Origin: Pseudodesulfovibrio sp.
GTDB taxonomy: Bacteria; Desulfobacterota; Desulfovibrionia; Desulfovibrionales; Desulfovibrionaceae
Length of the DNA: 64,000 nt
Assembly (NCBI GenBank): GCA_016744135.1
Contig: JADGEX010000001.1
Span: 1 to 64,000, forward strand
Direction of reading: 5' to 3'
In this document: positions 1 to 64,000 of the stretch, piece by piece
How positions within the stretch are numbered: position 1 is the stretch's first letter
Layout of the letters: every line of letters begins with the position of its first letter
Program-made: the position numbers and the translations under genes
The notes under the pieces: generated by a model
Seen by the model: the letters and a program-made list of their open reading frames with translations, nothing else
What the model was told of the DNA's origin: nothing
The model's database searches: none

Positions 1-96
1 CAAGACTTTATCATTGTTCCCGGCCACCAATTCCCAGCCCGTACTCAAATTGTTTCTCGAATGTGCACACATGGTGGTTTCAGATAAAAACAATCA

Positions 97-125
97 TTGT
101 CACTGACGTTTTTGTTTGGGATACT
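97..125 (+). promoter_or_regulatory. Promoter of tetR-type gene, with overlapping palindrome
   Basis: TTGTCA (97-102, 5 of 6 to the sigma-70 -35 consensus), a 17-bp spacer, then GATACT (120-125, 4 of 6). Transcription would start near 132, just before the start codon at 148. The perfect 11-bp palindrome ACAATCATTGT (90-100) overlaps the -35 box and is a natural candidate for the operator of the TetR protein encoded downstream; that role is inferred. Confidence 0.5.
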
Positions 126-147
126 GCTGTGAGAAAATTATCGCTGT

Positions 148-795
148 ATGGGAGTTGATGTGGTTGATATAAAAGTTATCCCTAAAGTCATACCTATTCG
201 AAATAAAGAGCTCACAAAGAAACGTTTGATAACGGCTGTCGGGAAGGTTGTGTCAGAAGTTGGTTTTCAGCAATTGGGGGTCAATCTCGTAGCTCGTGAA
301 GCTGGTGTTGATAAGAAATTAATTTATCGATATTTTTCAGGATTACGTGGTTTGATGGCTGCATACAGTGAGACTGTTGATTTTTGGCCGACAGCAGAAG
401 AATTGTTGGGTGATAACAAGGCTCGCCTCAAAGAAATGTCGTCACATGAATTGATGTCTTTGTTCTTTAAGCGCTATTTGAAGGCTATTTTGCGACGCCC
501 ACACACACTTGAAATTTTGGCATGGGAGGCACTCGAGAGAAATGAGCTGACCAAAGTTTTGGAAGAGGTGCGTGTTAAGACTGCGCTGGAGTTTTTTGAA
601 ATGATGGAGCAGGAACCACCGCGGGATGTTGATCTGACCGCATTGGTGCTTGTTATGGCCGGTGCTGTGAATTTCCTTGCTGTTCGTTCACGGATTCATC
701 AAAGTCTCGGTGGAGTAGATTTACAATCCGATGCAGGATGGAAGCGTATTGAAGAGACGATGGACCTTATTTTTGCAAGGACACTGGGAAAATAG
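148..795 (+). CDS. TetR/AcrR family transcriptional regulator
   Basis: A 215-residue protein with an N-terminal TetR helix-turn-helix at about residues 20-68 (LITAVGKVVSEVGFQQLGVN, then VAREAGVDKKLIYRYFSG with the typical recognition-helix YRYF). The rest is an alpha-helical ligand-binding and dimerisation domain of unknown ligand specificity. The ribosome-binding site for the ATG at 148 is weak. An in-frame GTG at 160 lies 5 bp after GGGAG and could be the true start. The gene is monocistronic, with its own promoter and a hairpin downstream, and probably represses itself. Family assignment is secure; target genes are unknown and may lie to the left of the window. Confidence 0.85.
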   Translation: MGVDVVDIKVIPKVIPIRNKELTKKRLITAVGKVVSEVGFQQLGVNLVAREAGVDKKLIYRYFSGLRGLMAAYSETVDFWPTAEELLGDNKARLKEMSSHELMSLFFKRYLKAILRRPHTLEILAWEALERNELTKVLEEVRVKTALEFFEMMEQEPPRDVDLTALVLVMAGAVNFLAVRSRIHQSLGGVDLQSDAGWKRIEETMDLIFARTLGK

Positions 796-796
796 A

Positions 797-825
797 AAAG
801 CCCGTGAATTGATTTCTCGGGCTTT
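797..825. terminator. Hairpin between convergent tetR and mucR-like genes
   Basis: Stem AAGCCCG (798-804) with CGGGCTT (818-824) around a 13-base loop. A short T-rich tract follows on either strand, so it may end both the TetR gene and the minus-strand MucR gene. Confidence 0.55.
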
Positions 826-857
826 AAATAATATGAAATTTGAAATAACGTTTTAAA

Positions 858-1250
858 TTATTTGTTTTTTCCTCGTTTAGTCCACAGTTTCATTTCTTTC
901 ATTTTTTTGCGACGTTCTCGTTGAAGAGATTTGCATACTAACGGTAATTTTTTCTTATACCCAAATTTTTCTCTGTATTCTTCAGGAGTCAGGTCGTGAC
1001 TGGAAAGATGTTTTTTAGTAATTACTTTGAACGTTTTTCCGCAAACACAGCAGAGGATGGATTTTTCCCTGATAGCTTTTTTTGGGTCAACTACTGCTGA
1101 GTCGGCTGTTGAAATATTTTCACCGTCTGCGATTGCCTTGATGCCCGCTGCAAGTTTTTGAACCATGGAAGTTATTTCATCTTCCGTCATTGTACGAACA
1201 CCGGCTTGGGCTTTTACGATTTCCAGCGCCTCTTTTAGATAATCTTCCAT
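858..1250 (-). CDS. MucR/Ros family zinc-finger transcriptional regulator
   Basis: A 130-residue protein. The start chosen is the ATG at 1250, which has GGAGCT seven bases upstream, in preference to a longer in-frame ATG at 1322. The centre carries a Ros/MucR-type C2H2 finger: CCVCGKTFKVITKKHLSSH, followed by the family signature LTPEEYREKFGY. The tail is strongly basic (KSLQRERRKKMKEMK). MucR/Ros proteins bind AT-rich DNA and act as global or H-NS-like regulators of surface polysaccharide, motility and virulence genes in alphaproteobacteria; related proteins are common in Desulfovibrio. The 5' region is AT-rich, which would fit autoregulation. Family assignment is firm; targets cannot be read from the sequence. 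Confidence 0.85.
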   Translation of the reverse strand: MEDYLKEALEIVKAQAGVRTMTEDEITSMVQKLAAGIKAIADGENISTADSAVVDPKKAIREKSILCCVCGKTFKVITKKHLSSHDLTPEEYREKFGYKKKLPLVCKSLQRERRKKMKEMKLWTKRGKNK

Positions 1251-1273
1251 GTGTAGCTCCTTGATATACATAT

Positions 1274-1302
1274 AGAATATATTGTGTCGGGTATGTTGTA
1301 AA
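1274..1302 (-). promoter_or_regulatory. Sigma-70-type promoter for mucR-like gene
   Basis: On the minus strand TTTACA (1302-1297, 5 of 6), a 17-bp spacer and TATTCT (1279-1274, 4 of 6). The predicted start near 1267 leaves a 17-nt leader before the ATG at 1250. The -10 region lies in a run of alternating A/T (ATATATTCTATATGTATAT), a plausible self-binding region for a MucR protein. Confidence 0.5.
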
Positions 1303-1474
1303 GGATGTAGTGAAATCCACATCTAAAAAATATTAACAGAGCAATAATACAAGGTATAAAGTTTGGCTTGTCAAGAAGAATGGGTATATTACTATTGGCA
1401 AAAGACTCTATTAGCTCAGATATAATGAAGTTTTATCAAGATGTCATAGTTTGCAAATTCGGAGAGACAACACC

Positions 1475-1503
1475 TTGATTCTGGTGTCCGGGTAACGTAT
1501 GTT
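1475..1503 (+). promoter_or_regulatory. Possible promoter for the small membrane protein gene
   Basis: TTGATT (1475-1480), 17 bp, TATGTT (1498-1503). Matches are moderate. The rest of the 305-bp gap between the divergent genes (1251-1555) is AT-rich and holds an isolated TATAAT near 1420-1425 without a matching -35; I see no gene in it. Confidence 0.3.
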
Positions 1504-1555
1504 GTAATGTACAATTTAAGAGATTGGATAATAAAGCATCAATGGAGAAGGTCTT

Positions 1556-2008
1556 ATGGATTCTGAAGACAATAAAGTCCACAAGTTGGAAACGGTTCAA
1601 ACTACTGACGATGCTGCTGAGGAAGCAGTTCAGTCTGATGAACCGACTGCCAGTATGGTTGAGGCAAACAGAGATATGAGCAAAGTTGCGATTATTGTGT
1701 CGCTACTGGTTGGTGTCTTATTGATTATTTTTTTCTTTGGTATGAACCGGAATATTGCTGGTTTAACCGATGAAGTGAAGAGTCTTGGTGTACTGCGCGA
1801 TGATGTTTCCAGCCTTGATAACCGTATGGTTGATATGGAGAAGGGGATTCCTGTTCAAATTAAGAAGATGATTGCGCATGATATGGTTAATGAAATGGCC
1901 ATGAAGGCCGCTTATCTTGGGAACACTATGGATGATGAATTGATGCGTAATAAGATGCAGGCTGTCTTGAATACGCTTAAGGAAGTACGAGCTGGTCTCG
2001 AAGAATAA
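1556..2008 (+). CDS. Small single-pass membrane protein with coiled coil, unknown function
   Basis: A 150-residue protein that I do not recognise. Residues 1-40 are acidic and probably disordered. Residues 44-62 form one hydrophobic membrane segment (KVAIIVSLLVGVLLIIFFFG). Residues 66-150 are helical with heptad-like spacing (LTDEVKSLGVLRDDVSSLDNR), consistent with a periplasmic coiled coil. The topology, short cytoplasmic tail plus long external helix, resembles scaffold or adaptor proteins rather than enzymes. It stands alone, with a strong terminator after it, next to a gene for a MerR-like regulator. Confidence 0.6.
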   Translation: MDSEDNKVHKLETVQTTDDAAEEAVQSDEPTASMVEANRDMSKVAIIVSLLVGVLLIIFFFGMNRNIAGLTDEVKSLGVLRDDVSSLDNRMVDMEKGIPVQIKKMIAHDMVNEMAMKAAYLGNTMDDELMRNKMQAVLNTLKEVRAGLEE

Positions 2009-2032
2009 TTCTTTTTGTTATAGATTATGTTG

Positions 2033-2063
2033 AGCGCACCGGGGTTCCCGGGGCGCTTTTTTT
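2033..2063 (+). terminator. Intrinsic terminator after the small membrane protein gene
   Basis: GC-rich hairpin: AGCGC-A-CCGGG paired with CCCGG-G-GCGCT across a short loop, followed by seven T. Confidence 0.8.
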
Positions 2064-2120
2064 GTCTCTATAGTTGATCTCCTTTTTGTTCGGAGTTGTT
2101 CATAGCTGTTTAAAATTTCC

Positions 2121-2150
2121 TTGACATGATGTTTTCTTTTGCATTATGAA
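2121..2150 (+). promoter_or_regulatory. Promoter of MerR-like gene; decides the start codon
   Basis: A perfect TTGACA (2121-2126), 18 bp, and TATGAA (2145-2150, 4 of 6). Transcription would begin near 2157, so the upstream ATGs at 2146 and 2155 lie in or before the start site and cannot be used. This argues for the ATG at 2188, which follows AAGGTG by eight bases. Confidence 0.5.
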
Positions 2151-2187
2151 CAACATGAAGAGCAGTGATCAACAAGGTGTTGAGCGT

Positions 2188-3075
2188 ATGAATAAGAAAT
2201 TTATTAGTTTGCGAGAAGTTGGTCGGCAGTTAAACATACCGCCGTCAACTATCGTCTATTATAAAGATAAGTTTGAAAAATATATCCCATCAGAAGGCGG
2301 GGAAGGTCGTCGTCCCCGGTACCCCATTGAAGTCTTGGAAATCTTCAGGAGGATTCGCACAATGTTCAATGACAACTGGTCTACTGAACAAATTGAAAGA
2401 GAATTAGCTCTCAAATTCAGTGTGTTAATGAGTGATCAACAGTCTGATCAGTCATTTGATCAAGTAACGTCCTCGAAAGAGATTGTTGAGCTTGCTGGTG
2501 TACTGTCTCGTATGTCTGATGTGCTCGATAATCAGTCTCTTTTTCAGAGTGAGATACGGTCTCTTCGTGATGAAGTGGCTGCTTTGAGAGAAGGGCGGGG
2601 TGAGTGGGAGCGAGCGCAGCAGGTTGAGCTTGAATCTTTACGAACGGAGCTTGTGTCTTTAAGGCGTCGTTTCTCGGGGCGTGGTGACGCCGGCGGGATT
2701 GATTTCCCTCCAGCCGACTTTCTTGCCAGTCCGCTCGTCATAGCATCTGGTGGAGAGTTCTTAGGCGTGCAAGGGAAGGGTAAAAAAGCTTTTTCGTTGG
2801 AAGATTTTGTTCATTTGATTGAGCGTAAAGAATCGGATCACGTTGGGGTTGAAACTTCTTGGAGACAGCAGGATGCCCATTGGGTGCTTGTTGTTCGAAC
2901 CGAAGATGCAGAGACAGGGCGTGAGCAGGCTGTCGTTTTAGTTGCCAAGAAAACCATAACGCCCAGTAAGAATACCGTTACTGAAATTATACGATTGAAT
3001 ATTGATGGGAATGATGCCCCTGATGCACTGTTGTTAACGCTTTTCAGGCAGTTAAGGATGGTGTTTAATGGCTAG
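2188..3075 (+). CDS. MerR-like helix-turn-helix transcriptional regulator
   Basis: A 295-residue protein from the ATG at 2188; the start is chosen from the promoter position and the AAGGTG site. Residues 3-75 form a MerR-type winged helix: ISLREVGRQLNIPPSTIVYY, then YPIEVLEIFRRIRTMFNDNWSTEQI. Around residues 105-165 there is a heptad-rich coiled coil (SLRDEVAALREGRGEWERAQ), as in MerR dimerisation helices. The C-terminal 120 residues form a separate domain I do not recognise. The whole is far longer than classic metal-sensing MerR proteins (about 130-145 residues) and has no clustered cysteines, so a metal sensor is unlikely. Single-gene unit. Confidence 0.7.
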   Translation: MNKKFISLREVGRQLNIPPSTIVYYKDKFEKYIPSEGGEGRRPRYPIEVLEIFRRIRTMFNDNWSTEQIERELALKFSVLMSDQQSDQSFDQVTSSKEIVELAGVLSRMSDVLDNQSLFQSEIRSLRDEVAALREGRGEWERAQQVELESLRTELVSLRRRFSGRGDAGGIDFPPADFLASPLVIASGGEFLGVQGKGKKAFSLEDFVHLIERKESDHVGVETSWRQQDAHWVLVVRTEDAETGREQAVVLVAKKTITPSKNTVTEIIRLNIDGNDAPDALLLTLFRQLRMVFNG

Positions 3076-3111
3076 TTCCTAATTTTATTTAATGATATTC
3101 TAGAAAAACTC

Positions 3112-3140
3112 TTGATTCCTTTGGCTGTATTGCTTATATA
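3112..3140 (+). promoter_or_regulatory. Possible promoter for the gene at 3199
   Basis: TTGATT (3112-3117), 17 bp, TATATA (3135-3140). The resulting leader would be about 50 nt and contains GGAGGAG directly before the start codon. Confidence 0.4.
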
Positions 3141-3198
3141 GCTACTGCTAAATAAACCATAGGTTGTATGTTTCGTCGGTTCATTTGGAGGAGATGGT

Positions 3199-3627
3199 AT
3201 GCCCCAGGTCGCAGCAAGAATTACACATGATCAGGAAAAATGGCTCAAGGACTACTTCAAGACCAAGAGTGCTGGTGCTGAATTCATCCTGCCGTGGGCT
3301 GTGGATGTATTTTTCAAATCCATCCGCAATGTCTCCAGTGATTTTTCGGTAGCCGAGCTGAAGACAATCTTGGAATCACATAAGGAAGTAAAACTCCTGC
3401 CAAATCAGTCGAAGCAGGCTTACCTTCTTCTTCGGGTTGAAGAGGCTTGTGATGAACACAATGTTCATATCCAGCATGGCGCGAGTAAGTCCAATCTTGA
3501 AGTCAAATTACGCAGATTGACGGATCTTCAGGCAACCGCCCTCATGATTTGGGCAACGGCGTATTGGGTCAGTAAGGCCTGGAACGGCGTTTCTGTAGAG
3601 GACTACGTTAAGTTGTCTTGCGGCTAG
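3199..3627 (+). CDS. Conserved-looking hypothetical protein
   Basis: A 142-residue soluble protein that I do not recognise. The start is well supported by GGAGGAG upstream of the ATG at 3199. The N-terminus (ARITHDQEKWLKDYF) looks like a short amphipathic helix pair. The middle, SVAELKTILESHKEVKLLPNQ, and the C-terminal half, LRRLTDLQATALMIWATAYW, are helical, with a Trp-rich hydrophobic patch. No signal peptide, cysteine motif or nucleotide-binding motif. It is followed by a terminator and then thiDN; no functional link to thiamine can be argued. Confidence 0.6.
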   Translation: MPQVAARITHDQEKWLKDYFKTKSAGAEFILPWAVDVFFKSIRNVSSDFSVAELKTILESHKEVKLLPNQSKQAYLLLRVEEACDEHNVHIQHGASKSNLEVKLRRLTDLQATALMIWATAYWVSKAWNGVSVEDYVKLSCG

Positions 3628-3663
3628 GATAGGGCCTTCGGGCCACTTTGCTTTTTTCTTGAT

Positions 3664-3710
3664 GCGATTGTCCCGCTCAGGTGGTATTGCCTGCGGGTGA
3701 TCGTTTTTTT
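3664..3710 (+). terminator. Intrinsic terminator before thiDN
   Basis: An extended imperfect hairpin: CGAT (3665-3668) with ATCG (3700-3703), CCCG (3672-3675) with CGGG (3694-3697) and CAGG with CCTG, followed by seven T. It lies a few bases before the thiDN ribosome site, so thiDN either has a promoter overlapping it or depends on read-through. I see no TPP riboswitch here. Confidence 0.6.
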
Positions 3711-3727
3711 GTTTTTGGAGGTTTATT

Positions 3728-5107
3728 GTGGATCGACTCCCATGCATCCTGACTATTGCCGGATCTGATTCCGGTGGTGGAGCTGGTATTCAAGCGGACC
3801 TCAAGGCTATAACCATGCTTGGAGGTTACGGGGCGAGCGTCATTACTGCGTTAACAGCTCAGAACACCAAGGCTGTTACCGGTATTCATGCGCCTTCGGC
3901 CAAATTTGTCGGCCAACAGCTTTCGACAGTTCTTGAAGATATTACGGTGGATGCCGCCAAAACAGGAATGTTGTTTTCTGCGCCTATAATCGAAGTGATT
4001 GCCTCCCGATTGGTTGATCGTAATTTCCCTTTGGTTGTTGATCCTGTTTGCGTGTCTACGTCGGGTGCGAAGCTTTTGAAGGATGAAGCCGTAGAGGCCA
4101 TGGTCGAGTTGATGTTTCCTTTGGCAGACGTGTTGACGCCCAATCTGCCTGAGGCAGAGCTTTTTACCGGGATGTCCATTAAGAGTCGGGAAGATGTTTT
4201 TGCTGCTGCAAAGATTTTAATGGATATGGGGCCGAAGTCTTTGCTTATCAAAGGTGGGCATGCGGATTCTTTTGCTGTCACTGATTGGTTTTTCGCATCT
4301 GGCTTAGAGCCTATTCCTTTGATGCAGCATCGAGTTGATACCGAGTGTACACATGGAACCGGATGTACTTTGTCGGCAGCGATTGCGACTGGGCTTGGGC
4401 AGGGATTGGACCCTGTTGCCGCCATTGTCCGTGCTCAGGAATATTTGAATTTTGCCTTGCGTGCAGGATTTAGGGTCGGAGAAGGTGGCGGTCCGCCTAA
4501 CCATGCGGCTCCCTGGTTGAAAGAGCGAGCACGGCAGGGCGTTATGTCTCAAGTGGATGTTTTTGCGCGAAAACTGGCTGCGGCTGAAGGGGCGCAGGAG
4601 ATGTTTTCGCGGAGGCGGGGCAACGTGGCCGTGGCTCTGCCGTTTGCGGATAACCGCGCTGAAGTGGCCGGTTTATCCGGTGGTTTCTTTTCGATGGCGA
4701 ATGGAAGAATTGCTGTGGTTGGTTATCCTGAATTTGGGGCATCTTTTCGTACAGCATCTGCGCTTTTGGCCGCTCGTAGATTGCGTCCCGAATTAGGGGC
4801 TGCAGTTGTCTTGAGCGGGCAGCCAACCCTTGTGTCTGCCTTTGAGAAGGCCGGAGTGGAAATTGTATGGTTGGATCAAGGGCGTAAGCCCGATTATATA
4901 AAGGTTGAAGATGGAGGACTGGAAGAATGGGGGGCCTTTGAGATTCTTAAGGAGCATGCAGTTCCAGAGACTGTCGATGGCATGGGTGACCCCGGCGGCA
5001 TAGGACGTGAGCCTGCGGTGTATGTCTGGGCTTCGGACATCGACGCGCTTGTGATTTTGTTGCGGAAAATTGCAGAATCCATATCGTCTTTTCCTGAAGA
5101 TGAGTAG
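3728..5107 (+). CDS. thiD: Hydroxymethylpyrimidine/phosphomethylpyrimidine kinase fused to ThiN-type thiamine phosphate synthase (ThiDN)
   Basis: A 459-residue fusion starting at GTG 3728 with GGAGG upstream. Residues 1-265 are a complete ThiD kinase of the ribokinase fold: TIAGSDSGGGAGIQADLK at the N-terminus and the anion-hole/catalytic segment GTGCTLSAAIATGL. It phosphorylates HMP and HMP-P. Residues of about 275-455 match the ThiN family: GRIAVVGYPEFGAS, then VWLDQGRKPDYIKVEDGG, then GDPGGIGREPAVYVWA. ThiN joins HMP-PP and thiazole phosphate into thiamine phosphate, replacing ThiE. ThiDN fusions are best known from archaea and a few bacteria. No other thi gene lies nearby. Confidence 0.85.
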   Translation: MDRLPCILTIAGSDSGGGAGIQADLKAITMLGGYGASVITALTAQNTKAVTGIHAPSAKFVGQQLSTVLEDITVDAAKTGMLFSAPIIEVIASRLVDRNFPLVVDPVCVSTSGAKLLKDEAVEAMVELMFPLADVLTPNLPEAELFTGMSIKSREDVFAAAKILMDMGPKSLLIKGGHADSFAVTDWFFASGLEPIPLMQHRVDTECTHGTGCTLSAAIATGLGQGLDPVAAIVRAQEYLNFALRAGFRVGEGGGPPNHAAPWLKERARQGVMSQVDVFARKLAAAEGAQEMFSRRRGNVAVALPFADNRAEVAGLSGGFFSMANGRIAVVGYPEFGASFRTASALLAARRLRPELGAAVVLSGQPTLVSAFEKAGVEIVWLDQGRKPDYIKVEDGGLEEWGAFEILKEHAVPETVDGMGDPGGIGREPAVYVWASDIDALVILLRKIAESISSFPEDE

Positions 5108-5134
5108 ATTTTGGCATTTCTTCAGTCTGTAAGG

Positions 5135-5164
5135 TTGACATATCTCGAGGAGCTTGCTTAATAA
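5135..5164 (+). promoter_or_regulatory. Likely promoter of tRNA-Leu (and tig)
   Basis: A perfect TTGACA (5135-5140), then 18 bp and TAATAA (5159-5164). Transcription would begin about 8 bases before the mature tRNA 5' end. tig follows the tRNA with a 49-nt gap and no visible promoter of its own. Confidence 0.45.
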
Positions 5165-5177
5165 GCACGTTCTTTTC

Positions 5178-5263
5178 GCGGGCGTGGCGGAATTGGTAAA
5201 CGCGCCAGATTTAGGATCTGGTACCTCTTCGGTTTGGGGGTTCGAGTCCCTCCGCCCGCACCA
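5178..5263 (+). tRNA. tRNA-Leu (anticodon TAG)
   Basis: An 86-nt gene. Acceptor stem GCGGGCG (5178-5184) pairs with CGCCCGC (5253-5259), then discriminator A and an encoded CCA. The anticodon arm is CCAGA-TTTAGGA-TCTGG, giving anticodon TAG, which reads CTA and other CTN leucine codons. The T-arm contains GGTTCGAGTCC. A long variable arm (TACCTCTTCGGTTTG region) marks a class II tRNA, as expected for leucine. Confidence 0.95.
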
Positions 5264-5312
5264 AAAAAGCCATATTACTTGTCTTGCAAGACGTTTCAGG
5301 AGGATACATTTC

Positions 5313-6794
5313 ATGGAATACAATGTCGAAGAACTCTCGCCGGTAAAACGGAAAATTTCGGTTGAAGTCCCCGCAGAAGAGGCTAACGCAGCTATTTCTA
5401 CGGCAATTGCCCTGTATCGTATGCAGGCTGATGTTAAAGGATTTCGTAAAGGTAAGGTCCCGTCCACGATCGTCGAGTCCAAGTATCGTAAACAGATTTA
5501 CGGTGAAGCCACTACTGATTTGATCAATTATCAGATCAATGAAATTATGAGTGGTTTGTCCATTCAGCCTATGTCCCGTATCGATGTCGATGCCAAGGAA
5601 TTGGCTCGTGACGAAGATTTTTCGTATTCTATTGAATTTGAGGTTGCTCCCAAGTTGGATCTGCCCAATTATAAAGGATTGAAGGTCGAGGAATTGGACG
5701 TTGTCGTTGGCGACGAAGAAGTTGCTGAAGTCGAATCCCGTATCCTGGCGAACAATGCTGAAGTGAAGGTCCTCGAGGATGTTCGCAATGCCAAGGATGG
5801 CGAAGTCGTTTCCGTGAGCTTTGGTGCGTATCAGGGCGACCAGATCGTCGAAGGCATCCAGGCTGAAAATTTTGATTTGGTTCTGGGCGACAATCAGGCT
5901 CTGCCCGAGTTTGAAGACATGCTCAAAACTTTGACCACTGGTGAATCCGGTGAGACCGATGTCACTTTTCCGGCCGATTTCATCAACGAGAACTTGGCTG
6001 GTCAGACCGTGACCATGAAGGCCAAGTTGCACGCCATCAAGGAACGTATCACTCCCGAAATGAGTGACTCCGTTGCCCAGAAGGCCGGATTCAAGGATGT
6101 TGATACCATGCGTACCGGTATTCGTGAGTCTTACGCTTCCCAGCGCAAGCAGATGAACCAGTCCAAGGCACAGTCCGAATTGCTTGCCAACATCATTAGT
6201 GAGATCAAGGACTTCCCGTTGCCGCCGGCCATGGTTGAGGATCGTATTGATCGTCTGATTCAGGATCTCGAATACAAATTGGATCGGCAGGGCAAAGGTT
6301 TCCAATCTTTGGGAAAAACTCCTGAAGAATTACGTGGTGATTTCCGCGAAGAAGCTGAATCCACTGTTCGTACTGAAATCTTCCTGCTGGCTGTTGCCAA
6401 CGAAGAGTCTCTGGAAATTTCCCCCGAGGAGATCGAATCCACTCTGACCCAGTTGGCCATGCAGACTCGTCAGCCCCTGCATGATCTCAAAAAGTATTAT
6501 GAGGATAACAACCTCATTGTGCCACTGAAGGATCGTTTGTTGTGCGATAAGGCTTCCGAGTTGATTTACGACGCAGCAGAAGTCAAAATGATCGCAGCAC
6601 CGACCGAAGGGAAAAAAGCTCCTGCAAAGAAAGTCGCTTCGAAAGAGGGTGCTTCGATACAGTTTGAGAACAAGGCTGAAGCTGTTGAGTGGGCAGTTGC
6701 CAACCTCGGCCTCAAGGAGTCCACAGCCAAGGGATATTCTTTGGCTAAGCTTCAGGAACGCGCTGAGAAGTTCCAGGCTGAAAAGGACGCGTAG
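5313..6794 (+). CDS. tig: Trigger factor, ribosome-associated chaperone/prolyl isomerase
   Basis: 493 residues from the ATG at 5313, which has AGGAGGA upstream. The N-terminal ribosome-binding domain carries the signature GFRKGKVP (residues 43-50), which docks on ribosomal protein L23. The middle holds the FKBP-type isomerase domain (about 150-245; VSVSFGAYQGDQIVEG), followed by the helical C-terminal chaperone arms. The protein is about 60 residues longer than the E. coli one. After residue 428 there is a Lys/Ala/Pro-rich linker and a short helical module (FENKAEAVEWAVANLGLKES). It is first in the tig-clpP-clpX-lon block but separated from clpP by a strong terminator. Confidence 0.95.
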   Translation: MEYNVEELSPVKRKISVEVPAEEANAAISTAIALYRMQADVKGFRKGKVPSTIVESKYRKQIYGEATTDLINYQINEIMSGLSIQPMSRIDVDAKELARDEDFSYSIEFEVAPKLDLPNYKGLKVEELDVVVGDEEVAEVESRILANNAEVKVLEDVRNAKDGEVVSVSFGAYQGDQIVEGIQAENFDLVLGDNQALPEFEDMLKTLTTGESGETDVTFPADFINENLAGQTVTMKAKLHAIKERITPEMSDSVAQKAGFKDVDTMRTGIRESYASQRKQMNQSKAQSELLANIISEIKDFPLPPAMVEDRIDRLIQDLEYKLDRQGKGFQSLGKTPEELRGDFREEAESTVRTEIFLLAVANEESLEISPEEIESTLTQLAMQTRQPLHDLKKYYEDNNLIVPLKDRLLCDKASELIYDAAEVKMIAAPTEGKKAPAKKVASKEGASIQFENKAEAVEWAVANLGLKESTAKGYSLAKLQERAEKFQAEKDA

Positions 6795-6823
6795 AGAATT
6801 CGTTTCTCCGCATAGAATGAAAT

Positions 6824-6860
6824 GCGGCGACCCGGATTTGTCCGGGTCGCCGTTTTTTTT
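6824..6860 (+). terminator. Intrinsic terminator after tig
   Basis: Near-perfect hairpin CGGCGACCCGGA / TCCGGGTCGCCG with a short TTTG loop, followed by eight T. It isolates tig from clpP. Confidence 0.95.
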
Positions 6861-6920
6861 GGTGTTTGCCCTTGACCTTGGCGACGCAATACCTATTTGG
6901 TCCAAGGCTTAAGGCAGAAG

Positions 6921-6945
6921 TTTCCCCTTGTCCTAACTGGGGAAA
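6921..6945. repeat. Inverted repeat upstream of clpP, possible operator
   Basis: TTTCCCC (6921-6927), 11 bases, GGGGAAA (6939-6945). It sits in the 215-bp gap between the tig terminator and clpP. I find no convincing sigma-70 promoter there: TTGACC at 6872 has no good -10. No T-run follows, so it is not a terminator. It could be a regulator site or a leader hairpin controlling clpP-clpX. Confidence 0.4.
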
Positions 6946-7075
6946 TATTTCATACTGAACTCACGCTAAAAAGGGCGGAAATGACCGTTGAAGGTCAGTC
7001 CGAGCGCAAATGAGATCCTCATATTTTCGCATTCGCCGTCCGATAACCTGATAAGTTCCCGAGAAGGAGATGTTC

Positions 7076-7681
7076 ATGGTCGCCATTCCGATGGTCATTG
7101 AAACGACTGGTCGTACCGAACGCGCGTACGATATTTATTCCCGACTGCTCAAAGACCGGATCATTCTGCTTGGCAGCGCTATTGACGATAATGTGGCAAG
7201 CCTTATTTGCGCACAGCTTCTTTTCCTGGAGTCCGAAGACCCGGAAAAGGAGATTTACATGTATATTAATTCGCCGGGCGGAGCTGTTTCCGCTGGCATG
7301 GCCATTTATGATACCATGCAGTATATCTCTGCCCCCGTGGCCACATTGTGCCTCGGACAGGCTGCCAGCATGGGAGCTTTGTTGCTTTGTGCCGGTGAGA
7401 ATGGCATGCGTTACGCATTGCCTCACAGCCGTATCATGATTCACCAGCCGCTTGGTGGCGCGCAGGGACAGGCCTCCGACATCCATATTCATGCCCAGGA
7501 AATTTTGCGCTTGAGAGATGAACTCAATGGCATCCTGGTCGAACACACTGGTCAGAAGCTCGATAAAATCCAAAAGGATACCGAGCGTGACTATTTCATG
7601 TCTTCTGAGGAAGCCTGCAAGTATGGCCTGATTGACAAGGTTATGAGGTCCAGAGAAGACGTGGGCGAAAGCAAGGGTTAA
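7076..7681 (+). CDS. clpP: ATP-dependent Clp protease proteolytic subunit
   Basis: A 201-residue serine protease. The start at 7076 is preferred over the ATG at 7070 because AAGGAG ends directly before 7070, giving six-base spacing to 7076. The catalytic triad is complete at Ser98 (GQAASMGA), His123 (MIHQPLGG) and Asp172 (TERDYFMS), the same numbers as in the E. coli precursor. The N-terminal [19 protein letters not shown] is the usual processed propeptide and axial-loop region. It forms tetradecameric chambers that degrade substrates unfolded by ClpX or ClpA, both encoded in this window. clpX follows 5 bp later, so the two form one operon. Confidence 0.97.
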
Positions 7682-7686
7682 AGACC

Positions 7687-8940
7687 ATGAGTGAAAAGAA
7701 ATCTAATCCATCAGATTTGAGCTGCTCCTTTTGCAGTAAAACACAGGTGGAGGTCCAGCGGCTTATCGCCGGACCTGACGTGTATATTTGTGACGAATGC
7801 GTTGCCTTGTGCAATGACATTATGGCTCAGGAAACCATTAGCGAAGAATTCGAAGATGGTCGCTTGCTGCCTCCTCAGGAGATTAAAGAGCTGCTTGACC
7901 AGTATGTCATTGGTCAGGATCAGGCTAAGAAGATTTTGTCTGTGGCCGTGCACAATCATTACAAGCGTGTTTTTTATGCCGCGGCCAATTCTGGCCCGGA
8001 TGAGATCGAAATCGACAAGTCCAACATTCTGCTTATCGGTCCTACCGGTTCAGGTAAGACTTTGTTGGCGCAGACTTTGGCCCGCGTGCTGAAGGTTCCG
8101 TTTGCCATAGCCGATGCGACCACGTTGACCGAAGCTGGTTATGTGGGCGAGGACGTGGAAAATATTCTTGTGCAGCTGTTGCAGAATGCCGATTATGATA
8201 TTGATTCCGCTTCTCGCGGTATCATTTATATCGATGAAATCGACAAGGTAGCCCGGAAGGGCGACTCTCCGTCCATTACGCGTGACGTGTCGGGTGAGGG
8301 TGTGCAGCAGGCGTTGCTTAAGATTATCGAAGGCACAGAGGCCAACATTCCGCCCAAGGGCGGACGCAAGCACCCGCAGCAGGAATTCATCCGTATGGAT
8401 ACCTCGAATATTCTGTTTATTTTGGGTGGTGCATTTATCGGGTTGGACAAGATCGTTCAGCAGCGAAATACCGGTTCCGGTTTAGGGTTTGGAGCAAAGG
8501 TCGAGGCCAAGAAGGAAATGGATCTTGGCGAACTGTTTGCTTTGTCAGAGCCTATGGACCTTATCAAGTTTGGTCTTATTCCCGAGTTTGTGGGCCGTAT
8601 CCCGGTGCAGACTGCATTGCAGGAACTGACTGAAGAAGATTTGGTTCGTATTCTTCAGGAGCCGAAGAATGCGTTGATCAAACAATATCATAAGCTTTTC
8701 GAGCTGGATAAGGTTGAGTTGACCTTTACTGAGAACGCATTGTTGGCCGTTGCTAAGCAGGCCAGTGAGCGTAAGACCGGTGCACGTGGTTTGCGTAACG
8801 TCCTTGAAAAGACCATGCTCGACATCATGTACAAATTGCCTGCCATGCCTGATGTGCGCGAATGCGTCATCAACAAGGCTGTGGTCGAAAGCGACATGGA
8901 GCCACTTTTGTTGTATCATCAGGAAGTTAAATCAGCATAG
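7687..8940 (+). CDS. clpX: ClpXP protease ATP-binding subunit
   Basis: 417 residues. The N-terminal zinc-binding domain has Cys13, Cys16, Cys35 and Cys38 (CSFC...CDEC) for adaptor and substrate binding. One AAA+ module follows: Walker A GPTGSGKT (118-125), pore loop GYVGEDVE (151-158), Walker [10 protein letters not shown], and an RKTGARGLR sensor region near the C-terminus. The ClpP-docking IGF loop appears as GLGFG within the 260s. ClpX unfolds tagged proteins, such as SsrA-tagged ones, and feeds them into ClpP. It is translationally adjacent to clpP and transcribed with it; lon follows after 110 bp. Confidence 0.97.
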
Positions 8941-8994
8941 ATTGGGCACGGGCGTTGACAATTAGCCTGTGGATATTACTTCCTATTTATCGAC

Positions 8995-9025
8995 GGCAAA
9001 CACTCCCCAAAGAGGGAGTGCTGCC
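8995..9025 (+). repeat. CIRCE-resembling inverted repeat before lon
   Basis: GGCA-AA-CACTCCC, six bases, GGGAGTG-C-TGCC: the 7-bp inner stem is 9001-9007 with 9014-9020, the outer 4-bp stem 8995-8998 with 9022-9025. No T-run follows, so it is not a terminator. It lies 25 bp before the lon start. The CACTC/GAGTG half-sites recall the HrcA element CIRCE, but the spacing is 10 rather than 9 and flanks differ. A perfect TTGACA lies at 8955-8960 upstream. Confidence 0.45.
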
Positions 9026-9050
9026 ATATATATAACCATCGGAGGAATCA

Positions 9051-11513
9051 ATGCCGACCTTTGGATTTGACGGCAAGAAATCCCCTGAAACCCAGACCCT
9101 TCCCATGATGTCTCTTCGGGAAGTGGTTATGTTTCCGAAGTCTATCGTCCCGTTGTTTGTCGGGCGTGAGGCATCAATAAAAGCCATTGAGGCCGCTGTC
9201 GCGGACTATGGTAAACAGATATTCTTGGTTACCCAGAAAACCCCGGAAACGGAGCATCCCGAAGCCGACGATTTGTATCGTGTGGGGACGGTCAGCAAAA
9301 TATTGCAGATGCTTCGGTTGCCCGACGGCACTATCAAGGTGTTGTTTGAGGGTGTGTCCCGTGCTTCTTGGAATCCTGAAAATGATATGATTCCCTACGG
9401 AGAGGAAGAAGGGGACTTCCCCAAGGCGCATTTTGCTGTTTTGGATGAGTCCAAGGAAGCCACTTCGGAGGCAAAGGCCTTGATTCGTGCTGTGCATGAG
9501 TCTTTGGATGATTTCGGCAAAGTTAATAAAAAGGTGGCTCCCGAGGCCATTTTGGCGATGTCTACCATCAAGGACCCCGGTCCGTTGGCTGACCAAATCA
9601 TGCCGCATCTCAAAATTGAGTTTTCCCGCAAGCAGGAAATTCTTGAGGAGCTTGATCCGTCCAGACGGCTTGAGCGTGTCTATGAATTGTTGCTCGGTGA
9701 AATCGAGATTGTTTCCATTGAGAAGCGCGTCAAAGGGCGCGTGAAAGATCAGATGGAAAAGAATCAGCGCGAGTACTATCTCAACGAACAGGTCAAAGCC
9801 ATCAACAAGGAAATGGGGCGTGAAGACGACCCACAGGCCGAGGCTCTGGAGATGGTGGAACAGCTTGAAGCCAAGCCTATGTCCGAAGAGAATCGCGAGC
9901 GCGTTCGTAAGGAAATAAAGAAGATGCGTACCATGCAGCCTTCCAGTGCGGAATACACTGTGGTGCGCAATTATATCGACTGGGTGCTTGATCTGCCGTG
10001 GGACGACATTAAGGACGATAAGGACGTGGACATTGTTCAGGCCCGTACCATCCTTGATGAGGACCATTTCGGTTTACAAAAGCCCAAGCAACGTATCCTT
10101 GAATATTTGGCCGTCCAGACGTTGGTTGAGACCATGAAAGGTCCAATCCTCTGTTTTGTAGGTCCTCCCGGCGTAGGTAAGACTTCCATTGCCAAGTCTA
10201 TTGCCCGTTCCATGGACCGTGAATTTTTGCGGCTCTCTTTGGGTGGTGTACGTGACGAGGCCGAGATTCGTGGTCACCGTCGTACCTATGTCGGTGCCAT
10301 GCCTGGTAAGATCATTCAGTCTTTGAAGCGGGTGAAATTCAATAACCCCGTTATCTGTCTGGATGAGGTGGACAAAATGTCTGCCGATTTCCGAGGCGAT
10401 CCGTCCGCAGCATTGCTGGAAGTTCTCGATCCGGAACAGAATTACGCATTCAACGATCATTATCTGGATTTGGATTACGATCTGTCCAAGGTGTTCTTCA
10501 TCACCACGGCCAACAGCCTGGAAGGTATTCCGTTGCCATTGCAGGATCGTATGGAGATTATCCGGTTGCCCGGTTATCTTGAAAACGAGAAGGTGGAGAT
10601 TGCCAAGGGATTTCTGATGCCCAAACAGCTTGAACAGCACGGCCTCAAGCCGGAAAATCTCAAGCTGTCCGAAAACGCTATTCTTGATGTGGTCAGGTAT
10701 TACACTAAGGAAGCGGGTGTTCGTAATCTGGAACGAGAACTCGCTTCCATTTGTCGCAAATCAGCTATGAAGATAGTTGAAGAGAAGAACCGTGAAAAGG
10801 TTATCTCAATTACCCGGCAAGGCTTGCAAAAGATGCTTGGCGTGACCAAATTCAGCTATGGCGAACGTGAGGAAGCCTCGCAGGTTGGTGTGTGTAACGG
10901 TTTGGCCTGGACTCAGCTTGGCGGTGAAATGCTGCTGGTTGAAGTCGTGCTTATGCCTGGCAAGGGCAAGGTGGAGATCACCGGTAAGCTCGGCGATGTC
11001 ATGCAGGAATCTGCCCGTGCCGCTGTTTCCTATATTCGTTCACGGTCCGACTTGCTCGGCCTTAAGCCGAATTTCTACAAGCAGGTGGATATTCATATTC
11101 ATGTGCCTGACGGAGCTACGCCCAAGGACGGCCCGAGTGCTGGTGTCACTATGACTACCGCGCTTATTTCCTCGTTGTTGAATATTCCGGTTCGCCACGA
11201 TCTGGCTATGACCGGAGAGATTACCCTGCGTGGACGGGTTTTGCCCATTGGCGGTCTGCGTGAAAAGTTGTTGGCAGCACACCGAGGTCTTATCAAAACC
11301 GTGCTTATTCCGTTTGAGAATGAGAAAAATCTCAAGGATGTCCCGAAGGATATTCTTAAGGATCTTGAGATTATACCGGTCAAGACTATGGATGAAGTCA
11401 TCGACAATGCTTTGCAAGCAGGTTCCGAGACTGTTTGGCACAAGAAACATGGTGAAGCACCGGTTGCTGCCGAATTGCTCAAGGACGAGTTGCAAAGACC
11501 TGCTCGTCAGTAA
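9051..11513 (+). CDS. lon: ATP-dependent Lon protease
   Basis: 820 residues with the full LonA architecture: N-terminal LON substrate-binding domain (about 18-210), a helical coiled segment, an AAA+ module with Walker [10 protein letters not shown] near residue 372 and Walker [10 protein letters not shown], and a C-terminal peptidase domain. The catalytic dyad is Ser696 ([10 protein letters not shown]) and Lys739 ([12 protein letters not shown]); the spacing of 43 equals that of E. coli Ser679/Lys722. Lon degrades misfolded and specific regulatory proteins in the cytoplasm. GGAGGA precedes the ATG. It ends with its own terminator, and the inverted repeat upstream suggests independent, perhaps heat-responsive, control. 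Confidence 0.97.
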
Positions 11514-11533
11514 GACGATAAAAAGAATAATGA

Positions 11534-11567
11534 AAAGGCCGAGCGGTTTACCGTTCGGCCTTTTTTT
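11534..11567 (+). terminator. Intrinsic terminator after lon
   Basis: AAAGGCCG-AGCGG-TTTA-CCGTT-CGGCCTT hairpin followed by seven T. Confidence 0.9.
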
Positions 11568-11587
11568 ATGATTTACGTATGTGGTGG

Positions 11588-12139
11588 TTATTGGGCTGAA
11601 GTAGAAAGGAGTTCGGCTGTTTTATCGAACTGTGTACCCAGTTGTGCAAAAAAGGCGTTTTGTTGAAGCATTTGCATGCCGGGATTCATACTCTTTTCAG
11701 TCTTTTCCGTTATGGCATGATTTGCTTCTTTAGGATCTATTCCTGTTGTTTGCCGGTTCTTGGCTTCTTCCTCTTCATCATCGTCTTTTTTACCGGGCAT
11801 TTTGTTCGTTGCATCCGCAATGCTTGAACTCATTTTAACACCGGTTATATCTGCAATCTCTTTTTCGATTTCTTTAATGCGGGCTTTCTGTTCTTCCGTT
11901 GGTTGCCCATCCCCCATGGTCAGGAGTTGGGCGAGCATGTTCTTGAGAAACAAGACCCTATTATTTTCTTCAGGTGTCAGTTCTTTTTGGAAAGAAAAAG
12001 ATGAAGATTCCAGACGTTTTTCTTCTTCTGTCTTTTCGGGCTCAAGCGCCATGCCTTCGGACGAGATCGTCCGTACCAACGATCGTGCGTTTCGCGCTGC
12101 GGTTGGGAAAAGAGTGTCTGGTGTGGTCGATATGTTCAT
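11588..12139 (-). CDS. Hypothetical protein, charged and mostly disordered
   Basis: A 183-residue protein starting at the ATG at 12139 (TGGAC eight bases upstream); a longer frame reaches 12256 but has no ribosome site. I do not recognise the family. It starts MNISTTPDTLFPTAARNARS, has a Glu/Lys-rich helix (EEQKARIKEIEKEIADITG) at about 85-110, an acidic stretch KKDDDEEEEAK, and a Met/Gln-rich C-terminus (MNPGMQMLQQNAFFAQLGTQ). There is no signal peptide or membrane segment. The overall look, with a sigma-54-like site upstream, recalls small flagellum-associated proteins, but that is only a guess. Confidence 0.55.
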   Translation of the reverse strand: MNISTTPDTLFPTAARNARSLVRTISSEGMALEPEKTEEEKRLESSSFSFQKELTPEENNRVLFLKNMLAQLLTMGDGQPTEEQKARIKEIEKEIADITGVKMSSSIADATNKMPGKKDDDEEEEAKNRQTTGIDPKEANHAITEKTEKSMNPGMQMLQQNAFFAQLGTQFDKTAELLSTSAQ

Positions 12140-12181
12140 TGTTTTGTCCAGTGGGTAAACTTTTCCACCGTATTTTAAAAT

Positions 12182-12197
12182 GCAAATATTGGGCCTT
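12182..12197 (-). promoter_or_regulatory. Sigma-54-like promoter for the gene at 11588-12139
   Basis: On the minus strand AAGGCCCAATATTTGCA contains GG, exactly ten bases, then GC, with TTGCA matching the -12 element and GGC-C matching the -24 element. It lies about 43 bp upstream of the start codon, a normal distance. No enhancer sites were identified. Confidence 0.4.
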
Positions 12198-12325
12198 GGA
12201 AAAGTTTTCCATATGAAGAGAAAAATGTTGTGTGTCAGTCTTTTTTGAGCTGACAATTAGGCATCGTGTCGTGTGGGGTGCCTTTGAGCTTTTTTCGTGT
12301 ATGGTGGCTGAAATTGGAGGAATGT

Positions 12326-13312
12326 ATGGCTGAACTGACAAAGAAAGATCGGGCCATGGGCAGCATTGTCGGTATGTTTGTTGGTGATGCGCTTGGGTTG
12401 GGGCCGCATTGGTATTACGATTTGAATGAATTACGTAAGGATTATGGTGAATGGATTTCTGATTATATGCCGCCAAAAACGGGTCGGTATCACGACGGAT
12501 GTAGGGCTGGCGATGTGTCGCAAACAGGGCAGGTTTCCCTCTTGTTGCTGCAATCGTTGGCTGTGAAGGGCAAGTATGAGGAATTAGACTTCACTGAGAA
12601 ACTCGATGGCTTTCTTGGTACGCTTGATGGGACTCCGAATGGAGGTCGATATACGGATATTGCCATGCGAGAGGTCTGGGAGGCGCGTAAGGTCGGATTA
12701 GCGTGGGATGAGGCTGCGGGACTGTCTGATTCGGGTGAGGCTGCCATTCGAGGTGTCATGCTTGCCGCACGCTATGCGAATAAACCGCGAGATTTGGCTG
12801 CACATGTCATGGGCAATGTTCATCTGACGCATGCAGAGCCGTTTATTCAGGCGCAATCTCTTGCTTTTGTTCTTGCTGTTTGTCGTCTTGTTCGGGGCAA
12901 GAGTCTGGAGAGTTCTGGTAAATCCTTGATGGGGTGGGCGCAGCATGAAGTCGATAGAGCTTTGATAGATGTGTTTTTACAACCTGGATTCGTGCATGGT
13001 GTGGCTACTAATCCGGAAGTAGTTATTGAGCCGCCGCATGCCATTGCTCAAGTGTATGGCTTGGCCTGTCAGCTTGGGTTCATGGTCCCGGCGGCCTATT
13101 GGTTGGCCTGTCGATTTTATGGTGACTTTGAAACGGCTGTACTTACAGCTATTAACGGCGGTGGTAATAATATGGCACGTGCCTGTATGACAGGAGCTCT
13201 TTCTGGAGCCATGGTCGGAATCCAGGGAATTCCTCAGCGATTTATCGATGGCTTGCAGGATAAAAAAGAAATTCTTGAAAATGCAGAAAAGGTTGCTTCA
13301 TCTTTGGAGTAA
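12326..13312 (+). CDS. ADP-ribosylglycohydrolase family protein
   Basis: A 328-residue protein; the ATG at 12326 follows GGAGG. The N-terminus shows the DraG/ARH family fold: GSIVGMFVGDALGLGPHWYY, followed by AGDVSQTGQVSLLLL in place of the usual metal-binding GxxTDDT. The C-terminal NGGGNNMARACMTGALSGAMVG corresponds to the second metal-binding region (canonical GGDxDTxA). Both motifs have lost several aspartates, so this member may bind metal poorly or act on another substrate. Enzymes of this family remove ADP-ribose from proteins, for instance in nitrogenase regulation, or hydrolyse related glycosides. It is a single-gene unit; no partner ADP-ribosyltransferase is nearby. Confidence 0.75.
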   Translation: MAELTKKDRAMGSIVGMFVGDALGLGPHWYYDLNELRKDYGEWISDYMPPKTGRYHDGCRAGDVSQTGQVSLLLLQSLAVKGKYEELDFTEKLDGFLGTLDGTPNGGRYTDIAMREVWEARKVGLAWDEAAGLSDSGEAAIRGVMLAARYANKPRDLAAHVMGNVHLTHAEPFIQAQSLAFVLAVCRLVRGKSLESSGKSLMGWAQHEVDRALIDVFLQPGFVHGVATNPEVVIEPPHAIAQVYGLACQLGFMVPAAYWLACRFYGDFETAVLTAINGGGNNMARACMTGALSGAMVGIQGIPQRFIDGLQDKKEILENAEKVASSLE

Positions 13313-13331
13313 GTTGTTGAAGCAAATAAAT

Positions 13332-13363
13332 GAAAAGCCCTCTGCATGCAGAGGGCTTTTCTT
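13332..13363. terminator. Bidirectional terminator
   Basis: GAAAAGCCCTCTGC / GCAGAGGGCTTTTC, a perfect 14-bp inverted repeat with a minimal loop and T-rich flanks on both strands. It separates the convergent ADP-ribosylglycohydrolase and M23 peptidase genes. Confidence 0.85.
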
Positions 13364-13368
13364 ATGGG

Positions 13369-14721
13369 CTATTCTGTTTTGGACAATATGTTGTTTCGGA
13401 TCCAGCTCTTGTCCCACCATTCAAATGGCTGGGTTGGAATACCCGCTACGGTGATACCGTAATGCAGGTGGTCGCCTCCGGCTAGACCAGTGGTTCCCGT
13501 GTGGCCGATGATCTGTCCTCTGGTCACGGAGTCACCATTTGCCACGGCAGTGGAACTGAGGTGGGCATAAAGTGATTGCAGTCCGAGGCCATGGTCAATG
13601 ACGACCACATTACCATAGATACCCAGAAAGTCGGCGTAAACGATGGTGCCGTCGTTGCCAGCCGGGACCGGAGCTTGTTTGATACTGGCAAGGTCCAGAC
13701 CTAGGTGGGTCTGAAAGTCGACTTTTTTGCCTTTGTACATGTAGTCGCGTGCATCGGCGAAGGTCGCGCGGTTGGCCGCATTGGGCAGCCGTTTGAATGG
13801 GCCGGACCAAAGCATGGTCGGACTTGTGTTGCGGCTGAGTTCTACCAGTTTAGCACGGTTCTGTTTGCGCAGGGTGTTGTTGATATAGAGATATTGATCA
13901 ATCAAGGTGCCTTCGTTGGGCACCAGTCCTTGGAATTCAGGGATGGTCCGTTCCATGAAATTGTCTGAAAGCCTGATCTTGTCACGCCGGAACTGACGGG
14001 CGTTGGTGTGATAATTAAAAGATCGTTTGGCGCTGTTGCCAGCTTTGTCCGAAGCGACAATGAACGGGTTGAATTTGTTTGGTGGGGTGTCCCACGGCTG
14101 CGCGAATAGGCAATAATACTGGAATTTCCCGTTGCCGCCGGGCTGAAGATATGCAGGGAAGAACCGTTCCCCCACCTGTATACCTGTGTTTTTAACCTTT
14201 TCGGAGAGCGCAAAAACCATGAGGCCACAACCGCCCTGATTCAAGTTGTTGGTGTGGGATTGGACAAAAATGCGGGGTGGGGTCAAGTCGAGCGAGTAGG
14301 TCTTTGATACGCTGACAACACCTGCATCGCCAAAAGGATACAAGGATGCATCGCGAGCAGTGACTTCAATGGTGAATTCGCCTTCTTTGATGATTCCTTT
14401 GTCCAGTGTCAACACTTCTTCAGCCAGCATGATGCCGCCGGGGTAGGCCTTCGTAACCAGTGGAATACGTTTGTCGCTTTGAATAACGATGACATCAAGG
14501 GATTTCAGGCCGCTGCCGGGGTCTTCCGCTTTGATGGTTATCGTACTTTGTTTGCCCAAGTCGGCTGTGTCCGGCGAAATGGAGAGAGTCGGTACGGTCG
14601 TATCCCTGAAGAGCATGAAGAGTCCTGCGCCTAGAGTGCAGAGGAGTATGATGGTCAAGAGCGCTAGAGGTAGCCCTTTTCCGCTTTTCTTTTTTTGAGT
14701 CAGAATGGTTTCTTTGCTCAT
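13369..14721 (-). CDS. Membrane-anchored M23-family metallopeptidase
   Basis: A 450-residue protein from the ATG at 14721, which has GGAAGGAA upstream. Residues 15-40 form an N-terminal membrane anchor (LPLALLTIILLCTLGAGLFMLF). An Ig-like or Big-type periplasmic region follows (TVPTLSISPDTADLG). The C-terminal 130 residues are a LytM/M23 domain: HLGLDLAS provides the first zinc ligands (HxxxD) and HLHYG the last. Such enzymes cut peptide cross-bridges in peptidoglycan, or act as inactive activators of amidases; the zinc ligands are intact here. It is the only gene of its unit, between a bidirectional terminator and the CBS protein gene. Confidence 0.85.
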   Translation of the reverse strand: MSKETILTQKKKSGKGLPLALLTIILLCTLGAGLFMLFRDTTVPTLSISPDTADLGKQSTITIKAEDPGSGLKSLDVIVIQSDKRIPLVTKAYPGGIMLAEEVLTLDKGIIKEGEFTIEVTARDASLYPFGDAGVVSVSKTYSLDLTPPRIFVQSHTNNLNQGGCGLMVFALSEKVKNTGIQVGERFFPAYLQPGGNGKFQYYCLFAQPWDTPPNKFNPFIVASDKAGNSAKRSFNYHTNARQFRRDKIRLSDNFMERTIPEFQGLVPNEGTLIDQYLYINNTLRKQNRAKLVELSRNTSPTMLWSGPFKRLPNAANRATFADARDYMYKGKKVDFQTHLGLDLASIKQAPVPAGNDGTIVYADFLGIYGNVVVIDHGLGLQSLYAHLSSTAVANGDSVTRGQIIGHTGTTGLAGGDHLHYGITVAGIPTQPFEWWDKSWIRNNILSKTE

Positions 14722-14832
14722 GTTCCTTCCTATATGTAATAAATCTAGACTATTTCTATAATACTCAAAGAGCAGACACAAGGGGAGGTGGATGGAAAAA
14801 TGAAAATTGTTTTCAATTGGTCGTTTTTAATG

Positions 14833-14860
14833 AAAAAGCCGCATCACTACAGATGCGGCT
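14833..14860 (-). terminator. Intrinsic terminator after the CBS protein gene
   Basis: AGCCGCATC / GATGCGGCT stem (14837-14845 with 14852-14860); on the minus strand it is followed by TTTTT. Confidence 0.8.
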
Positions 14861-14884
14861 CATGAGCGTGAGGCTCAAATTTGG

Positions 14885-15316
14885 TTAATCTTCGTCTTCC
14901 AGGCTGTCCATGAGTTGAATGGTCAGACGTAGAAAATCCGCTTCAGTAAGAATGCCGACCAGTTCGCCGTTCTTGACAACAGGTAGACAGCCATACTTGT
15001 GGTTGAGCAGTATTTGAGCTGCTTCCTTGAGGGACGTGTCGAGTCCAATCGTGGTGATGTCGGTCCGCATTATTTCATGCAACGGTATGCCTGAATCAAT
15101 TTCCCTTTGAGTCTCGGGATCAAGTTCTGCAAGATGGGAAATGGTGGCGGACAGGATGTCACGGTGAGTAATCAGTCCCGTGAAGCCATTATCAACGGTG
15201 ACGATGGGGATGTGCCTGATGCGCTGGAGGTTCATCAGTTCGCGGGCATTGTGTAGGGAGTCTCTTTCTTTCAAGGAAAAGACCGGTGATGTCATAAGGT
15301 CATTGACCTTCAGCAT
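14885..15316 (-). CDS. CBS-domain pair protein
   Basis: A 143-residue protein starting at the ATG at 15316, preceded by GAGGAGGA. It consists almost entirely of two CBS domains: residues 1-60 (VNDLMTSPVFSLKERDSLHNARELM...IRHIPIVTVDNGFTGLITHRDIL) and residues 80-140 (DITTIGLDTSLKEAAQILLNHKYGCLPVVKNGELVGILTEADFLR). Stand-alone CBS pairs bind adenine nucleotides such as AMP, ATP or S-adenosylmethionine and sense energy state. No output domain is present and the partner is unknown. Divergent from pcm. Confidence 0.85.
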   Translation of the reverse strand: MLKVNDLMTSPVFSLKERDSLHNARELMNLQRIRHIPIVTVDNGFTGLITHRDILSATISHLAELDPETQREIDSGIPLHEIMRTDITTIGLDTSLKEAAQILLNHKYGCLPVVKNGELVGILTEADFLRLTIQLMDSLEDED

Positions 15317-15487
15317 GTATTCCTCCTCTGTTGTATATACTTTCAGCGAAAGCGGAAAACCTGTCAAGGTACATAGAGCTGAATTATGCCTGTTTTTTGC
15401 GGCTTTTGTTGACTTGAGAGTCAAAATCTGTTCAGCATCCCGCAGGTGTTTTCACTGATGGAGCACTGTTGATTTTAGGAGATTTTG

Positions 15488-16129
15488 GTGGTTGATCCGG
15501 TACGGCTCAGAGAGCGCATGGTGCGCGAACAAATTCAGGCTCGCGGCGTGACAGATTCACGTGTGCTGGAGGCCATGTCAACGCTTCCCCGACATCTTTT
15601 TGTGGAGGAAGCTTTGGCAAACAAGGCGTATTCCGACAGCCCTTTGCCTATAGGTGAAGGGCAGACAATTTCTCAGCCATATATTGTTGCTTTGATGTCA
15701 GAACTCCTTGAGGTCGAGCCGGGTATGAAAGTACTCGAAATTGGCACTGGGTCTGGGTATCAGGCCGCTGTCCTTGGGCGGATGGGCGTCGAAGTTTATA
15801 CGGTGGAGCGCATTAAGAAATTATTTCATGCTGCACGCAAGCGGTTTATGGATATGCGTATGTTTTCCGTGAAGCTCAAGCTTGACGATGGGACCATGGG
15901 GTGGCCGGATGAAGCCCCTTATGATCGAATTATTGTCACTGCTGGCGGACCTGAAGTCCCTGAACCGTTGGTTGATCAATTGGCTGAACCGGGGCGAATG
16001 CTTATTCCTGTAGGTGAGTCCAGACGTAACCAGACACTTGTTCTTATCGAGAAGCGTGATGGTGAAGTGATCCGTAAGGACATGGGAAGCGTCGCCTTTG
16101 TTGATCTGGTGGGAAGTCACGGCTGGTAG
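15488..16129 (+). CDS. pcm: Protein-L-isoaspartate O-methyltransferase
   Basis: 213 residues from GTG 15488 (AGGAG six bases upstream; a TTG at 15485 is a poorer choice). It methylates L-isoaspartyl residues formed in ageing proteins, using S-adenosylmethionine, and so starts their repair. Family signatures are [20 protein letters not shown], then [20 protein letters not shown] with [16 protein letters not shown], and the SAM-binding motif [15 protein letters not shown]. Length is typical. The DUF368 gene starts 12 bp later, so it opens an operon running through mrp and pgsA. Confidence 0.93.
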
Positions 16130-16141
16130 CCGGAGGTCTGT

Positions 16142-17110
16142 GTGTCTAAAAGTTCCATACCCATTAAAGACGCTTTTATGACGAGTCCGGGACCACGGAC
16201 TCTCAAGGCCGGAGCCTTGCTTTGGCTTAAGGGTGTGTGCATGGGCGGTGCGGACATTATTCCCGGCGTTTCTGGTGGGACAATTGCTTTTATCACCGGG
16301 ATTTATGAGCAATTGGTGGACGCTATTCGTTCTTTTAACGTCGATTTCGTGCGCCGTCTTTTCTCCCTTGATATTTCCGGAGCTGTGAGTGTAGCCCATA
16401 TCCGTTTCATTGTTTGCCTGCTGTTTGGCATCATGACGGCCATGATTACAATGGCCGGTTTCATGAATACGATGCTCCATACACACCCTGTCGAAACATG
16501 GTCGTTGTTTTTTGGGCTGATTACGGCATCAATTTTTGTGGTGGGTAGGCAGGTTGAACCGTTGAATGCGGTGAATTTTGGTTTTATTTTTCTCGGTGCA
16601 GTTGGAAGTTATCTTTTGGTCGGCATGATTCCTGTTTCGACTCCAGAGACGTTGCCTTTTATCTTTTTGTGTGGGGCAATAGCCATTTGTGCAATGATTT
16701 TGCCGGGTATCAGTGGGGCATTCCTTCTCCTGATGTTGGGTAAATATGAATATGTCACACGGACTCTCAAGAATCCGTTTGTCTGGGATAATTTTGTGAT
16801 TATGGCTGTGTTTGCAGCTGGTGCGGGAGTTGGAATTATCTTTTTTTCCCGTGTGTTGCATTACTTGCTGAGCAGATGGCATGCGGCCACAGTGAGTGTG
16901 TTGACAGGATTTATGATTGGGGCTTTGCGCAAAGTGTGGCCCTGGAAAGAGGTCTTGGAAACTTCTGTGATTCGTGGGAAGGTGCATGTCCTGCGAGAGC
17001 AGAATATGTTACCGGATGTTTTGAATGGTGAAGTGTTTTTTGCCATTGGATTGGTTGTGATCGGTATTATTATTGTTCTTGCCCTTGAACGGTTTTCGCG
17101 AGAGCGTTGA
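16142..17110 (+). CDS. DUF368 family membrane protein, PopT-like polyprenyl-phosphate transporter
   Basis: 322 residues starting at GTG 16142 with CGGAGG upstream. The protein is very hydrophobic with about eight to nine membrane segments. The DUF368 hallmark is the pair of related re-entrant motifs: GGADIIPGVSGGTIAFITGIYE near residue 36 and MILPGISGAFLLLMLGKYEY near 192. DUF368 members (PopT) have been shown to recycle undecaprenyl phosphate across the cytoplasmic membrane for cell-wall and polysaccharide synthesis. The neighbouring pgsA also serves the membrane, though a functional link is not demonstrated. Family is secure; the transport role is by homology. Confidence 0.85.
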   Translation: MSKSSIPIKDAFMTSPGPRTLKAGALLWLKGVCMGGADIIPGVSGGTIAFITGIYEQLVDAIRSFNVDFVRRLFSLDISGAVSVAHIRFIVCLLFGIMTAMITMAGFMNTMLHTHPVETWSLFFGLITASIFVVGRQVEPLNAVNFGFIFLGAVGSYLLVGMIPVSTPETLPFIFLCGAIAICAMILPGISGAFLLLMLGKYEYVTRTLKNPFVWDNFVIMAVFAAGAGVGIIFFSRVLHYLLSRWHAATVSVLTGFMIGALRKVWPWKEVLETSVIRGKVHVLREQNMLPDVLNGEVFFAIGLVVIGIIIVLALERFSRER

Positions 17111-17167
17111 TAGAGTGTTGATTCTTCCCGCATGGCGGGGACAAAATACAATAAAGAGAGAATGGAT

Positions 17168-18049
17168 ATGAGCGAGTGCAGCTCCGGCTCCTGCAGTGGA
17201 GCCAACAAGGCAAATGCCAAGTTGAAAATCCAGGATGCGATGATTGAAACCACCCTGGAGAAGATCAAGTACAAATTGTTTATCATGAGCGGTAAAGGCG
17301 GAGTGGGCAAAAGCTCAGTTTCCGTTAATGTCGCAGCAGCCTTGGCTGCTCGTGGATTTAAGGTTGGGCTTCTGGATGTTGATATTCACGGTCCGAGCGT
17401 GCCGACTCTGCTCGGTATTTCCGGGACTTTGGATATTGACCGGGGATCATTGATGATTCCCAAAGAGTACAACGAAAATCTGCATGTCATGTCCATGGAG
17501 TCGTTGCTTAAAGATCCTGATCAAGCAGTGCTGTGGCGCGGCCCCATGAAAACTTCCGCTATCCGTCAGTTTGTATCTGACGTACAGTGGGGCGAATTGG
17601 ACTTTTTGGTCGTTGACTCCCCTCCGGGGACTGGCGACGAACCTATGACCGTGCTCAAGACTGTGCCGGATGCTTTGTGTGTGGTTGTAACCACTCCGCA
17701 GGAAGTTTCGTTGTCTGATGTGCGCAAGTCGATTAATTTTCTGCAATACGCTCAGGCTAACGTGCTTGGTGTTGTGGAAAATATGAGTGGTCTTATTTGT
17801 CCGCATTGTCATGAAGCTATTGATCTGTTTAAGAAAGGCGGCGGCAAGGATTTGGCTGAGAAATACGGACTTGAGTTTCTTGGTGCTATTCCACTTGATC
17901 CGGCAACCGTTGTTGCTGGTGATCTAGGTACCCCCGTTGTACTTTTGGAAGAGGATTCTCAATCGAAAAAGGCTCTTATTGAACTGGCCGACACAATAGC
18001 CGAAGCCGCACAGAAGAGTTTTGAGGCGGCATCGACAACCCACGCCTGA
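17168..18049 (+). CDS. Mrp/NBP35-type P-loop ATPase, iron-sulfur cluster carrier
   Basis: 293 residues from the ATG at 17168 (GAGAG seven bases upstream; the ATG at 17162 is also possible). The N-terminus is Cys/Ser-rich (MSECSSGSCSGANKAN), as in NBP35-like members. The deviant Walker A is GKGGVGKSS (42-50), followed by LLDVDIHGPSVPTLLG and the family motif DSPPGTGDEP. A CPHC pair (Cys211, Cys214) lies at the dimer interface, where Mrp proteins bridge a labile [4Fe-4S] cluster. It probably inserts clusters into target enzymes in the cytoplasm. pgsA follows after 8 bp. Confidence 0.9.
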   Translation: MSECSSGSCSGANKANAKLKIQDAMIETTLEKIKYKLFIMSGKGGVGKSSVSVNVAAALAARGFKVGLLDVDIHGPSVPTLLGISGTLDIDRGSLMIPKEYNENLHVMSMESLLKDPDQAVLWRGPMKTSAIRQFVSDVQWGELDFLVVDSPPGTGDEPMTVLKTVPDALCVVVTTPQEVSLSDVRKSINFLQYAQANVLGVVENMSGLICPHCHEAIDLFKKGGGKDLAEKYGLEFLGAIPLDPATVVAGDLGTPVVLLEEDSQSKKALIELADTIAEAAQKSFEAASTTHA

Positions 18050-18057
18050 GGCGAATT

Positions 18058-18639
18058 ATGAATAAGGACATCTTTAATCTGCCCAATTGTTTGACCATGG
18101 CCCGCATTCTTGCGGCCCCAGTTGTTGTATTTCTTCTCTATCTGGAGATGTGGTACCAATTTCGCTTGGGGTCTTATTTTGCTTTCGGACTTTATTTCGT
18201 TGCCTGTATGACGGATTATTTCGATGGAAAGATAGCGCGAGAGCAGAATACCATAACCAATCTGGGCAAGTTCCTTGACCCGTTGGCCGACAAACTGCTC
18301 ATCGGGTCATTGTTGATCATGCTGGTCAAGCTCGGTGACGGGTGGGGTGTCCCTGCATGGGTGGTTATTATCATTATCTGTCGCGAATTGGCTGTGACAG
18401 GAATGCGTGCAATTGCTGCTGAAATGGGTGAGGTCGTAGCTGCAGATAAATTGGGTAAGGCCAAAACTTTGACTCAAGCTCTGGCTGTCGGTTTTCTCAT
18501 CTTCCACTATCCGCTTTTTGGATGGGACCCTCGTCCTTTGGGTCAGGGGTTGCTGTATGTTGCTTTGGCACTCACAGTGATTTCAGGCGGTAATTATCTG
18601 TACAACTTTTATAAGAAGTGGATTAACGTCGCAGAATAG
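18058..18639 (+). CDS. pgsA: CDP-diacylglycerol-glycerol-3-phosphate 3-phosphatidyltransferase
   Basis: 193 residues; makes phosphatidylglycerol phosphate, the committed step to phosphatidylglycerol and cardiolipin. The CDP-alcohol phosphotransferase motif is complete: Asp53, Asp56-Gly57, Ala60-Arg61, Gly70, Asp74 and Asp78 (DYFDGKIARE...GKFLDPLADK). Four to five membrane helices follow the usual pattern. Length is typical of the family. It is last in the pcm-DUF368-mrp-pgsA unit and is followed by a strong terminator. A cardiolipin synthase that uses its product is encoded at 46-47.5 kb. Confidence 0.95.
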   Translation: MNKDIFNLPNCLTMARILAAPVVVFLLYLEMWYQFRLGSYFAFGLYFVACMTDYFDGKIAREQNTITNLGKFLDPLADKLLIGSLLIMLVKLGDGWGVPAWVVIIIICRELAVTGMRAIAAEMGEVVAADKLGKAKTLTQALAVGFLIFHYPLFGWDPRPLGQGLLYVALALTVISGGNYLYNFYKKWINVAE

Positions 18640-18657
18640 AAGTTCTCAAGACATTGT

Positions 18658-18697
18658 AAACCGGGTAGAAAGTATGCTTTCTGCCCGGTTTTTTTCG
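18658..18697 (+). terminator. Intrinsic terminator after pgsA
   Basis: Perfect 15-bp stem AAACCGGGTAGAAAG / CTTTCTGCCCGGTTT with loop TATG, followed by T residues. The next 230 bp up to 18926 are AT-rich; I see no further feature in them. Confidence 0.95.
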
Positions 18698-18926
18698 TTG
18701 TTTTTTTGTGTTTTAAGTGAATACCGTGAAACAAGCGGTCTAGAAAAAATTGAGAGTTTTTCTTGTAGAGCCTGTCTCTCTTGCCCCTAAGTATTTATTA
18801 TTGTTAGATAAAATCTATGGTGACAGGTGGGGTGATACATGGTAAATTTAACAAATGCGTATCTGTACAATTTCTTTGAAAAAAGGTTATTAAGCCAAGA
18901 GATATAAACACTACCGCGAGATTTTT

Positions 18927-19205
18927 ATGACTGACTCCAGTTCTGTGAAACATCTTGTTCGCATAACGAACTGCCTTCAAACCATTTTGGATCTGGAGCC
19001 CCAGCTTGAGAAGTTGGAGCATGGCCATTCTCTTTTGGATGAGTTTGCCGTGCTCAAGTCTTTTCTGGAGAAAATAGACAGAGTAGAATTGAGCGAGTCA
19101 GATGTGGAGCGGATTGAAATTGCCACAGCCAATTTCCTGAGGGAACTTGAAGGACCTTTGGCGCGGAAAAAGGCTCGGAAAAAAGAGAAGCGAAGGCTTC
19201 AGTAA
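18927..19205 (+). CDS. Small helical hypothetical protein
   Basis: 92 residues, not recognised. It is predicted all-helical with heptad-like leucines (LEPQLEKLEHGHSLLDEFAVLKSFLEKI) and ends in a very basic tail (ARKKARKKEKRRLQ). No signal peptide or membrane segment. It lies 5 bp before the DivIC/FtsB-like gene and is likely cotranscribed, so a role near the division or envelope machinery is possible but unproven. Confidence 0.6.
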   Translation: MTDSSSVKHLVRITNCLQTILDLEPQLEKLEHGHSLLDEFAVLKSFLEKIDRVELSESDVERIEIATANFLRELEGPLARKKARKKEKRRLQ

Positions 19206-19210
19206 ACTGT

Positions 19211-19534
19211 ATGCGTGGTCGAATTGTACTTGTTACTTTGCTCCTGATAATCAATCTTTTTTTATTGGGGAGATTGATATGGAGCGATCAGGGGATTTTT
19301 GCGTACCTGGAGCTTAAGGGCCGCTATGATTCTTTGCAGCAGAAGCTTGATGACGTTGACGGTAAGAGCCTTGATTTGAGCCAGGAGATTCGTAAGCTCA
19401 AGTCGGACAAGGGATACCAAGAAAAAGTCGTTCGTGAGCGGATGAATTTTGTGAAAAAGGACGAACTGTTATATATTTTCCCGGATGAGAAAGGCAAACC
19501 CGGCGGAGAAGGAACAGATGAGCGAGAAAATTGA
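19211..19534 (+). CDS. FtsB/DivIC-family septum formation initiator
   Basis: 107 residues. One N-terminal membrane helix (VLVTLLLIINLFLLGRLIW region, residues 5-24) is followed by a coiled coil (YLELKGRYDSLQQKLDDVDG) and the family's C-terminal motif VVRERMNFVKKDELLYIFPDE, with the conserved RE-x-x-y-x-k-x-x-E pattern. FtsB and DivIC are bitopic division proteins that join FtsL and FtsQ at the septum. The end overlaps the start of the next gene by 17 bp, indicating translational coupling. Assignment is good at family level. Confidence 0.82.
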   Translation: MRGRIVLVTLLLIINLFLLGRLIWSDQGIFAYLELKGRYDSLQQKLDDVDGKSLDLSQEIRKLKSDKGYQEKVVRERMNFVKKDELLYIFPDEKGKPGGEGTDEREN

Positions 19535-20315
19535 GTGGTATCAAGAAGTTCTTTCGTTGGAACCCGGTTCAAGGGTGTTTTTCCCCTTGGCGAAACTTTT
19601 CGTTGAAAACGGGATGCCCGAGGATGCTGTTAAAACCCTGCGCCAAGGGTTGGACAAGCATCCTGATTATCTTGAAGCACGGATGCTTCTGGTTGAACTT
19701 CTGACTGAGTTGGAGCGTGAGGCTGAGGTCCATGACCAGTTGCAGCGAGTTATCAACCCTCTCAGGGATTATCCAGCCTTCTGGCGAGGTTGGGCACGGA
19801 GCCTGCCTGCGGAACAGCGCGATTTATCGGTGTTTCTTATGTTGGTTGCATCCAACATCTCTGGTGATACCATCAAATGGACTGATGTCGTGTTTGAAGG
19901 TATCGGTACTTTGGCCGAGAGATTGGTGGGTGCGCCATTGCCCCCGCCGTGTGATTCTCCATCTCCTGTCATGCCTGTGATTGAGAGCGGGGAAGAGTCT
20001 GCTTTTGGTGAGCCTGAGCCAGAGTTTAGGCCTGGCGCAGGGGCTTTTCGGACGAAAACCATGGCTGATCTTCTCGCATCTCAAGGAGACGTGTCCGGCG
20101 CACTTGAAATCTATCGCGAATTGTTGCAATCAACCATGTCCGACGAGCGACGTACCGAACTCAAGGAACGGATCGTGCATTTGGAGAACGGGGCGGAGAA
20201 TAATGCCGCTCCCGAGGCGGAACAGACTGACGCTTTTAGCGTCCATGCAAAGAATCGCCTGATCAGCACTCTGGAAACACTGGCCTCTCGTTTTGAAGCC
20301 AGAGTACAGGGTTAA
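19518..20315 (+). CDS. Tetratricopeptide-repeat protein
   Basis: 265 residues; the ATG at 19518 follows GGAGAAGGA and lies inside the end of the FtsB-like gene. Residues 1-85 contain TPR-like helix pairs (SRVFFPLAKLFVENGMPEDAVKTLRQGLDKHPDYLEARMLLVELL). The middle (130-185) is acidic and proline-rich, and residues 185-215 hold another TPR-like pair (KTMADLLASQGDVSGALEIYRELL). TPR proteins are scaffolds. No signal peptide is present, so it is cytoplasmic. Coupling to the FtsB-like gene suggests a role in the same complex, which is inference. Confidence 0.7.
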   Translation: MSEKIEWYQEVLSLEPGSRVFFPLAKLFVENGMPEDAVKTLRQGLDKHPDYLEARMLLVELLTELEREAEVHDQLQRVINPLRDYPAFWRGWARSLPAEQRDLSVFLMLVASNISGDTIKWTDVVFEGIGTLAERLVGAPLPPPCDSPSPVMPVIESGEESAFGEPEPEFRPGAGAFRTKTMADLLASQGDVSGALEIYRELLQSTMSDERRTELKERIVHLENGAENNAAPEAEQTDAFSVHAKNRLISTLETLASRFEARVQG

Positions 20316-20362
20316 CCGAAGCTGAACGGAACATGGTTCATGCCGCAACAGCGGCTTGAGTC

Positions 20363-20383
20363 GTCCATTCACGAAAAGTGGAC
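20363..20383 (+). promoter_or_regulatory. Leader hairpin that may mask a ribosome-binding site
   Basis: GTCCATT (20363-20369) can pair with AGTGGAC (20377-20383), one G-U pair included. The 3' arm ends two bases before the ATG at 20386 and contains the only purine-rich ribosome-site candidate. A second hairpin, GCCGC-AACA-GCGGC, lies just upstream. Translational control is possible but unproven. Confidence 0.25.
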
Positions 20384-20385
20384 AT

Positions 20386-21174
20386 ATGAAATATTTATTT
20401 TTGAGCCTGATTGCCGCACTCATGGTGCTCGGCGGATGCAGCATGTGGGATTCCACTGCGAAGTATACTAAAGATTCATGGGAAACCACCCGGGATTTTG
20501 TAGATCCGCCACCGGAAATCGACACAGATAGTTACCAGTTCTCCAATCCGAATCAGGAGAAACTGGCAAAACTCATTTCTCCAGTTGATGGTCCTTTGAC
20601 GTCGTTGATCCGTTATGTGGATAATACAGACACGTTACCGGGTATCGATTGGCTTGATTTGTTGCGGGCTCGTTTCCCGTGGGTTAACAGAGTGATTGTC
20701 ACCGACGAAGAGGGTACAATCATGTTAATGCAGCCGGAATTGCCCGTGAAGAAGATCACCAAACCGTTGGTTTTTGAAGGGGTGTGGCGCAAGATCAAAC
20801 TGTTGACTGTCGTTGATTATTCAGATCTTGGAGCTGAGTTGTACATTGGGCGTCCTTATTTCGAGGACGTGACTTTTAGAGGGCTTATTGGCGTTGGATT
20901 CGATCCCAGAAGTTTGTTACGTCTGAGTCCTGACCCCAAAGAGCTGATTATTATACATCCCGGCAAGGGCATTTGGTCCCTTGGTGCTGATGTGGATGAA
21001 GAAGCCATATTGGCTGTGGAATGGGAAGAGATTCTCAAGAATAAAGTTGAAGGGCAGATCAAGGTTGGCAACAGGTATTACACTTGGCTGACCAGATACG
21101 TGGGTGAAGATCAGTATGTGTATGCCACCCAAAGTGCCGACCCCAATGCGGAAGGTTCCTGGTGGCTATTTTAG
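20386..21174 (+). CDS. Lipoprotein of unknown function
   Basis: 262 residues from the ATG at 20386. The signal peptide [18 protein letters not shown] ends in a lipobox LGGC with the acylated cysteine at 18, so the protein is an envelope lipoprotein. The mature part has no motif I recognise. It contains a region reminiscent of a PAS/Cache-like sensor or periplasmic fold ([20 protein letters not shown] as [11 protein letters not shown], and [32 protein letters not shown]), suggesting a ligand-binding domain, though this is weak. fbp starts 29 bp later. Confidence 0.65.
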
Positions 21175-21203
21175 ATAGTCGTCGGGTAGAAAGGATAGAG
21201 AGA

Positions 21204-22235
21204 ATGCCACAGCAGGTTACTGTTACCGAACATATTCTCCTGCATCAGAAAATGGTGCCGGGAGCTACAGGCCAGTTTACTCGCCTGTTCAATGAACTTG
21301 TCTTGTCAGCCAAGATCATCTCAAGAGCCGTGAACAAGGCCGGATTGGTCGATGTCCTCGGCTTCACCGGGGCCGTGAATGTTCAGGGTGAAGAGGTTAA
21401 GAAGCTCGACGAGTACGCCAATAGAATCCTTATTCATCGACTGGCCCGTTCTGGCGTATTGTGTGCCATGGCCTCCGAAGAAAATGCAGATATAATTGAA
21501 GTACCGGAATCATTGCCTCGGGGTGATTATATTATCATTTTTGACCCCTTGGATGGATCGTCCAATATTGATGTTAACGTCAACATTGGCACCATCTTTT
21601 CGATTTTTAAACGGAAAAGTAGCCCTGACGCAACCCTTATGTCTGAGGATGTTTTGCAAAAGGGGAGTGAACAGGTTGCAGCCGGGTACATTTTGTATGG
21701 TTCATCGACCATGCTGGTGTTTACCTGCGGCGATGGTGTGCATGGATTTACCCTCGATCCCAGTGTTGGTGAATTCATTTTATCGCATCCGAATATTCGT
21801 ATTCCTGAGCAGGGTAAGATCTATTCAGTCAACGAGGGGTATGAACGCTATTGGGATCGTGCGACCAAAAAGGCATTGGCTTATTTCAAGTCACCCAAGA
21901 ATGCGCTTCGAAAACCGTACAGCGGTCGATACATCGGTTCTCTGGTGGCGGATTTTCATCGAAATCTACTCTACGGTGGTATCTTCATGTATCCCGCAGA
22001 TTTGCGTGATCCGAAGAAACCCACGGGCAAGCTGCGGCTCACCTGTGAATGTAATCCTATGTCTTTTCTCGTTGAACAGGCTGGCGGTATGTCCATTGAC
22101 GGTGTGAACCGTATTATGGACATTGATCCAGAACACTTGCATCAGCGTGTTCCTTTTTTCTGTGGCTCTCGCAATGACGTCCAGATTGTTCAGGATATCT
22201 TTGTTTCCGAAGCCCAGAGGAAAAAAAATAAGTAA
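21204..22235 (+). CDS. fbp: Fructose-1,6-bisphosphatase, class I
   Basis: 343 residues; the ATG at 21204 has AAGGA eight bases upstream. It hydrolyses fructose 1,6-bisphosphate to fructose 6-phosphate in gluconeogenesis. The metal- and phosphate-binding signature [20 protein letters not shown] is intact, preceded by ASEEN, the usual acidic metal ligand segment. The C-terminal substrate loop [20 protein letters not shown] matches the family. Its stop codon overlaps the tsaD start (TAATG), so the two are translationally coupled although functionally unrelated. Confidence 0.95.
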
Positions 22236-23311
22236 TGTTGACCCTTGGTATTGAGACTTCCTGCGACGAAACTGCTGTTGCTCTTGTGGAGGATGGACGG
22301 TTGCTGGGTGAAAAACTTGCGACCCAGATTGACACGCATGCCTTGTTTGGCGGTGTCGTCCCTGAAATCGCTTCACGGGAACATCTGCGCGTTCTGCCGC
22401 GTCTTTTCCGTGAATTAATGGCGGAAATCGGAATCCGACCAGATGAGATCGATACCGTGGCCGTAGCTCGTGGGCCCGGATTGCTCGGCAGCCTGCTTGT
22501 TGGCGTGAGTTTTGCTAAAGCTCTTTGTCTATCTACTGGGGCATCGCTGATCGGGGTTAATCATCTTTGGGCTCATCTGTTGGCTCCTGGGTTGGATGGA
22601 GAAATAGAATTTCCGGCATTGGGCCTTCTTGTGTCCGGTGGACATACCCATACATATCGGATCAATTCGCCGGTCGAGTTCGAATTGCTCGGCAGGACAT
22701 TGGATGATGCCGCAGGTGAGGCCTTTGACAAGGTCGCAAAACTTTTTAATTTTCCGTATCCTGGCGGTCGTTTTGTTGACGATTTGGGTCGTGAGGCAGA
22801 GCCGGATACCAAGCTGTTTCCACGGCCATACATTGAAAATGATTCGCTTGATTTCAGTTTCAGTGGTTTGAAAACGGCAGTCGCTAATTACGTAGCGACC
22901 AGGCCAGAACTCGTATTTGAGAAAATGGCTGACCCTGACGCCATCGCCGCATTGACCGGCGAACGGCGTGTAGATTTGGCACGAGTGTGCGCCTCATTCA
23001 ATTGGAGTGTGGCTCAGACGCTTAAGATTAAGGTTGAGCGGGCGTTAAAACGTGTCGGACCGACAAAGAGTTTGATCGTAGCCGGTGGAGTTGCAGCCAA
23101 TTCCGTGGTCCGTGAGACCATGAAGGGGGTTGCCGAGAATCATGGTTTGCGGTTGACCTTGCCGGATCTGGGCTTATGTACCGATAATGGTGCGATGATC
23201 GCTTTTGCCGGGTGGCAGCTTGCTAGGGTAGGGTATTCGCATTCTTTGGAGTTGGAGGCCATTCCCCGAGGCCATGTTGTCCCGCAGGATTGGATTATTT
23301 TCAAAGAATGA
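22235..23311 (+). CDS. tsaD: tRNA N6-adenosine threonylcarbamoyltransferase
   Basis: 358 residues. It transfers the threonylcarbamoyl group from threonylcarbamoyl-AMP to A37 of ANN-decoding tRNAs, together with TsaB and TsaE, which are not in this window. The ASKHA fold and metal site are visible: [18 protein letters not shown] at the start, and the iron ligands His110 and His114 in NHLWAH. The phosphate-binding [11 protein letters not shown] and the C-terminal [12 protein letters not shown] motif (metal ligand Asp) are also present. Length is typical. It overlaps the fbp stop codon by 1 bp. Confidence 0.95.
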
Positions 23312-23345
23312 ACGGACAGATAGAGATATTTTTGCAGTGTCCTTC

Positions 23346-23375
23346 TTGACAGTAGTGTACATGGGGACCTATTTT
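23346..23375 (+). promoter_or_regulatory. Promoter of the trxA operon
   Basis: A perfect TTGACA (23346-23351), 18 bp, then TATTTT (23370-23375). Transcription would start at about 23382, at the first of a series of inverted repeats. Confidence 0.55.
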
Positions 23376-23380
23376 AAATA

Positions 23381-23454
23381 AATTGTGAGAACAATTGCGA
23401 TGAGCCATCGCAACCGGTATACCGGTGATAATTGTATATGACGGCCATAAGCCG
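23381..23454 (+). repeat. Four consecutive inverted repeats in the trxA leader
   Basis: In order: AATTGT-GAGA-ACAATT (23381-23396, resembling a lac-type operator); TTGCGATG-AGC-CATCGCAA (8-bp arms, outer bases shared with neighbours, 23395-23413); the perfect palindrome ACCGGTATACCGGT (23413-23426); and CGGC-CATAA-GCCG (23442-23454). A further AATTGT at 23430-23435 can pair with ACAATT at 23391-23396, giving an alternative fold. None has a T-run. They fill the space between the transcription start and the ribosome site. Confidence 0.7.
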
Positions 23455-23473
23455 AGAAAAAAAGGAGAATTCC

Positions 23474-23794
23474 ATGGCGAATCAGATTACCGACGGTAGT
23501 TTCGAACAGGATGTCTTGCAGAGTGATGTCCCTGTCCTTATTGATTTTTGGGCTCCCTGGTGTGGCCCTTGTCGTGCAATGGGTCCCGTGATTGATGAAT
23601 TGGCCGAGGAATTTGAAGGTCAGATTAAAATCGTCAAGATGAATGTGGACGAGAATTCCGCTACTCCCGGCAAATATGGCATTCGTGCTATTCCGACCTT
23701 GATTCTGTTTAAGGACGGCGAAGTTGTCGACCAGAGCACTGGTGCAGTCTCCAAGAGCAGCATCAAGGAAATGATTACCAAGAAGGCTCTGTAA
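23474..23794 (+). CDS. trxA: Thioredoxin
   Basis: 106 residues; the ATG at 23474 follows AAAGGAG. The active site is WCGPC (Cys30, Cys33) within [20 protein letters not shown], and the cis-proline motif is [11 protein letters not shown]. It is a standard cytoplasmic thioredoxin that reduces protein disulfides. trxB, its reductase, follows 3 bp after its stop, so the two form a complete NADPH-thioredoxin couple. The long palindromic leader implies dedicated regulation, plausibly by redox or oxygen stress. Confidence 0.96.
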
Positions 23795-23797
23795 TAT

Positions 23798-24718
23798 ATG
23801 AAATCTTATGACGCCGTAGTCATAGGGGGCGGCCCGGCAGGAATGACGGCTGCCCTTTATCTTTTGCGGGCTGGTGTAAAAGTTCTCATGATCGAAAAGT
23901 TGTCTCCTGGTGGACAGGTTTTGATGACTGCTGAGATTGAGAATTATCCGGGGTTCCCCAAGGGGCTTCAGGGGTGGGAGTTGGCTGACAAGTTCGCTGC
24001 TCATCTGGATGAGTATGAACTCGATCGTATCAGTGACGAAGTTCGGAGTATTACCATAGGTAATTCCGTCCACACCATTTCTGTCGGCGATGAAGAGGTT
24101 CAGACAAAAACCATCATCCTGGCTACAGGGTCACGCTATCGTAAATTGGGTGTTCCCGGTGAAGAACGATTGCTTGGTCGTGGCGTTTCCTATTGTGCCT
24201 TATGCGATGGTAATTTCTTCCGTGATCGCGATGTCGCTGTCGTAGGCGGTGGCAATTCGGCTTTGGAAGAAGCGTTGTATTTGGCTCGACTGGTGAATAA
24301 GGTTTATCTCATTCATCGTCGTGAAGATTTCCGTGGTTTGCAGTGCTATCAGGACAAGTGCTTTACGCATGAGAAGATTGAGATCATTCGCAATACCGTG
24401 ATCGATGAAATTCAAGGTGCGGATGACCTTGAAACATTGGCTTTAAGGAACGTTTCCACAGACGAGACTTCTCAACTCAAGCTCGACGGTACGTTTATTT
24501 TCATCGGTTTTGAACCCATCATGGATTATGTTCCCGATGATGTCGAGAAAGAGTCCAATGGCGTTGTCACGGACGTTGAGATGCGGACCAATGTTCCTGG
24601 CGTTTTTGCCGCCGGAGATATTCGCGCCAAGATGTGCCGTCAGGTTGCTTCCGCTGTTGGCGATGGAGCCACCGCAGCTACCGCAGCATTTACTTATCTT
24701 GAGCAGTTGGGCGATTAG
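23798..24718 (+). CDS. trxB: Thioredoxin reductase
   Basis: 306 residues, the low-molecular-weight bacterial type. FAD-binding GGGPAG (10-15), NADPH-binding GGGNSALEEA (150-159), and the HRREDFRG segment for the NADPH phosphate are present. The redox-active pair is Cys133 and Cys136 in SYCALCDG; most homologues have CATC or CAVC, so Ala-Leu between the cysteines is a mild variation that may shift the redox potential. The C-terminal GVFAAGDIRAKMCRQVASAVGDG is typical. Cotranscribed with trxA. Confidence 0.95.
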   Translation: MKSYDAVVIGGGPAGMTAALYLLRAGVKVLMIEKLSPGGQVLMTAEIENYPGFPKGLQGWELADKFAAHLDEYELDRISDEVRSITIGNSVHTISVGDEEVQTKTIILATGSRYRKLGVPGEERLLGRGVSYCALCDGNFFRDRDVAVVGGGNSALEEALYLARLVNKVYLIHRREDFRGLQCYQDKCFTHEKIEIIRNTVIDEIQGADDLETLALRNVSTDETSQLKLDGTFIFIGFEPIMDYVPDDVEKESNGVVTDVEMRTNVPGVFAAGDIRAKMCRQVASAVGDGATAATAAFTYLEQLGD

Positions 24719-24726
24719 GAGTCCGT

Positions 24727-25455
24727 ATGCGTCGTTTATTGGTTCCTGTCGTTCTCGTCGTTCTCATGTCCCTGACAGGGTGTGTGTGGATCGACAGTTA
24801 TTTCCTTCCTCCTCCCGAGGATACTGCCCAAGAATTGTATGAAGCGGGTGTGGAAGCCTTGAAAGAGAAAGATTATGGCGATGCTCAGGATTACTTCTCC
24901 AAGCTCAAGGACAGATTCCCTTTTAGTCCTTTTGCTTTGAAGGGTGAATTGGCTTTGGGCGATGCCTACTATCTTGATGAAGAGTATCTCTTGGCTTTGG
25001 AGTCATATAAGGAATTCGAAGCGTTGCATCCAAGCAATGATAATATTCCCTATGTTTTGTACCAGATTGCCAATGCCAACATCAGTATGTTTAAATCCAT
25101 TGATCGCCGTCAGGAGAATATCAAGGAATCATTGGAATATCTGTATCGGTTGGCAGAGACGTATCCCAAGTCTCAATACGCGGAGCAAGCCAAACACTTG
25201 ATCGTCAAGAGTCGCAGGATTCTGGCGGAGCATGAAGTTTATATGGCCGATTTCTTTTGGCGGACGGAACAATATGGTCCGGCTTGGCATCGTTATCAAT
25301 ATGTGGTGGAGAATTTCTCTGATATCGCAGACTTGCGAGACTATGCCATTAAGCGCGCCGAGTACTCGTATTTTGAGTATCAAAAGACTCTGTCCGAGGA
25401 GGAACGCCAACGCATTCAGGGAAGCTGGCTGCGGTGGATCAAGAAGTGGCTGTAA
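24727..25455 (+). CDS. bamD: Outer membrane assembly lipoprotein BamD
   Basis: 242 residues. The signal peptide MRRLLVPVVLVVLMSLTGC has the lipobox LTGC with the acylated Cys19. The mature part is a chain of TPR units typical of BamD: AQELYEAGVEALKEKDYGDA, then FSKLKDRFPFSPFALKGELALGDAYYLDEEYLLAL, and LYRLAETYPKSQYAEQAK. BamD is the essential partner of BamA in beta-barrel insertion into the outer membrane, which places the organism among diderm bacteria. It lies 8 bp after trxB and is probably cotranscribed with it. Confidence 0.92.
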   Translation: MRRLLVPVVLVVLMSLTGCVWIDSYFLPPPEDTAQELYEAGVEALKEKDYGDAQDYFSKLKDRFPFSPFALKGELALGDAYYLDEEYLLALESYKEFEALHPSNDNIPYVLYQIANANISMFKSIDRRQENIKESLEYLYRLAETYPKSQYAEQAKHLIVKSRRILAEHEVYMADFFWRTEQYGPAWHRYQYVVENFSDIADLRDYAIKRAEYSYFEYQKTLSEEERQRIQGSWLRWIKKWL

Positions 25456-25487
25456 TTCCTAAAGACGGTCGAGGGAGGCTTTTCCCT

Positions 25488-26363
25488 ATGCAGAAATCGG
25501 TGTTTGAATTCCCGCATCAAATCAACGAAGTCGTTGTGAGCGACACCTTTTTTGCACGCGCTTATCAGGAAACTCCAGCTCGACATCGTGCCTTGATAAA
25601 GACCTGTATAGCCAGGTTGTATGATTGGTATGGCGGTGGCAAAGAATGTGGCGGACGGATTGAAAGCACTTGGCGTGGTGGGTTTGATTCTATTCACGCT
25701 TTTCAGCCAGTGGATTTTTGTGTCGTTCTTTGTGATGCAACATTGGAATCTCCAGCGAGATTGCTTGCTGGATTAGTTCCTGCACTTGCTCGTGGTGTGC
25801 GTAATGTATTGGTGGTGCGGGTTGGCGACAGCCCATGGCCGTCTTCTTTACTCACAGCCCTTGAATTGGCAGGACAAGATTTAGCTGTTGATATGACGGC
25901 TGATCAAGCCTGCCAGCTTTTGACGGATTTGTCTTCCAGTACAGCTTCCGGCCTCGTGATTGATTTGGGAGTCGGAGCAGAAGAAGTTGATGCTAGATTA
26001 GCAAAGACAAGTGCCGTTGGAATCTATTCACCTGTTTTTGATGGTAAAATTTCTGTTTGGATGGATGATTCTCAGCCTGTGGACCTTGAAGCTCTTGCTT
26101 TTGCACAACCGGATGTTTCCTGTGCTGTCCATGGAACACATACTCTTTTCTCTTCAGATAAGTTTTCGTATGACGGAGACGATTTTCAAACATTTTTGGT
26201 TACAGCCGGGGATGCTGTCTTCGTTCCTTTATCTCGAGTGAACGATGCGTTGACACAATCTCGAATTGTGCTCAGCCCCGGACACGAAGGCTGTTGGATT
26301 TGGCCTGATCTTCGTCCTGAACAATTTCATTTTCATCGGACTGCCTGGACCATTGGAGCCTGA
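25488..26363 (+). CDS. Hypothetical protein in the bamD-EF-G operon
   Basis: 291 residues from the ATG at 25488 (GGGAGG upstream). I do not recognise it with confidence. The segment [20 protein letters not shown] followed by VLVVRVGD resembles the nucleotide-binding part of histidinol or aldehyde dehydrogenase folds, but the catalytic residues of those families are not apparent. The C-terminus contains a His-Gly-Thr-His cluster (AVHGTHTLF) and a Trp-rich end ([20 protein letters not shown]). No signal peptide or membrane helix, so cytoplasmic. It is tightly packed between bamD and the EF-G gene (2-bp gap to the latter). Confidence 0.6.
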
Positions 26364-26365
26364 AC

Positions 26366-28417
26366 GTGAGCAAGAGCAACGCCCCCTCGGCGAAGGTGCT
26401 CGGCAACCTTCGCAATATTGGTATCATTGCGCATATTGATGCGGGAAAAACAACGCTGACAGAGCGAATTCTTTATTATTCAGGAAAGATACACCGTATT
26501 GGTGAAGTTCATGAAGGCACGGCGACCATGGACTACATGCCTGAAGAGCAGGAACGCGGTATTACCATCACTTCGGCGGTGACTTCCTGTCAATGGGATC
26601 CGTGCATGATCAATATCATTGATACACCAGGGCATGTGGATTTCACCATTGAGGTGGAGCGCTCGTTACGAGTTTTGGATGGTGCCGTTGGTGTTTTTTG
26701 TGGTGTGAGTGGTGTGGAGCCGCAGTCTGAAACGGTTTGGCGGCAGTCTGAATCCTATTCAGTCCCAAAACTTGCTTTTGTTAATAAAATGGATAGATTG
26801 GGTGCTGATTTTGATGCCGTGCTTGACTCCATGGTTCAGAAACTCGGAACAAATCCGTTGGCCATTCAATATCCTGATGGAGCCGGGCAGGATTTCGCCG
26901 GTGTTTATGATCTGGTGAGCATGCAACGGCTTGAATTCGATCAAGACACCAAGGGTGTAAATTTTTCTTCTCGAGATTTGACTGAAGACGAGGTGGATCG
27001 ACTCTCTCCGTGGCGTGAGAAACTCATTGAGGTCGCTGCTGATGAAGACGAGGAAATTCTAGAGCTGTATCTGTCGGGTGAGGATGTCCCAGCTTCACAG
27101 ATTCGTGCGGCTTTGAGAAAGGCGACGTTGGCTCGGAAGATCGTTCCGGTACTGGTTGGTTCGGCTTTGAAAAATATTGGCGTGCAACCGGTGTTGACCG
27201 CTGTATGTGACTATTTGCCCAGCCCGTTAGAAGTGCCGGTTGCCGAGGGAGTGAATCCAAAGGACAAGACCAAGCAGTCTTTTGAGGTTTCGCATAAGGA
27301 GCCGTTGTCTGCCCTTGTCTTTAAGGTTACTCTGGATTCTGGACGAAAACTTGCCATGATGCGTATGTATTCCGGTAAGATAAGCGCTGGTGATACCGTT
27401 TATAACGTGACACAGGATCAGCCTGAAAGGGTGGCCCGTCTGTTCCGGTTGCATGCTGGACGCAAGGAAAAGATTGAGAGTGCGTATGCCGGGGATATGG
27501 TGGCTGCCGCTGGGATGAAATTTGCGAGGACTGGCGACACGCTGGCAACCAAAGAAGCCCCTATTCTTTTGGAGCAGATTACTGATTACAAACCGGTTAT
27601 CTCTTTGGCCATTGAGCCGCGCAATTCCGAAGAAGGGGATAAGCTCGATGAAGTTTTGGATAAATATTTGTTGGAAGACCCGACTCTTGAGTTGAAACGT
27701 GATGAAGATACGGGGCAGATTGTTTTGTCCGGTATGGGTGAACTTCATTTGGAAGTTATTCAGGAGCGGCTGAAACGTGAGTATAAACTCGAACCCAGAG
27801 TCGGTAAGCCGCAGGTGGTTTATCAGGAAACTGTGACCGGCAAAGGTAAGGGGACTGGTGAATTCAACCGCGAATTAGGCGAGGTTGTTCATTATGGCGC
27901 GGTTGATTTAGCCGTGGAGCCCATGGGTCGGGATAAAGGTCAACAGATCTCTATGGAAGTCGACATCGCAGAATGGCCTGCTGCGTGGCTTGAGGCTGTG
28001 GAAGACGGTATCTCTGACAGTCTGCAAAGTGGTGTCATCCGTGGGTATCCGGTTCAGGATGTCCGGGTTAGAGTTCTTGGTATGAAGCGGCGGGATGGAG
28101 AATCCAGCCCCGTGGGTTACCGCATGGCTGCCGCTATGGCCCTCAAGGAGGCCCTTGAGCAGGCAACGCCGAGGTTGATGGAACCTATCATGTGGGTAGA
28201 GATCAGTGTGCCTGAAGACTTTGTTGGTGATGTGGTCGGTTTGCTCGGGGCCAAAGGTGCCAAGATCGAGAATATGATAGATCGAAATGGGCAAAAGGTA
28301 GTTCAGGGACTCGCGCCATTGGGCAAGCTGTTTGGATTTTCCACTGACCTTCGATCCGCCACGCAAGGCAGGGCAGGATTTGTTATGAAATTTTCACGTT
28401 TTGATGTGTTGGAGTAA
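26366..28417 (+). CDS. fusA: Elongation factor G paralogue
   Basis: 683 residues starting at GTG 26366. All EF-G domains are present: G1 AHIDAGKTT (22-30), switch region [15 protein letters not shown]3 DTPGH, G4 NKMD, and the C-terminal [20 protein letters not shown]. It is not in a str operon (no rpsL, rpsG or tuf nearby), so it is probably a second EF-G. At the tip of domain IV, E. coli HDVDSS (His583) corresponds to RRDGESS here, with Arg576 in place of the histidine important for translocation. It may therefore be specialised, for example for ribosome recycling. Symbol denotes the family. Confidence 0.88.
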
Positions 28418-28420
28418 CTC

Positions 28421-28948
28421 TTGAGTGACCTGAGTCGTCATACCCCTCGCGATAAAAAAAGTAATAGAGACTGGTGGACTGGTAGCAAACGGTGGATACG
28501 GTATTGGTGTCTTCGTTTAATGCGTCAGAATTCGTCGCCGAAGAATTTGGCTGCGGCCTGTGCTCTTGGGATGTTTATTGGTGCTATGCCTATCATCCCG
28601 TTTCAATCCGTGGTTGTCATTGCCTTGGCTTTTGCCATGCGAGTCAACAAGTTGGCTGCATGGCTCGCGACTTGTTATTCGAACGCTGCGACTATGGTAC
28701 CTTTTTACTATTTCCTTTTTATTGTAGGGAGTACGGTAGCTCCGTTCGATAATATTGTTTTTGATCCTCAACATTTGGAAATGACCCAGTTGATTGCCGC
28801 CGGGTGGAAAGTCTTTGCCGTCATGTTTATAGGCGGATTGGCTTTTGGTATTCCAGCCACAATCGCTACATATTTTATTTCTTTGTTCGTCATCAGGCGG
28901 TATCGCGAACGTCGTGCCATTCGTATGTTGCGTAATAAGTCCGGTTGA
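28421..28948 (+). CDS. DUF2062 family membrane protein
   Basis: 175 residues, starting at TTG 28421 (GGAG six bases upstream, overlapping the EF-G stop region). The DUF2062 pattern is clear: a basic N-terminus, SSPKNLAAACALGMFIGAMPIIPFQSVVVIALAFAMRVNKL, then TCYSNAATMVPFYYFLFIVGS and a last helix pair. Three to four membrane segments. Members are found next to glycosyltransferases or tRNA/translation genes, but their biochemical role is unknown. It is the last gene of the trxA operon and is followed by a strong terminator. Confidence 0.8.
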   Translation: MSDLSRHTPRDKKSNRDWWTGSKRWIRYWCLRLMRQNSSPKNLAAACALGMFIGAMPIIPFQSVVVIALAFAMRVNKLAAWLATCYSNAATMVPFYYFLFIVGSTVAPFDNIVFDPQHLEMTQLIAAGWKVFAVMFIGGLAFGIPATIATYFISLFVIRRYRERRAIRMLRNKSG

Positions 28949-28981
28949 TAATTTGAGTAACTTTTCATGATTCCATTTGTG

Positions 28982-29014
28982 ACGCCGCAAGCTTTTGCTT
29001 GCGGCGTTTTTTTT
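28982..29014 (+). terminator. Intrinsic terminator of the trxA-DUF2062 operon
   Basis: Perfect 11-bp stem ACGCCGCAAGC / GCTTGCGGCGT with a TTTT loop and eight T. Confidence 0.95.
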
Positions 29015-29117
29015 ACAGGTGTTTGCTTTTAGGCTTGATTAATTGTACTCATCATATGGTAATTCATGTTGTTTTCATGCATTCCGTTTGATTCAATTCG
29101 TAAAGGGAGTTTGACCG

Positions 29118-31190
29118 ATGTTTATCGGACCCGTGGGGATGATAATTTGTGGTGTTGCCTTATGTGGCATATTCGCGGCCGCAACAGCTATCGGTGGATG
29201 GTTGGCATATGGTATCGGTGTCCTTTGCGTTTTGGCTATTACCAGTCTTGTAGGACTTATGCATTCCAAGCATCGGAAACGGATGAAGGGAGTCCTTGAA
29301 GAAATTGTGAACTGTCGTCTTCTTGACGCTGATATTGCAGGAGAATTTGGTGGGGCTTTGGGGCAGTGCGCGGAGGCCATGTGTGCTGTTCAAAAGCAGG
29401 CTGATTTTTTTGAAGGAGCTTTCCATGAGCTCGGAAGTCCGGCTCTTGTGTGTGATTCTGATGGCAGAATTATCCTTGCTTCTCAGGCTATGTTGGAGAT
29501 GGTCAGAAAAAGAGCTGAACAGGTGGTCGGCAAGACTGTCAGTCAGGCGCTGTACAGTCAAAATGGTGTTTCTTTGACCGAGAAGGCGCTTGAGCTTGGT
29601 AAACCGCGAGTGGATAGCGTTGATTTGGTTTTGTGGGATAAAAGAGAAATTTCGGTTCAGCTTTTCATTAGTTTTATTCATGATCGAGAGGGAGTCATTG
29701 TCGGTGCGGCTACATCGTTTATTGATATGACCGAGCAGGTGGAAAATCATCGAAAGATTCAGCAGCAACAGAAGCGTATGACTCAGGCGGGCGAACGGAT
29801 CAGCAGTTTAGCTGAACATGTGGCGTCTGCTACGGAGTTATTGTCCGCTTCCGCTGACGATCAGGCGCAAGGGGCGCAGAAGCAACGCAAGCAAACTTCT
29901 GCCGTGGCCCTGTCCATGGAGAATATGACCGAAACCGTGATTGAAGTCGCGAGGAATGCCACTGCGACTAGAGGGGCCGCAGATGAAGCTAATACATCCG
30001 CGACTGAGGGGGTTGCCATGGTGGACAAAGCTGTGGTGGCTATTAATCAAGTGTCAAATGAGGCTGTTGAGCTTGAGCAGGAAGTCGGCAAGTTGAATAT
30101 GCAGGCCGGTGAAATTGGACAAATTATCAGTGTTATTAATGATATTGCAGATCAAACGAATTTACTTGCTTTGAACGCGGCTATTGAGGCTGCTCGAGCA
30201 GGAGAGGCGGGACGAGGATTTGCTGTAGTGGCAGATGAAGTTCGCAAGTTGGCAGAAAAGACCATGGATGCAACTCGTGAAGTGGAATCAGCCATTGGAA
30301 TGATTCAGACTCGGTCTCAAAAAGCAACGACATCCATGCGCGCAACGGCAAAACAGGTGGCCGAAAGTACGGATCTTTCCAACAAGGCTGGTGAGACGTT
30401 GCAGCAGATCATGGTGAGTATTCAAGATATGGTTGAGCGTGTAGCTGAAATTGCCACGGCAGCCGAACAACAGTCCGCAGCGGCTGAAGAAGTTATGCAC
30501 AGTGTCGAGGAAATTGCGGTTATCGCTGAGGATGCAGATGAAGCAGCGGGGCAGGCGGCCAATGCAACTCGGGATATGGCAGAATTGGCTCGCGATCTCT
30601 TGAGCGTATCGCAGGAATTTAGAGATGGTGATGGTGATATGGCTTTGCGAGAGTCTGAAAGCGAGATGAAGGGAGTTCTTCCCCTGATAGCCCAAAAGTA
30701 TGTCTTGCGAGAATATGGTGAGTCGTTGCATGCCGGTATGCTGAAATCAATGGGCAATCCTGTGTTTTTATCTACGGAAAGTTATCCAGATCAGGTTCTT
30801 ATGCAAATGGCAGAATTCGTTTCGAAGTCCGTTGGGGTTAAGTCTCGTGATTTCTTCCTTGGCCTTGGTAAGTTTTCTGTTGAGCAGTTTAATAAAATGT
30901 ACCCGGGGCATTTTCGTGATGAGTCGTTGAAAGATTTTTATTTACGTATGAATGATGTTCATTCGCAGTTGACCAAGACTCAGCCAGGGATTAAACCTCC
31001 CAAATTCACCTATGAGGACAAGGGCGACATATTGTTTATGAATTATCGCTCTGGTCGTGGGCTGTTTGATTATTTTGAAGGGATACTTCTTGGTTCGGCG
31101 CAATTTAAAGGCGAGAAAGTGAATGTCGTTATAAAACCTTTTGACGAGGAAACGGCTCGGGCAGAAATATCATTTCTTGGCAAAGTGTGA
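29118..31190 (+). CDS. Methyl-accepting chemotaxis protein with PAS and C-terminal H-NOX heme domain
   Basis: 690 residues. Two N-terminal membrane helices (5-50) have almost no periplasmic loop, so sensing is internal. A PAS domain (about 95-215) and a cytoplasmic methyl-accepting signalling domain follow, with tip sequence [20 protein letters not shown] near 350. Residues 517-690 match the H-NOX (HNOB) heme domain: [13 protein letters not shown], conserved YPD, proximal heme ligand His615 (MNDVHSQL) and the YxSxR motif Tyr643-Ser645-Arg647 that holds the heme propionates. H-NOX domains bind NO and sometimes O2. It sits directly upstream of cheA and cheB and is probably a gas-sensing receptor for them. 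Confidence 0.9.
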
Positions 31191-31328
31191 CCAAGAATGT
31201 CTTTTTGAAAAGATTATAATGGGCTATTCGGTTTTTCGTGAGTGATATAGAGTAAGAAAATAGAAGTTACGGACTTCGAATTTGATAGTGAATTTTCATA
31301 TATCGACGTGATTTCAGGAGAGTGCCGG

Positions 31329-33521
31329 ATGTCAGATGATCTGAACAGGCAGATATTCAAAGAGGAAGCATACGACCTTTTGCGTGAGTTGGAAGGTGCA
31401 TTGCTGGAGCTCGAAGAGACTCCAGATGATATGGATCTGGTGAACCAGATTTTCCGTGCCTTGCATACGATTAAAGGCTCTGGATCCATGTTTGGATTCG
31501 ATGATATCGCCGGATTTACGCATGAGGTTGAGACGATTTTTGATATGGTCAGAAATGGCGACATTGAAGCGACGTCTGTTTTGTGTGGATTGTCTCTTCA
31601 ATCCCGGGATCACATCAGGAGCATGCTTGATGCTGACGACGAAGGGCCTGTGGATACGGAAAATATGGAAGCAATCCTTCAGGGGTTGAAAGATTTCGTC
31701 GCGAGTTCGAGTGATGAAGCTGTTGAAGAAAGCGAAGAAGCCGAGTCGGTTCCTGAGGAACCAGAGACCGATGAGTCAGAGGATGAGTCTCATAGTCTGA
31801 AAAAATTTACAATTCTTCTGAAGCCTGATGGTGAAGGCGAAGTAGACGTCGAGTCTGTCGAGACTTTTTTTGAGGAATTGGACCGTTTGGGCGAATTGTC
31901 CGTCAAGTCCAAGCATGTTGATACCGGTGCAGGATGGGAACTCCTCTTGGCAACCGAAGTTGACAAGGACAATGTGGAAGATGTCTTTTTCTTTCTGAAT
32001 GCCAATGTGTCGGTTGAGGTGAGCGAATCCGGCTCCATTCTTTCTGAAGAGAAGGAGCCCGAGATAGTTGTCTCACCTCCAGTACCGCCAGTATCCTCAC
32101 TGGCTTCAAATACGGTTTCTTTTACGGGTGATGACCCTGAATCCGATGCTGTTCCCAAAATCGGTGAAATTCTCGTGGAGAACGGCGATCTGAGTCAAGA
32201 AGATATTCATGCCGCTTTGGAGAAACAGAAGACTAAGAGTGACAGGCCTTTGGGGCAGATACTTGCTGAGGAAGGTAAGGTGTCCAAGGCAGCAGTCAAC
32301 AAGGCGATCAAGCGTCAGGGGGAAGTCAAGGAGCGGGAAGTCCATAAGAAGCGGCAAGAGGCGATGTCTAGTATTCGTGTGGCTGCGGACAAATTGGATT
32401 ACCTCGTGGACCTTGTGGGTGAATTGGTCATTGTTCAGGCGCAAATATCTCAGGTTATCAGTGAGCGGAGTGATCCTACTCTGACGCTGTTGGCCGAGGA
32501 ATTAGAGCGATTGAGTGATGAATTACGGGATTCCACTCTTGGAATCCGCATGCTTCCTATCGGAACGTCATTCAGTAAGTTCAGGCGGTTGGTGCGCGAT
32601 TTATCTGCTGATCTCGGCAAACAGATAGGCTTGTCCACCAGTGGAGCCGAGACTGAGTTGGATAAGACGGTCATTGAGCGTTTGGGTGATCCTCTGGTCC
32701 ATCTGCTCCGAAATAGCATTGATCATGGCATCGAGTTACCTGACGTTCGAGAAGCTCAGGGCAAACCGCCTCAGGGTACGATCACGCTTGCTGCTGAGCA
32801 TTCCGGTGGAGAAGTGCTCATTCGTATTACTGACGATGGTAAGGGAATGAGCAGCGATATGATCCGCAAGAAAGGGATTGAGCGCGGGCTGATTTCCAAG
32901 GATGCGGAGTTGACCGAAAAAGAATTGCTTAAGCTCATTTTTGAACCCGGTTTTTCGACGGCTCAGGAAGTGACCAACGTTTCTGGTCGTGGTGTGGGGA
33001 TGGACGTGGTGAAGCGGGCTATTGATTCTTTGCGTGGGACCATTGATATCGATTCAAAACCCGGCATTGGTACCTCTCTCATCATTAGATTGCCGTTGAC
33101 TCTGGCAATCATCGATGGCTTACAGGTTCAGGTAGAAAATGAATTTTATGTCATTCCGCTGTCTCTCGTGGAAGAATGTGTTGAATTGACGCGGGCTCAG
33201 GTGGAAGAAAGCGATTCTGGACAGCGTATATTGCACCTTAGGGGTGAAATCGTTCCCTATATTCATATCCGCGATTGGTTTGATGTCGAAGGCGACAACC
33301 CTCCTATTGAGCAAATTGTCATTACTGGTGTAGAGGGAAGTCGTGTCGGTATTGTCGTAGACACTGTCATAGGTGAACATCAGACTGTTATTAAAAGCCT
33401 TGGTCGTGTATACAAAGACGTAGAAGGTATTTCTGGCGCAACAATCAAAGGAGATGGCTCCATTGCACTGATATTGGATGTTCCTGGTTTGGTCCGACGT
33501 GTTGTTGCCGAGTCCAAGTAG
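31329..33521 (+). CDS. cheA: Chemotaxis histidine kinase CheA
   Basis: 730 residues; the ATG at 31329 follows AGGAGA. P1 phosphotransfer domain with His46 (ALHTIKGSGSMFGF). An acidic linker leads to a CheA accessory domain (KKFTILLKPDGEGEVDVES...) and a short repeat-like segment (IGEILVENGDLSQEDIHAAL and LGQILAEEGKVSKAAVNKAI). Then come the P3 dimerisation helices (LDYLVDLVGELVIVQAQI), the P4 ATPase with N box HLLRNSIDHGIE, G1 DDGKGMS and G2 GRGVGMDVV, and the CheW-like P5 domain at the C-terminus. It phosphorylates CheY/CheB proteins. No cheW, cheR or cheY is in the window. Confidence 0.95.
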   Translation: MSDDLNRQIFKEEAYDLLRELEGALLELEETPDDMDLVNQIFRALHTIKGSGSMFGFDDIAGFTHEVETIFDMVRNGDIEATSVLCGLSLQSRDHIRSMLDADDEGPVDTENMEAILQGLKDFVASSSDEAVEESEEAESVPEEPETDESEDESHSLKKFTILLKPDGEGEVDVESVETFFEELDRLGELSVKSKHVDTGAGWELLLATEVDKDNVEDVFFFLNANVSVEVSESGSILSEEKEPEIVVSPPVPPVSSLASNTVSFTGDDPESDAVPKIGEILVENGDLSQEDIHAALEKQKTKSDRPLGQILAEEGKVSKAAVNKAIKRQGEVKEREVHKKRQEAMSSIRVAADKLDYLVDLVGELVIVQAQISQVISERSDPTLTLLAEELERLSDELRDSTLGIRMLPIGTSFSKFRRLVRDLSADLGKQIGLSTSGAETELDKTVIERLGDPLVHLLRNSIDHGIELPDVREAQGKPPQGTITLAAEHSGGEVLIRITDDGKGMSSDMIRKKGIERGLISKDAELTEKELLKLIFEPGFSTAQEVTNVSGRGVGMDVVKRAIDSLRGTIDIDSKPGIGTSLIIRLPLTLAIIDGLQVQVENEFYVIPLSLVEECVELTRAQVEESDSGQRILHLRGEIVPYIHIRDWFDVEGDNPPIEQIVITGVEGSRVGIVVDTVIGEHQTVIKSLGRVYKDVEGISGATIKGDGSIALILDVPGLVRRVVAESK

Positions 33522-33549
33522 GTTGTTTGAGTTTTTATGAGGGTAGAAA

Positions 33550-34614
33550 ATGCGTAAGATTCGTGTGTTGATTGTCGATGACTCTGCTGTTGTCAGGCAA
33601 ACCTTGGAAGATATTCTTTCTTCTGATCCGCAGATTGAAATCATGGGAACGGCTATCGATCCCTATGTTGCCGCTGAGCGGATGAAAAAAGAAATTCCTG
33701 ACGTGATTACTCTCGATATTGAGATGCCGCGGATGGATGGTCTGACTTTCTTGAAAAAGCTCATGAAGCAGCACCCGGTCCCAGTGGTGATTTGCTCTTC
33801 AGTTGCGGATAAGGGGACTGATAATGCGCTTAAGGCACTTGAATACGGTGCCGTTGAAATTATCACCAAGCCCAAAGTCGGCACTAAGAAGTTTTTGGAA
33901 GAGTCGAGTATTCGTCTTATCGACAAAGTCAAGGCAGCAGCCATGGCTCGGCCAAAGGCGATCAAGAAAGCTCCGGCCATCAGAGTGAGTCCGAAGCTTT
34001 CAGCTGATGCCGTTATTCCCAAGGGGACAGTGAAAAATCTGTCCGCAACGGAAAAGATATGTTTGGTTGGAGCTTCAACCGGTGGGACGGAAGCCCTCAA
34101 GGTCTTTTTGGAGGCTCAACCCGTCGATTGTCCTCCCATTGCCATTGTGCAGCACATGCCCGAACATTTTACCAAGGCTTTTGCCAATCGATTGAATTCC
34201 ATATGTCAGATCAACATCAAGGAAGCCGAGGACGGTGATCCTGTAGTACGTGGACAGGCTCTAATCGCTCCGGGTGACAAGCATATGCTGCTCAAGCGAA
34301 GCGGTAGCCGCTATTATGTTGAAGTCAAGGATGGCCCTTTGGTTTCTCGGCATCGTCCCTCTGTTGATGTACTTTTTCGATCAGGTGCACGGTATGGCGG
34401 GAGCAACGTGGTTGCAGCCATCATGACCGGTATGGGTGACGATGGTGCAAAAGGAATGAAAGAATTGAGTGAGGCCGGGGCGTATACGATTGCCCAGGAC
34501 GAAGCTAGTTGTGTGGTCTTTGGTATGCCGCAGGAGGCTATCAAATTGGGAGGCGCACAAAAGGTGCTTTCACTGACTCGTATAGCAGGAGAGATCGTCC
34601 GTGCATGCGGGTAG
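33550..34614 (+). CDS. cheB: Chemotaxis protein-glutamate methylesterase/deamidase CheB
   Basis: 354 residues. Receiver domain (1-120) with phospho-acceptor Asp56 ([13 protein letters not shown]), then a linker, then the methylesterase domain with catalytic triad Ser176 (VGASTGGT), His202 (QHMPEHFT) and Asp298 (MGDDGAKG); the spacing 26 and 96 equals that of the Salmonella enzyme. It removes methyl groups from chemoreceptors for adaptation. It is 28 bp after cheA, and its likely substrates include the H-NOX receptor upstream. The matching methyltransferase CheR is not encoded here. Confidence 0.96.
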
Positions 34615-34642
34615 CGTTTATCTTCTTTAAGTGAGTATGAAA

Positions 34643-34672
34643 CGCCCTCGCAGAATTTTTTCTGTGGGGGTG
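34643..34672 (+). terminator. Intrinsic terminator after cheB
   Basis: CGCCCTCGCAGAA / TTCTGTGGGGGTG stem with two G-U pairs and a T-rich loop, followed by TCAGTTTTT. It abuts the stop codon of the convergent DUF190 gene. Confidence 0.6.
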
Positions 34673-35011
34673 TCAGTTTTTGGAATGGCGGTAGGCAATG
34701 ACATTCACGGGTTCACGTGTGACCATTCCTTCCCCCATCATGTCGTCAAGTTTTTCGAGTAGGAGATCCAAGCGATCAGGATGTTCCACAATCTCCACTA
34801 CCACGGGCAAGTCTTCGGACAGGCGAAGAATTTTGGTGGTGTGAATACGGCTGTTGGCTCCGAATCCGCTCATGCCACGAAAGACTGTGGCCCCGGCCAG
34901 ACCAAGTCTTCTGGCTTCTTTGACGATGGCTTCAGCAAGAGGAGTCCCTTTGTGCTTGTCATCCTCACCGATGTAGATTCTAATTCGTTCAGCCTTTTCA
35001 AGCAGTTTCAT
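34673..35011 (-). CDS. DUF190 family protein
   Basis: 112 residues. The family pattern is clear: KAERIRIYIGEDDKHKGTPLAEAIVKEARRLGLAGATVFRGMSGFG, then PVVVEIVEHPDRLDLLLEKLDDMMGEGMVTREPVNVIAY. DUF190 proteins have a PII-like ferredoxin fold and are very often encoded beside crcB, as here (21-bp gap, same strand). They may sense a small ligand and regulate the fluoride channel or another partner; the function is not established. Confidence 0.85.
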   Translation of the reverse strand: MKLLEKAERIRIYIGEDDKHKGTPLAEAIVKEARRLGLAGATVFRGMSGFGANSRIHTTKILRLSEDLPVVVEIVEHPDRLDLLLEKLDDMMGEGMVTREPVNVIAYRHSKN

Positions 35012-35032
35012 AGTGACCTCCAGAGTGAAGCG

Positions 35033-35410
35033 TTAGAGTAGGCGACCAAGGGCTATGCCTGTAAGAACGAGTACGAGTCCTACGATGCTTTGACCAACCA
35101 CGTTGAGCAGGGCAGTGAGCATCTGGCCGTATTTGACCAATTCAGCGGTCTCGAACATGTAGGTGGAAAAAGTGGTGAATGCCCCCATAAAGCCGGTCAG
35201 TACGAGAAGTCGGACTTCGCTTCCGGGGAGCATACGGTTCTCGAAAAATCCCCAGACCGCGCCGAACAAGAGACAGCCTAGTGCGTTGACGGCGAACGTC
35301 CCGAGTGGGAATGAACCGCCAGCCAGGCGTTGGGCTACGCCAGACAGCCAGTAGCGGGACATGGTGCCGGCTGCACCTCCGAGAGAAAGATAGAGTAATT
35401 TTGTAAACAT
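35033..35410 (-). CDS. crcB: CrcB/Fluc fluoride channel
   Basis: 125 residues from the ATG at 35410, with AAGGA seven bases upstream. Four membrane helices. Fluc signatures: GGAAGTMSRYWLSG in helix 1, the FAVNALGCLLFGA helix 2 with the pore Asn, and the FTTFSTYMFE segment with the phenylalanines and polar track that line the fluoride path. It works as an antiparallel dual-topology dimer in the cytoplasmic membrane and exports fluoride. I looked for a fluoride riboswitch in the 46-bp gap to the divergent CYTH gene and saw none. Confidence 0.92.
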   Translation of the reverse strand: MFTKLLYLSLGGAAGTMSRYWLSGVAQRLAGGSFPLGTFAVNALGCLLFGAVWGFFENRMLPGSEVRLLVLTGFMGAFTTFSTYMFETAELVKYGQMLTALLNVVGQSIVGLVLVLTGIALGRLL

Positions 35411-35456
35411 TCCGATATCCTTGTTGCTTGTATAGCAACTCAATGGGAGAAAGCCA

Positions 35457-36053
35457 ATGGCACTTGAGTGCGAATTAAAATACCTTAGCGTGGACCTAGA
35501 CGCAATACGTTGCAGACTGCAAGAAGCTGGAGGGACGCATTCAGGACGGTATTTTGAATCTAATCTGGTTTTTGATTATCCGGATCGGTCCTTGAAAGCG
35601 AAGTCCGTTTTGCTCAGACTTCGGGAAAAACAGGGAAAAGCTATTTTGACCGTCAAGCGTCCGCCAGAGGAATATATTCCATCGGTTCTCAAGGTTTCCG
35701 ACGAGATTGAAACTTCTGTCGGAGATTTGAATGTCATGAAGACAGCTTTGGAGACTCTTGGTTTCAAGGTGTTTTTTTCGTATGAAAAAGTTCGGGAAAA
35801 GTGGCATTTTATGGATTGTATAATTTGTCTTGATCAAATGCCTTTTGGATATTTTGTGGAAATTGAAGGAACCGACGTGTCTGTACCGGCCTGTGCTCAG
35901 GCAATTGGCCTGGGTGGGCATGTAACGACAACGGAGACGTATCACGCATTGAATTTGTCTGATCGTCGGGACAGAGGACTTGCCCCGGATGAAAATTTTG
36001 TTTTTGAAGAGCCTTTTCGCACCCGATTGTTGGCTGAACTCGACAAAGAATGA
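35457..36053 (+). CDS. CYTH-domain protein, class IV adenylate cyclase/thiamine triphosphatase superfamily
   Basis: 198 residues. The N-terminal signature ExExK appears as ECELKY (residues 4-9). Further CYTH positions are the Arg/Lys-rich strands LRLREKQGKAILTVKRP and the acidic metal-binding C-terminal strands, VEIEGTD. The closed eight-stranded tunnel fold binds triphosphates with Mg2+ or Mn2+. Members are class IV adenylate cyclases (CyaB type, about 180-200 residues, which fits here) or tri-polyphosphatases; sequence alone does not decide between them. Confidence 0.8.
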   Translation: MALECELKYLSVDLDAIRCRLQEAGGTHSGRYFESNLVFDYPDRSLKAKSVLLRLREKQGKAILTVKRPPEEYIPSVLKVSDEIETSVGDLNVMKTALETLGFKVFFSYEKVREKWHFMDCIICLDQMPFGYFVEIEGTDVSVPACAQAIGLGGHVTTTETYHALNLSDRRDRGLAPDENFVFEEPFRTRLLAELDKE

Positions 36054-36131
36054 GATTCCCCCCTCGACAGTCGGTGAAAAGGAATTTATATTGCTAGTTA
36101 AGGAACAAAGAGTTTTTGGAGTCAATGACCT

Positions 36132-36446
36132 ATGAGCGACCCTTTTACCGGTGACCGTTTTGAAACTGAACTTCTTGACGAACATGAAGTCAGGGAGCCT
36201 CGGAAGTATAAGGTCCTGTTGCATAATGATGATTATACGACCATGGACTTCGTGGTCGAGATTCTGGTTCGCGTATTTCGTCGAAACGAAGCGCAAGCCA
36301 CGGCCATCATGCTTTCCGTCCACAATAAAGGGTACGGAGTCTGCGGCACTTACACTGCCGAAGTGGCCGAAACCAAGGTCGATTTGGTGCACAGGCTGGC
36401 GAAAAGCGCAGGTTTTCCGCTTAAGTGCAGTATGGAAGGTGAATAG
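36132..36446 (+). CDS. clpS: ATP-dependent Clp protease adaptor ClpS
   Basis: 104 residues. Core motif YKVLLHNDDYTTMDFVVEIL contains the Asn-Asp pair that grips the alpha-amino group of N-degron substrates; the hydrophobic pocket Met is also present. The AxxIMLSVHNKGYGVCGTYTAEVAETK region contacts the ClpA N-domain. ClpS delivers proteins with N-terminal Leu, Phe, Trp or Tyr to ClpAP. clpA starts 2 bp after its stop, and aat, which adds Leu or Phe to protein N-termini, lies just beyond. Confidence 0.95.
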   Translation: MSDPFTGDRFETELLDEHEVREPRKYKVLLHNDDYTTMDFVVEILVRVFRRNEAQATAIMLSVHNKGYGVCGTYTAEVAETKVDLVHRLAKSAGFPLKCSMEGE

Positions 36447-36448
36447 AT

Positions 36449-38770
36449 ATGACGATGCTCAGCAAGGAACTTGAGAGTGCATTGACCTCAGCGGTCAACG
36501 AAGTGAAGCGTAGGAATCATGAATTCCTGACGTTGGAGCACCTGCTGTATGCCATTTCCATCGAGGATCAGGGTGAAGAAATCCTGGAAGCCTGCGGTGC
36601 TGAAATGGAACGCCTCAGGGATCAACTTGGTAGGTTTTTCTTGGAGAACATGGAAGCCCTGCCTGAAGGAACAGAATCTGAGGTCATTCAGACTTTGGGT
36701 GTACGCCGCGTCCTGCAAAGGGCTGTGTGGCAGAAAAAGGCATCGGGCAAAACCACTGTTGAAGTTGGGGATGTCCTTGCGGCCATGTTTGACGAAGAAG
36801 ATTCATACGCCGTCTACTTCCTGCGTACCCATGATGTTTCCCGCCTTGATATTTTGGAAATCATATCTCACGGCATGTCCACGGGTGATGATTGGAATGA
36901 TATGGGTGACGACTTGGGCGCTCAGTCTGATCCACTTGAAGCCCGGCCCGGTGAAAAGAAGAGTCCGCTCAAGGAATATACGGTGAATTTGACTGATCGG
37001 GCGGCCGAAGGTCTTATTGATCCTCTTATCGGTCGTGCCCCGGAACTTGAACGTACAGTCCAAGTTTTGGCTCGTCGTCGTAAGAATAACCCTATCTTTG
37101 TGGGTGATCCCGGTGTCGGTAAGACTGCCATGGCCGAGGGCTTGGCCTTGATGATCGTTGAAGGCAAAGTTCCCAAGGAATTTCTGAATGCGGAAGTCTA
37201 CAGTTTGGACATGGGGTCTCTTCTGGCAGGAACCAAGTACCGCGGTGATTTTGAAGCGCGGTTGAAGGGTGTACTGGCGGAACTCAAGCTCAACAAGGAA
37301 GCCGTTCTGTTCGTGGATGAGATTCATACCATTGTCGGCGCAGGGTCTGTCAGCGGCGGCAGCATGGACGCGTCCAATATTTTGAAGCCGCTTCTGCAAT
37401 CTGGTGAAATCCGGTGTATCGGTTCCACAACGTTTGAGGAATACAAGAATCATTTTGAAAAGGACCGCGCTTTGTCACGTCGGTTCCAGAAGATCGAGAT
37501 TGCCGAACCAACAGTGGAAGAGACCATCGCTATTCTTAAAGGGTTGAAGCCTCATTACGAGGAATTTCACGGGGTCAATTATACGCACTTTGCTTTGAAA
37601 ACGGCAGCCGAATTGTCCGAGCGGCATATTACGGATCGTTTTTTGCCCGATAAGGCCATTGATGTAATGGATGAGGCTGGTGCGTTGTATAAGTTGTCTT
37701 CTCGCACTCGGAAGGGTGACCGTATAACAGTAGCGGATATTGAAAAGGTCGTGGCGCGTATGGCTCGGATTCCCGCTCGTCGTTTGACGGTGTCTGATCG
37801 TGCACGGCTTCAGAGTCTCGAAACTGATTTGAAGAGTGTGGTCTTTGGTCAGGACGAGGCTGTTTCAGCCTTGTCTCAGTCCATCAAGCGTTCCCGTGCG
37901 GGCATGCGACAGCCAGGCCGTCCTGTGGGTAGCTTTCTGCTGACCGGTCCTACGGGTGTTGGCAAGACCGAACTGGCCCGTCAGTTGGCGGATGTACTCG
38001 GTATCAGTTTTCTGCGTTTTGATATGTCCGAATACATGGAAAAGCATGCTGTGGCCCGTCTCATCGGTGCGCCTCCAGGCTATGTTGGGTTTGATCAGGG
38101 TGGGCTGTTGACTGAAGGTGTGCGTAAAAAGCCGCATTGTGTCGTCTTGTTTGATGAAATTGAAAAGGCGCACCCGGATGTTTTTAATATTCTTCTTCAG
38201 GTGATGGATTATGCCACGCTGACAGATAACAATGGCCGCAAGGCAGATTTCCGGCATGTCATCCTGCTGATGACTTCCAATGCTGGTGCGCGGGAAATGG
38301 CTAAAGGGGCTATCGGTTTCAAGCGCAATGAAGGGGCCGACCGTCAGGGCGGTGCCATGAAGGCGTTGGAGAAGCTGTTCAGTCCTGAATTTCGTAATAG
38401 GTTGGATTCCATTGTCACGTTCAAGGCGCTTGAGTCGCCTGTTATGGAACTTATCGTGGATAAGTTCATCAAAGAACTGAATGACCAGTTGCAGGACCGC
38501 CGTGTGTTTGTGACATTGACAGAGCCTGCTCGGGCACGGTTGGCTGAGCTTGGCCATGATGCATCCATGGGCGCACGGCCGATGGGGCGCGTCATTCAGA
38601 CGGAAATTAAGGACGTCATTGCTGACGAATTGCTCTTTGGTGATTTGATGAAAGGTGGAGTTGTCACTGTTGGGTTTGCTGGAAAGGGAAAGAAATCCAA
38701 AAAGATACCAGCTGTTGGCGCATCCGGAGAATTTACTTTTTCTTATGAAGCTGTCGGCAAAAAACAATAA
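36449..38770 (+). CDS. clpA: ClpAP protease ATP-binding subunit ClpA
   Basis: 773 residues, a Hsp100 protein with two AAA+ modules. N-terminal ClpA/B repeat (1-145). First Walker A GDPGVGKT (219-226), with VLFVDEIHTIVGAGS as Walker B; second Walker A GPTGVGKT (500-507) with VVLFDEIEKAHPDV. There is no ClpB-type coiled-coil middle domain, so it is ClpA rather than ClpB. It unfolds N-degron and other substrates and passes them to ClpP (encoded at 7.1 kb). Confidence 0.95.
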   Translation: MTMLSKELESALTSAVNEVKRRNHEFLTLEHLLYAISIEDQGEEILEACGAEMERLRDQLGRFFLENMEALPEGTESEVIQTLGVRRVLQRAVWQKKASGKTTVEVGDVLAAMFDEEDSYAVYFLRTHDVSRLDILEIISHGMSTGDDWNDMGDDLGAQSDPLEARPGEKKSPLKEYTVNLTDRAAEGLIDPLIGRAPELERTVQVLARRRKNNPIFVGDPGVGKTAMAEGLALMIVEGKVPKEFLNAEVYSLDMGSLLAGTKYRGDFEARLKGVLAELKLNKEAVLFVDEIHTIVGAGSVSGGSMDASNILKPLLQSGEIRCIGSTTFEEYKNHFEKDRALSRRFQKIEIAEPTVEETIAILKGLKPHYEEFHGVNYTHFALKTAAELSERHITDRFLPDKAIDVMDEAGALYKLSSRTRKGDRITVADIEKVVARMARIPARRLTVSDRARLQSLETDLKSVVFGQDEAVSALSQSIKRSRAGMRQPGRPVGSFLLTGPTGVGKTELARQLADVLGISFLRFDMSEYMEKHAVARLIGAPPGYVGFDQGGLLTEGVRKKPHCVVLFDEIEKAHPDVFNILLQVMDYATLTDNNGRKADFRHVILLMTSNAGAREMAKGAIGFKRNEGADRQGGAMKALEKLFSPEFRNRLDSIVTFKALESPVMELIVDKFIKELNDQLQDRRVFVTLTEPARARLAELGHDASMGARPMGRVIQTEIKDVIADELLFGDLMKGGVVTVGFAGKGKKSKKIPAVGASGEFTFSYEAVGKKQ

Positions 38771-38790
38771 TGAATTATATACATGACAAA

Positions 38791-38816
38791 AGGGGCGGCT
38801 GAGGCTGCCCTTTTTT
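38791..38816 (+). terminator. Intrinsic terminator after clpA
   Basis: GGGCGGC / GCTGCCC stem (one G-U) with loop TGAG and six T. aat begins 12 bp further on, so aat depends on read-through or on a promoter overlapping the clpA end. Confidence 0.8.
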
Positions 38817-38828
38817 GTTTGAGAGCCT

Positions 38829-39521
38829 ATGACCATTTATCGGCTTTTTGACGATCCCGTATTCCCCGACCCGGAAGAGGCGGACCCTGACGGCTTGCTT
38901 GCCGTTGGAGGTGATTTGAGTCCCCAGCGGTTACTGACTGCCTATGCCAACGGTATTTTCCCGTGGTACGGGGATGATTCGCCTATCCTTTGGTGGTCAA
39001 CCAATCCTCGTCTTGTGGTTTTTCCTGAAGAATTCCATATGCCGCGTAGTTTGCATCGTGTTCTCAACAAGGGAACGTTTACTTTCACAATGGATACTCG
39101 ATTTAGTTCGGTGATTCGTCAGTGTGCGTGTTCTCCTCGTCCCGAGCAAGATGGCTCATGGATTGTGGATGACATGATAGAGGCGTACATCCAGTTGCAT
39201 GAATTGGGATATGCGCACAGCGTGGAAGCATGGCAGGGCGATGATCTGGTTGGTGGCCTATACGGCGTATCGCTTGGTTCTGTTTTTTATGGAGAGTCCA
39301 TGTTCTACCATGTGTCAGACGCATCGAAAGCGGCGTTTGCCGTTTTGGTAGAGCAGCTCAGAAAATGGAATTTCAGTTTGATTGATTGTCAACAAACTAC
39401 GCACCATTTACTTCGCTTTGGCGCACGCGAACTTCAGCGGTATCAATTCCTTCAGATGATCCGCGAAGGTATGGAAAGACCGTCTCGTGAGGGGCGGTGG
39501 AGATTTGATGACCCTGAGTAG
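38829..39521 (+). CDS. aat: Leucyl/phenylalanyl-tRNA-protein transferase
   Basis: 230 residues. It transfers Leu or Phe from aminoacyl-tRNA to the N-terminal Arg or Lys of proteins, creating an N-degron for ClpS-ClpA. Family motifs: FPDPEEADPDGLLAVGGDLSPQRLLTAYANGIFPWY, WWSTNPRLVVFPEEFHMPRSL, and GGLYGVSLGSVFYGESMFY near the active site, ending with DCQQTTHHLLRFGARELQR. Length typical. The clpS-clpA-aat order brings the complete bacterial N-degron pathway together. Confidence 0.96.
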   Translation: MTIYRLFDDPVFPDPEEADPDGLLAVGGDLSPQRLLTAYANGIFPWYGDDSPILWWSTNPRLVVFPEEFHMPRSLHRVLNKGTFTFTMDTRFSSVIRQCACSPRPEQDGSWIVDDMIEAYIQLHELGYAHSVEAWQGDDLVGGLYGVSLGSVFYGESMFYHVSDASKAAFAVLVEQLRKWNFSLIDCQQTTHHLLRFGARELQRYQFLQMIREGMERPSREGRWRFDDPE

Positions 39522-39526
39522 AGTTT

Positions 39527-40003
39527 TTATCCTTCCACAATGGGGGGGTGCTGGCTTAAATCGTAGAGTCCTTTGAGTGGAATCTCCAGTGGATAACTGG
39601 GGATTCTTTCAAATTCAATGAACCCTATATCCTTTCCGGCCTGTACCTGTGAAAGGCCTTTTAGTCCGGCCGGAACAGGGAAGGTCAGCGGCGTGGAGTG
39701 GAGCGCTGTAAGTCTTGTGGAATACTGTTCTTTCAGGTAATTAAGTATAAGGTCGCGTTCACAGTCTGTGAAGGACTCCAAGATGACGGTTCGGCTGCTT
39801 GTCGGGTCAGTGCTGGATGGATCTATGGGAGCGCCGATGAGTGCGTCGAGGGCCGATTCCTTTATTTCTCCATCGTCCCAATTGGCGCGAAAAAGGTGGA
39901 CTTCAACGTCCCGGCGGCCTTTAAAGCTCTTGATGACCATGGACAGACAAAAGGCGCGATCTATGGGCAGAGGGGAAGATGAGGGTGTGATGGTGATATC
40001 CAT
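39527..40003 (-). CDS. Hypothetical protein
   Basis: 158 residues, unrecognised. ATG at 40003 with GGAG upstream. The N-terminal half (DVEVHLFRANWDDGEI) and the end (IGFIEFERIPSYPLEIPLKGLYDLS) suggest a small mixed alpha/beta fold, with a helix ESFTDCERDLILNYLKEQYST between them. No signal peptide, membrane helix or metal motif. It converges on aat (5-bp gap) and is divergent from uvrB. Confidence 0.55.
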   Translation of the reverse strand: MDITITPSSSPLPIDRAFCLSMVIKSFKGRRDVEVHLFRANWDDGEIKESALDALIGAPIDPSSTDPTSSRTVILESFTDCERDLILNYLKEQYSTRLTALHSTPLTFPVPAGLKGLSQVQAGKDIGFIEFERIPSYPLEIPLKGLYDLSQHPPIVEG

Positions 40004-40076
40004 GGCGGTCTCCTTGCTGGTTATTATTGATTCTTACGTGTTTTGACGGGCTATCTCAAGCCCTGGATTATCGAGA

Positions 40077-42080
40077 ATGCCTGATTTTAAACTTGTCAGT
40101 GAATATACCCTCAAAGGTGATCAGCCGGAAGCTGTCGCAGAACTGGTCAACGGTTTGCAAAGTGACGTGCGAGATCAAGTTTTGCTTGGTGCCACCGGCA
40201 CAGGCAAGACCTTTGCCATGGCAAATGTGGTGGCGACGCTTAACCGTTCTGCGTTAATTCTGGCTCCAAACAAGACTTTGGCTGCACAGCTCTACACGGA
40301 GTTTCGTGGTTTGTTTCCTGACAATGCCGTCGAATATTTCGTCAGTTATTACGACTATTATCAGCCGGAAGCTTACCTGCCGCACTCGGATGTATACATT
40401 GAGAAGGATTCATCCATCAATGACAACATCGATAAATTGCGTCATGCAGCCACTCATGCTCTGTTAACGCGTAAAGATGTGCTTATCGTTGCGTCGGTTT
40501 CCTGTATTTATGGTCTTGGTTCACCTGATTTCTATGCCAAGATGGTTATTCCCGTGGAAGAAGGACAGACCATGGCTATGGAGTCGCTCCTTGGACGCTT
40601 GGTTGAGATTCACTATGAGCGTAATGATTACGATTTCCATCGTGGTACATTCCGTGTCCGTGGAGATGTGGTGGAAATTATCCCCGCATACAGCCGGGAA
40701 AAGGCGTTGCGTATAGAGTTCTTTGGTGATGAAATTGATTCTATTTCCGAAACGGATCCGCTGACGGGTGAGGTTAAGGATCGTCTGAGAAAGACGGTCA
40801 TTTATCCGGGCAGTCATTTTGTTTCAGACCGGGACAATCTGGATCGGGCTATACATGATATTCGGGAAGAACTTCGGCTTCGGTTGACTGATCTCAAGAA
40901 GCATAACAAGTTGGTCGAGGCGCAAAGACTTGAACAGCGTACCATGTACGACCTCGAAACAATTGAGGAACTCGGATATTGTAACGGTATAGAAAATTAT
41001 TCCCTTCATTTGGATGGACGACATGAGGGGCAGCCGCCAGCCACTTTGCTCGACTATTTCCCGGATGATTTCATTTTGTTTGTGGACGAATCCCATATTG
41101 CTTTGCCGCAGGTGGGCGGCATGTTTAAGGGTGACCGTTCGCGAAAGACTACATTGGTTGATTTTGGATTCAGATTACCGTCCGCATTAGACAATCGTCC
41201 GCTTAATTATGAAGAATTTCAAGAGCGTATCAAACAGGCCGTGTATGTCTCGGCCACGCCGGGACCATTGGAAATTGACTTGGCTCATGGTGTGGTGGTG
41301 GAACAGATTATTCGGCCTACAGGCCTTGTCGACCCAGAGATTGAGGTTCGAAAAACACACGGACAGATTGACGATTTGCTGTCAGAGTGTAAGAAAAGAC
41401 AATCAAGGGACGAGCGGGTTCTGGTTACTACGCTGACCAAGCGCATGGCCGAGGATCTGAACGATTATTTGAACCAGATGGGGGTCGAATCCAAGTACCT
41501 GCATTCGGATATTGATACCCTTGAACGGATGGCCATCATTCAGGCTCTTCGGGCCGGTGAATTTTCTGTTCTTGTGGGTATCAATTTGCTTCGAGAAGGA
41601 TTGGATATCCCGGAAGTTTCCATGGTGGCGATTCTTGATGCTGACAAGGAAGGTTTTTTACGTTCGGCACGTTCGCTCATTCAGATTTTTGGACGAGCTG
41701 CGAGAAATGTTGACGGCAGGGTTATTCTTTATGCGGATAAAATTACGGATTCCATGGCCTCAGCTATGGATGAAACAGACCGAAGACGCCAGAAACAGCA
41801 GGAATACAACGAAGTACACGGTATTACGCCGACCACTATTCGCAAGAAGGTAGATAACCTGTTTGGTGAATTGAGCGGTGTGACCATGGGGCATACTTCG
41901 GTAGGGATGGCTGCCGAGGATTTGGCACAATATGGGGCAGATCCGAAAGCTTTGCAGAAGAGTATCAAGCGGTTGGAGCGTGAAATGCGCGAAGCTGCAA
42001 AAGAATTGGAATTTGAGCGGGCTGCGGAACTCAGGGACCGTGTTGCCATGCTTCGTGAGAGATTCCTTGAGTTGGGGTAA
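40077..42080 (+). CDS. uvrB: Excinuclease ABC subunit B
   Basis: 667 residues. The helicase-like damage-verification subunit of nucleotide excision repair. Walker A GATGTGKT (38-45); the UvrB beta-hairpin [10 protein letters not shown] (91-100), which inserts between DNA strands; helicase motif DESH; motif [11 protein letters not shown]; and the C-terminal UVR domain ([24 protein letters not shown]) that contacts UvrC or UvrA. uvrA and uvrC are not in the window. It opens a run uvrB-K+ channel-ligA-dapB with gaps of 3-37 bp. Confidence 0.97.
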
Positions 42081-42083
42081 ACG

Positions 42084-43118
42084 ATGATTGAGAGAGTTCA
42101 TCGGCGAATGCTTCGCCTGAGATCACGACTTGGCTCCTTCTGGAGTGTTGTTCTCGGCGTGGTGTATCTCTTCGTTATTTTCGTGGTGGGCATCTGTTTT
42201 TACATGATGTACGAGCACTGGGATTTTGTCAGTTCCTTTTACATGATGGTCATTACGCTTTCCACCGTGGGATTCATGGAGGTTAATCAGCTTTCGGAAG
42301 AAGGTCGGCTGTTTACAGCCTTCCTGATCATGGCCGGTGTCGGTGGTTTTGTTTACATAGCAGGTGCCTTTGCACAAATTCTGATTGACGGTCGTTTGCA
42401 AATTCTGTGGGGTAAGCACAAGATGATGAAAGAAATAAGTAAGTTGAGAAATCATTTTATCGTTTGCGGTCATGGTCGCATCGGCAGCATTGTTGTTCAG
42501 GAAATTGCGGCTGAAGGGCATGATATTGTGGTCATCGAGCAAACCCCGGAGCTCATCGACAAGATGGAGCAGGACGGTATTCTCTGTATCGAAGGTGATG
42601 CAACCAGCGACGAGGTTCTTTTGAGTGCTGGGTTGCTCCATGCAAATTCACTTATCTCGGCACTTTCCAGCGAAGCGGCCAACGTCTATGTGACTTTGAC
42701 GGGCCGTCAGTTGAATCCTGGGATCACCATTGTGGCCCGCGCTGGAGATAAAACCCATATTTCTCGTTTGGAATTGGCCGGAGCTGATAGAGTTGTGCTC
42801 CCGCATTTTATTGGTGGCCTGCGTATGGCGCAGAATGTTTTGCGACCAACAGTGACTAACTTTATGGAGTTGGCCGTTCGAGGTGGTATTGATCTTCAAA
42901 TGGAGGAACTTTTGGTTTCTCCTGAATCTGAACTGGTCAATCTGGATCTCATTGAGTCCAAGATTCGTCCTCGGTTTAATTTGATTGTCATTGCTATTAA
43001 AAGAGCTTCCGGTGATATGGTTTTTAATCCTGGCCCCAAGGAAGTGATCGACGCCAATGATACGCTTTTGGCTGTCGGTACAAAATTGAATCTCGAAGAA
43101 ATTAAAGAAATCTTATAA
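42084..43118 (+). CDS. Two-helix K+ channel with RCK domains, atypical selectivity filter
   Basis: 344 residues. Two membrane helices (about 22-42 and 74-96) flank a pore helix, then a TrkA-N/RCK domain with the NAD-type glycine motif CGHGRIGS and a TrkA-C domain. The architecture is that of MthK-like channels. The filter at residues 61-66 is TVGFME instead of the canonical TVGYGD: Met65 replaces the second glycine and Glu66 the aspartate. This should alter or abolish K+ selectivity. Downstream of uvrB by 3 bp; the RCK domain would respond to a nucleotide or cation ligand. Confidence 0.85.
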   Translation: MIERVHRRMLRLRSRLGSFWSVVLGVVYLFVIFVVGICFYMMYEHWDFVSSFYMMVITLSTVGFMEVNQLSEEGRLFTAFLIMAGVGGFVYIAGAFAQILIDGRLQILWGKHKMMKEISKLRNHFIVCGHGRIGSIVVQEIAAEGHDIVVIEQTPELIDKMEQDGILCIEGDATSDEVLLSAGLLHANSLISALSSEAANVYVTLTGRQLNPGITIVARAGDKTHISRLELAGADRVVLPHFIGGLRMAQNVLRPTVTNFMELAVRGGIDLQMEELLVSPESELVNLDLIESKIRPRFNLIVIAIKRASGDMVFNPGPKEVIDANDTLLAVGTKLNLEEIKEIL

Positions 43119-43123
43119 TATAA

Positions 43124-45196
<2,073 letters not shown>

Positions 45197-45233
45197 ACAG
45201 CTATATATTTCAAATATAAGACAGGAGATGCAG

Positions 45234-46013
45234 ATGAGTACCAATGTCGTCATACTGGGTGCAAAAGGGCGTATGGGCAATACTTTGGTGAATATGGCCC
45301 TAGCTGATAGCGAGTTGAATCTCGTTGGCGTCTGTGAGCGCGAAGGCAATACCGGTGGTATGGATTATGATGGCTGCCTGACATCTGATTGTCTTGAAGA
45401 CCTGTTGCCCAAGGTTCCAGGTGCGGTGATCGTGGATTTTACGGCTCCGGCATCATCTGTCGCCATGGCGAAAATTGCTGCCAAACATGGAAGTCCTGCC
45501 GTTATCGGAACAACTGGTTTGGATAAGGACCAGCAGGAAGAATTGGCAGAATATGCCAAGGAAACGCCGATTTTTTGGGCACCGAACATGTCAGTGGGCG
45601 TGAATGTATTGCTCAAGGTTTTGCCTGAACTCGTCAAGGCTCTTGGGGAGGACTACGACATGGAGATGGTCGAGACTCATCATAAAATGAAAAAGGATTC
45701 CCCCAGTGGTACTGCGCTTAAGTTGGCCCAATGTTTGGCTGAGGCCCGTGGGTGGGAATATGATGACGTCAAGAAGCATTGTCGTGATGGTATCATCGGC
45801 GAGCGGCCTCAGAAGGAAATCGGTGTGCAGACTTTGCGCGGTGGGGACGTGGTTGGCGACCATACCATGTATTTCTTTGGCCCCGGTGAACGTATTGAAG
45901 TCACACACCGTGCTCATTCTCGTGAGACATTTGCCTCTGGCGCATTGCGCGCGGCGAAATGGCTGTCCGGGCAGAAACCCGGCAAGCTTTACGCCATGGC
46001 TGACATTTTCTAG
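45234..46013 (+). CDS. dapB: 4-hydroxy-tetrahydrodipicolinate reductase
   Basis: 259 residues; the ATG at 45234 is preferred to 45228 because AGGAG ends directly before 45228. NAD(P)H-binding GAKGRMGN at residues 9-16. The catalytic segment is [16 protein letters not shown], with the HH pair and the substrate-binding K/SGT residues. [13 protein letters not shown] is also typical. It reduces the dihydrodipicolinate precursor in lysine and diaminopimelate synthesis. Last gene of the uvrB run, with its own terminator. No lysine riboswitch is visible in the 37-bp gap before it. Confidence 0.95.
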
Positions 46014-46033
46014 AATTGATACTTGTTAAAATG

Positions 46034-46065
46034 AAGGGAGTCTTTTTCGGAAGACTCCCTTTTTA
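46034..46065 (+). terminator. Intrinsic terminator after dapB
   Basis: AAGGGAGTCTT / AAGACTCCCTT stem with a six-base loop and five T; it also lies directly after the stop of the convergent cardiolipin synthase gene. Confidence 0.85.
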
Positions 46066-46067
46066 TA

Positions 46068-47513
46068 TTAAAGAACAGGGGAAAGCAGTCGGGCGAATTT
46101 GATGAGTGTTTTTTGGATGATGTTTTTTGCATCGATTTCGTTGGGACCGGTTTCCACACATCGAGTAAAGTCACTGAGGAACATGGTTTCAATTTTTTTG
46201 CAGAATGATTCGTCTTCGACGAGCATGGTTATTTCAAAATTGAGGCGGAAGGACCTATTGTCCAGATTGGCTGTACCGACTCCGGCCAATATGTCGTCGA
46301 CGAGAAAGACCTTTTGGTGGAGAAATCCCTTGGTGTAGCGGAAGACGCGGATGCCGGGAAGGTCGAGTTCCTTGAGACAGGCGAATCCAGCCAGATAGAC
46401 GAGCTTGTGGTCTGCCTTTTCAGGTAACATGATGCGGACATCCACACCGCGCAAGGCTGCCAGTTGTAGGGCCTTCATGACCGCGCTGTCCGGTACGAAA
46501 TAGGGGCTTGCTGTCCAGAAGCGGTGTTGTGCAGCTTCGATGGCTCGGATGAACATGAGTGAGCATGATTCCAGCGCGTCTTCCGGTCCTGTGCCGAGGG
46601 CCAAAACTTCGGCGGTTCCCGTTGTGTGCGGCATGGTTAGGTCGAGGTCGAGTAATTGGCGTGTTGCCCAGTACCAATCCTTGGCAAAGGAGACCTGCAC
46701 TCCGAGAACACCTGGTCCTGCAATGCTGATATGTGTGTCTCGCCATCCATTGAATATTTTGGATATGCCAAGATACTCATCGCCGACATTGTGTCCGCCG
46801 ACATAGGCTATTGCACCGTCAATAATGACAATTTTTCTGTGATTTCTAAAGTTGAGTTGAAATCGGTTGTGCCGTCCTTTGGTCGTGTGAAACGGACGTG
46901 CGTCAATCCCAGCCTCTCGCATATTTTCCCAATAGGCGGCAGGGGTGGAGTGGCAACCTACTTCGTCATAGAGAAAATATATGCGAATGCCGTTTTGAGC
47001 TTTGCGGATAAGGAGATCTTTTAGCCGGTTGCCCAGCATGTCGTCATGGACAATGAAGAATTGGATCAGTATGTAATCGGTTGCTTTTTCAATGTCTGCG
47101 AAGATGGCATCAAAGGTGGAGTTGCCGTCTGTATAGAGTTCGATGGAGTTCCCGCCGAGATAAGGGATACCGGAGAGCGTTTCAAATACGGTCCTCGGTG
47201 CATGCGGCCGCTTTCGTTCGGCCAGATCACGAATGGTCGGGATGTCATGATTACTGCCGATAAGCCGGTGAAACTCTTCTTGTCCTGCACGGATGGCATC
47301 GACGTAGCCGTGGAATTTTGATCGTCCGAAAATCCAGTACAGTGGAAGAGCGAGAATGGGGAATGTTACCAGCGAAATGGCCCAGGCAACAGCCCCTTGC
47401 GGTGTGCGAGTGTCATGAATCGCGATAACCGCCGTAATAACAGCCGTGATTTCCATGGCTGTATAGAAAAGACTGAACAGCCAGAGAAGAAATGAGAGTT
47501 CCATTGATTCCAT
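46068..47513 (-). CDS. Cardiolipin synthase (phospholipase D family)
   Basis: 481 residues (a start at 47504 is equally possible; neither has a strong ribosome site). Two N-terminal membrane helices with the ClsA-like segment DTRTPQGAVAWAISLVTFPILALPLYWIFGR. Two HKD motifs, HRKIVIIDG and HQKVFLVDD, form the catalytic centre. It joins two phosphatidylglycerols, or PG and another phospholipid, into cardiolipin at the cytoplasmic membrane. The substrate pathway starts with PgsA encoded at 18 kb. Convergent with dapB and divergent from the MATE gene. Confidence 0.92.
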   Translation of the reverse strand: MESMELSFLLWLFSLFYTAMEITAVITAVIAIHDTRTPQGAVAWAISLVTFPILALPLYWIFGRSKFHGYVDAIRAGQEEFHRLIGSNHDIPTIRDLAERKRPHAPRTVFETLSGIPYLGGNSIELYTDGNSTFDAIFADIEKATDYILIQFFIVHDDMLGNRLKDLLIRKAQNGIRIYFLYDEVGCHSTPAAYWENMREAGIDARPFHTTKGRHNRFQLNFRNHRKIVIIDGAIAYVGGHNVGDEYLGISKIFNGWRDTHISIAGPGVLGVQVSFAKDWYWATRQLLDLDLTMPHTTGTAEVLALGTGPEDALESCSLMFIRAIEAAQHRFWTASPYFVPDSAVMKALQLAALRGVDVRIMLPEKADHKLVYLAGFACLKELDLPGIRVFRYTKGFLHQKVFLVDDILAGVGTANLDNRSFRLNFEITMLVEDESFCKKIETMFLSDFTRCVETGPNEIDAKNIIQKTLIKFARLLSPVL

Positions 47514-47610
47514 AAGAAGTTTAGTTAACAGAAAAATCGGGCAAAAGGAAAGCTTGTCCTTGTTATTTCATGTTACTGTGGGCAGGTTGATATATAAGGA
47601 GACTGCCACG

Positions 47611-48981
47611 ATGGTCAAAAGTGTTACGGAAAAATCAACAGACCACCCCTTTGTGAACAAACCCAATCGAACGTTGATTCGATTAGCATTTCCTGTGCTG
47701 TTCTCTTTGGTCGCCGAACCGCTGACAGGGCTTGTCGATACTGCTTTTGTGGCACGTTTGGCCGGTTCCGAGCCTGTGGCTGCGCTTGGTGTTGGCACTG
47801 TGGCTTTTACCTCAATCTTTTGGGCATTTACTTTTCTCGGTGTCGGGACGCAGACAGAAGTGGCGCAGGCGGAAGGCCGGGGAGATCGGGAACGTGCTAT
47901 CAAGGTAGTGTCGTTGGCCTGTATGTTGGCGGCGTGTATCGGAGTCGCCGTCATGCTTGGTTCCATGGGATTCCTTTCGCCTATTGCGTCGTTGTTCGGT
48001 GCCGAGGGACTGGTTAACGATTTGGCCTGCGAATACATGGTGTATCGTTTGCTCGGAGCACCCGCAGTACTTGTTTCTTTGGCCTGTTTTGGTGGGTTGC
48101 GTGGCATACAGGATATGCGCACGCCGTTTTACGTGGCTGTGGGCATTAATATTATTAACGTATTTCTTGATTGGATACTCATTTTCGGGTTCGGGGCTAT
48201 TGCGCCTATGGGCGTGGCTGGTGCCGCGATTGCCAGCACTGTCAGTCAGTGGATTGGTGCGGTTTGGTGTATGCGGGCTATATGGAGAAAACTCGGCTTC
48301 ACATGGCACATGCGCGGGGCTGGCATCACCAAACTCATGAAGGTGGGGGGTGACCTGTTTATTCGTACTGGTGCGGTTCTTGTCTTTTTAGCCTTGTGCA
48401 CCCGTGTCGCTAACCGCTTTGGTCCAGATGAGGGGGCGGCCTATCAGGCTATCCGACAGTTTTTTATTTTTTCGGCGTTGTTTCTGGATGCTTTTGCCAT
48501 CACAGGTCAGAGTCTTGTTGGTTTTTTCCTTGGTGCATCGGATCAAGATCAAGCGCGTCGCGTCGCCCGTTCTGTGTGTTTGTGGAGTCTGGGGACAGGA
48601 CTTGGGATGTGTGCCTTTATGCTTATGGGAGAGCAGAGCGTTGCATGGCTTCTTGTCCCACCCGCAGCGCATGGCGTTTTTGGACCTGCCTGGATTGTTG
48701 TGGCTTTGACCCAACCTGTCGGGGCGCTTTCATTTGCGACGGATGGGATTCATTGGGGGACCGGTGACTTCAGGTATTTACGGAATGCAATGCTGATTGC
48801 TTCAGTCATCAGCGTACTTTGCATCCTTGTTGTTGAAGCAATGCATCCGTCTAATATTCTTGTTTTTATTTGGCTGACAACGGCACTGTGGACAGTGATT
48901 CGGGCTGGTTTCGGAATGGTGCGTATTTGGCCGGGGGTTGGCCGTGCTCCTTTGATCAGAGAGCATAAAAAAAGACCTTAG
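47611..48981 (+). CDS. MATE family efflux transporter
   Basis: 456 residues from the ATG at 47611 (AAGGAG upstream). Twelve predicted membrane segments arranged as two similar halves. MATE signatures: RLAFPVLFSLVAEPLTGLVDTAFVARLAGSEPVAALGVG in helix 1-2, and the DinF-like stretch GGLRGIQDMRTPFYVAVGINIINVFLDWILIF. The DinF subfamily of drug or organic-cation exporters driven by Na+ or H+ is the best match. Substrate unknown. Single-gene unit; no clear terminator follows before the convergent HPt gene. Confidence 0.88.
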   Translation: MVKSVTEKSTDHPFVNKPNRTLIRLAFPVLFSLVAEPLTGLVDTAFVARLAGSEPVAALGVGTVAFTSIFWAFTFLGVGTQTEVAQAEGRGDRERAIKVVSLACMLAACIGVAVMLGSMGFLSPIASLFGAEGLVNDLACEYMVYRLLGAPAVLVSLACFGGLRGIQDMRTPFYVAVGINIINVFLDWILIFGFGAIAPMGVAGAAIASTVSQWIGAVWCMRAIWRKLGFTWHMRGAGITKLMKVGGDLFIRTGAVLVFLALCTRVANRFGPDEGAAYQAIRQFFIFSALFLDAFAITGQSLVGFFLGASDQDQARRVARSVCLWSLGTGLGMCAFMLMGEQSVAWLLVPPAAHGVFGPAWIVVALTQPVGALSFATDGIHWGTGDFRYLRNAMLIASVISVLCILVVEAMHPSNILVFIWLTTALWTVIRAGFGMVRIWPGVGRAPLIREHKKRP

Positions 48982-49022
48982 GTTGAAATAGGAAAAGATT
49001 TTTTTAATGTTGCGTTTGGAGT

Positions 49023-49367
49023 TTAATGTTCAGCCAGATAGTCAAACATGAAAGCATACGCGTTGCGCATTTCTTTTTCCAAAGAATCCAAATGCGTTAG
49101 GGCTGCTTTCATGTCTTTAGCCTTGGAGGCTTTTTCTAGGTTTAGACAACACTCCCGGACACGATCCACGCCAATGGTCGCAGCGCCTCCCTTGAGTGAG
49201 TGCGCCAAATGGCGCAATCGTTCAATATCTTGCGATTGCAGGGCGTCTTTGATTTCCTGAATACGTTTTGGCTCCTGAGATATGAATACGGTAAACATCC
49301 GCTTAAGGAACGGGCGTTTGCCTGACATTGATTCCAGAAACTTGCTATCTACTATTTCTTTATGCAC
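49023..49367 (-). CDS. Stand-alone HPt phosphotransfer protein
   Basis: 114 residues starting at GTG 49367, with GAGGA eight bases upstream. A four-helix HPt domain with the phosphorylatable His56 in RLRHLAHSLKGGAATIG. It would shuttle phosphate between a hybrid sensor kinase and a response regulator; neither is encoded nearby. It has its own promoter. Confidence 0.88.
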   Translation of the reverse strand: MHKEIVDSKFLESMSGKRPFLKRMFTVFISQEPKRIQEIKDALQSQDIERLRHLAHSLKGGAATIGVDRVRECCLNLEKASKAKDMKAALTHLDSLEKEMRNAYAFMFDYLAEH

Positions 49368-49419
49368 CGACGAATTCCTCTTTCTGCACCGCCACGGTGT
49401 CAGTGTTGCGAATTATCCT

Positions 49420-49448
49420 CTTATACGGTGCCATGCGATTTTCGGCAA
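49420..49448 (-). promoter_or_regulatory. Promoter of the HPt gene
   Basis: Minus strand TTGCCG (49448-49443), 17 bp, TATAAG (49425-49420, 5 of 6). Leader of about 45 nt. Between it and the ACT-gene terminator (49449-49571) I see only AT-rich sequence. Confidence 0.5.
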
Positions 49449-49571
49449 CATTTTTGAAGCCTGTGTTGACGCAAAAATGAAGAAATAGGAAATGGACCGT
49501 TTTCTTTTTTTCTGATTTCATTTGAACCGATTGTAATATCTTGAAAAATAGAGGCGGGTGCGACGAGATAC

Positions 49572-49606
49572 AAAAAAAGGGTGAAAGCAATATACTTTCA
49601 CCCTTT
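49572..49606 (-). terminator. Intrinsic terminator of the paaK-ACT operon
   Basis: AAAGGGTGAAAG / CTTTCACCCTTT, a perfect 12-bp stem (49595-49606 with 49576-49587); on the minus strand the T-run continues beyond the stem. Confidence 0.9.
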
Positions 49607-49627
49607 ATTCTTTTGAAGTTGTGAGAG

Positions 49628-50059
49628 CTACATGGCGTAGAGTTTGTCGCCGGGGATGATGGAAATATTGTTTTTCTGTAACAATTCAATGCCTTGGTCG
49701 GTGCGGTCAAAGCGGAAGATAAGCACAGCCGAGTCACCGCTTTGCTGTACGAAAGCGTACATGTATTCCACATTGATTCCAGCATTTTGAAGCATACTCA
49801 GAATAGCATGCAATCCGCCAGGATCGTCAGAAACCTTGACGGCCACGACCGAGGTGCGACCAACGGTGAAGCCCGCTTCCTTCAGTGTGTCCTTGGCTTT
49901 GGTAAAGTCGGATACAATCAGACGCAGGATGCCGAAATCCGACGTGTCTGCCAGAGATAATGCACGAATGTTTACACCGGCCTCGGAGAGAAGACGGGTA
50001 ACTTCGGCGAGACGTCCGGCACGATTTTCCAGAAATATGGAGAGTTGATCTACTTTCAT
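49628..50059 (-). CDS. Tandem ACT-domain protein, amino-acid binding
   Basis: 143 residues made of two ACT domains: 1-68 ([47 protein letters not shown]) and 70-143 ([33 protein letters not shown]). The ACT ligand turns (Asn-Arg-Ala-Gly and Asp-Pro-Gly-Gly) are intact. There is no catalytic domain. Such proteins commonly accompany phenylacetate-CoA ligase in anaerobes, and probably sense an aromatic amino acid. ATG at 50059 with AGGAG upstream, 26 bp after the paaK stop, in the same operon. Confidence 0.88.
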
Positions 50060-50085
50060 AATGATCTCCTTGTGAATTGGAGGCG

Positions 50086-51390
50086 TTAGCCTTCTTTTCT
50101 CTTGTCAATGATGCGTTTGGCCTTACCCACGGAACGTTCAATTTCCTTGGGGCTGACCAATTTGACCTTGGCGGTGACGCCGAGGAATTCTTTAATGTTT
50201 TTCATTACCTTTGATTCGACGCGTTGTAAATTCTTAATCTCATCGGAGAAAATGGACTCGTTGACTTCCACCTGAACTTCCAGAGTATCAAGGTTGCCCT
50301 TGCGGTCAACAATGAGCTGGTAGTGCGGTGTTAATCCTTCAGTTTCAATGAGAATGGATTCGATTTGAGACGGGAAGACATTGACGCCGCGGATGATGAG
50401 CATATCGTCGGAACGACCTGTTACACGCTTCATGCGGGCAGTGGTGCGACCACATTTGCAGGGGGTGGTGTTCAAAGTGGTCAGGTCGCGTGTCCGATAA
50501 CGGATGAGCGGAATGCCTTCCTTGGTCAGTGTCGTGAAGACCAACTCGCCTTCCTCACCGGGGGCTACAGGCTCGCCAGTTTCGGGGTTGATCGTTTCCG
50601 CAAGAAAGTGATCTTCCTGAATGTGCAGACCATCTTGAGCTTCAAGACATTCGATGGCAACACCCGGTCCCATAATTTCAGACAGGCCGTAGATGTCGAT
50701 GGCTTTGATACCGAGTTTTTTCTCGATTTCGAGACGCATTTCGTTGGTCCATGGCTCAGCACCGAAAATACCGATGCGCAAGGGGAGTTTTTTGATATCG
50801 ATGCCCATTTCTTCGCCTGTCTCAGCAAGGAACAGAGCATATGACGGTGTGCAACAGATGACGTCCGGTGAGAAATCTTTGAGCAGCGTGACCTGTCTGC
50901 GTGTGGCACCGCCGGAAATGGGAACGACTGTTGCTCCCAAGGCTTCTGCGCCGTAGTGCGCACCAAGGCCGCCTGTGAACAAGCCGTAGCCATATGCGTT
51001 GTGTACGGTGTCGCTGGCCGACGCACCCGCTGCCATGAAGGAACGGGCCATGAGTTCGCCCCAGTTCTTGATGTCACGCTTGGTGTAGCCGACTACAGTG
51101 GCGGTGCCGGTAGTGCCGGATGAAGAGTGGATGCGGACGATTTGGTCCTTGGGGACAGAGAAGAGGCCGAAGGGATATTGGTCGCGAAGATCCTGCTTGA
51201 CGGTGAACGGGAGCAGGGTGAGGTCTTTCAGACTTTTGATGTCCTGAGGCTTGACGCCTTTTTCATCGAATTTTTTCTTATAGAACGGGACATTGGCATA
51301 TACTCGTTCACAGAGAGCCTGGAGCCTTCGGAGCTGGATTTTTTCCAGATCCTCCCTGGGCAGGGTTTCATTTTTTACATCGTAAATCAT
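50086..51390 (-). CDS. paaK: Phenylacetate-CoA ligase
   Basis: 434 residues from the ATG at 51390 with AAGGAGG upstream; the length fits the family. It activates phenylacetate (or a related aryl acid) to the CoA thioester using ATP. AMP-forming signature [16 protein letters not shown], followed by [28 protein letters not shown], the adenylate region [17 protein letters not shown], and the hinge and C-terminal domain YRTRDLTTL...[19 protein letters not shown]. The family is clear; the exact acid is not. It is preceded by a phenylalanine-rich leader peptide and an attenuator, and followed by the ACT gene. Confidence 0.93.
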
Positions 51391-51431
51391 CCCGAGAACC
51401 TCCTTGCGCGGCCTTGATCGGCCCATGTTGA

Positions 51432-51505
51432 CAAAATAAAAAACCACGGTCCTTTCGGCCCGTGGTCTGTTTAGCGTTTTTACCGCTCCAAATACTCCAC
51501 GAGCC
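51432..51505 (-). promoter_or_regulatory. Transcription attenuator of the paaK operon (terminator/antiterminator pair)
   Basis: Reading on the minus strand. Terminator: ACCACGG (51466-51460), inner CC-GAAA-GG tetraloop stem, CCGTGGT (51449-51443), then TTTTTATTTT. Antiterminator: GGCTCGTGG (51505-51497) can pair with CCACGGGCC (51465-51457) over 9 bp with one G-U, destroying the 5' arm of the terminator. The antiterminator arm begins two bases past the leader stop codon, so a ribosome finishing the leader would cover it, whereas one stalled on the Phe codons would not. A further pair, CGCTCC (51540-51535, in the leader codons) with GGAGCG (51489-51484), could act as the protector stem. Confidence 0.75.
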
Positions 51506-51507
51506 AC

Positions 51508-51561
51508 CTACTGGGGGCACATAAAGAAAAAAAAGGAGCGAAATACGAGGAAATTTTTCAT
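51508..51561 (-). CDS. Phenylalanine-rich leader peptide of the paaK operon
   Basis: A 17-codon open frame, ATG 51561 to TAG 51508, encoding MKNFLVFRSFFFFMCPQ. Six of 17 residues are Phe, with four in a row (codons 10-13), as in the pheA and pheST leader peptides of enterobacteria. It ends two bases before the antiterminator arm. The ribosome site is weak (no clear purine run within 12 bases), and an in-frame ATG at 51609 could give a 33-residue version with the same end. Function as a tRNA-Phe charging sensor is inferred from this arrangement. Confidence 0.7.
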   Translation of the reverse strand: MKNFLVFRSFFFFMCPQ

Positions 51562-51714
51562 AAAGGCGAGACTGCCCCATGTTCCCGACCCCGTCAAGGT
51601 GTTTATCATTGGGTTGACGTAAGGAACGCGGTAAGACGGGGGATGAGTCCTCCCATTGCGGACCGGGGCAAAGTGCATTACATGGCTATGAGTCGTCTAA
51701 CGAACGAGGTTCAT

Positions 51715-52305
51715 ATGCAGTTCAGGGAATTGATGGTACAGAACAGGACGCGGCGAAAATTCGACGAATCACGTCCTGTGGATATACAGATATTGGTCGA
51801 TTTGGTTGAATTGACTCGATTCATCCCATCAGGCAAGAACATGCAGCCGTTGAAGTACATTGCTGTAGCAGATAAAGTACAGTGTGACGCCATTTTCCCG
51901 CTGCTGGGGTGGGCTGGCTATCTTAAGGACTGGAAAGGTCCGGCAGATGGTGAACGGCCAACTGGGTACATTGTTGTGATGCTCGATAGGAATCTGGCGG
52001 ATACCCCTGGTTGCGATCATGGTATTGCCAGTCAGTCCATTATGCTGGGAGCTGTGGAAAAGGGGCTTGGCGGGTGCATTATCGGGACGGTAAATAGAAA
52101 GAAACTGTCTCGGATGCTCGACCTGTCGGAAAATTTTGATATACTTCTGGTGTTGGCGCTTGGTGTGCCAGCCCAGGATGTCGTGGTGGAACCGCTTCCA
52201 TCCGACGGAAGTATACAGTATTGGAGTGGGAACGATGGCAAGCATCATGTGCCCAAACGTGGGCTGGATGATTTGCTTGTTGGGTGTTACCCGGAAAAAA
52301 AATAA
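51715..52305 (+). CDS. Nitroreductase family protein
   Basis: 196 residues from the ATG at 51715 (GAGG upstream; an ATG at 51688 is an alternative). FMN-binding nitroreductase pattern: ELMVQNRTRRKFDESRPVD at the start, FIPSGKNMQPLKYIAV for the flavin phosphate, and DHGIASQSIMLGAVEKGLGGCIIGTVNR. It probably uses NAD(P)H to reduce quinones, nitro compounds or flavins. The physiological substrate is unknown. It lies divergently from the paaK operon and 27 bp before rsfS. Confidence 0.85.
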   Translation: MQFRELMVQNRTRRKFDESRPVDIQILVDLVELTRFIPSGKNMQPLKYIAVADKVQCDAIFPLLGWAGYLKDWKGPADGERPTGYIVVMLDRNLADTPGCDHGIASQSIMLGAVEKGLGGCIIGTVNRKKLSRMLDLSENFDILLVLALGVPAQDVVVEPLPSDGSIQYWSGNDGKHHVPKRGLDDLLVGCYPEKK

Positions 52306-52332
52306 TATGTATCGAAAGATACGAGGATCACA

Positions 52333-52701
52333 TTGTTGAACAAAGAAAAGAAGTTCCAGGAAATGGCGAGTGAAGACAAGGCCCGGATCGTCGCTGAATG
52401 GCTTGATGAAAAGCAGGGCGAGAATGTCGTTATCATGGATGTCTCAAAAATGAGTTCGGTCACTGATATGACCTTGGTTGTTTCTGCCCGTGGCGTGAAG
52501 CATGCCAAAGCTCTGGCAGAGTATATTCTGGATAAGGCTGCTGAGGACAATATCGAGTTTTTGAGCATGGAAGGACAGAAAACCGGTGAATGGGTTCTGG
52601 TTGATCTGAATGATGTGCTGGTTCATATCTTTCTTGAGGAACTCCGTGGGTTCTACAATATCGAAGGTATGTGGAACGGAGCCCCAAAAATTCAAATTTA
52701 G
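52333..52701 (+). CDS. rsfS: Ribosome silencing factor RsfS
   Basis: 122 residues, starting at TTG 52333 (GAGGA five bases upstream); an ATG ten codons later is an alternative. The RsfS/Iojap fold signatures are NVVIMDVSKMSSVTDMTLVVSARGVKHAKALAEYI and GEWVLVDLNDVLVHIFLEELRGFYNIEGMWNGAP. It binds uL14 on the 50S subunit and blocks subunit joining in starvation. gpmI follows after 18 bp. Confidence 0.93.
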   Translation: MLNKEKKFQEMASEDKARIVAEWLDEKQGENVVIMDVSKMSSVTDMTLVVSARGVKHAKALAEYILDKAAEDNIEFLSMEGQKTGEWVLVDLNDVLVHIFLEELRGFYNIEGMWNGAPKIQI

Positions 52702-52719
52702 CCAATGCCTGGAGGCGTC

Positions 52720-54252
52720 ATGGCCGAACCGAAGAAAACACTTCTGTTGATTCTGGACGGATGGGGCATTGCTCCTGAAGGCGCAGGGAACTGCGTCCGT
52801 AACGCCGCAACGCCACATTTGGATACTCTTCTGGCCAAATATCCCAATACCCGGTTGACTTGTTCAGGCCGTGCCGTGGGGTTGCCTGATGGATTCATGG
52901 GCAACTCCGAAGTTGGTCATATGAACATTGGTGGTGGTCGTATTATCTATCAGGATATGACCCGTATCGATTTGTCCATTGAGAACGGTAGCTTTTTCGA
53001 CAATGCGACGCTCAAGGACCTGATGGCGAAAACTAAGGCCGGGACCGGGCGACTTCATCTTATGGGGTTGGTTTCCGATGGGGGTGTTCATAGCCATCAG
53101 AATCATATTTACGCCGTGCTCAAGATGGCCAAAGATCAAGGGGTACCTGAGGTCTTTATTCACGCCTTCATGGATGGTCGCGATACTTCGCCCACCAGTG
53201 GGGTTGTTTTTGTGCGCCAGTTAATGGAGAAGATGGAAGATATTGGTATCGGCCAGGTGGCAACTGTTAGCGGGCGGTATTGGGCCATGGACCGTGATAA
53301 ACGGTTTGAGCGTAATGAGTTTGCCTATAAGGCGTTGGTCTTAGGCGAAGGTGGTGCCATGGCTGATCCGCTTTCTGGTATTCAGGCATCGTATGATGCG
53401 GGTGAAACCGATGAGTTTATCAAGCCGAGCATTATTGATGGCGTGAATGGACAGATCGGTGATGGAGACGGCGTGTTTTTCTTCAATTTCCGTGCTGACC
53501 GTGCGCGGCAGATTAGTCGTGCGTTGTTTGACAAGGATTTTTCTGAGTTTCCGCGCGCCTCCGTTCCTGAGATGGCTGAATTTGCCACCATGACACAGTA
53601 TGAATCTTCCTTCCCCATGCCCACGGCGTTCCCGCCTGAAAGTTATAGTGGAACTTTGGGAGAAGTTGCTTCCGGTAAGGGAATGAAGCAATTGCGTATT
53701 GCTGAGACAGAGAAGTACGCCCATGTAACCTATTTTCTTAATTGCGGCCGTGAAGATCCATTCCCGAACGAAGATCGTGTCATGATCCCTTCGCCGCGTG
53801 AGGTCGCTACATACGATCAGAAACCGCAGATGAGTGCTGATGAAGTCGCTGATACGCTCATAGGTAAGTTCTCTGATTATGATTTGTGTGTTTGTAATCT
53901 CGCTAATCTCGATATGGTGGGGCATACCGGAATTATTGACGCAGCCAAGCAGGCTTGCGTCACTGTCGATGCTTGTGTCGGACGGATTGTGGATACGGTT
54001 TTGGCAGCTGGTGGTCGTATGCTTTTGACTGCGGACCACGGTAATGCCGAGAAATTAGTTGCTGATGACGGCAGTCCGCATACGGCGCATACAACCAACC
54101 CCGTTCCCCTTGTATATATTGAAAAAGGGTGCGAAGGTGCCGAACTTGAAGAGGGTATTCTTGGCGATTTGGCACCCACCATTCTTGGATTGTGGGGCAT
54201 TGAGCAGCCCGCTGAGATGACCGGAAAGAACCTGGTGAAAAAGAGAAAATAA
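52720..54252 (+). CDS. gpmI: 2,3-bisphosphoglycerate-independent phosphoglycerate mutase
   Basis: 510 residues; the ATG at 52720 follows GGAGG (an ATG at 52705 is possible but poorer). It interconverts 3- and 2-phosphoglycerate in glycolysis and gluconeogenesis with two Mn2+ and a phosphoserine. N-terminal metal motif LLILDGWG, catalytic Ser63 in MGNSEVGHMNIGGGR, MDGRDTSP, FFNFRADRARQ, and the C-terminal metal sites NLANLDMVGHTG and TADHGNAEK. Length typical. It overlaps the next start by 1 bp. Confidence 0.96.
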   Translation: MAEPKKTLLLILDGWGIAPEGAGNCVRNAATPHLDTLLAKYPNTRLTCSGRAVGLPDGFMGNSEVGHMNIGGGRIIYQDMTRIDLSIENGSFFDNATLKDLMAKTKAGTGRLHLMGLVSDGGVHSHQNHIYAVLKMAKDQGVPEVFIHAFMDGRDTSPTSGVVFVRQLMEKMEDIGIGQVATVSGRYWAMDRDKRFERNEFAYKALVLGEGGAMADPLSGIQASYDAGETDEFIKPSIIDGVNGQIGDGDGVFFFNFRADRARQISRALFDKDFSEFPRASVPEMAEFATMTQYESSFPMPTAFPPESYSGTLGEVASGKGMKQLRIAETEKYAHVTYFLNCGREDPFPNEDRVMIPSPREVATYDQKPQMSADEVADTLIGKFSDYDLCVCNLANLDMVGHTGIIDAAKQACVTVDACVGRIVDTVLAAGGRMLLTADHGNAEKLVADDGSPHTAHTTNPVPLVYIEKGCEGAELEEGILGDLAPTILGLWGIEQPAEMTGKNLVKKRK

Positions 54253-54494
54253 TGGCTGAATCAAAGAAACCACTGACCCCGGTCAAGCCTGCTGGTATGG
54301 AATTGATATTTCTGTATCCATGTCCACATTGCAGCCGAGAGGTCCCCCTTATTGCTCCGTCCCGTCCTGCCATGGCGCAGTGTGACGCGTGTCGGGAAAA
54401 CTTCCCCATAGTCCCTGTGGATGATCGGACCATTCGGTACATGAAGCTTATTCTGGCGGGTGGCAAAGCCGGTATCGACCCGGATTTTTTGTAA
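54252..54494 (+). CDS. Small zinc-ribbon protein
   Basis: 80 residues. Two Cys pairs, CPHC (24-27) and CDAC (44-47), form a zinc-ribbon-like module, followed by a conserved-looking tail (RYMKLILAGGKAGIDPDFL). Its ATG overlaps the gpmI stop (TAATG), so it is translationally coupled. I do not know a function; such small ribbons bind nucleic acid or protein. A strong terminator follows. Confidence 0.7.
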   Translation: MAESKKPLTPVKPAGMELIFLYPCPHCSREVPLIAPSRPAMAQCDACRENFPIVPVDDRTIRYMKLILAGGKAGIDPDFL

Positions 54495-54510
54495 TAAACA
54501 AATTATTATA

Positions 54511-54550
54511 AAAGCCGGTCAAAACGATTTCGTTTTGACCGGCTTTTTTT
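54511..54550 (+). terminator. Intrinsic terminator of the rsfS-gpmI operon
   Basis: Perfect 17-bp stem AAAGCCGGTCAAAACGA / TCGTTTTGACCGGCTTT followed by T residues. Confidence 0.95.
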
Positions 54551-54596
54551 TGTCTTGATATTATCTAGAGAAAGTCTAAAGATATCTTTTATCTGT

Positions 54597-54634
54597 TGTA
54601 ATTATTGCATTTTTTGAAAAGTGTAATTATTGCA
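54597..54634 (+). repeat. 13-bp direct repeat upstream of a chemoreceptor gene
   Basis: TGTAATTATTGCA occurs at 54597-54609 and again at 54622-54634, exactly 25 bp apart start to start. It lies 77-114 bp upstream of the chemoreceptor start. Possibly a regulator site; no promoter assignment is safe in this AT-rich stretch. Confidence 0.5.
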
Positions 54635-54710
54635 GTGAACTACTAATTGGCTCGTCAATTGCTTTAAGCATATCACTGTTTTTTAAGTCAAAATAGAGGA
54701 CTGAAGGATT

Positions 54711-56435
54711 ATGATGATGCGGAAAAGTGGCAAAGTAGCGGTAATTGCAGCAGTCTTTCTTGTTTCTGGAATTCTTTCTGTAGGTGAAGCTTTGGCTGTG
54801 GAGAGTCTTGCAAAGGTAACAATTTTGTCAGCTGAAGTTGTCAGACTGCACTGGCTTTTGGGAGTCGGTGGAATTTTGAGTGTGTGTACCTGTATTGTGT
54901 GTGTGCTTTTTTACAGAAGAATTGTGAGTAATAAATACAGTGCATTGTTGAATTGTTTAGAATTGGTTGTGCAAGGGAAGTGGCATTCAAATCTACAGGT
55001 TCATAAGAATGACGTTTTTGGTAGTTTGTATAGAGATATAAACCAAATTGTTAAGTACATTGGTGGCTTAGAAAAGGGGCTTTTTGATACGCAGAATGCG
55101 CTTCAAGTGGCCGATGGAAAGACTGATAAAGCCATTGAAAATTCTATTATGGCAAGGAAGCACGGGGAAAATGCTCGATGTCAGGGGCTTTTGTCAGCAG
55201 CCGAAACAATGGAATTGTCGTTACAGAGTATTCGGGATCAATCCAATCAGTTGGATAATGCAATTTCTAGAGCGAGTGACGGGGCCATCAGGCAGCAGCA
55301 CATCGTATCAAGCGCTGTTTCGGCGACAGAGCAGATGAATAGTGCCGTGGCAGAAACGGCCGAGAATGCCGCAGCGGCGGCCTCTGGTGCGGAGTTGGTT
55401 ATGGAACGAGCCTCATCAGGGGCTTCTGTTGTCACACGGACTCGTGATGCCATCGGGTCTCTTTCGAAGAATTCTCAGGCTTTGGTCGAGAGCGTGGCAG
55501 GTCTTGGCGCTCAGGCTCACGGTGTAGGGACTATTATGGGTGTTATTTCTGATATTGCTGATCAGACAAATCTGTTGGCGTTAAACGCAGCAATTGAAGC
55601 AGCTCGAGCAGGAGATGCCGGACGTGGCTTTGCAGTCGTGGCCGATGAAGTCCGTAAACTTGCGGAGAAGACCATGGAGGCTACCCGTAATGTCGGCTTG
55701 GCTATCGAAGGTATTCAGGAGCAGGTATCAGAGACTATTGAAGGCGTGCAGGGAATGGCTGGGCTTGCTGATGATGCTGCCGGCTTGGCTGATGAATCTG
55801 GTGCTGCTTTGGAGGAAATTGTGACATATTCAGGAGTGAGTGCTGGACAGATCAGTGCCATTGCCGCAGCAGCGCATCAGCAGTCTATTTCTTGTGAAGA
55901 GGTCAATCGTACTATCTTTGAGATTCATGGAATTTCTACAGAGACTGGGCAGGGCATGGTTGATGCAGCTGATACCGTTGCCCTTTTGACTGAGCGAGTA
56001 GATGATTTGGCGACTATGACGGGAGTTTTTCGTTTGGTTGGGCATGGCCGTGTACAGGCTGTCATTGAAGACTTGTCAAAGGCCACAGATGTGCAATCCT
56101 GTGAACGTTTACGGCAGGAAGATGCCATCCGGAGGACGTTACATGCAAATGAATTTCTTGAATTAATGTATGTTACTGATTCAAGAGGCATGCAGGTTGT
56201 TAGCAATATGGGTGGATTTGTTTCGAATTATTCAGAAGATGCTTCAGCATTCGGTGCGGATTGGGGATCTCGTCCATGGTTCATGGAAGCCATGGCGACC
56301 AGCACCTTTTTCGTCTCTGATGTGTATACTTCGTCGGCGTCAGGTGAGAGTTGCATCACTGTATCCAGTCCATTTTTTAATATAGGAGGGCGGGTACTTG
56401 GAGTTATCGCCGTAGACGTCCGTGTTGCTGTTTAG
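54711..56435 (+). CDS. Methyl-accepting chemotaxis protein with C-terminal Cache/PDC-like sensor
   Basis: 574 residues (ATGs at 54714 and 54717 fit the AAGGA site slightly better). Residues 8-30 are a signal-anchor helix and 46-66 a second helix, with only a short periplasmic loop. After a HAMP-like linker comes the methyl-accepting signalling domain, whose tip is [20 protein letters not shown] (near 282). The last 120 residues look like a PDC/Cache sensor: [15 protein letters not shown], then [24 protein letters not shown] and [11 protein letters not shown]. In most receptors this sensor is N-terminal and periplasmic; here topology puts it in the cytoplasm. Confidence 0.85.
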
Positions 56436-57343
56436 GCGTTTTCATTCTGAGTATTCTTTTTGTATTGCATGAGGATGTTGCCAGCGACGATAAAGCCGAG
56501 TCCGGCGATTGTTGCGGGCAGGATTTCTTCGCCCACCAGAAAGTGGATGAAGATAAGCGAGAGGAATGGGGAGAGAAATATGAGGTTTGCAATACGGGCG
56601 GTGCCTTCACCATCAGGTGTCGCTGCGTATTTCATGGCCGTGAGCCAAAGGGCGAAGGTGATGCCCATTTCGAAGAATCCGACATAAGCTGCGGATAGTG
56701 CTGATGTCATGTCCAAAGTCGGCAACTCTGAGAAAACAAGTGTTGCTATAATGATGAGCGGGAAACCACAGAGAAAACCGAGGAGTAATCCAGCTATAGG
56801 ATCAGCTTTGCTCCGGGTGTTGAATATCCAGTAAAGTGCCCATATGACAGTGCTTGCCAGAGCAAGTCCGACACCTGTGAGGTTGGAGAATTCAAGAGAG
56901 AACGGGTTGCCATGAGTGGAGATGACCACCACGCCGAAATAGCTCAGAAAAATAGCGGCCATATCTTTGCCTGACATTTTCTGACCTAGCAAAGGGATGG
57001 AGAGCAATGATAGAGTGATGGCCCAAGTATAATTGATGGGTTGTGCCTCTTGCGCCGGAAGTAGGTCGTATGCCTTGAACAGGATGACGTAGTAAAGGAA
57101 TGGATTTAGTACGCCAAGCAGGGCTGAACGAATCATTTCGCGGCGTGGCATTCGTGTCAGTTCATGGAGTTTGCCCTGAAACACCATGATTCCGGTGAGT
57201 GCGACAATGGAGGTGGCACAGGCCATGAGTAGAAGTTGGAGCGGGTCCAGTCTGGTCAGAGCGATTTTGAAGGCAGAGGCCACGGTGGACCAGATGCCCA
57301 CCGTGACCAATCCGAATATCAGTGCTTTTTTTCTGTTGTTCAC
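56432..57343 (-). CDS. EamA/DMT family transporter
   Basis: 303 residues starting at GTG 57343 (no clear ribosome site; it may be coupled to the upstream gene, whose stop is 8 bp away). Ten predicted membrane helices in two EamA repeats: [35 protein letters not shown] and [21 protein letters not shown]. Drug/metabolite superfamily transporters export amino acids, nucleotides or other metabolites; the substrate cannot be told. Its 3' end overlaps the stop of the convergent chemoreceptor gene by 4 bp. Confidence 0.85.
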
Positions 57344-57351
57344 GAGCGTGT

Positions 57352-58011
57352 TTAGATAATGACGTGTTTTTTGATGTGGTTAACCACTTCTTCTACGTCA
57401 TCAGTCACGATGAACAGGTCGAGGTCGTCTTCATGGCAGAATTCGTTGGTGACAAGCTGTGTCTTGAACCAATCCACTAGACCTCCCCAGAATTCTGTGC
57501 CGAATAAGACAATGGGAAAAGGCTTGATGCGGTGGGTCTGGATTAGTACAAGAGCTTCCGAAAGTTCATCCAGAGTGCCATAGCCGCCGGGTAGGGCCAC
57601 GTAGGCCAGAGCGTATTTGATGAACATGAGCTTACGGATGAAGAAGTAGCGAAATTCACTTTTTATGTTCATGTACGGGTTGTTGTGTTGTTCCATGGGC
57701 AGATGGATATGTAGGCCGATGGATTCGCCACCGTTTTCAAATGCGCCTTTGTTTCCGGCTTCCATGAGACCGGGACCACCGCCGGTAATAATTGAGTAGC
57801 CTGCTTCAGACAAGGCCTTGGAAAGTTCTACGGTCTTTTCGTAAAGCGGTTCTTCCGGCTTGACGCGAGCCGAACCGAACATGGATACGGCAGGTCCGAT
57901 TTCAGACAGATTTTCAAAGCCGTCCACTATTTCTGACATGATTTTGAAAAGCCGCCAGGATTCCTGGATTGAAAGGTCATCAATGAGATATTGTTTGGAG
58001 CGATGGATCAT
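57352..58011 (-). CDS. LOG-like/TIGR00730 family Rossmann-fold protein
   Basis: 219 residues from the ATG at 58011 with AAGGAG upstream. It carries both family motifs: GGGPGLMEAGNKGAF and PGGYGTLDELSEAL, which bind the nucleotide phosphate and ribose in lysine-decarboxylase-like/LOG proteins. Members are cytokinin-riboside-5'-monophosphate phosphoribohydrolases or nucleotide 5'-monophosphate nucleosidases (PpnN-like); this one is shorter than PpnN. First gene of a two-gene minus-strand unit with the EamA transporter. Confidence 0.85.
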   Translation of the reverse strand: MIHRSKQYLIDDLSIQESWRLFKIMSEIVDGFENLSEIGPAVSMFGSARVKPEEPLYEKTVELSKALSEAGYSIITGGGPGLMEAGNKGAFENGGESIGLHIHLPMEQHNNPYMNIKSEFRYFFIRKLMFIKYALAYVALPGGYGTLDELSEALVLIQTHRIKPFPIVLFGTEFWGGLVDWFKTQLVTNEFCHEDDLDLFIVTDDVEEVVNHIKKHVII

Positions 58012-58181
58012 GAATTCTCCTTGGATTTCGTATGGAATTGTTGCCTGAACCAAGTTTATGGGGCATGTAATCAAGACAGCGGACACTGAGTCTCGCTTGT
58101 AGACACATTACACAGATTCTTCCCCTTTCGAAAGTGGATTTTGTCGTTTTTCACAGGGGGATGGCATGATGAGGAACATCG

Positions 58182-59789
58182 ATGAAAATTACATTCATGG
58201 GCGCAGCCCGTACCGTCAGTGGCTCCTGTTATATTCTCGAATGTGGCAACAAGCGGTTTGCCGTTGATTGTGGCCTTCATCAGGGTAATAAGGAAATCGA
58301 GAAGCGGAACTGGAATTTTGATCAGTATGACGCTAAAGAGCTTGATTTCATATTGATTACCCATGCTCATATTGACCATACCGGCTTGTTACCGGCTCTG
58401 GTTTCCAAAGGTTTTAAAAGCCCCATCTATTGCACCGCTCCGACACGAGATCTGTTGGAGATCATGTTGCTTGACAGCGCACATATTCAGGAAATGGAAG
58501 CGGAGTGGGCCAATCGCAAGCGATTACGGACTGGTGGACAGCCCGTGCGGCCTTTGTATTCCATTGTCGATGCTGAAAATACCATCCCGTTATTTGCAAC
58601 AGTTGATTATTCCCAGACGTTTGAGCCAGCTCCAGGTATCAAAGTAACCTATATGAATGCAGGACATATCCTTGGTTCTGCTTTTATCGAAATAGAATAT
58701 GAGCAGGACGGCAAAAAAACCAAGGCGGTTTTTTCTGGTGACTTGGGGCGACCTGAGCAACTTATCGTCGAGGACCCCAGTGGTGTGGATTGTGCGGATT
58801 ATCTGTTTCTTGAATCAACGTATGGCAATCGTAATCACAAAGATGAGGCGGGGAGTCTGGAGGAATTGGCTGAAGCCATTGCCTACAGTTATAAAAATGG
58901 TGAGAAAGTCGTTATTCCGGCGTTTGCCGTGGAGCGGTCACAGCAGATTATATACAGTCTTTTTCTGTTGAAGAAACAGGGAAAGTTGCCGGACGATATG
59001 CCTGTATATCTGGATAGCCCGTTGGCTATTCGCGCTACGGAGATCTTTCGCAAGCATCCTGAATTTTTTGATAAAGAAACGCAGGAACTTCTTGAAAATG
59101 GTGAGAACCCACTCGATTTGCCGAACTTGAAGTTTACTGAGAGTCGTGAACAGTCTCAGGCCATCAACGAGACTCGTGGTCCGGCTGTTATTATTTCAGC
59201 CAGTGGAATGGCCAATGCCGGACGCATTAAGCATCATTTGCGGCATAATTTGTGGCGTCCCGGTGCAAGCGTTATTTTTGTGGGATGGCAGGGCGTTGGT
59301 ACTCCTGGACGGAAAATTGTGGGTGGCGCCAAGAAAATCCGTATTTTTGGTGAAGAAGTGGCTATCAATGCCAAGGTGTTTACCATTAATGGATTTTCCG
59401 GGCATGCCGGACAGGATGAACTCATGGACTGGCTCGGCACTATGAAGGGTAAGTCGGTGAAGGTTATTCTGGTACACGGCGAAGCTGAAGTGCAGAAAGA
59501 ATTTGGTGCATTGATTACTGAAAAATTTGGTTTTGAAGTGCATATCCCTGAATATATGGAAGAACTCGAATTGGAACCCGGTGTGGAGTTGCAGCCCGTG
59601 GTGGATATGGATATTGCCAGACCCCGCGTGGATTGGAATTTTCTCCTTGCCGATTCCGAAAAGCTGTATGCGGAACTTCGGGAGCGCGTGAAGAATGTGG
59701 AAGATCGGCCATGGGTCGATCAGTCGGAGTTGCGCGACAGGCTGCTTGATATTAATCGCAACATTGTTGCACTGGTCTCGGAAATGTAA
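58182..59789 (+). CDS. Metallo-beta-lactamase/beta-CASP family nuclease
   Basis: 535 residues. Zinc motif HAHIDH (His61, His63, Asp65, His66) within ITHAHIDHTGLLP; beta-CASP motifs include the SGDLG segment, FLESTYGNR, VIPAFAVERSQQIIY, ISASGMANAGRIKHHL and FSGHAGQDELMDW with its metal-binding His. It belongs to the RNA-processing branch (archaeal CPSF/KH-less and bacterial YsH1-like), probably a zinc-dependent endo- or exoribonuclease. It ends with about 90 extra helical residues. rsmD starts 2 bp after its stop. Confidence 0.88.
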   Translation: MKITFMGAARTVSGSCYILECGNKRFAVDCGLHQGNKEIEKRNWNFDQYDAKELDFILITHAHIDHTGLLPALVSKGFKSPIYCTAPTRDLLEIMLLDSAHIQEMEAEWANRKRLRTGGQPVRPLYSIVDAENTIPLFATVDYSQTFEPAPGIKVTYMNAGHILGSAFIEIEYEQDGKKTKAVFSGDLGRPEQLIVEDPSGVDCADYLFLESTYGNRNHKDEAGSLEELAEAIAYSYKNGEKVVIPAFAVERSQQIIYSLFLLKKQGKLPDDMPVYLDSPLAIRATEIFRKHPEFFDKETQELLENGENPLDLPNLKFTESREQSQAINETRGPAVIISASGMANAGRIKHHLRHNLWRPGASVIFVGWQGVGTPGRKIVGGAKKIRIFGEEVAINAKVFTINGFSGHAGQDELMDWLGTMKGKSVKVILVHGEAEVQKEFGALITEKFGFEVHIPEYMEELELEPGVELQPVVDMDIARPRVDWNFLLADSEKLYAELRERVKNVEDRPWVDQSELRDRLLDINRNIVALVSEM

Positions 59790-59791
59790 TC

Positions 59792-60352
59792 ATGCGAATA
59801 GTTGGTGGAAAATACAAAGGACGTAGGCTCAAAACCTGCGAGGGGCCGGGGTATAGACCGGCCACAATGAAAGTTCGTGAATCCATTTTTTCCATGCTGA
59901 TGGCGCGGGGAGTGGATTTTTCGGACGTGCGTGTCATCGACATGTTTGCCGGTTCAGGAAGCTTGGGAATGGAATGCCTGAGTCGTGGCGTGACAACTGC
60001 CTGGTTTATAGAGAAAAGTTCAAAGGCCGCAGGGTTGATACGAAAAAATTTGTCTGACCTTGGCGTGGAGAAAAAATGCGTCAAGGTGGTCAGCAAGGAC
60101 CTTTTTGGTGTATTGTCCAAGAAACCTGATACGCCTTTTGATCTGGTTTTCATTGACCCGCCCTATGGAAAGGACTTATTGGTCCCGGCTTTGGAGAAGG
60201 CGTTGAAAAAAGGGTGGATTGCACCCGGCGCATTAGTCCTGGCCGAAGTGGAGACAGCTATTAGTGCTCCACTCGAAGGACCTATTGCGGAAATGGAATT
60301 GTTAACTGACCGTGAATACGGTCAAACCAGGATACTTTTATGGCGGAATTAA
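59792..60352 (+). CDS. rsmD: 16S rRNA (guanine966-N2)-methyltransferase
   Basis: 186 residues. MRIVGGKYKGRRLKTCEGPGYRPATMKVRESIFSML is the typical RsmD N-terminus; the SAM-binding region is VIDMFAGSGSLGMECLSRG, and the catalytic N-methylase motif is DPPYG (in FIDPPYGKD) in place of NPPF/Y. It methylates G966 in helix 31 of 16S rRNA before 30S maturation is complete. Its last 13 bp overlap coaD, a widely conserved rsmD-coaD pairing. Confidence 0.93.
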   Translation: MRIVGGKYKGRRLKTCEGPGYRPATMKVRESIFSMLMARGVDFSDVRVIDMFAGSGSLGMECLSRGVTTAWFIEKSSKAAGLIRKNLSDLGVEKKCVKVVSKDLFGVLSKKPDTPFDLVFIDPPYGKDLLVPALEKALKKGWIAPGALVLAEVETAISAPLEGPIAEMELLTDREYGQTRILLWRN

Positions 60353-60870
60353 ACCATCGCACGGCTGTTTACCCCGGAACTTTTGACCCTTTGACCATGG
60401 GCCATGTCAGTTTGACTCGGCGTGGTCTTCAGGTTTTTGATACCGTGATTCTTGCCGTGGCTGAGAGCACGCCGAAGAAGACGCTGTTTTCCATCGGGGA
60501 ACGGGTTGAATTGGCAAAAGAAGTTTTTCGCGATGAGCCGAATGTTATTGTCGAGCCGTTTGATTGTTTGTTGATTGATTATGTGGAGAGCAAGGGAGCT
60601 GGAACCATTATGCGCGGCCTGCGTGCGGTTTCCGATTTCGAGTATGAATTTCAGATGGCACTCATGAATCGCAAATTGGAGCGTGAAATTGAGACAGTCT
60701 TTATGATGACTGATTTTAAATGGATGTATTTGAGTTCCACCATTGTGAAAGAAGTTGCCCATTACGGCGGTGATGTTTGCGGATTGGTCCCCGGTCCTGT
60801 GGTCAAGGCCTTGAATATTAAATATGGCTTCACATACGGGTGCGGCGGCAAAAAGAAGAAAGGGAAATGA
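60340..60870 (+). CDS. coaD: Phosphopantetheine adenylyltransferase
   Basis: 176 residues. Adds AMP to 4'-phosphopantetheine in coenzyme A synthesis. The nucleotidyltransferase motif is AVYPGTFDPLTMGHVSL, with the TxGH histidine; RGLRAVSDFEYEFQMALMNRKL binds phosphopantetheine; and YLSSTIVKEVAHYGGDV is the C-terminal substrate loop. A short Lys/Gly-rich tail (GCGGKKKKGK) is added. It overlaps both rsmD and miaA, so all three are translationally coupled. Confidence 0.95.
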   Translation: MAELNHRTAVYPGTFDPLTMGHVSLTRRGLQVFDTVILAVAESTPKKTLFSIGERVELAKEVFRDEPNVIVEPFDCLLIDYVESKGAGTIMRGLRAVSDFEYEFQMALMNRKLEREIETVFMMTDFKWMYLSSTIVKEVAHYGGDVCGLVPGPVVKALNIKYGFTYGCGGKKKKGK

Positions 60871-61796
60871 GTAAAAAGCCTCCCATAGTTTGCCTTCTTG
60901 GTCCCACGGGAACCGGAAAGACCGCTGCAGCTATTGCTATTGCCAAGTGCATGGACGCCAGTGTTATCAATTTTGATTCTCGACAGGTGTATCGCGATTT
61001 TCCGCTTATAACGGCGCAACCCGATGTCGAGGAACAGGCTGCTTGCCCTCATTTGTTGTATGGATTTTTGGGGACTGAAGAGAAGATGACGGCTGCCCGA
61101 TTTGTGGCGCTGGCTGTTGAGAAGATCGAAGAGGTACGTTCACAAGGCCGTTTGCCCATATTGGTGGGCGGGACCGGGATGTATCTTCGGTCTTTGCTTT
61201 CCGGGATTGCACCCATTCCTGAAATATCGGCTGAGATTCGGCAGCAGGTTCTTGATCGAGTCAAAGCCGAGGGCCCGCAGATTTTACACACAGAGTTGAC
61301 AAAGAACGATCCTGACTATGCTGCCAAGATTCACCCCAATGATACGCAGCGTAACGCTCGTGCCGCAGAAGTTTTTCTGGCGACGGGGAAAAACATGACA
61401 TGGTGGCACACTGAAAGTGAACATGCCCCGGCACCGTATGAAGCTCTTAAAATCGGCATGAAGATTGATTTGAATGAACTCACACCGCATTTGGCCAAGC
61501 GGATCGGTGGGATGTTGGAGCAGGGAGCGGTGGATGAAGCCACGCGGGCGTATGCGAAGTGTTCAGATGGCAAAGCGCCAGGATGGACCGGCATAGGATG
61601 TTCGGAACTGTTGGCTTTTTTGCGGGACGAAATCCCGCTGAGTGATGTTCGAAACATGTGGATCAAAAATACGCGGGCCTATGCTAAACGGCAGATTACA
61701 TGGTTTAAAAAAGAATCCGATATTCATTGGTTTGCACCGGGAGCAAATAATGACATCGCCAACCATGTGGAGCAATGGCTGGCTGAATTCAATTGA
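60867..61796 (+). CDS. miaA: tRNA dimethylallyltransferase
   Basis: 309-310 residues from the ATG at 60867, overlapping the coaD stop, with AAGGGAA upstream. P-loop GPTGTGKT (12-19), the catalytic FDSRQVYRDF with the conserved Asp, GGTGMYLRSLLSG, and the C-terminal RAYAKRQITWFKKE zinc/tRNA-binding region. It adds a dimethylallyl group to A37 of tRNAs reading UNN codons. Together with TsaD (A37 threonylcarbamoylation) at 22 kb the window encodes two of the major A37 modification enzymes. Confidence 0.94.
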   Translation: MSKKPPIVCLLGPTGTGKTAAAIAIAKCMDASVINFDSRQVYRDFPLITAQPDVEEQAACPHLLYGFLGTEEKMTAARFVALAVEKIEEVRSQGRLPILVGGTGMYLRSLLSGIAPIPEISAEIRQQVLDRVKAEGPQILHTELTKNDPDYAAKIHPNDTQRNARAAEVFLATGKNMTWWHTESEHAPAPYEALKIGMKIDLNELTPHLAKRIGGMLEQGAVDEATRAYAKCSDGKAPGWTGIGCSELLAFLRDEIPLSDVRNMWIKNTRAYAKRQITWFKKESDIHWFAPGANNDIANHVEQWLAEFN

Positions 61797-62285
61797 TCAA
61801 TTCAGTCCGATAACGGCTAGTTGTGTTGGCGTCAAATACCAGTTCAATGTGCCGTAGGTTTCTTTCATGTTCATCTGTAACTGCATGAGACCGCCGTTTT
61901 CGATAGCGATGTCCACTGGTGTTATTGTCGTCAGTATGTGGGAAGCAAGTGCTCCGAGTGAGGGAAGGTGCCCCACAATGAGGATTGACTCCAACCCGTT
62001 GTAATCCCGTATATAATCTAATGTTTTTTTTGCTGGTGTCATTGCCTTGACCACATCGGTCACCTGAATCCTAGAGGACGGATAGCCTGTTTGTTCAGCC
62101 ATAATTTTGGCTGTTTCCAGAGAGCGGACTTTAGGGCTGGCGACTACAAGCTCGAAACGTAGGCCCAGAATTTGTGCGGCGCGTGCCGATTTTTCAATTT
62201 GTTCTCGGCCTACCGGACTTAAAGGTTGGTGCGGGTCAAGCTCTTTGGATAGGCAGACGCCATGTTGCATTAAATGGATAAGCAT
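61797..62285 (-). CDS. SixA-like histidine phosphatase superfamily protein
   Basis: 162 residues from the ATG at 62285, with GGAG six bases upstream. Phosphoglycerate-mutase-like fold: the first catalytic segment reads LIHLMQHG where SixA has MRHG, so Gln7 replaces the usual phosphate-binding Arg next to the phosphorylatable His8. LSPVGREQIEKSA, ASPKVRSLETAKIM and IVGHLPSLGALASHI supply the remaining residues, including the second Arg and second His. Likely a small protein or metabolite phosphatase, possibly weakened by the Arg to Gln change. Convergent with miaA. Confidence 0.75.
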   Translation of the reverse strand: MLIHLMQHGVCLSKELDPHQPLSPVGREQIEKSARAAQILGLRFELVVASPKVRSLETAKIMAEQTGYPSSRIQVTDVVKAMTPAKKTLDYIRDYNGLESILIVGHLPSLGALASHILTTITPVDIAIENGGLMQLQMNMKETYGTLNWYLTPTQLAVIGLN

Positions 62286-62441
62286 GCGTAACTCCACTGT
62301 TTGGTTGCCGTATTTTGGAAATGTATCACTCGCGTCAGGGCGCGGCAAGCTGCTTGCAGAAAAGCGGCAACCACGATACATCCGATGGAGTTTGATATCC
62401 CACACCGCATGCGGTTTTGAATACTTGAGGACACTATATAC

Positions 62442-63347
62442 ATGTCATTTCGTCTTGTTATTCCCATTTTGTTGTCATTGTTTATCTTTTCTCCTGTGGC
62501 GCAAGCCTTTCAAGGGCATGTGCAGTCTTTCGGAAAAGAGGGAGCTATTGCTTGGGGTAATGGCGAACTCTCTGTTGTTCAAGCTGTCGAAAAAAGTAAT
62601 GATGAAGCGACGCCATATACGCCGCTGGCCGTGCGCAAGGCGGCTTCCAAGGCTCGTCGGCTTTTGCTTGATATGGTTTTAACCACACGAATCAGTGCCA
62701 AGCAGACGGTCGGCAGTGCTCTTGCTGATAATCGAGTGCTAGGCAGTCAGGTAAGGGGACTTGTTCACAATTCTCTTTTCCAAGGACCGTCCCATCTGGA
62801 TGCCGAAGGAACCGTTCTGGTCTCCGAGCGTTTTAGAGGCAAGCTGGCTGAGTTGATTTTACCGACAACCATTCAGTTTCAAAGTGGCATCTCTCCGAAA
62901 TTGTCTACATATATGGAGCAGGATGTTACGGAGTTAGAAGCGGTTGGTTCTGCTGTAACAGGATATTCCGGTGTTATTATCGACGCTCGTGGCATGAAAG
63001 TCACGCCCGCACTGACTCCTGTTATTTATGGGAGCGAGGGGCTTGGTGCTTACGGTGCATTTCTGGTGAGCAGGGCCAATGCTGTGAATAAGGGCGTCGT
63101 AGCGTATGCGAATACATCCGATTTGGCAGTTCTTAAAGAGCGCGTGGGTAATAACCCTTTGCGGGTCAAAGCGGTCCGTGCGTACGGTTCTTGGCGGACC
63201 GATATAATTATTGAGACATCAATGGCCCGGTTAGTTCGTGCCATTATGAAGTCCGGGAATATTGTTGCGAATTGTGCAGTTGTTATTGTCGTGGACGAAG
63301 CCGCGCCCGTTGAAACCCTTGAAACTGTTGAAACCGAAAGCGAATAA
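62442..63347 (+). CDS. Exported protein of unknown function
   Basis: 301 residues. A clear Sec signal peptide, MSFRLVIPILLSLFIFSPVAQA, with cleavage likely after AQA. The mature part has a helical segment (AVRKAASKARRLLLDMVLTTRIS) like those at the start of LPP20/FlgT-type envelope proteins, and the segment VIIDARGMKVTPALTPVIYGSEG, which recurs in secreted proteins of this group. The acidic C-terminus is ETLETVETESE. GAGGA lies ten bases before the ATG. It is followed by a second exported protein after 15 bp, probably in one operon. Confidence 0.65.
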   Translation: MSFRLVIPILLSLFIFSPVAQAFQGHVQSFGKEGAIAWGNGELSVVQAVEKSNDEATPYTPLAVRKAASKARRLLLDMVLTTRISAKQTVGSALADNRVLGSQVRGLVHNSLFQGPSHLDAEGTVLVSERFRGKLAELILPTTIQFQSGISPKLSTYMEQDVTELEAVGSAVTGYSGVIIDARGMKVTPALTPVIYGSEGLGAYGAFLVSRANAVNKGVVAYANTSDLAVLKERVGNNPLRVKAVRAYGSWRTDIIIETSMARLVRAIMKSGNIVANCAVVIVVDEAAPVETLETVETESE

Positions 63348-63362
63348 GCGCGAGTTGAGATA

Positions 63363-64000
63363 ATGCAGACTATTTTGAGAATTTGTTGTTTTTTGATGTG
63401 CCTCATGATTTTTCCTTCCATGGCAGGAGCAGGCACCGTGGATGTCTTTCGGCCTGTAGAAGAAAATGTGTCTCCCATGGAGATGCGCACCCGTGCCATG
63501 GCTGAAGGATTTGCCTTGGCTGTACTGGATGAGGCCCAAGTTATGTTGCCCGGATTGGACGCATTGCGTGCCGAAGCCTTAAAAATGTATCTGACAGGGC
63601 ACGCCAAGCCGTATATTCAGGGATACAAATTGCTCTCTTCCAAGGAAGTCGATGAAGGCCTTGAAATGCGTATGGACGTGCGTATTAACAAGCGAACACT
63701 TCGAGATGGTTTGAAAAAATTAGGACTTTTCCAGACGTTGAAATCACCGTTGGTGGCATCAGTGGCCTGGCCTGAAGATATTTCCGGTGATGAAATGGCT
63801 GTTTTGCAAGGTCTTATCACCATGACTGGTTTGGAATTGGAAGACGGTACGTATCCCGCCTTCTTTCTGGAATATACCAAGGAAAAAGCCTATAAAGGGC
63901 GCATGATTCTGGATAATCGAGAGTGGCTTAGCATCAACAAGGACCTAGCGGTGGTCTGGGTTGATCTCTGGGCACGGTATTTTGATCAGTCTCAATCGAA
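63363..64000 (+). CDS. Exported protein, partial (runs off the window end)
   Basis: At least 212 codons from the ATG at 63363, open to base 64000 without a stop. The N-terminus is a signal peptide (QTILRICCFLMCLMIFPSMAGA, residues 2-23). The mature part starts GTVDVFRPVEENVSPMEMRTRA and continues with a helix rich in Ala/Glu (MAEGFALAVLDEAQVMLPG), then strands (GLEMRMDVRINKRTL). The layout recalls FlgT or DUF2066-type periplasmic proteins, but the match is weak. It forms a unit with the exported protein upstream. Confidence 0.65.
   Translation, partial: MQTILRICCFLMCLMIFPSMAGAGTVDVFRPVEENVSPMEMRTRAMAEGFALAVLDEAQVMLPGLDALRAEALKMYLTGHAKPYIQGYKLLSSKEVDEGLEMRMDVRINKRTLRDGLKKLGLFQTLKSPLVASVAWPEDISGDEMAVLQGLITMTGLELEDGTYPAFFLEYTKEKAYKGRMILDNREWLSINKDLAVVWVDLWARYFDQSQS

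Follow-up and report, generated by a model that had tools for sequence, protein, structure and literature searches.

A probable tRNA-Phe-sensing attenuator upstream of paaK in Pseudodesulfovibrio, and a candidate role for PaaK in phenylalanine synthesis

Comparative sequence analysis indicates that paaK and the adjoining ACT-domain gene in a 64-kb stretch of DNA from the sulfate-reducing genus Pseudodesulfovibrio (the window, meaning the whole stretch analysed) are very probably controlled by ribosome-mediated transcription attenuation, with charged tRNA-Phe as the signal sensed. An earlier note on this DNA had described the arrangement as classical ribosome-mediated attenuation; a Phe-rich leader frame, two mutually exclusive RNA pairings and the conservation of both in relatives support that description. 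The mechanism itself is already known; the novelty lies in the target gene, in the order to which the host belongs and in a message that is probably leaderless. We found no description of paaK attenuation among the listed titles and abstract beginnings of open-licence papers. Phe attenuation of the classical type would act on a gene usually filed under phenylacetate degradation. Since the sense of regulation forecasts which way the pathway runs, a label attached to genes of many anaerobes can now be tested directly.

Results and Discussion

Leader, switch arms and terminator in the window

All elements of the putative attenuator lie on the minus strand. Read from 51597 to 51388, they follow one another as a -35-like box (TTGACG, 51592..51597), a -10-like box (CAGTCT, 51569..51574, 17-nt spacer to TTGACG), the leader frame, region 2, region 3, the terminator, and the ribosome-binding site and ATG of paaK. 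The leader frame (51508..51561), which is kept in relatives, encodes MKNFLVFRSFFFFMCPQ and ends in TAG; its ATG occupies 51561-51559 and its stop codon 51510-51508. Six of its 17 codons specify Phe, four of them consecutively, exactly as the earlier note had read it. Two nucleotides beyond the stop codon begins region 2 (GGCTCGTGG, 51497..51505), the 5' arm of the antiterminator, and this spacing too had been read correctly. Region 2 can form 9 bp, one of them G-U, with region 3 (CCACGGGCC, 51457..51465). Region 3 in turn belongs to the 5' arm of a hairpin that is closed by CCGTGGT and followed by a T-run, so that it is common to antiterminator and terminator. This intrinsic terminator (stem AGACCACGG / CCGTGGTTT plus T-run, about 51438..51468) passes a strict terminator test. 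The paaK ribosome-binding site (AAGGAGG, 51399..51405) and the paaK ATG at 51390 follow, as had been claimed. Within codons 8-9 of the leader, region 1 (CGCTCC, 51535..51540) is a candidate protector arm; it is paired with GGAGCG (51484..51489) in the minimum free energy fold.

The RNA from 51432 to 51580 folds at -48.6 kcal/mol, compared with a shuffle mean of -37.2 kcal/mol (z -3.1), and is more stable than 200 of 200 dinucleotide shuffles. A consensus scanner called no terminators and no minus-strand promoters at the locus, the CAGTCT box included, and the case therefore depends on comparison with relatives. Of 43 Phe-rich leaders, 35 have a hexamer at the -10 position that starts with CA. 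We rejected a T-box, or another riboswitch of known type, for the window: an Rfam scan of the 64 kb returned a single match, a tRNA, with no family at the attenuator and no RF00230 match upstream of paaK.

Conservation of the leader frame among relatives

PaaK is present at E <= 1e-150 in 112 of the 149 family genomes searched. The comparison covers 139 upstream regions from as many genomes, counted once eight duplicate retrievals and L106, from another genome of the species in the window, had been set aside; the set is without six PaaK best matches (G125, G113, G062, G081, G111 and G014) and without second copies. A script scored as a leader any ATG frame with at least three Phe codons located 33-39 nt after TTGAC. 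Such a leader occurs in 44 of the 139 regions. Leader and strict terminator coincide in 40 of 139 regions and in 0 of 2780 shuffled regions; the remaining four leader loci have a mismatched hairpin, as judged by eye.

The earlier note had expected the Phe codons, the stop position and the pairing to be conserved in related genomes, and for the most part they are. All 34 Pseudodesulfovibrio loci hold the frame, and 28 of them have at least three Phe codons in it; the other six keep both frame and hairpin with one or two Phe codons. At least three Phe codons are also found at 11 of 17 loci in a second genus (g7), three of three in genus g13 and two of three in genus g28. L014, one of the 44, has scattered Phe codons and an eroded look, and the counts that follow are for the other 43 leaders. 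Phe makes up 240 of their 725 residues. TTY triplets number 240 in frame, compared with 113 and 126 in the other two frames, and of 83 C residues flanked by T, 63 occupy third codon positions. Pairwise comparisons of similar leaders, which are non-independent, contain 87 synonymous codon differences (37 at Phe) and 213 non-synonymous ones (57 touching Phe). Phe richness is therefore conserved and the peptide itself is not; the 57 differences touching Phe weigh against the attenuator. Some Pseudodesulfovibrio loci (L109, L118-L121 and L221) carry a Trp codon within the Phe run, giving FFWF or FSWF.

Conservation of the exclusive stems

Both mutually exclusive stems are retained in relatives, with some double changes. 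We assessed pairing in 30 Pseudodesulfovibrio sequences (L042 and L052 omitted; L014, L015, L016 and L124 were omitted as eroded from the permutation test and alignment A1). The antiterminator, which the earlier note had proposed from the window, is paired in 97.4% of cells, as against 24-47% for slid partners, and the terminator sharing region 3 is paired in 95.9%, as against 23-62%. RNAalifold selects the antiterminator unprompted. For each of the two stems, 0 of 500 shuffles reached the observed fraction of cells paired or the covariation score. Double changes amount to eight cells per stem and are restricted to two of nine pairs in the antiterminator and likewise in the terminator, and as many doubly changed pairs are reached by 85 of 500 shuffles for the antiterminator and 292 of 500 for the terminator. 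Between L128 and L018 in g7, regions 2, 3 and 4 are altered jointly, L128 reading TGCTTGTGG / CCACAGGCA / CCTGTGG.

The proposed protector pair fared less evenly. It can form in the window, and in Pseudodesulfovibrio the helix is more stable within loci (-16.1 kcal/mol) than across loci (-14.8 kcal/mol), with 97 of 20000 permutations as low. Over 46 loci no permutation of 20000 was as low, a figure confounded by kinship. In g7, by contrast, 8425 of 20000 permutations were as low as the same-locus pairing, and a search there for covariation between region 1 and its partner in the protector helix found no double changes.

A probable leaderless start

The leader ATG stands at a nearly constant distance from TTGAC. 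Among the 43 leaders, themselves chosen by the 33-39 nt criterion, the distance is 36 nt in 29, 37 nt in nine, 35 nt in four and 38 nt in one. With the distance criterion lifted, an ATG frame holding FFF is found at 33 of the 139 loci, and at 32 of these 33 the ATG still lies 33-39 nt after TTGAC. A Shine-Dalgarno sequence is usually absent before the leader (mean -2.1 kcal/mol, motif in six of 43); before paaK it is present in 43 of 43 (-10.5 kcal/mol). Ordinary sigma-70 geometry would put the start at the leader ATG or within one or two bases of it, and the leader message is probably leaderless.

In this way, the leader may be similar to Sinorhizobium meliloti trpL, whose transcript is reported (PMC7298713) to begin at the leader-frame ATG and possibly to be a leaderless message. 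The two differ in that trpL concerns Trp and trpE(G) and has a reported start, whereas the window concerns Phe and paaK and its start is predicted from promoter spacing. The probable leaderless start was overlooked in the earlier note, as were the repeated losses and the Bacillota Phe T-box before PaaK-ACT that are described below.

Proposed switching

From these elements we infer the following course of events. RNA polymerase would start at the leader ATG or within about two bases of it, and a ribosome would translate the leader frame from what is probably a leaderless message. When Phe-tRNA is scarce, the ribosome would stall in the Phe run and cover region 1, leaving region 2 to pair with region 3; the terminator would then be blocked and paaK transcribed. 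When Phe-tRNA is ample, the ribosome would reach the stop codon and mask region 2, regions 3 and 4 would form the terminator, and transcription would end near 51440. The Phe-rich leader peptide, the exclusive antiterminator and terminator, and the stop codon beside region 2 resemble the enteric pheA and pheST attenuators. The window differs from these in its target, paaK-ACT, in its host, a member of the Desulfovibrionales, and in its probably leaderless leader.

We modelled switching at 19 loci by equilibrium folding, with hand-chosen arms and a ribosome edge 12 nt beyond the start of the A-site codon. For the window, the predicted antiterminator probability is 0.04 in ribosome-free RNA and 0.05 with a ribosome stalled at Phe codon 4; it is 0.99-1.0 once the ribosome stands at Phe codon 7 or at codons 10-13 of the Phe run. 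A ribosome at the stop codon masks region 2 in the window, and does so at 18 of the 19 modelled loci with their hand-chosen arms. At L012, L110 and L111 the modelled change is located just before or inside the Phe run. For L063 and five g7 loci, the model has ribosome-free RNA antiterminated at equilibrium with a probability of about 0.9 or above, so the off state there must depend on a terminating ribosome or on folding order. For L043 (g28), stalling at Phe raises the antiterminator probability to no more than 0.23-0.25.

paaK, its neighbours and a route to phenylalanine

The paaK product (50086..51390, minus strand, 434 aa) matches TIGR02155, an NCBIfam equivalog, over its full length and as the best of 21 families listed. 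At 632.1 bits, the score is just below the curated cut-off of 646.3; PF00501 and PF14535 are both above theirs. The earlier identification as a phenylacetate-CoA ligase therefore holds for a full-length PaaK-like protein and falls slightly short of the equivalog threshold, and by paaK we mean a gene of this ligase family, with a putative substrate. The presumed second gene of the operon (49628..50059, minus strand) encodes an ACT-domain-pair protein (PF19571, E 4.8e-31), and a divergent nitroreductase-family gene lies upstream of the leader. An ACT homologue was found at 65 of 90 family loci, for many of which the DNA analysed extends only about 1 kb downstream, and at 60 of 80 genome-contig loci. 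At the latter, iorA and iorB each occur within about 2.5 kb of paaK in 33 of 80. In Acetivibrio mesophilus (L193) the gene order, by homology to the window genome's proteins, is iorA-iorB-paaK-ACT. The window genome encodes IorA and IorB away from paaK; membership of IorAB in the paaK operon was accordingly rejected, since the genes lie elsewhere, after another gene and with no leader visible by eye.

A switch that turns paaK on under Phe shortage implies that PaaK works anabolically. In the route that we envision, PaaK would convert phenylacetate to phenylacetyl-CoA, the indolepyruvate:ferredoxin oxidoreductase IorAB, working in the reductive direction, would convert phenylacetyl-CoA to phenylpyruvate, and transamination would yield Phe. 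A search of the window genome for PaaA/PaaC, one marker of one degradation route, returned no match. The proximity of iorA to paaK at 33 of 80 loci and this result suggest that PaaK probably serves Phe synthesis from phenylacetate, a conclusion of which we are less sure than of the attenuator. For Methanococcus maripaludis, aryl acids and indolepyruvate oxidoreductase are mentioned as another way of making aromatic amino acids (PMC4162585). That route is alike in leading from aryl acids through indolepyruvate oxidoreductase toward aromatic amino acids, and differs in belonging to an archaeon, with no attenuator mentioned in the cited passage; in the window genome, the reductive direction of the enzyme is a prediction.

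A second Phe sensor appears to precede the same gene pair in other bacteria. An Rfam scan of 60 of the 80 genome-contig loci (L158-L217) placed a T-box directly before paaK at three, all Bacillota-type: L169 (2126-2388), L170 (2124-2389) and L186 (2178-2440), the first two being close relatives by eye. All three have UUC, a Phe codon, at the specifier position. This position was read as the codon 6 nt before GAG (or AAG). At control genes named by eye from their translations, the reading gives the expected codon at eight sites (ileS, two valS, metS, tyrS, trpE, serA and a leuA-type gene) and fits nothing at five (pheS, cysS, thrS, homoserine dehydrogenase and a second metS-like gene); the pattern also matched additional places at several of the eight control sites and at the PaaK site L314. 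In the L169 genome, a T-box with UUC at the specifier position also stands before a DAHP synthase gene. T-boxes (RF00230) sense uncharged tRNA and are like the attenuator in standing before PaaK-ACT; they differ in being absent from the window, where the proposed device depends on translation by a ribosome. That two unrelated sensors would both switch paaK on at uncharged Phe-tRNA favours Phe synthesis.

We lean, by a modest degree, towards a broader proposal: PaaK, its ACT partner and IorAB may constitute a regulated route from phenylacetate to Phe in anaerobic bacteria of several phyla, with two unrelated tRNA-Phe sensors (the leaderless-leader attenuator in Desulfovibrionales and the Phe T-box in Bacillota) before the same gene pair, and many "phenylacetate degradation" genes would then be genes of Phe biosynthesis. 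Alternatively, the attenuator could be real and PaaK catabolic or redox-balancing, converting phenylacetyl-CoA to phenylacetate or disposing of aryl acids, with Phe control reflecting only general amino-acid status. Orthologues without the Phe leader predominate (95 of 139 loci), a related 2-oxoacid:ferredoxin oxidoreductase is oxidative in Tyr fermentation (PMC13285125), and the window genome encodes a prephenate dehydratase, so the phenylacetate route would not be the sole source of Phe. We consider this alternative possible and rather unlikely, since the attenuator and the T-box of three Bacillota loci would both raise expression at uncharged Phe-tRNA, a misfit with degradation, and PaaA/PaaC were not found in the window genome.

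The presence of an ACT-pair gene after paaK raises another scenario. ACT domains commonly bind amino acids, and the RNA could bind a ligand directly as a riboswitch, or bind a protein such as the ACT protein itself, the leader frame being secondary. This is very improbable given that no Rfam family matches and that mean column identity in the alignment is 61%, with most invariant columns falling in the ATG, in the switch arms and at part of the T residues in the Phe run.

Distribution, decay and loss of the attenuator

A covariance model of the attenuator matched 49 of 247 family genomes, once each, and 45 of the matches lie just upstream of paaK. Thirty of these 45 are the model's source sequences or their genomes and 15 are neither; the model is sequence-specific and uninformative on dissimilar Phe leaders elsewhere. 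The window scores E 5.7e-19. Weak matches in G123, G125, G113 and G039 (E 0.06-0.1) were not seen to adjoin a PaaK match. In a PaaK tree of 138 of the 139 rows, built by a quick method, all 43 labelled leaders fall within one part of 66 rows, and the other part, 72 of 138 rows, is leader-free. The tree needs eight leader changes, six of them forced by well-supported branches.

Decayed copies of the leader occur in several lineages, and some relatives keep the gene without it. At L045, L133, L136 and L137, AGG stands at the position of the leader ATG (script-checked for L045 and L133), and both Phe frame and pairing have decayed. Least probable of all is that a constitutive terminator follows a T-rich untranslated leader that regulates nothing: although TTT arises in any frame of T-rich runs, as the 113 and 126 out-of-frame TTY triplets illustrate, and although some relatives have lost the leader and kept the gene, chance T-richness as the source of the Phe frame was rejected on the basis of the shuffles, the in-frame Phe excess with its third-position C and the near-fixed distance from TTGAC to ATG, and a by-product would fit neither the pairing of region 2 with region 3 nor the decay of the Phe frame where AGG replaces ATG. 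Four loci of genus g29 (L022, L023, L028 and L030) retain a GCCACGG-type hairpin before paaK without a Phe-rich frame.

Outside the family we read 38 loci, of which L281 is mis-anchored, and little DNA precedes the gene at L288, L309, L297 and L293. L275, L307 and L308, from other families of the order, carry aromatic-rich leaders at a distance of 36 nt from TTGAC, and by eye their switch arms and terminator match as well. These leaders before paaK mix Phe with Tyr, and L275 also has Trp; its run, YWYFWY, suggests that it may sense more than Phe. At six loci of another family (L289, L291, L295, L298, L299 and L302) the frame lies at 35-36 nt and contains one to three Phe codons; a seventh locus of that family, L301, has one at 34 nt with none. 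L287, also outside the family, carries AGG at the same leader position as the decayed copies.
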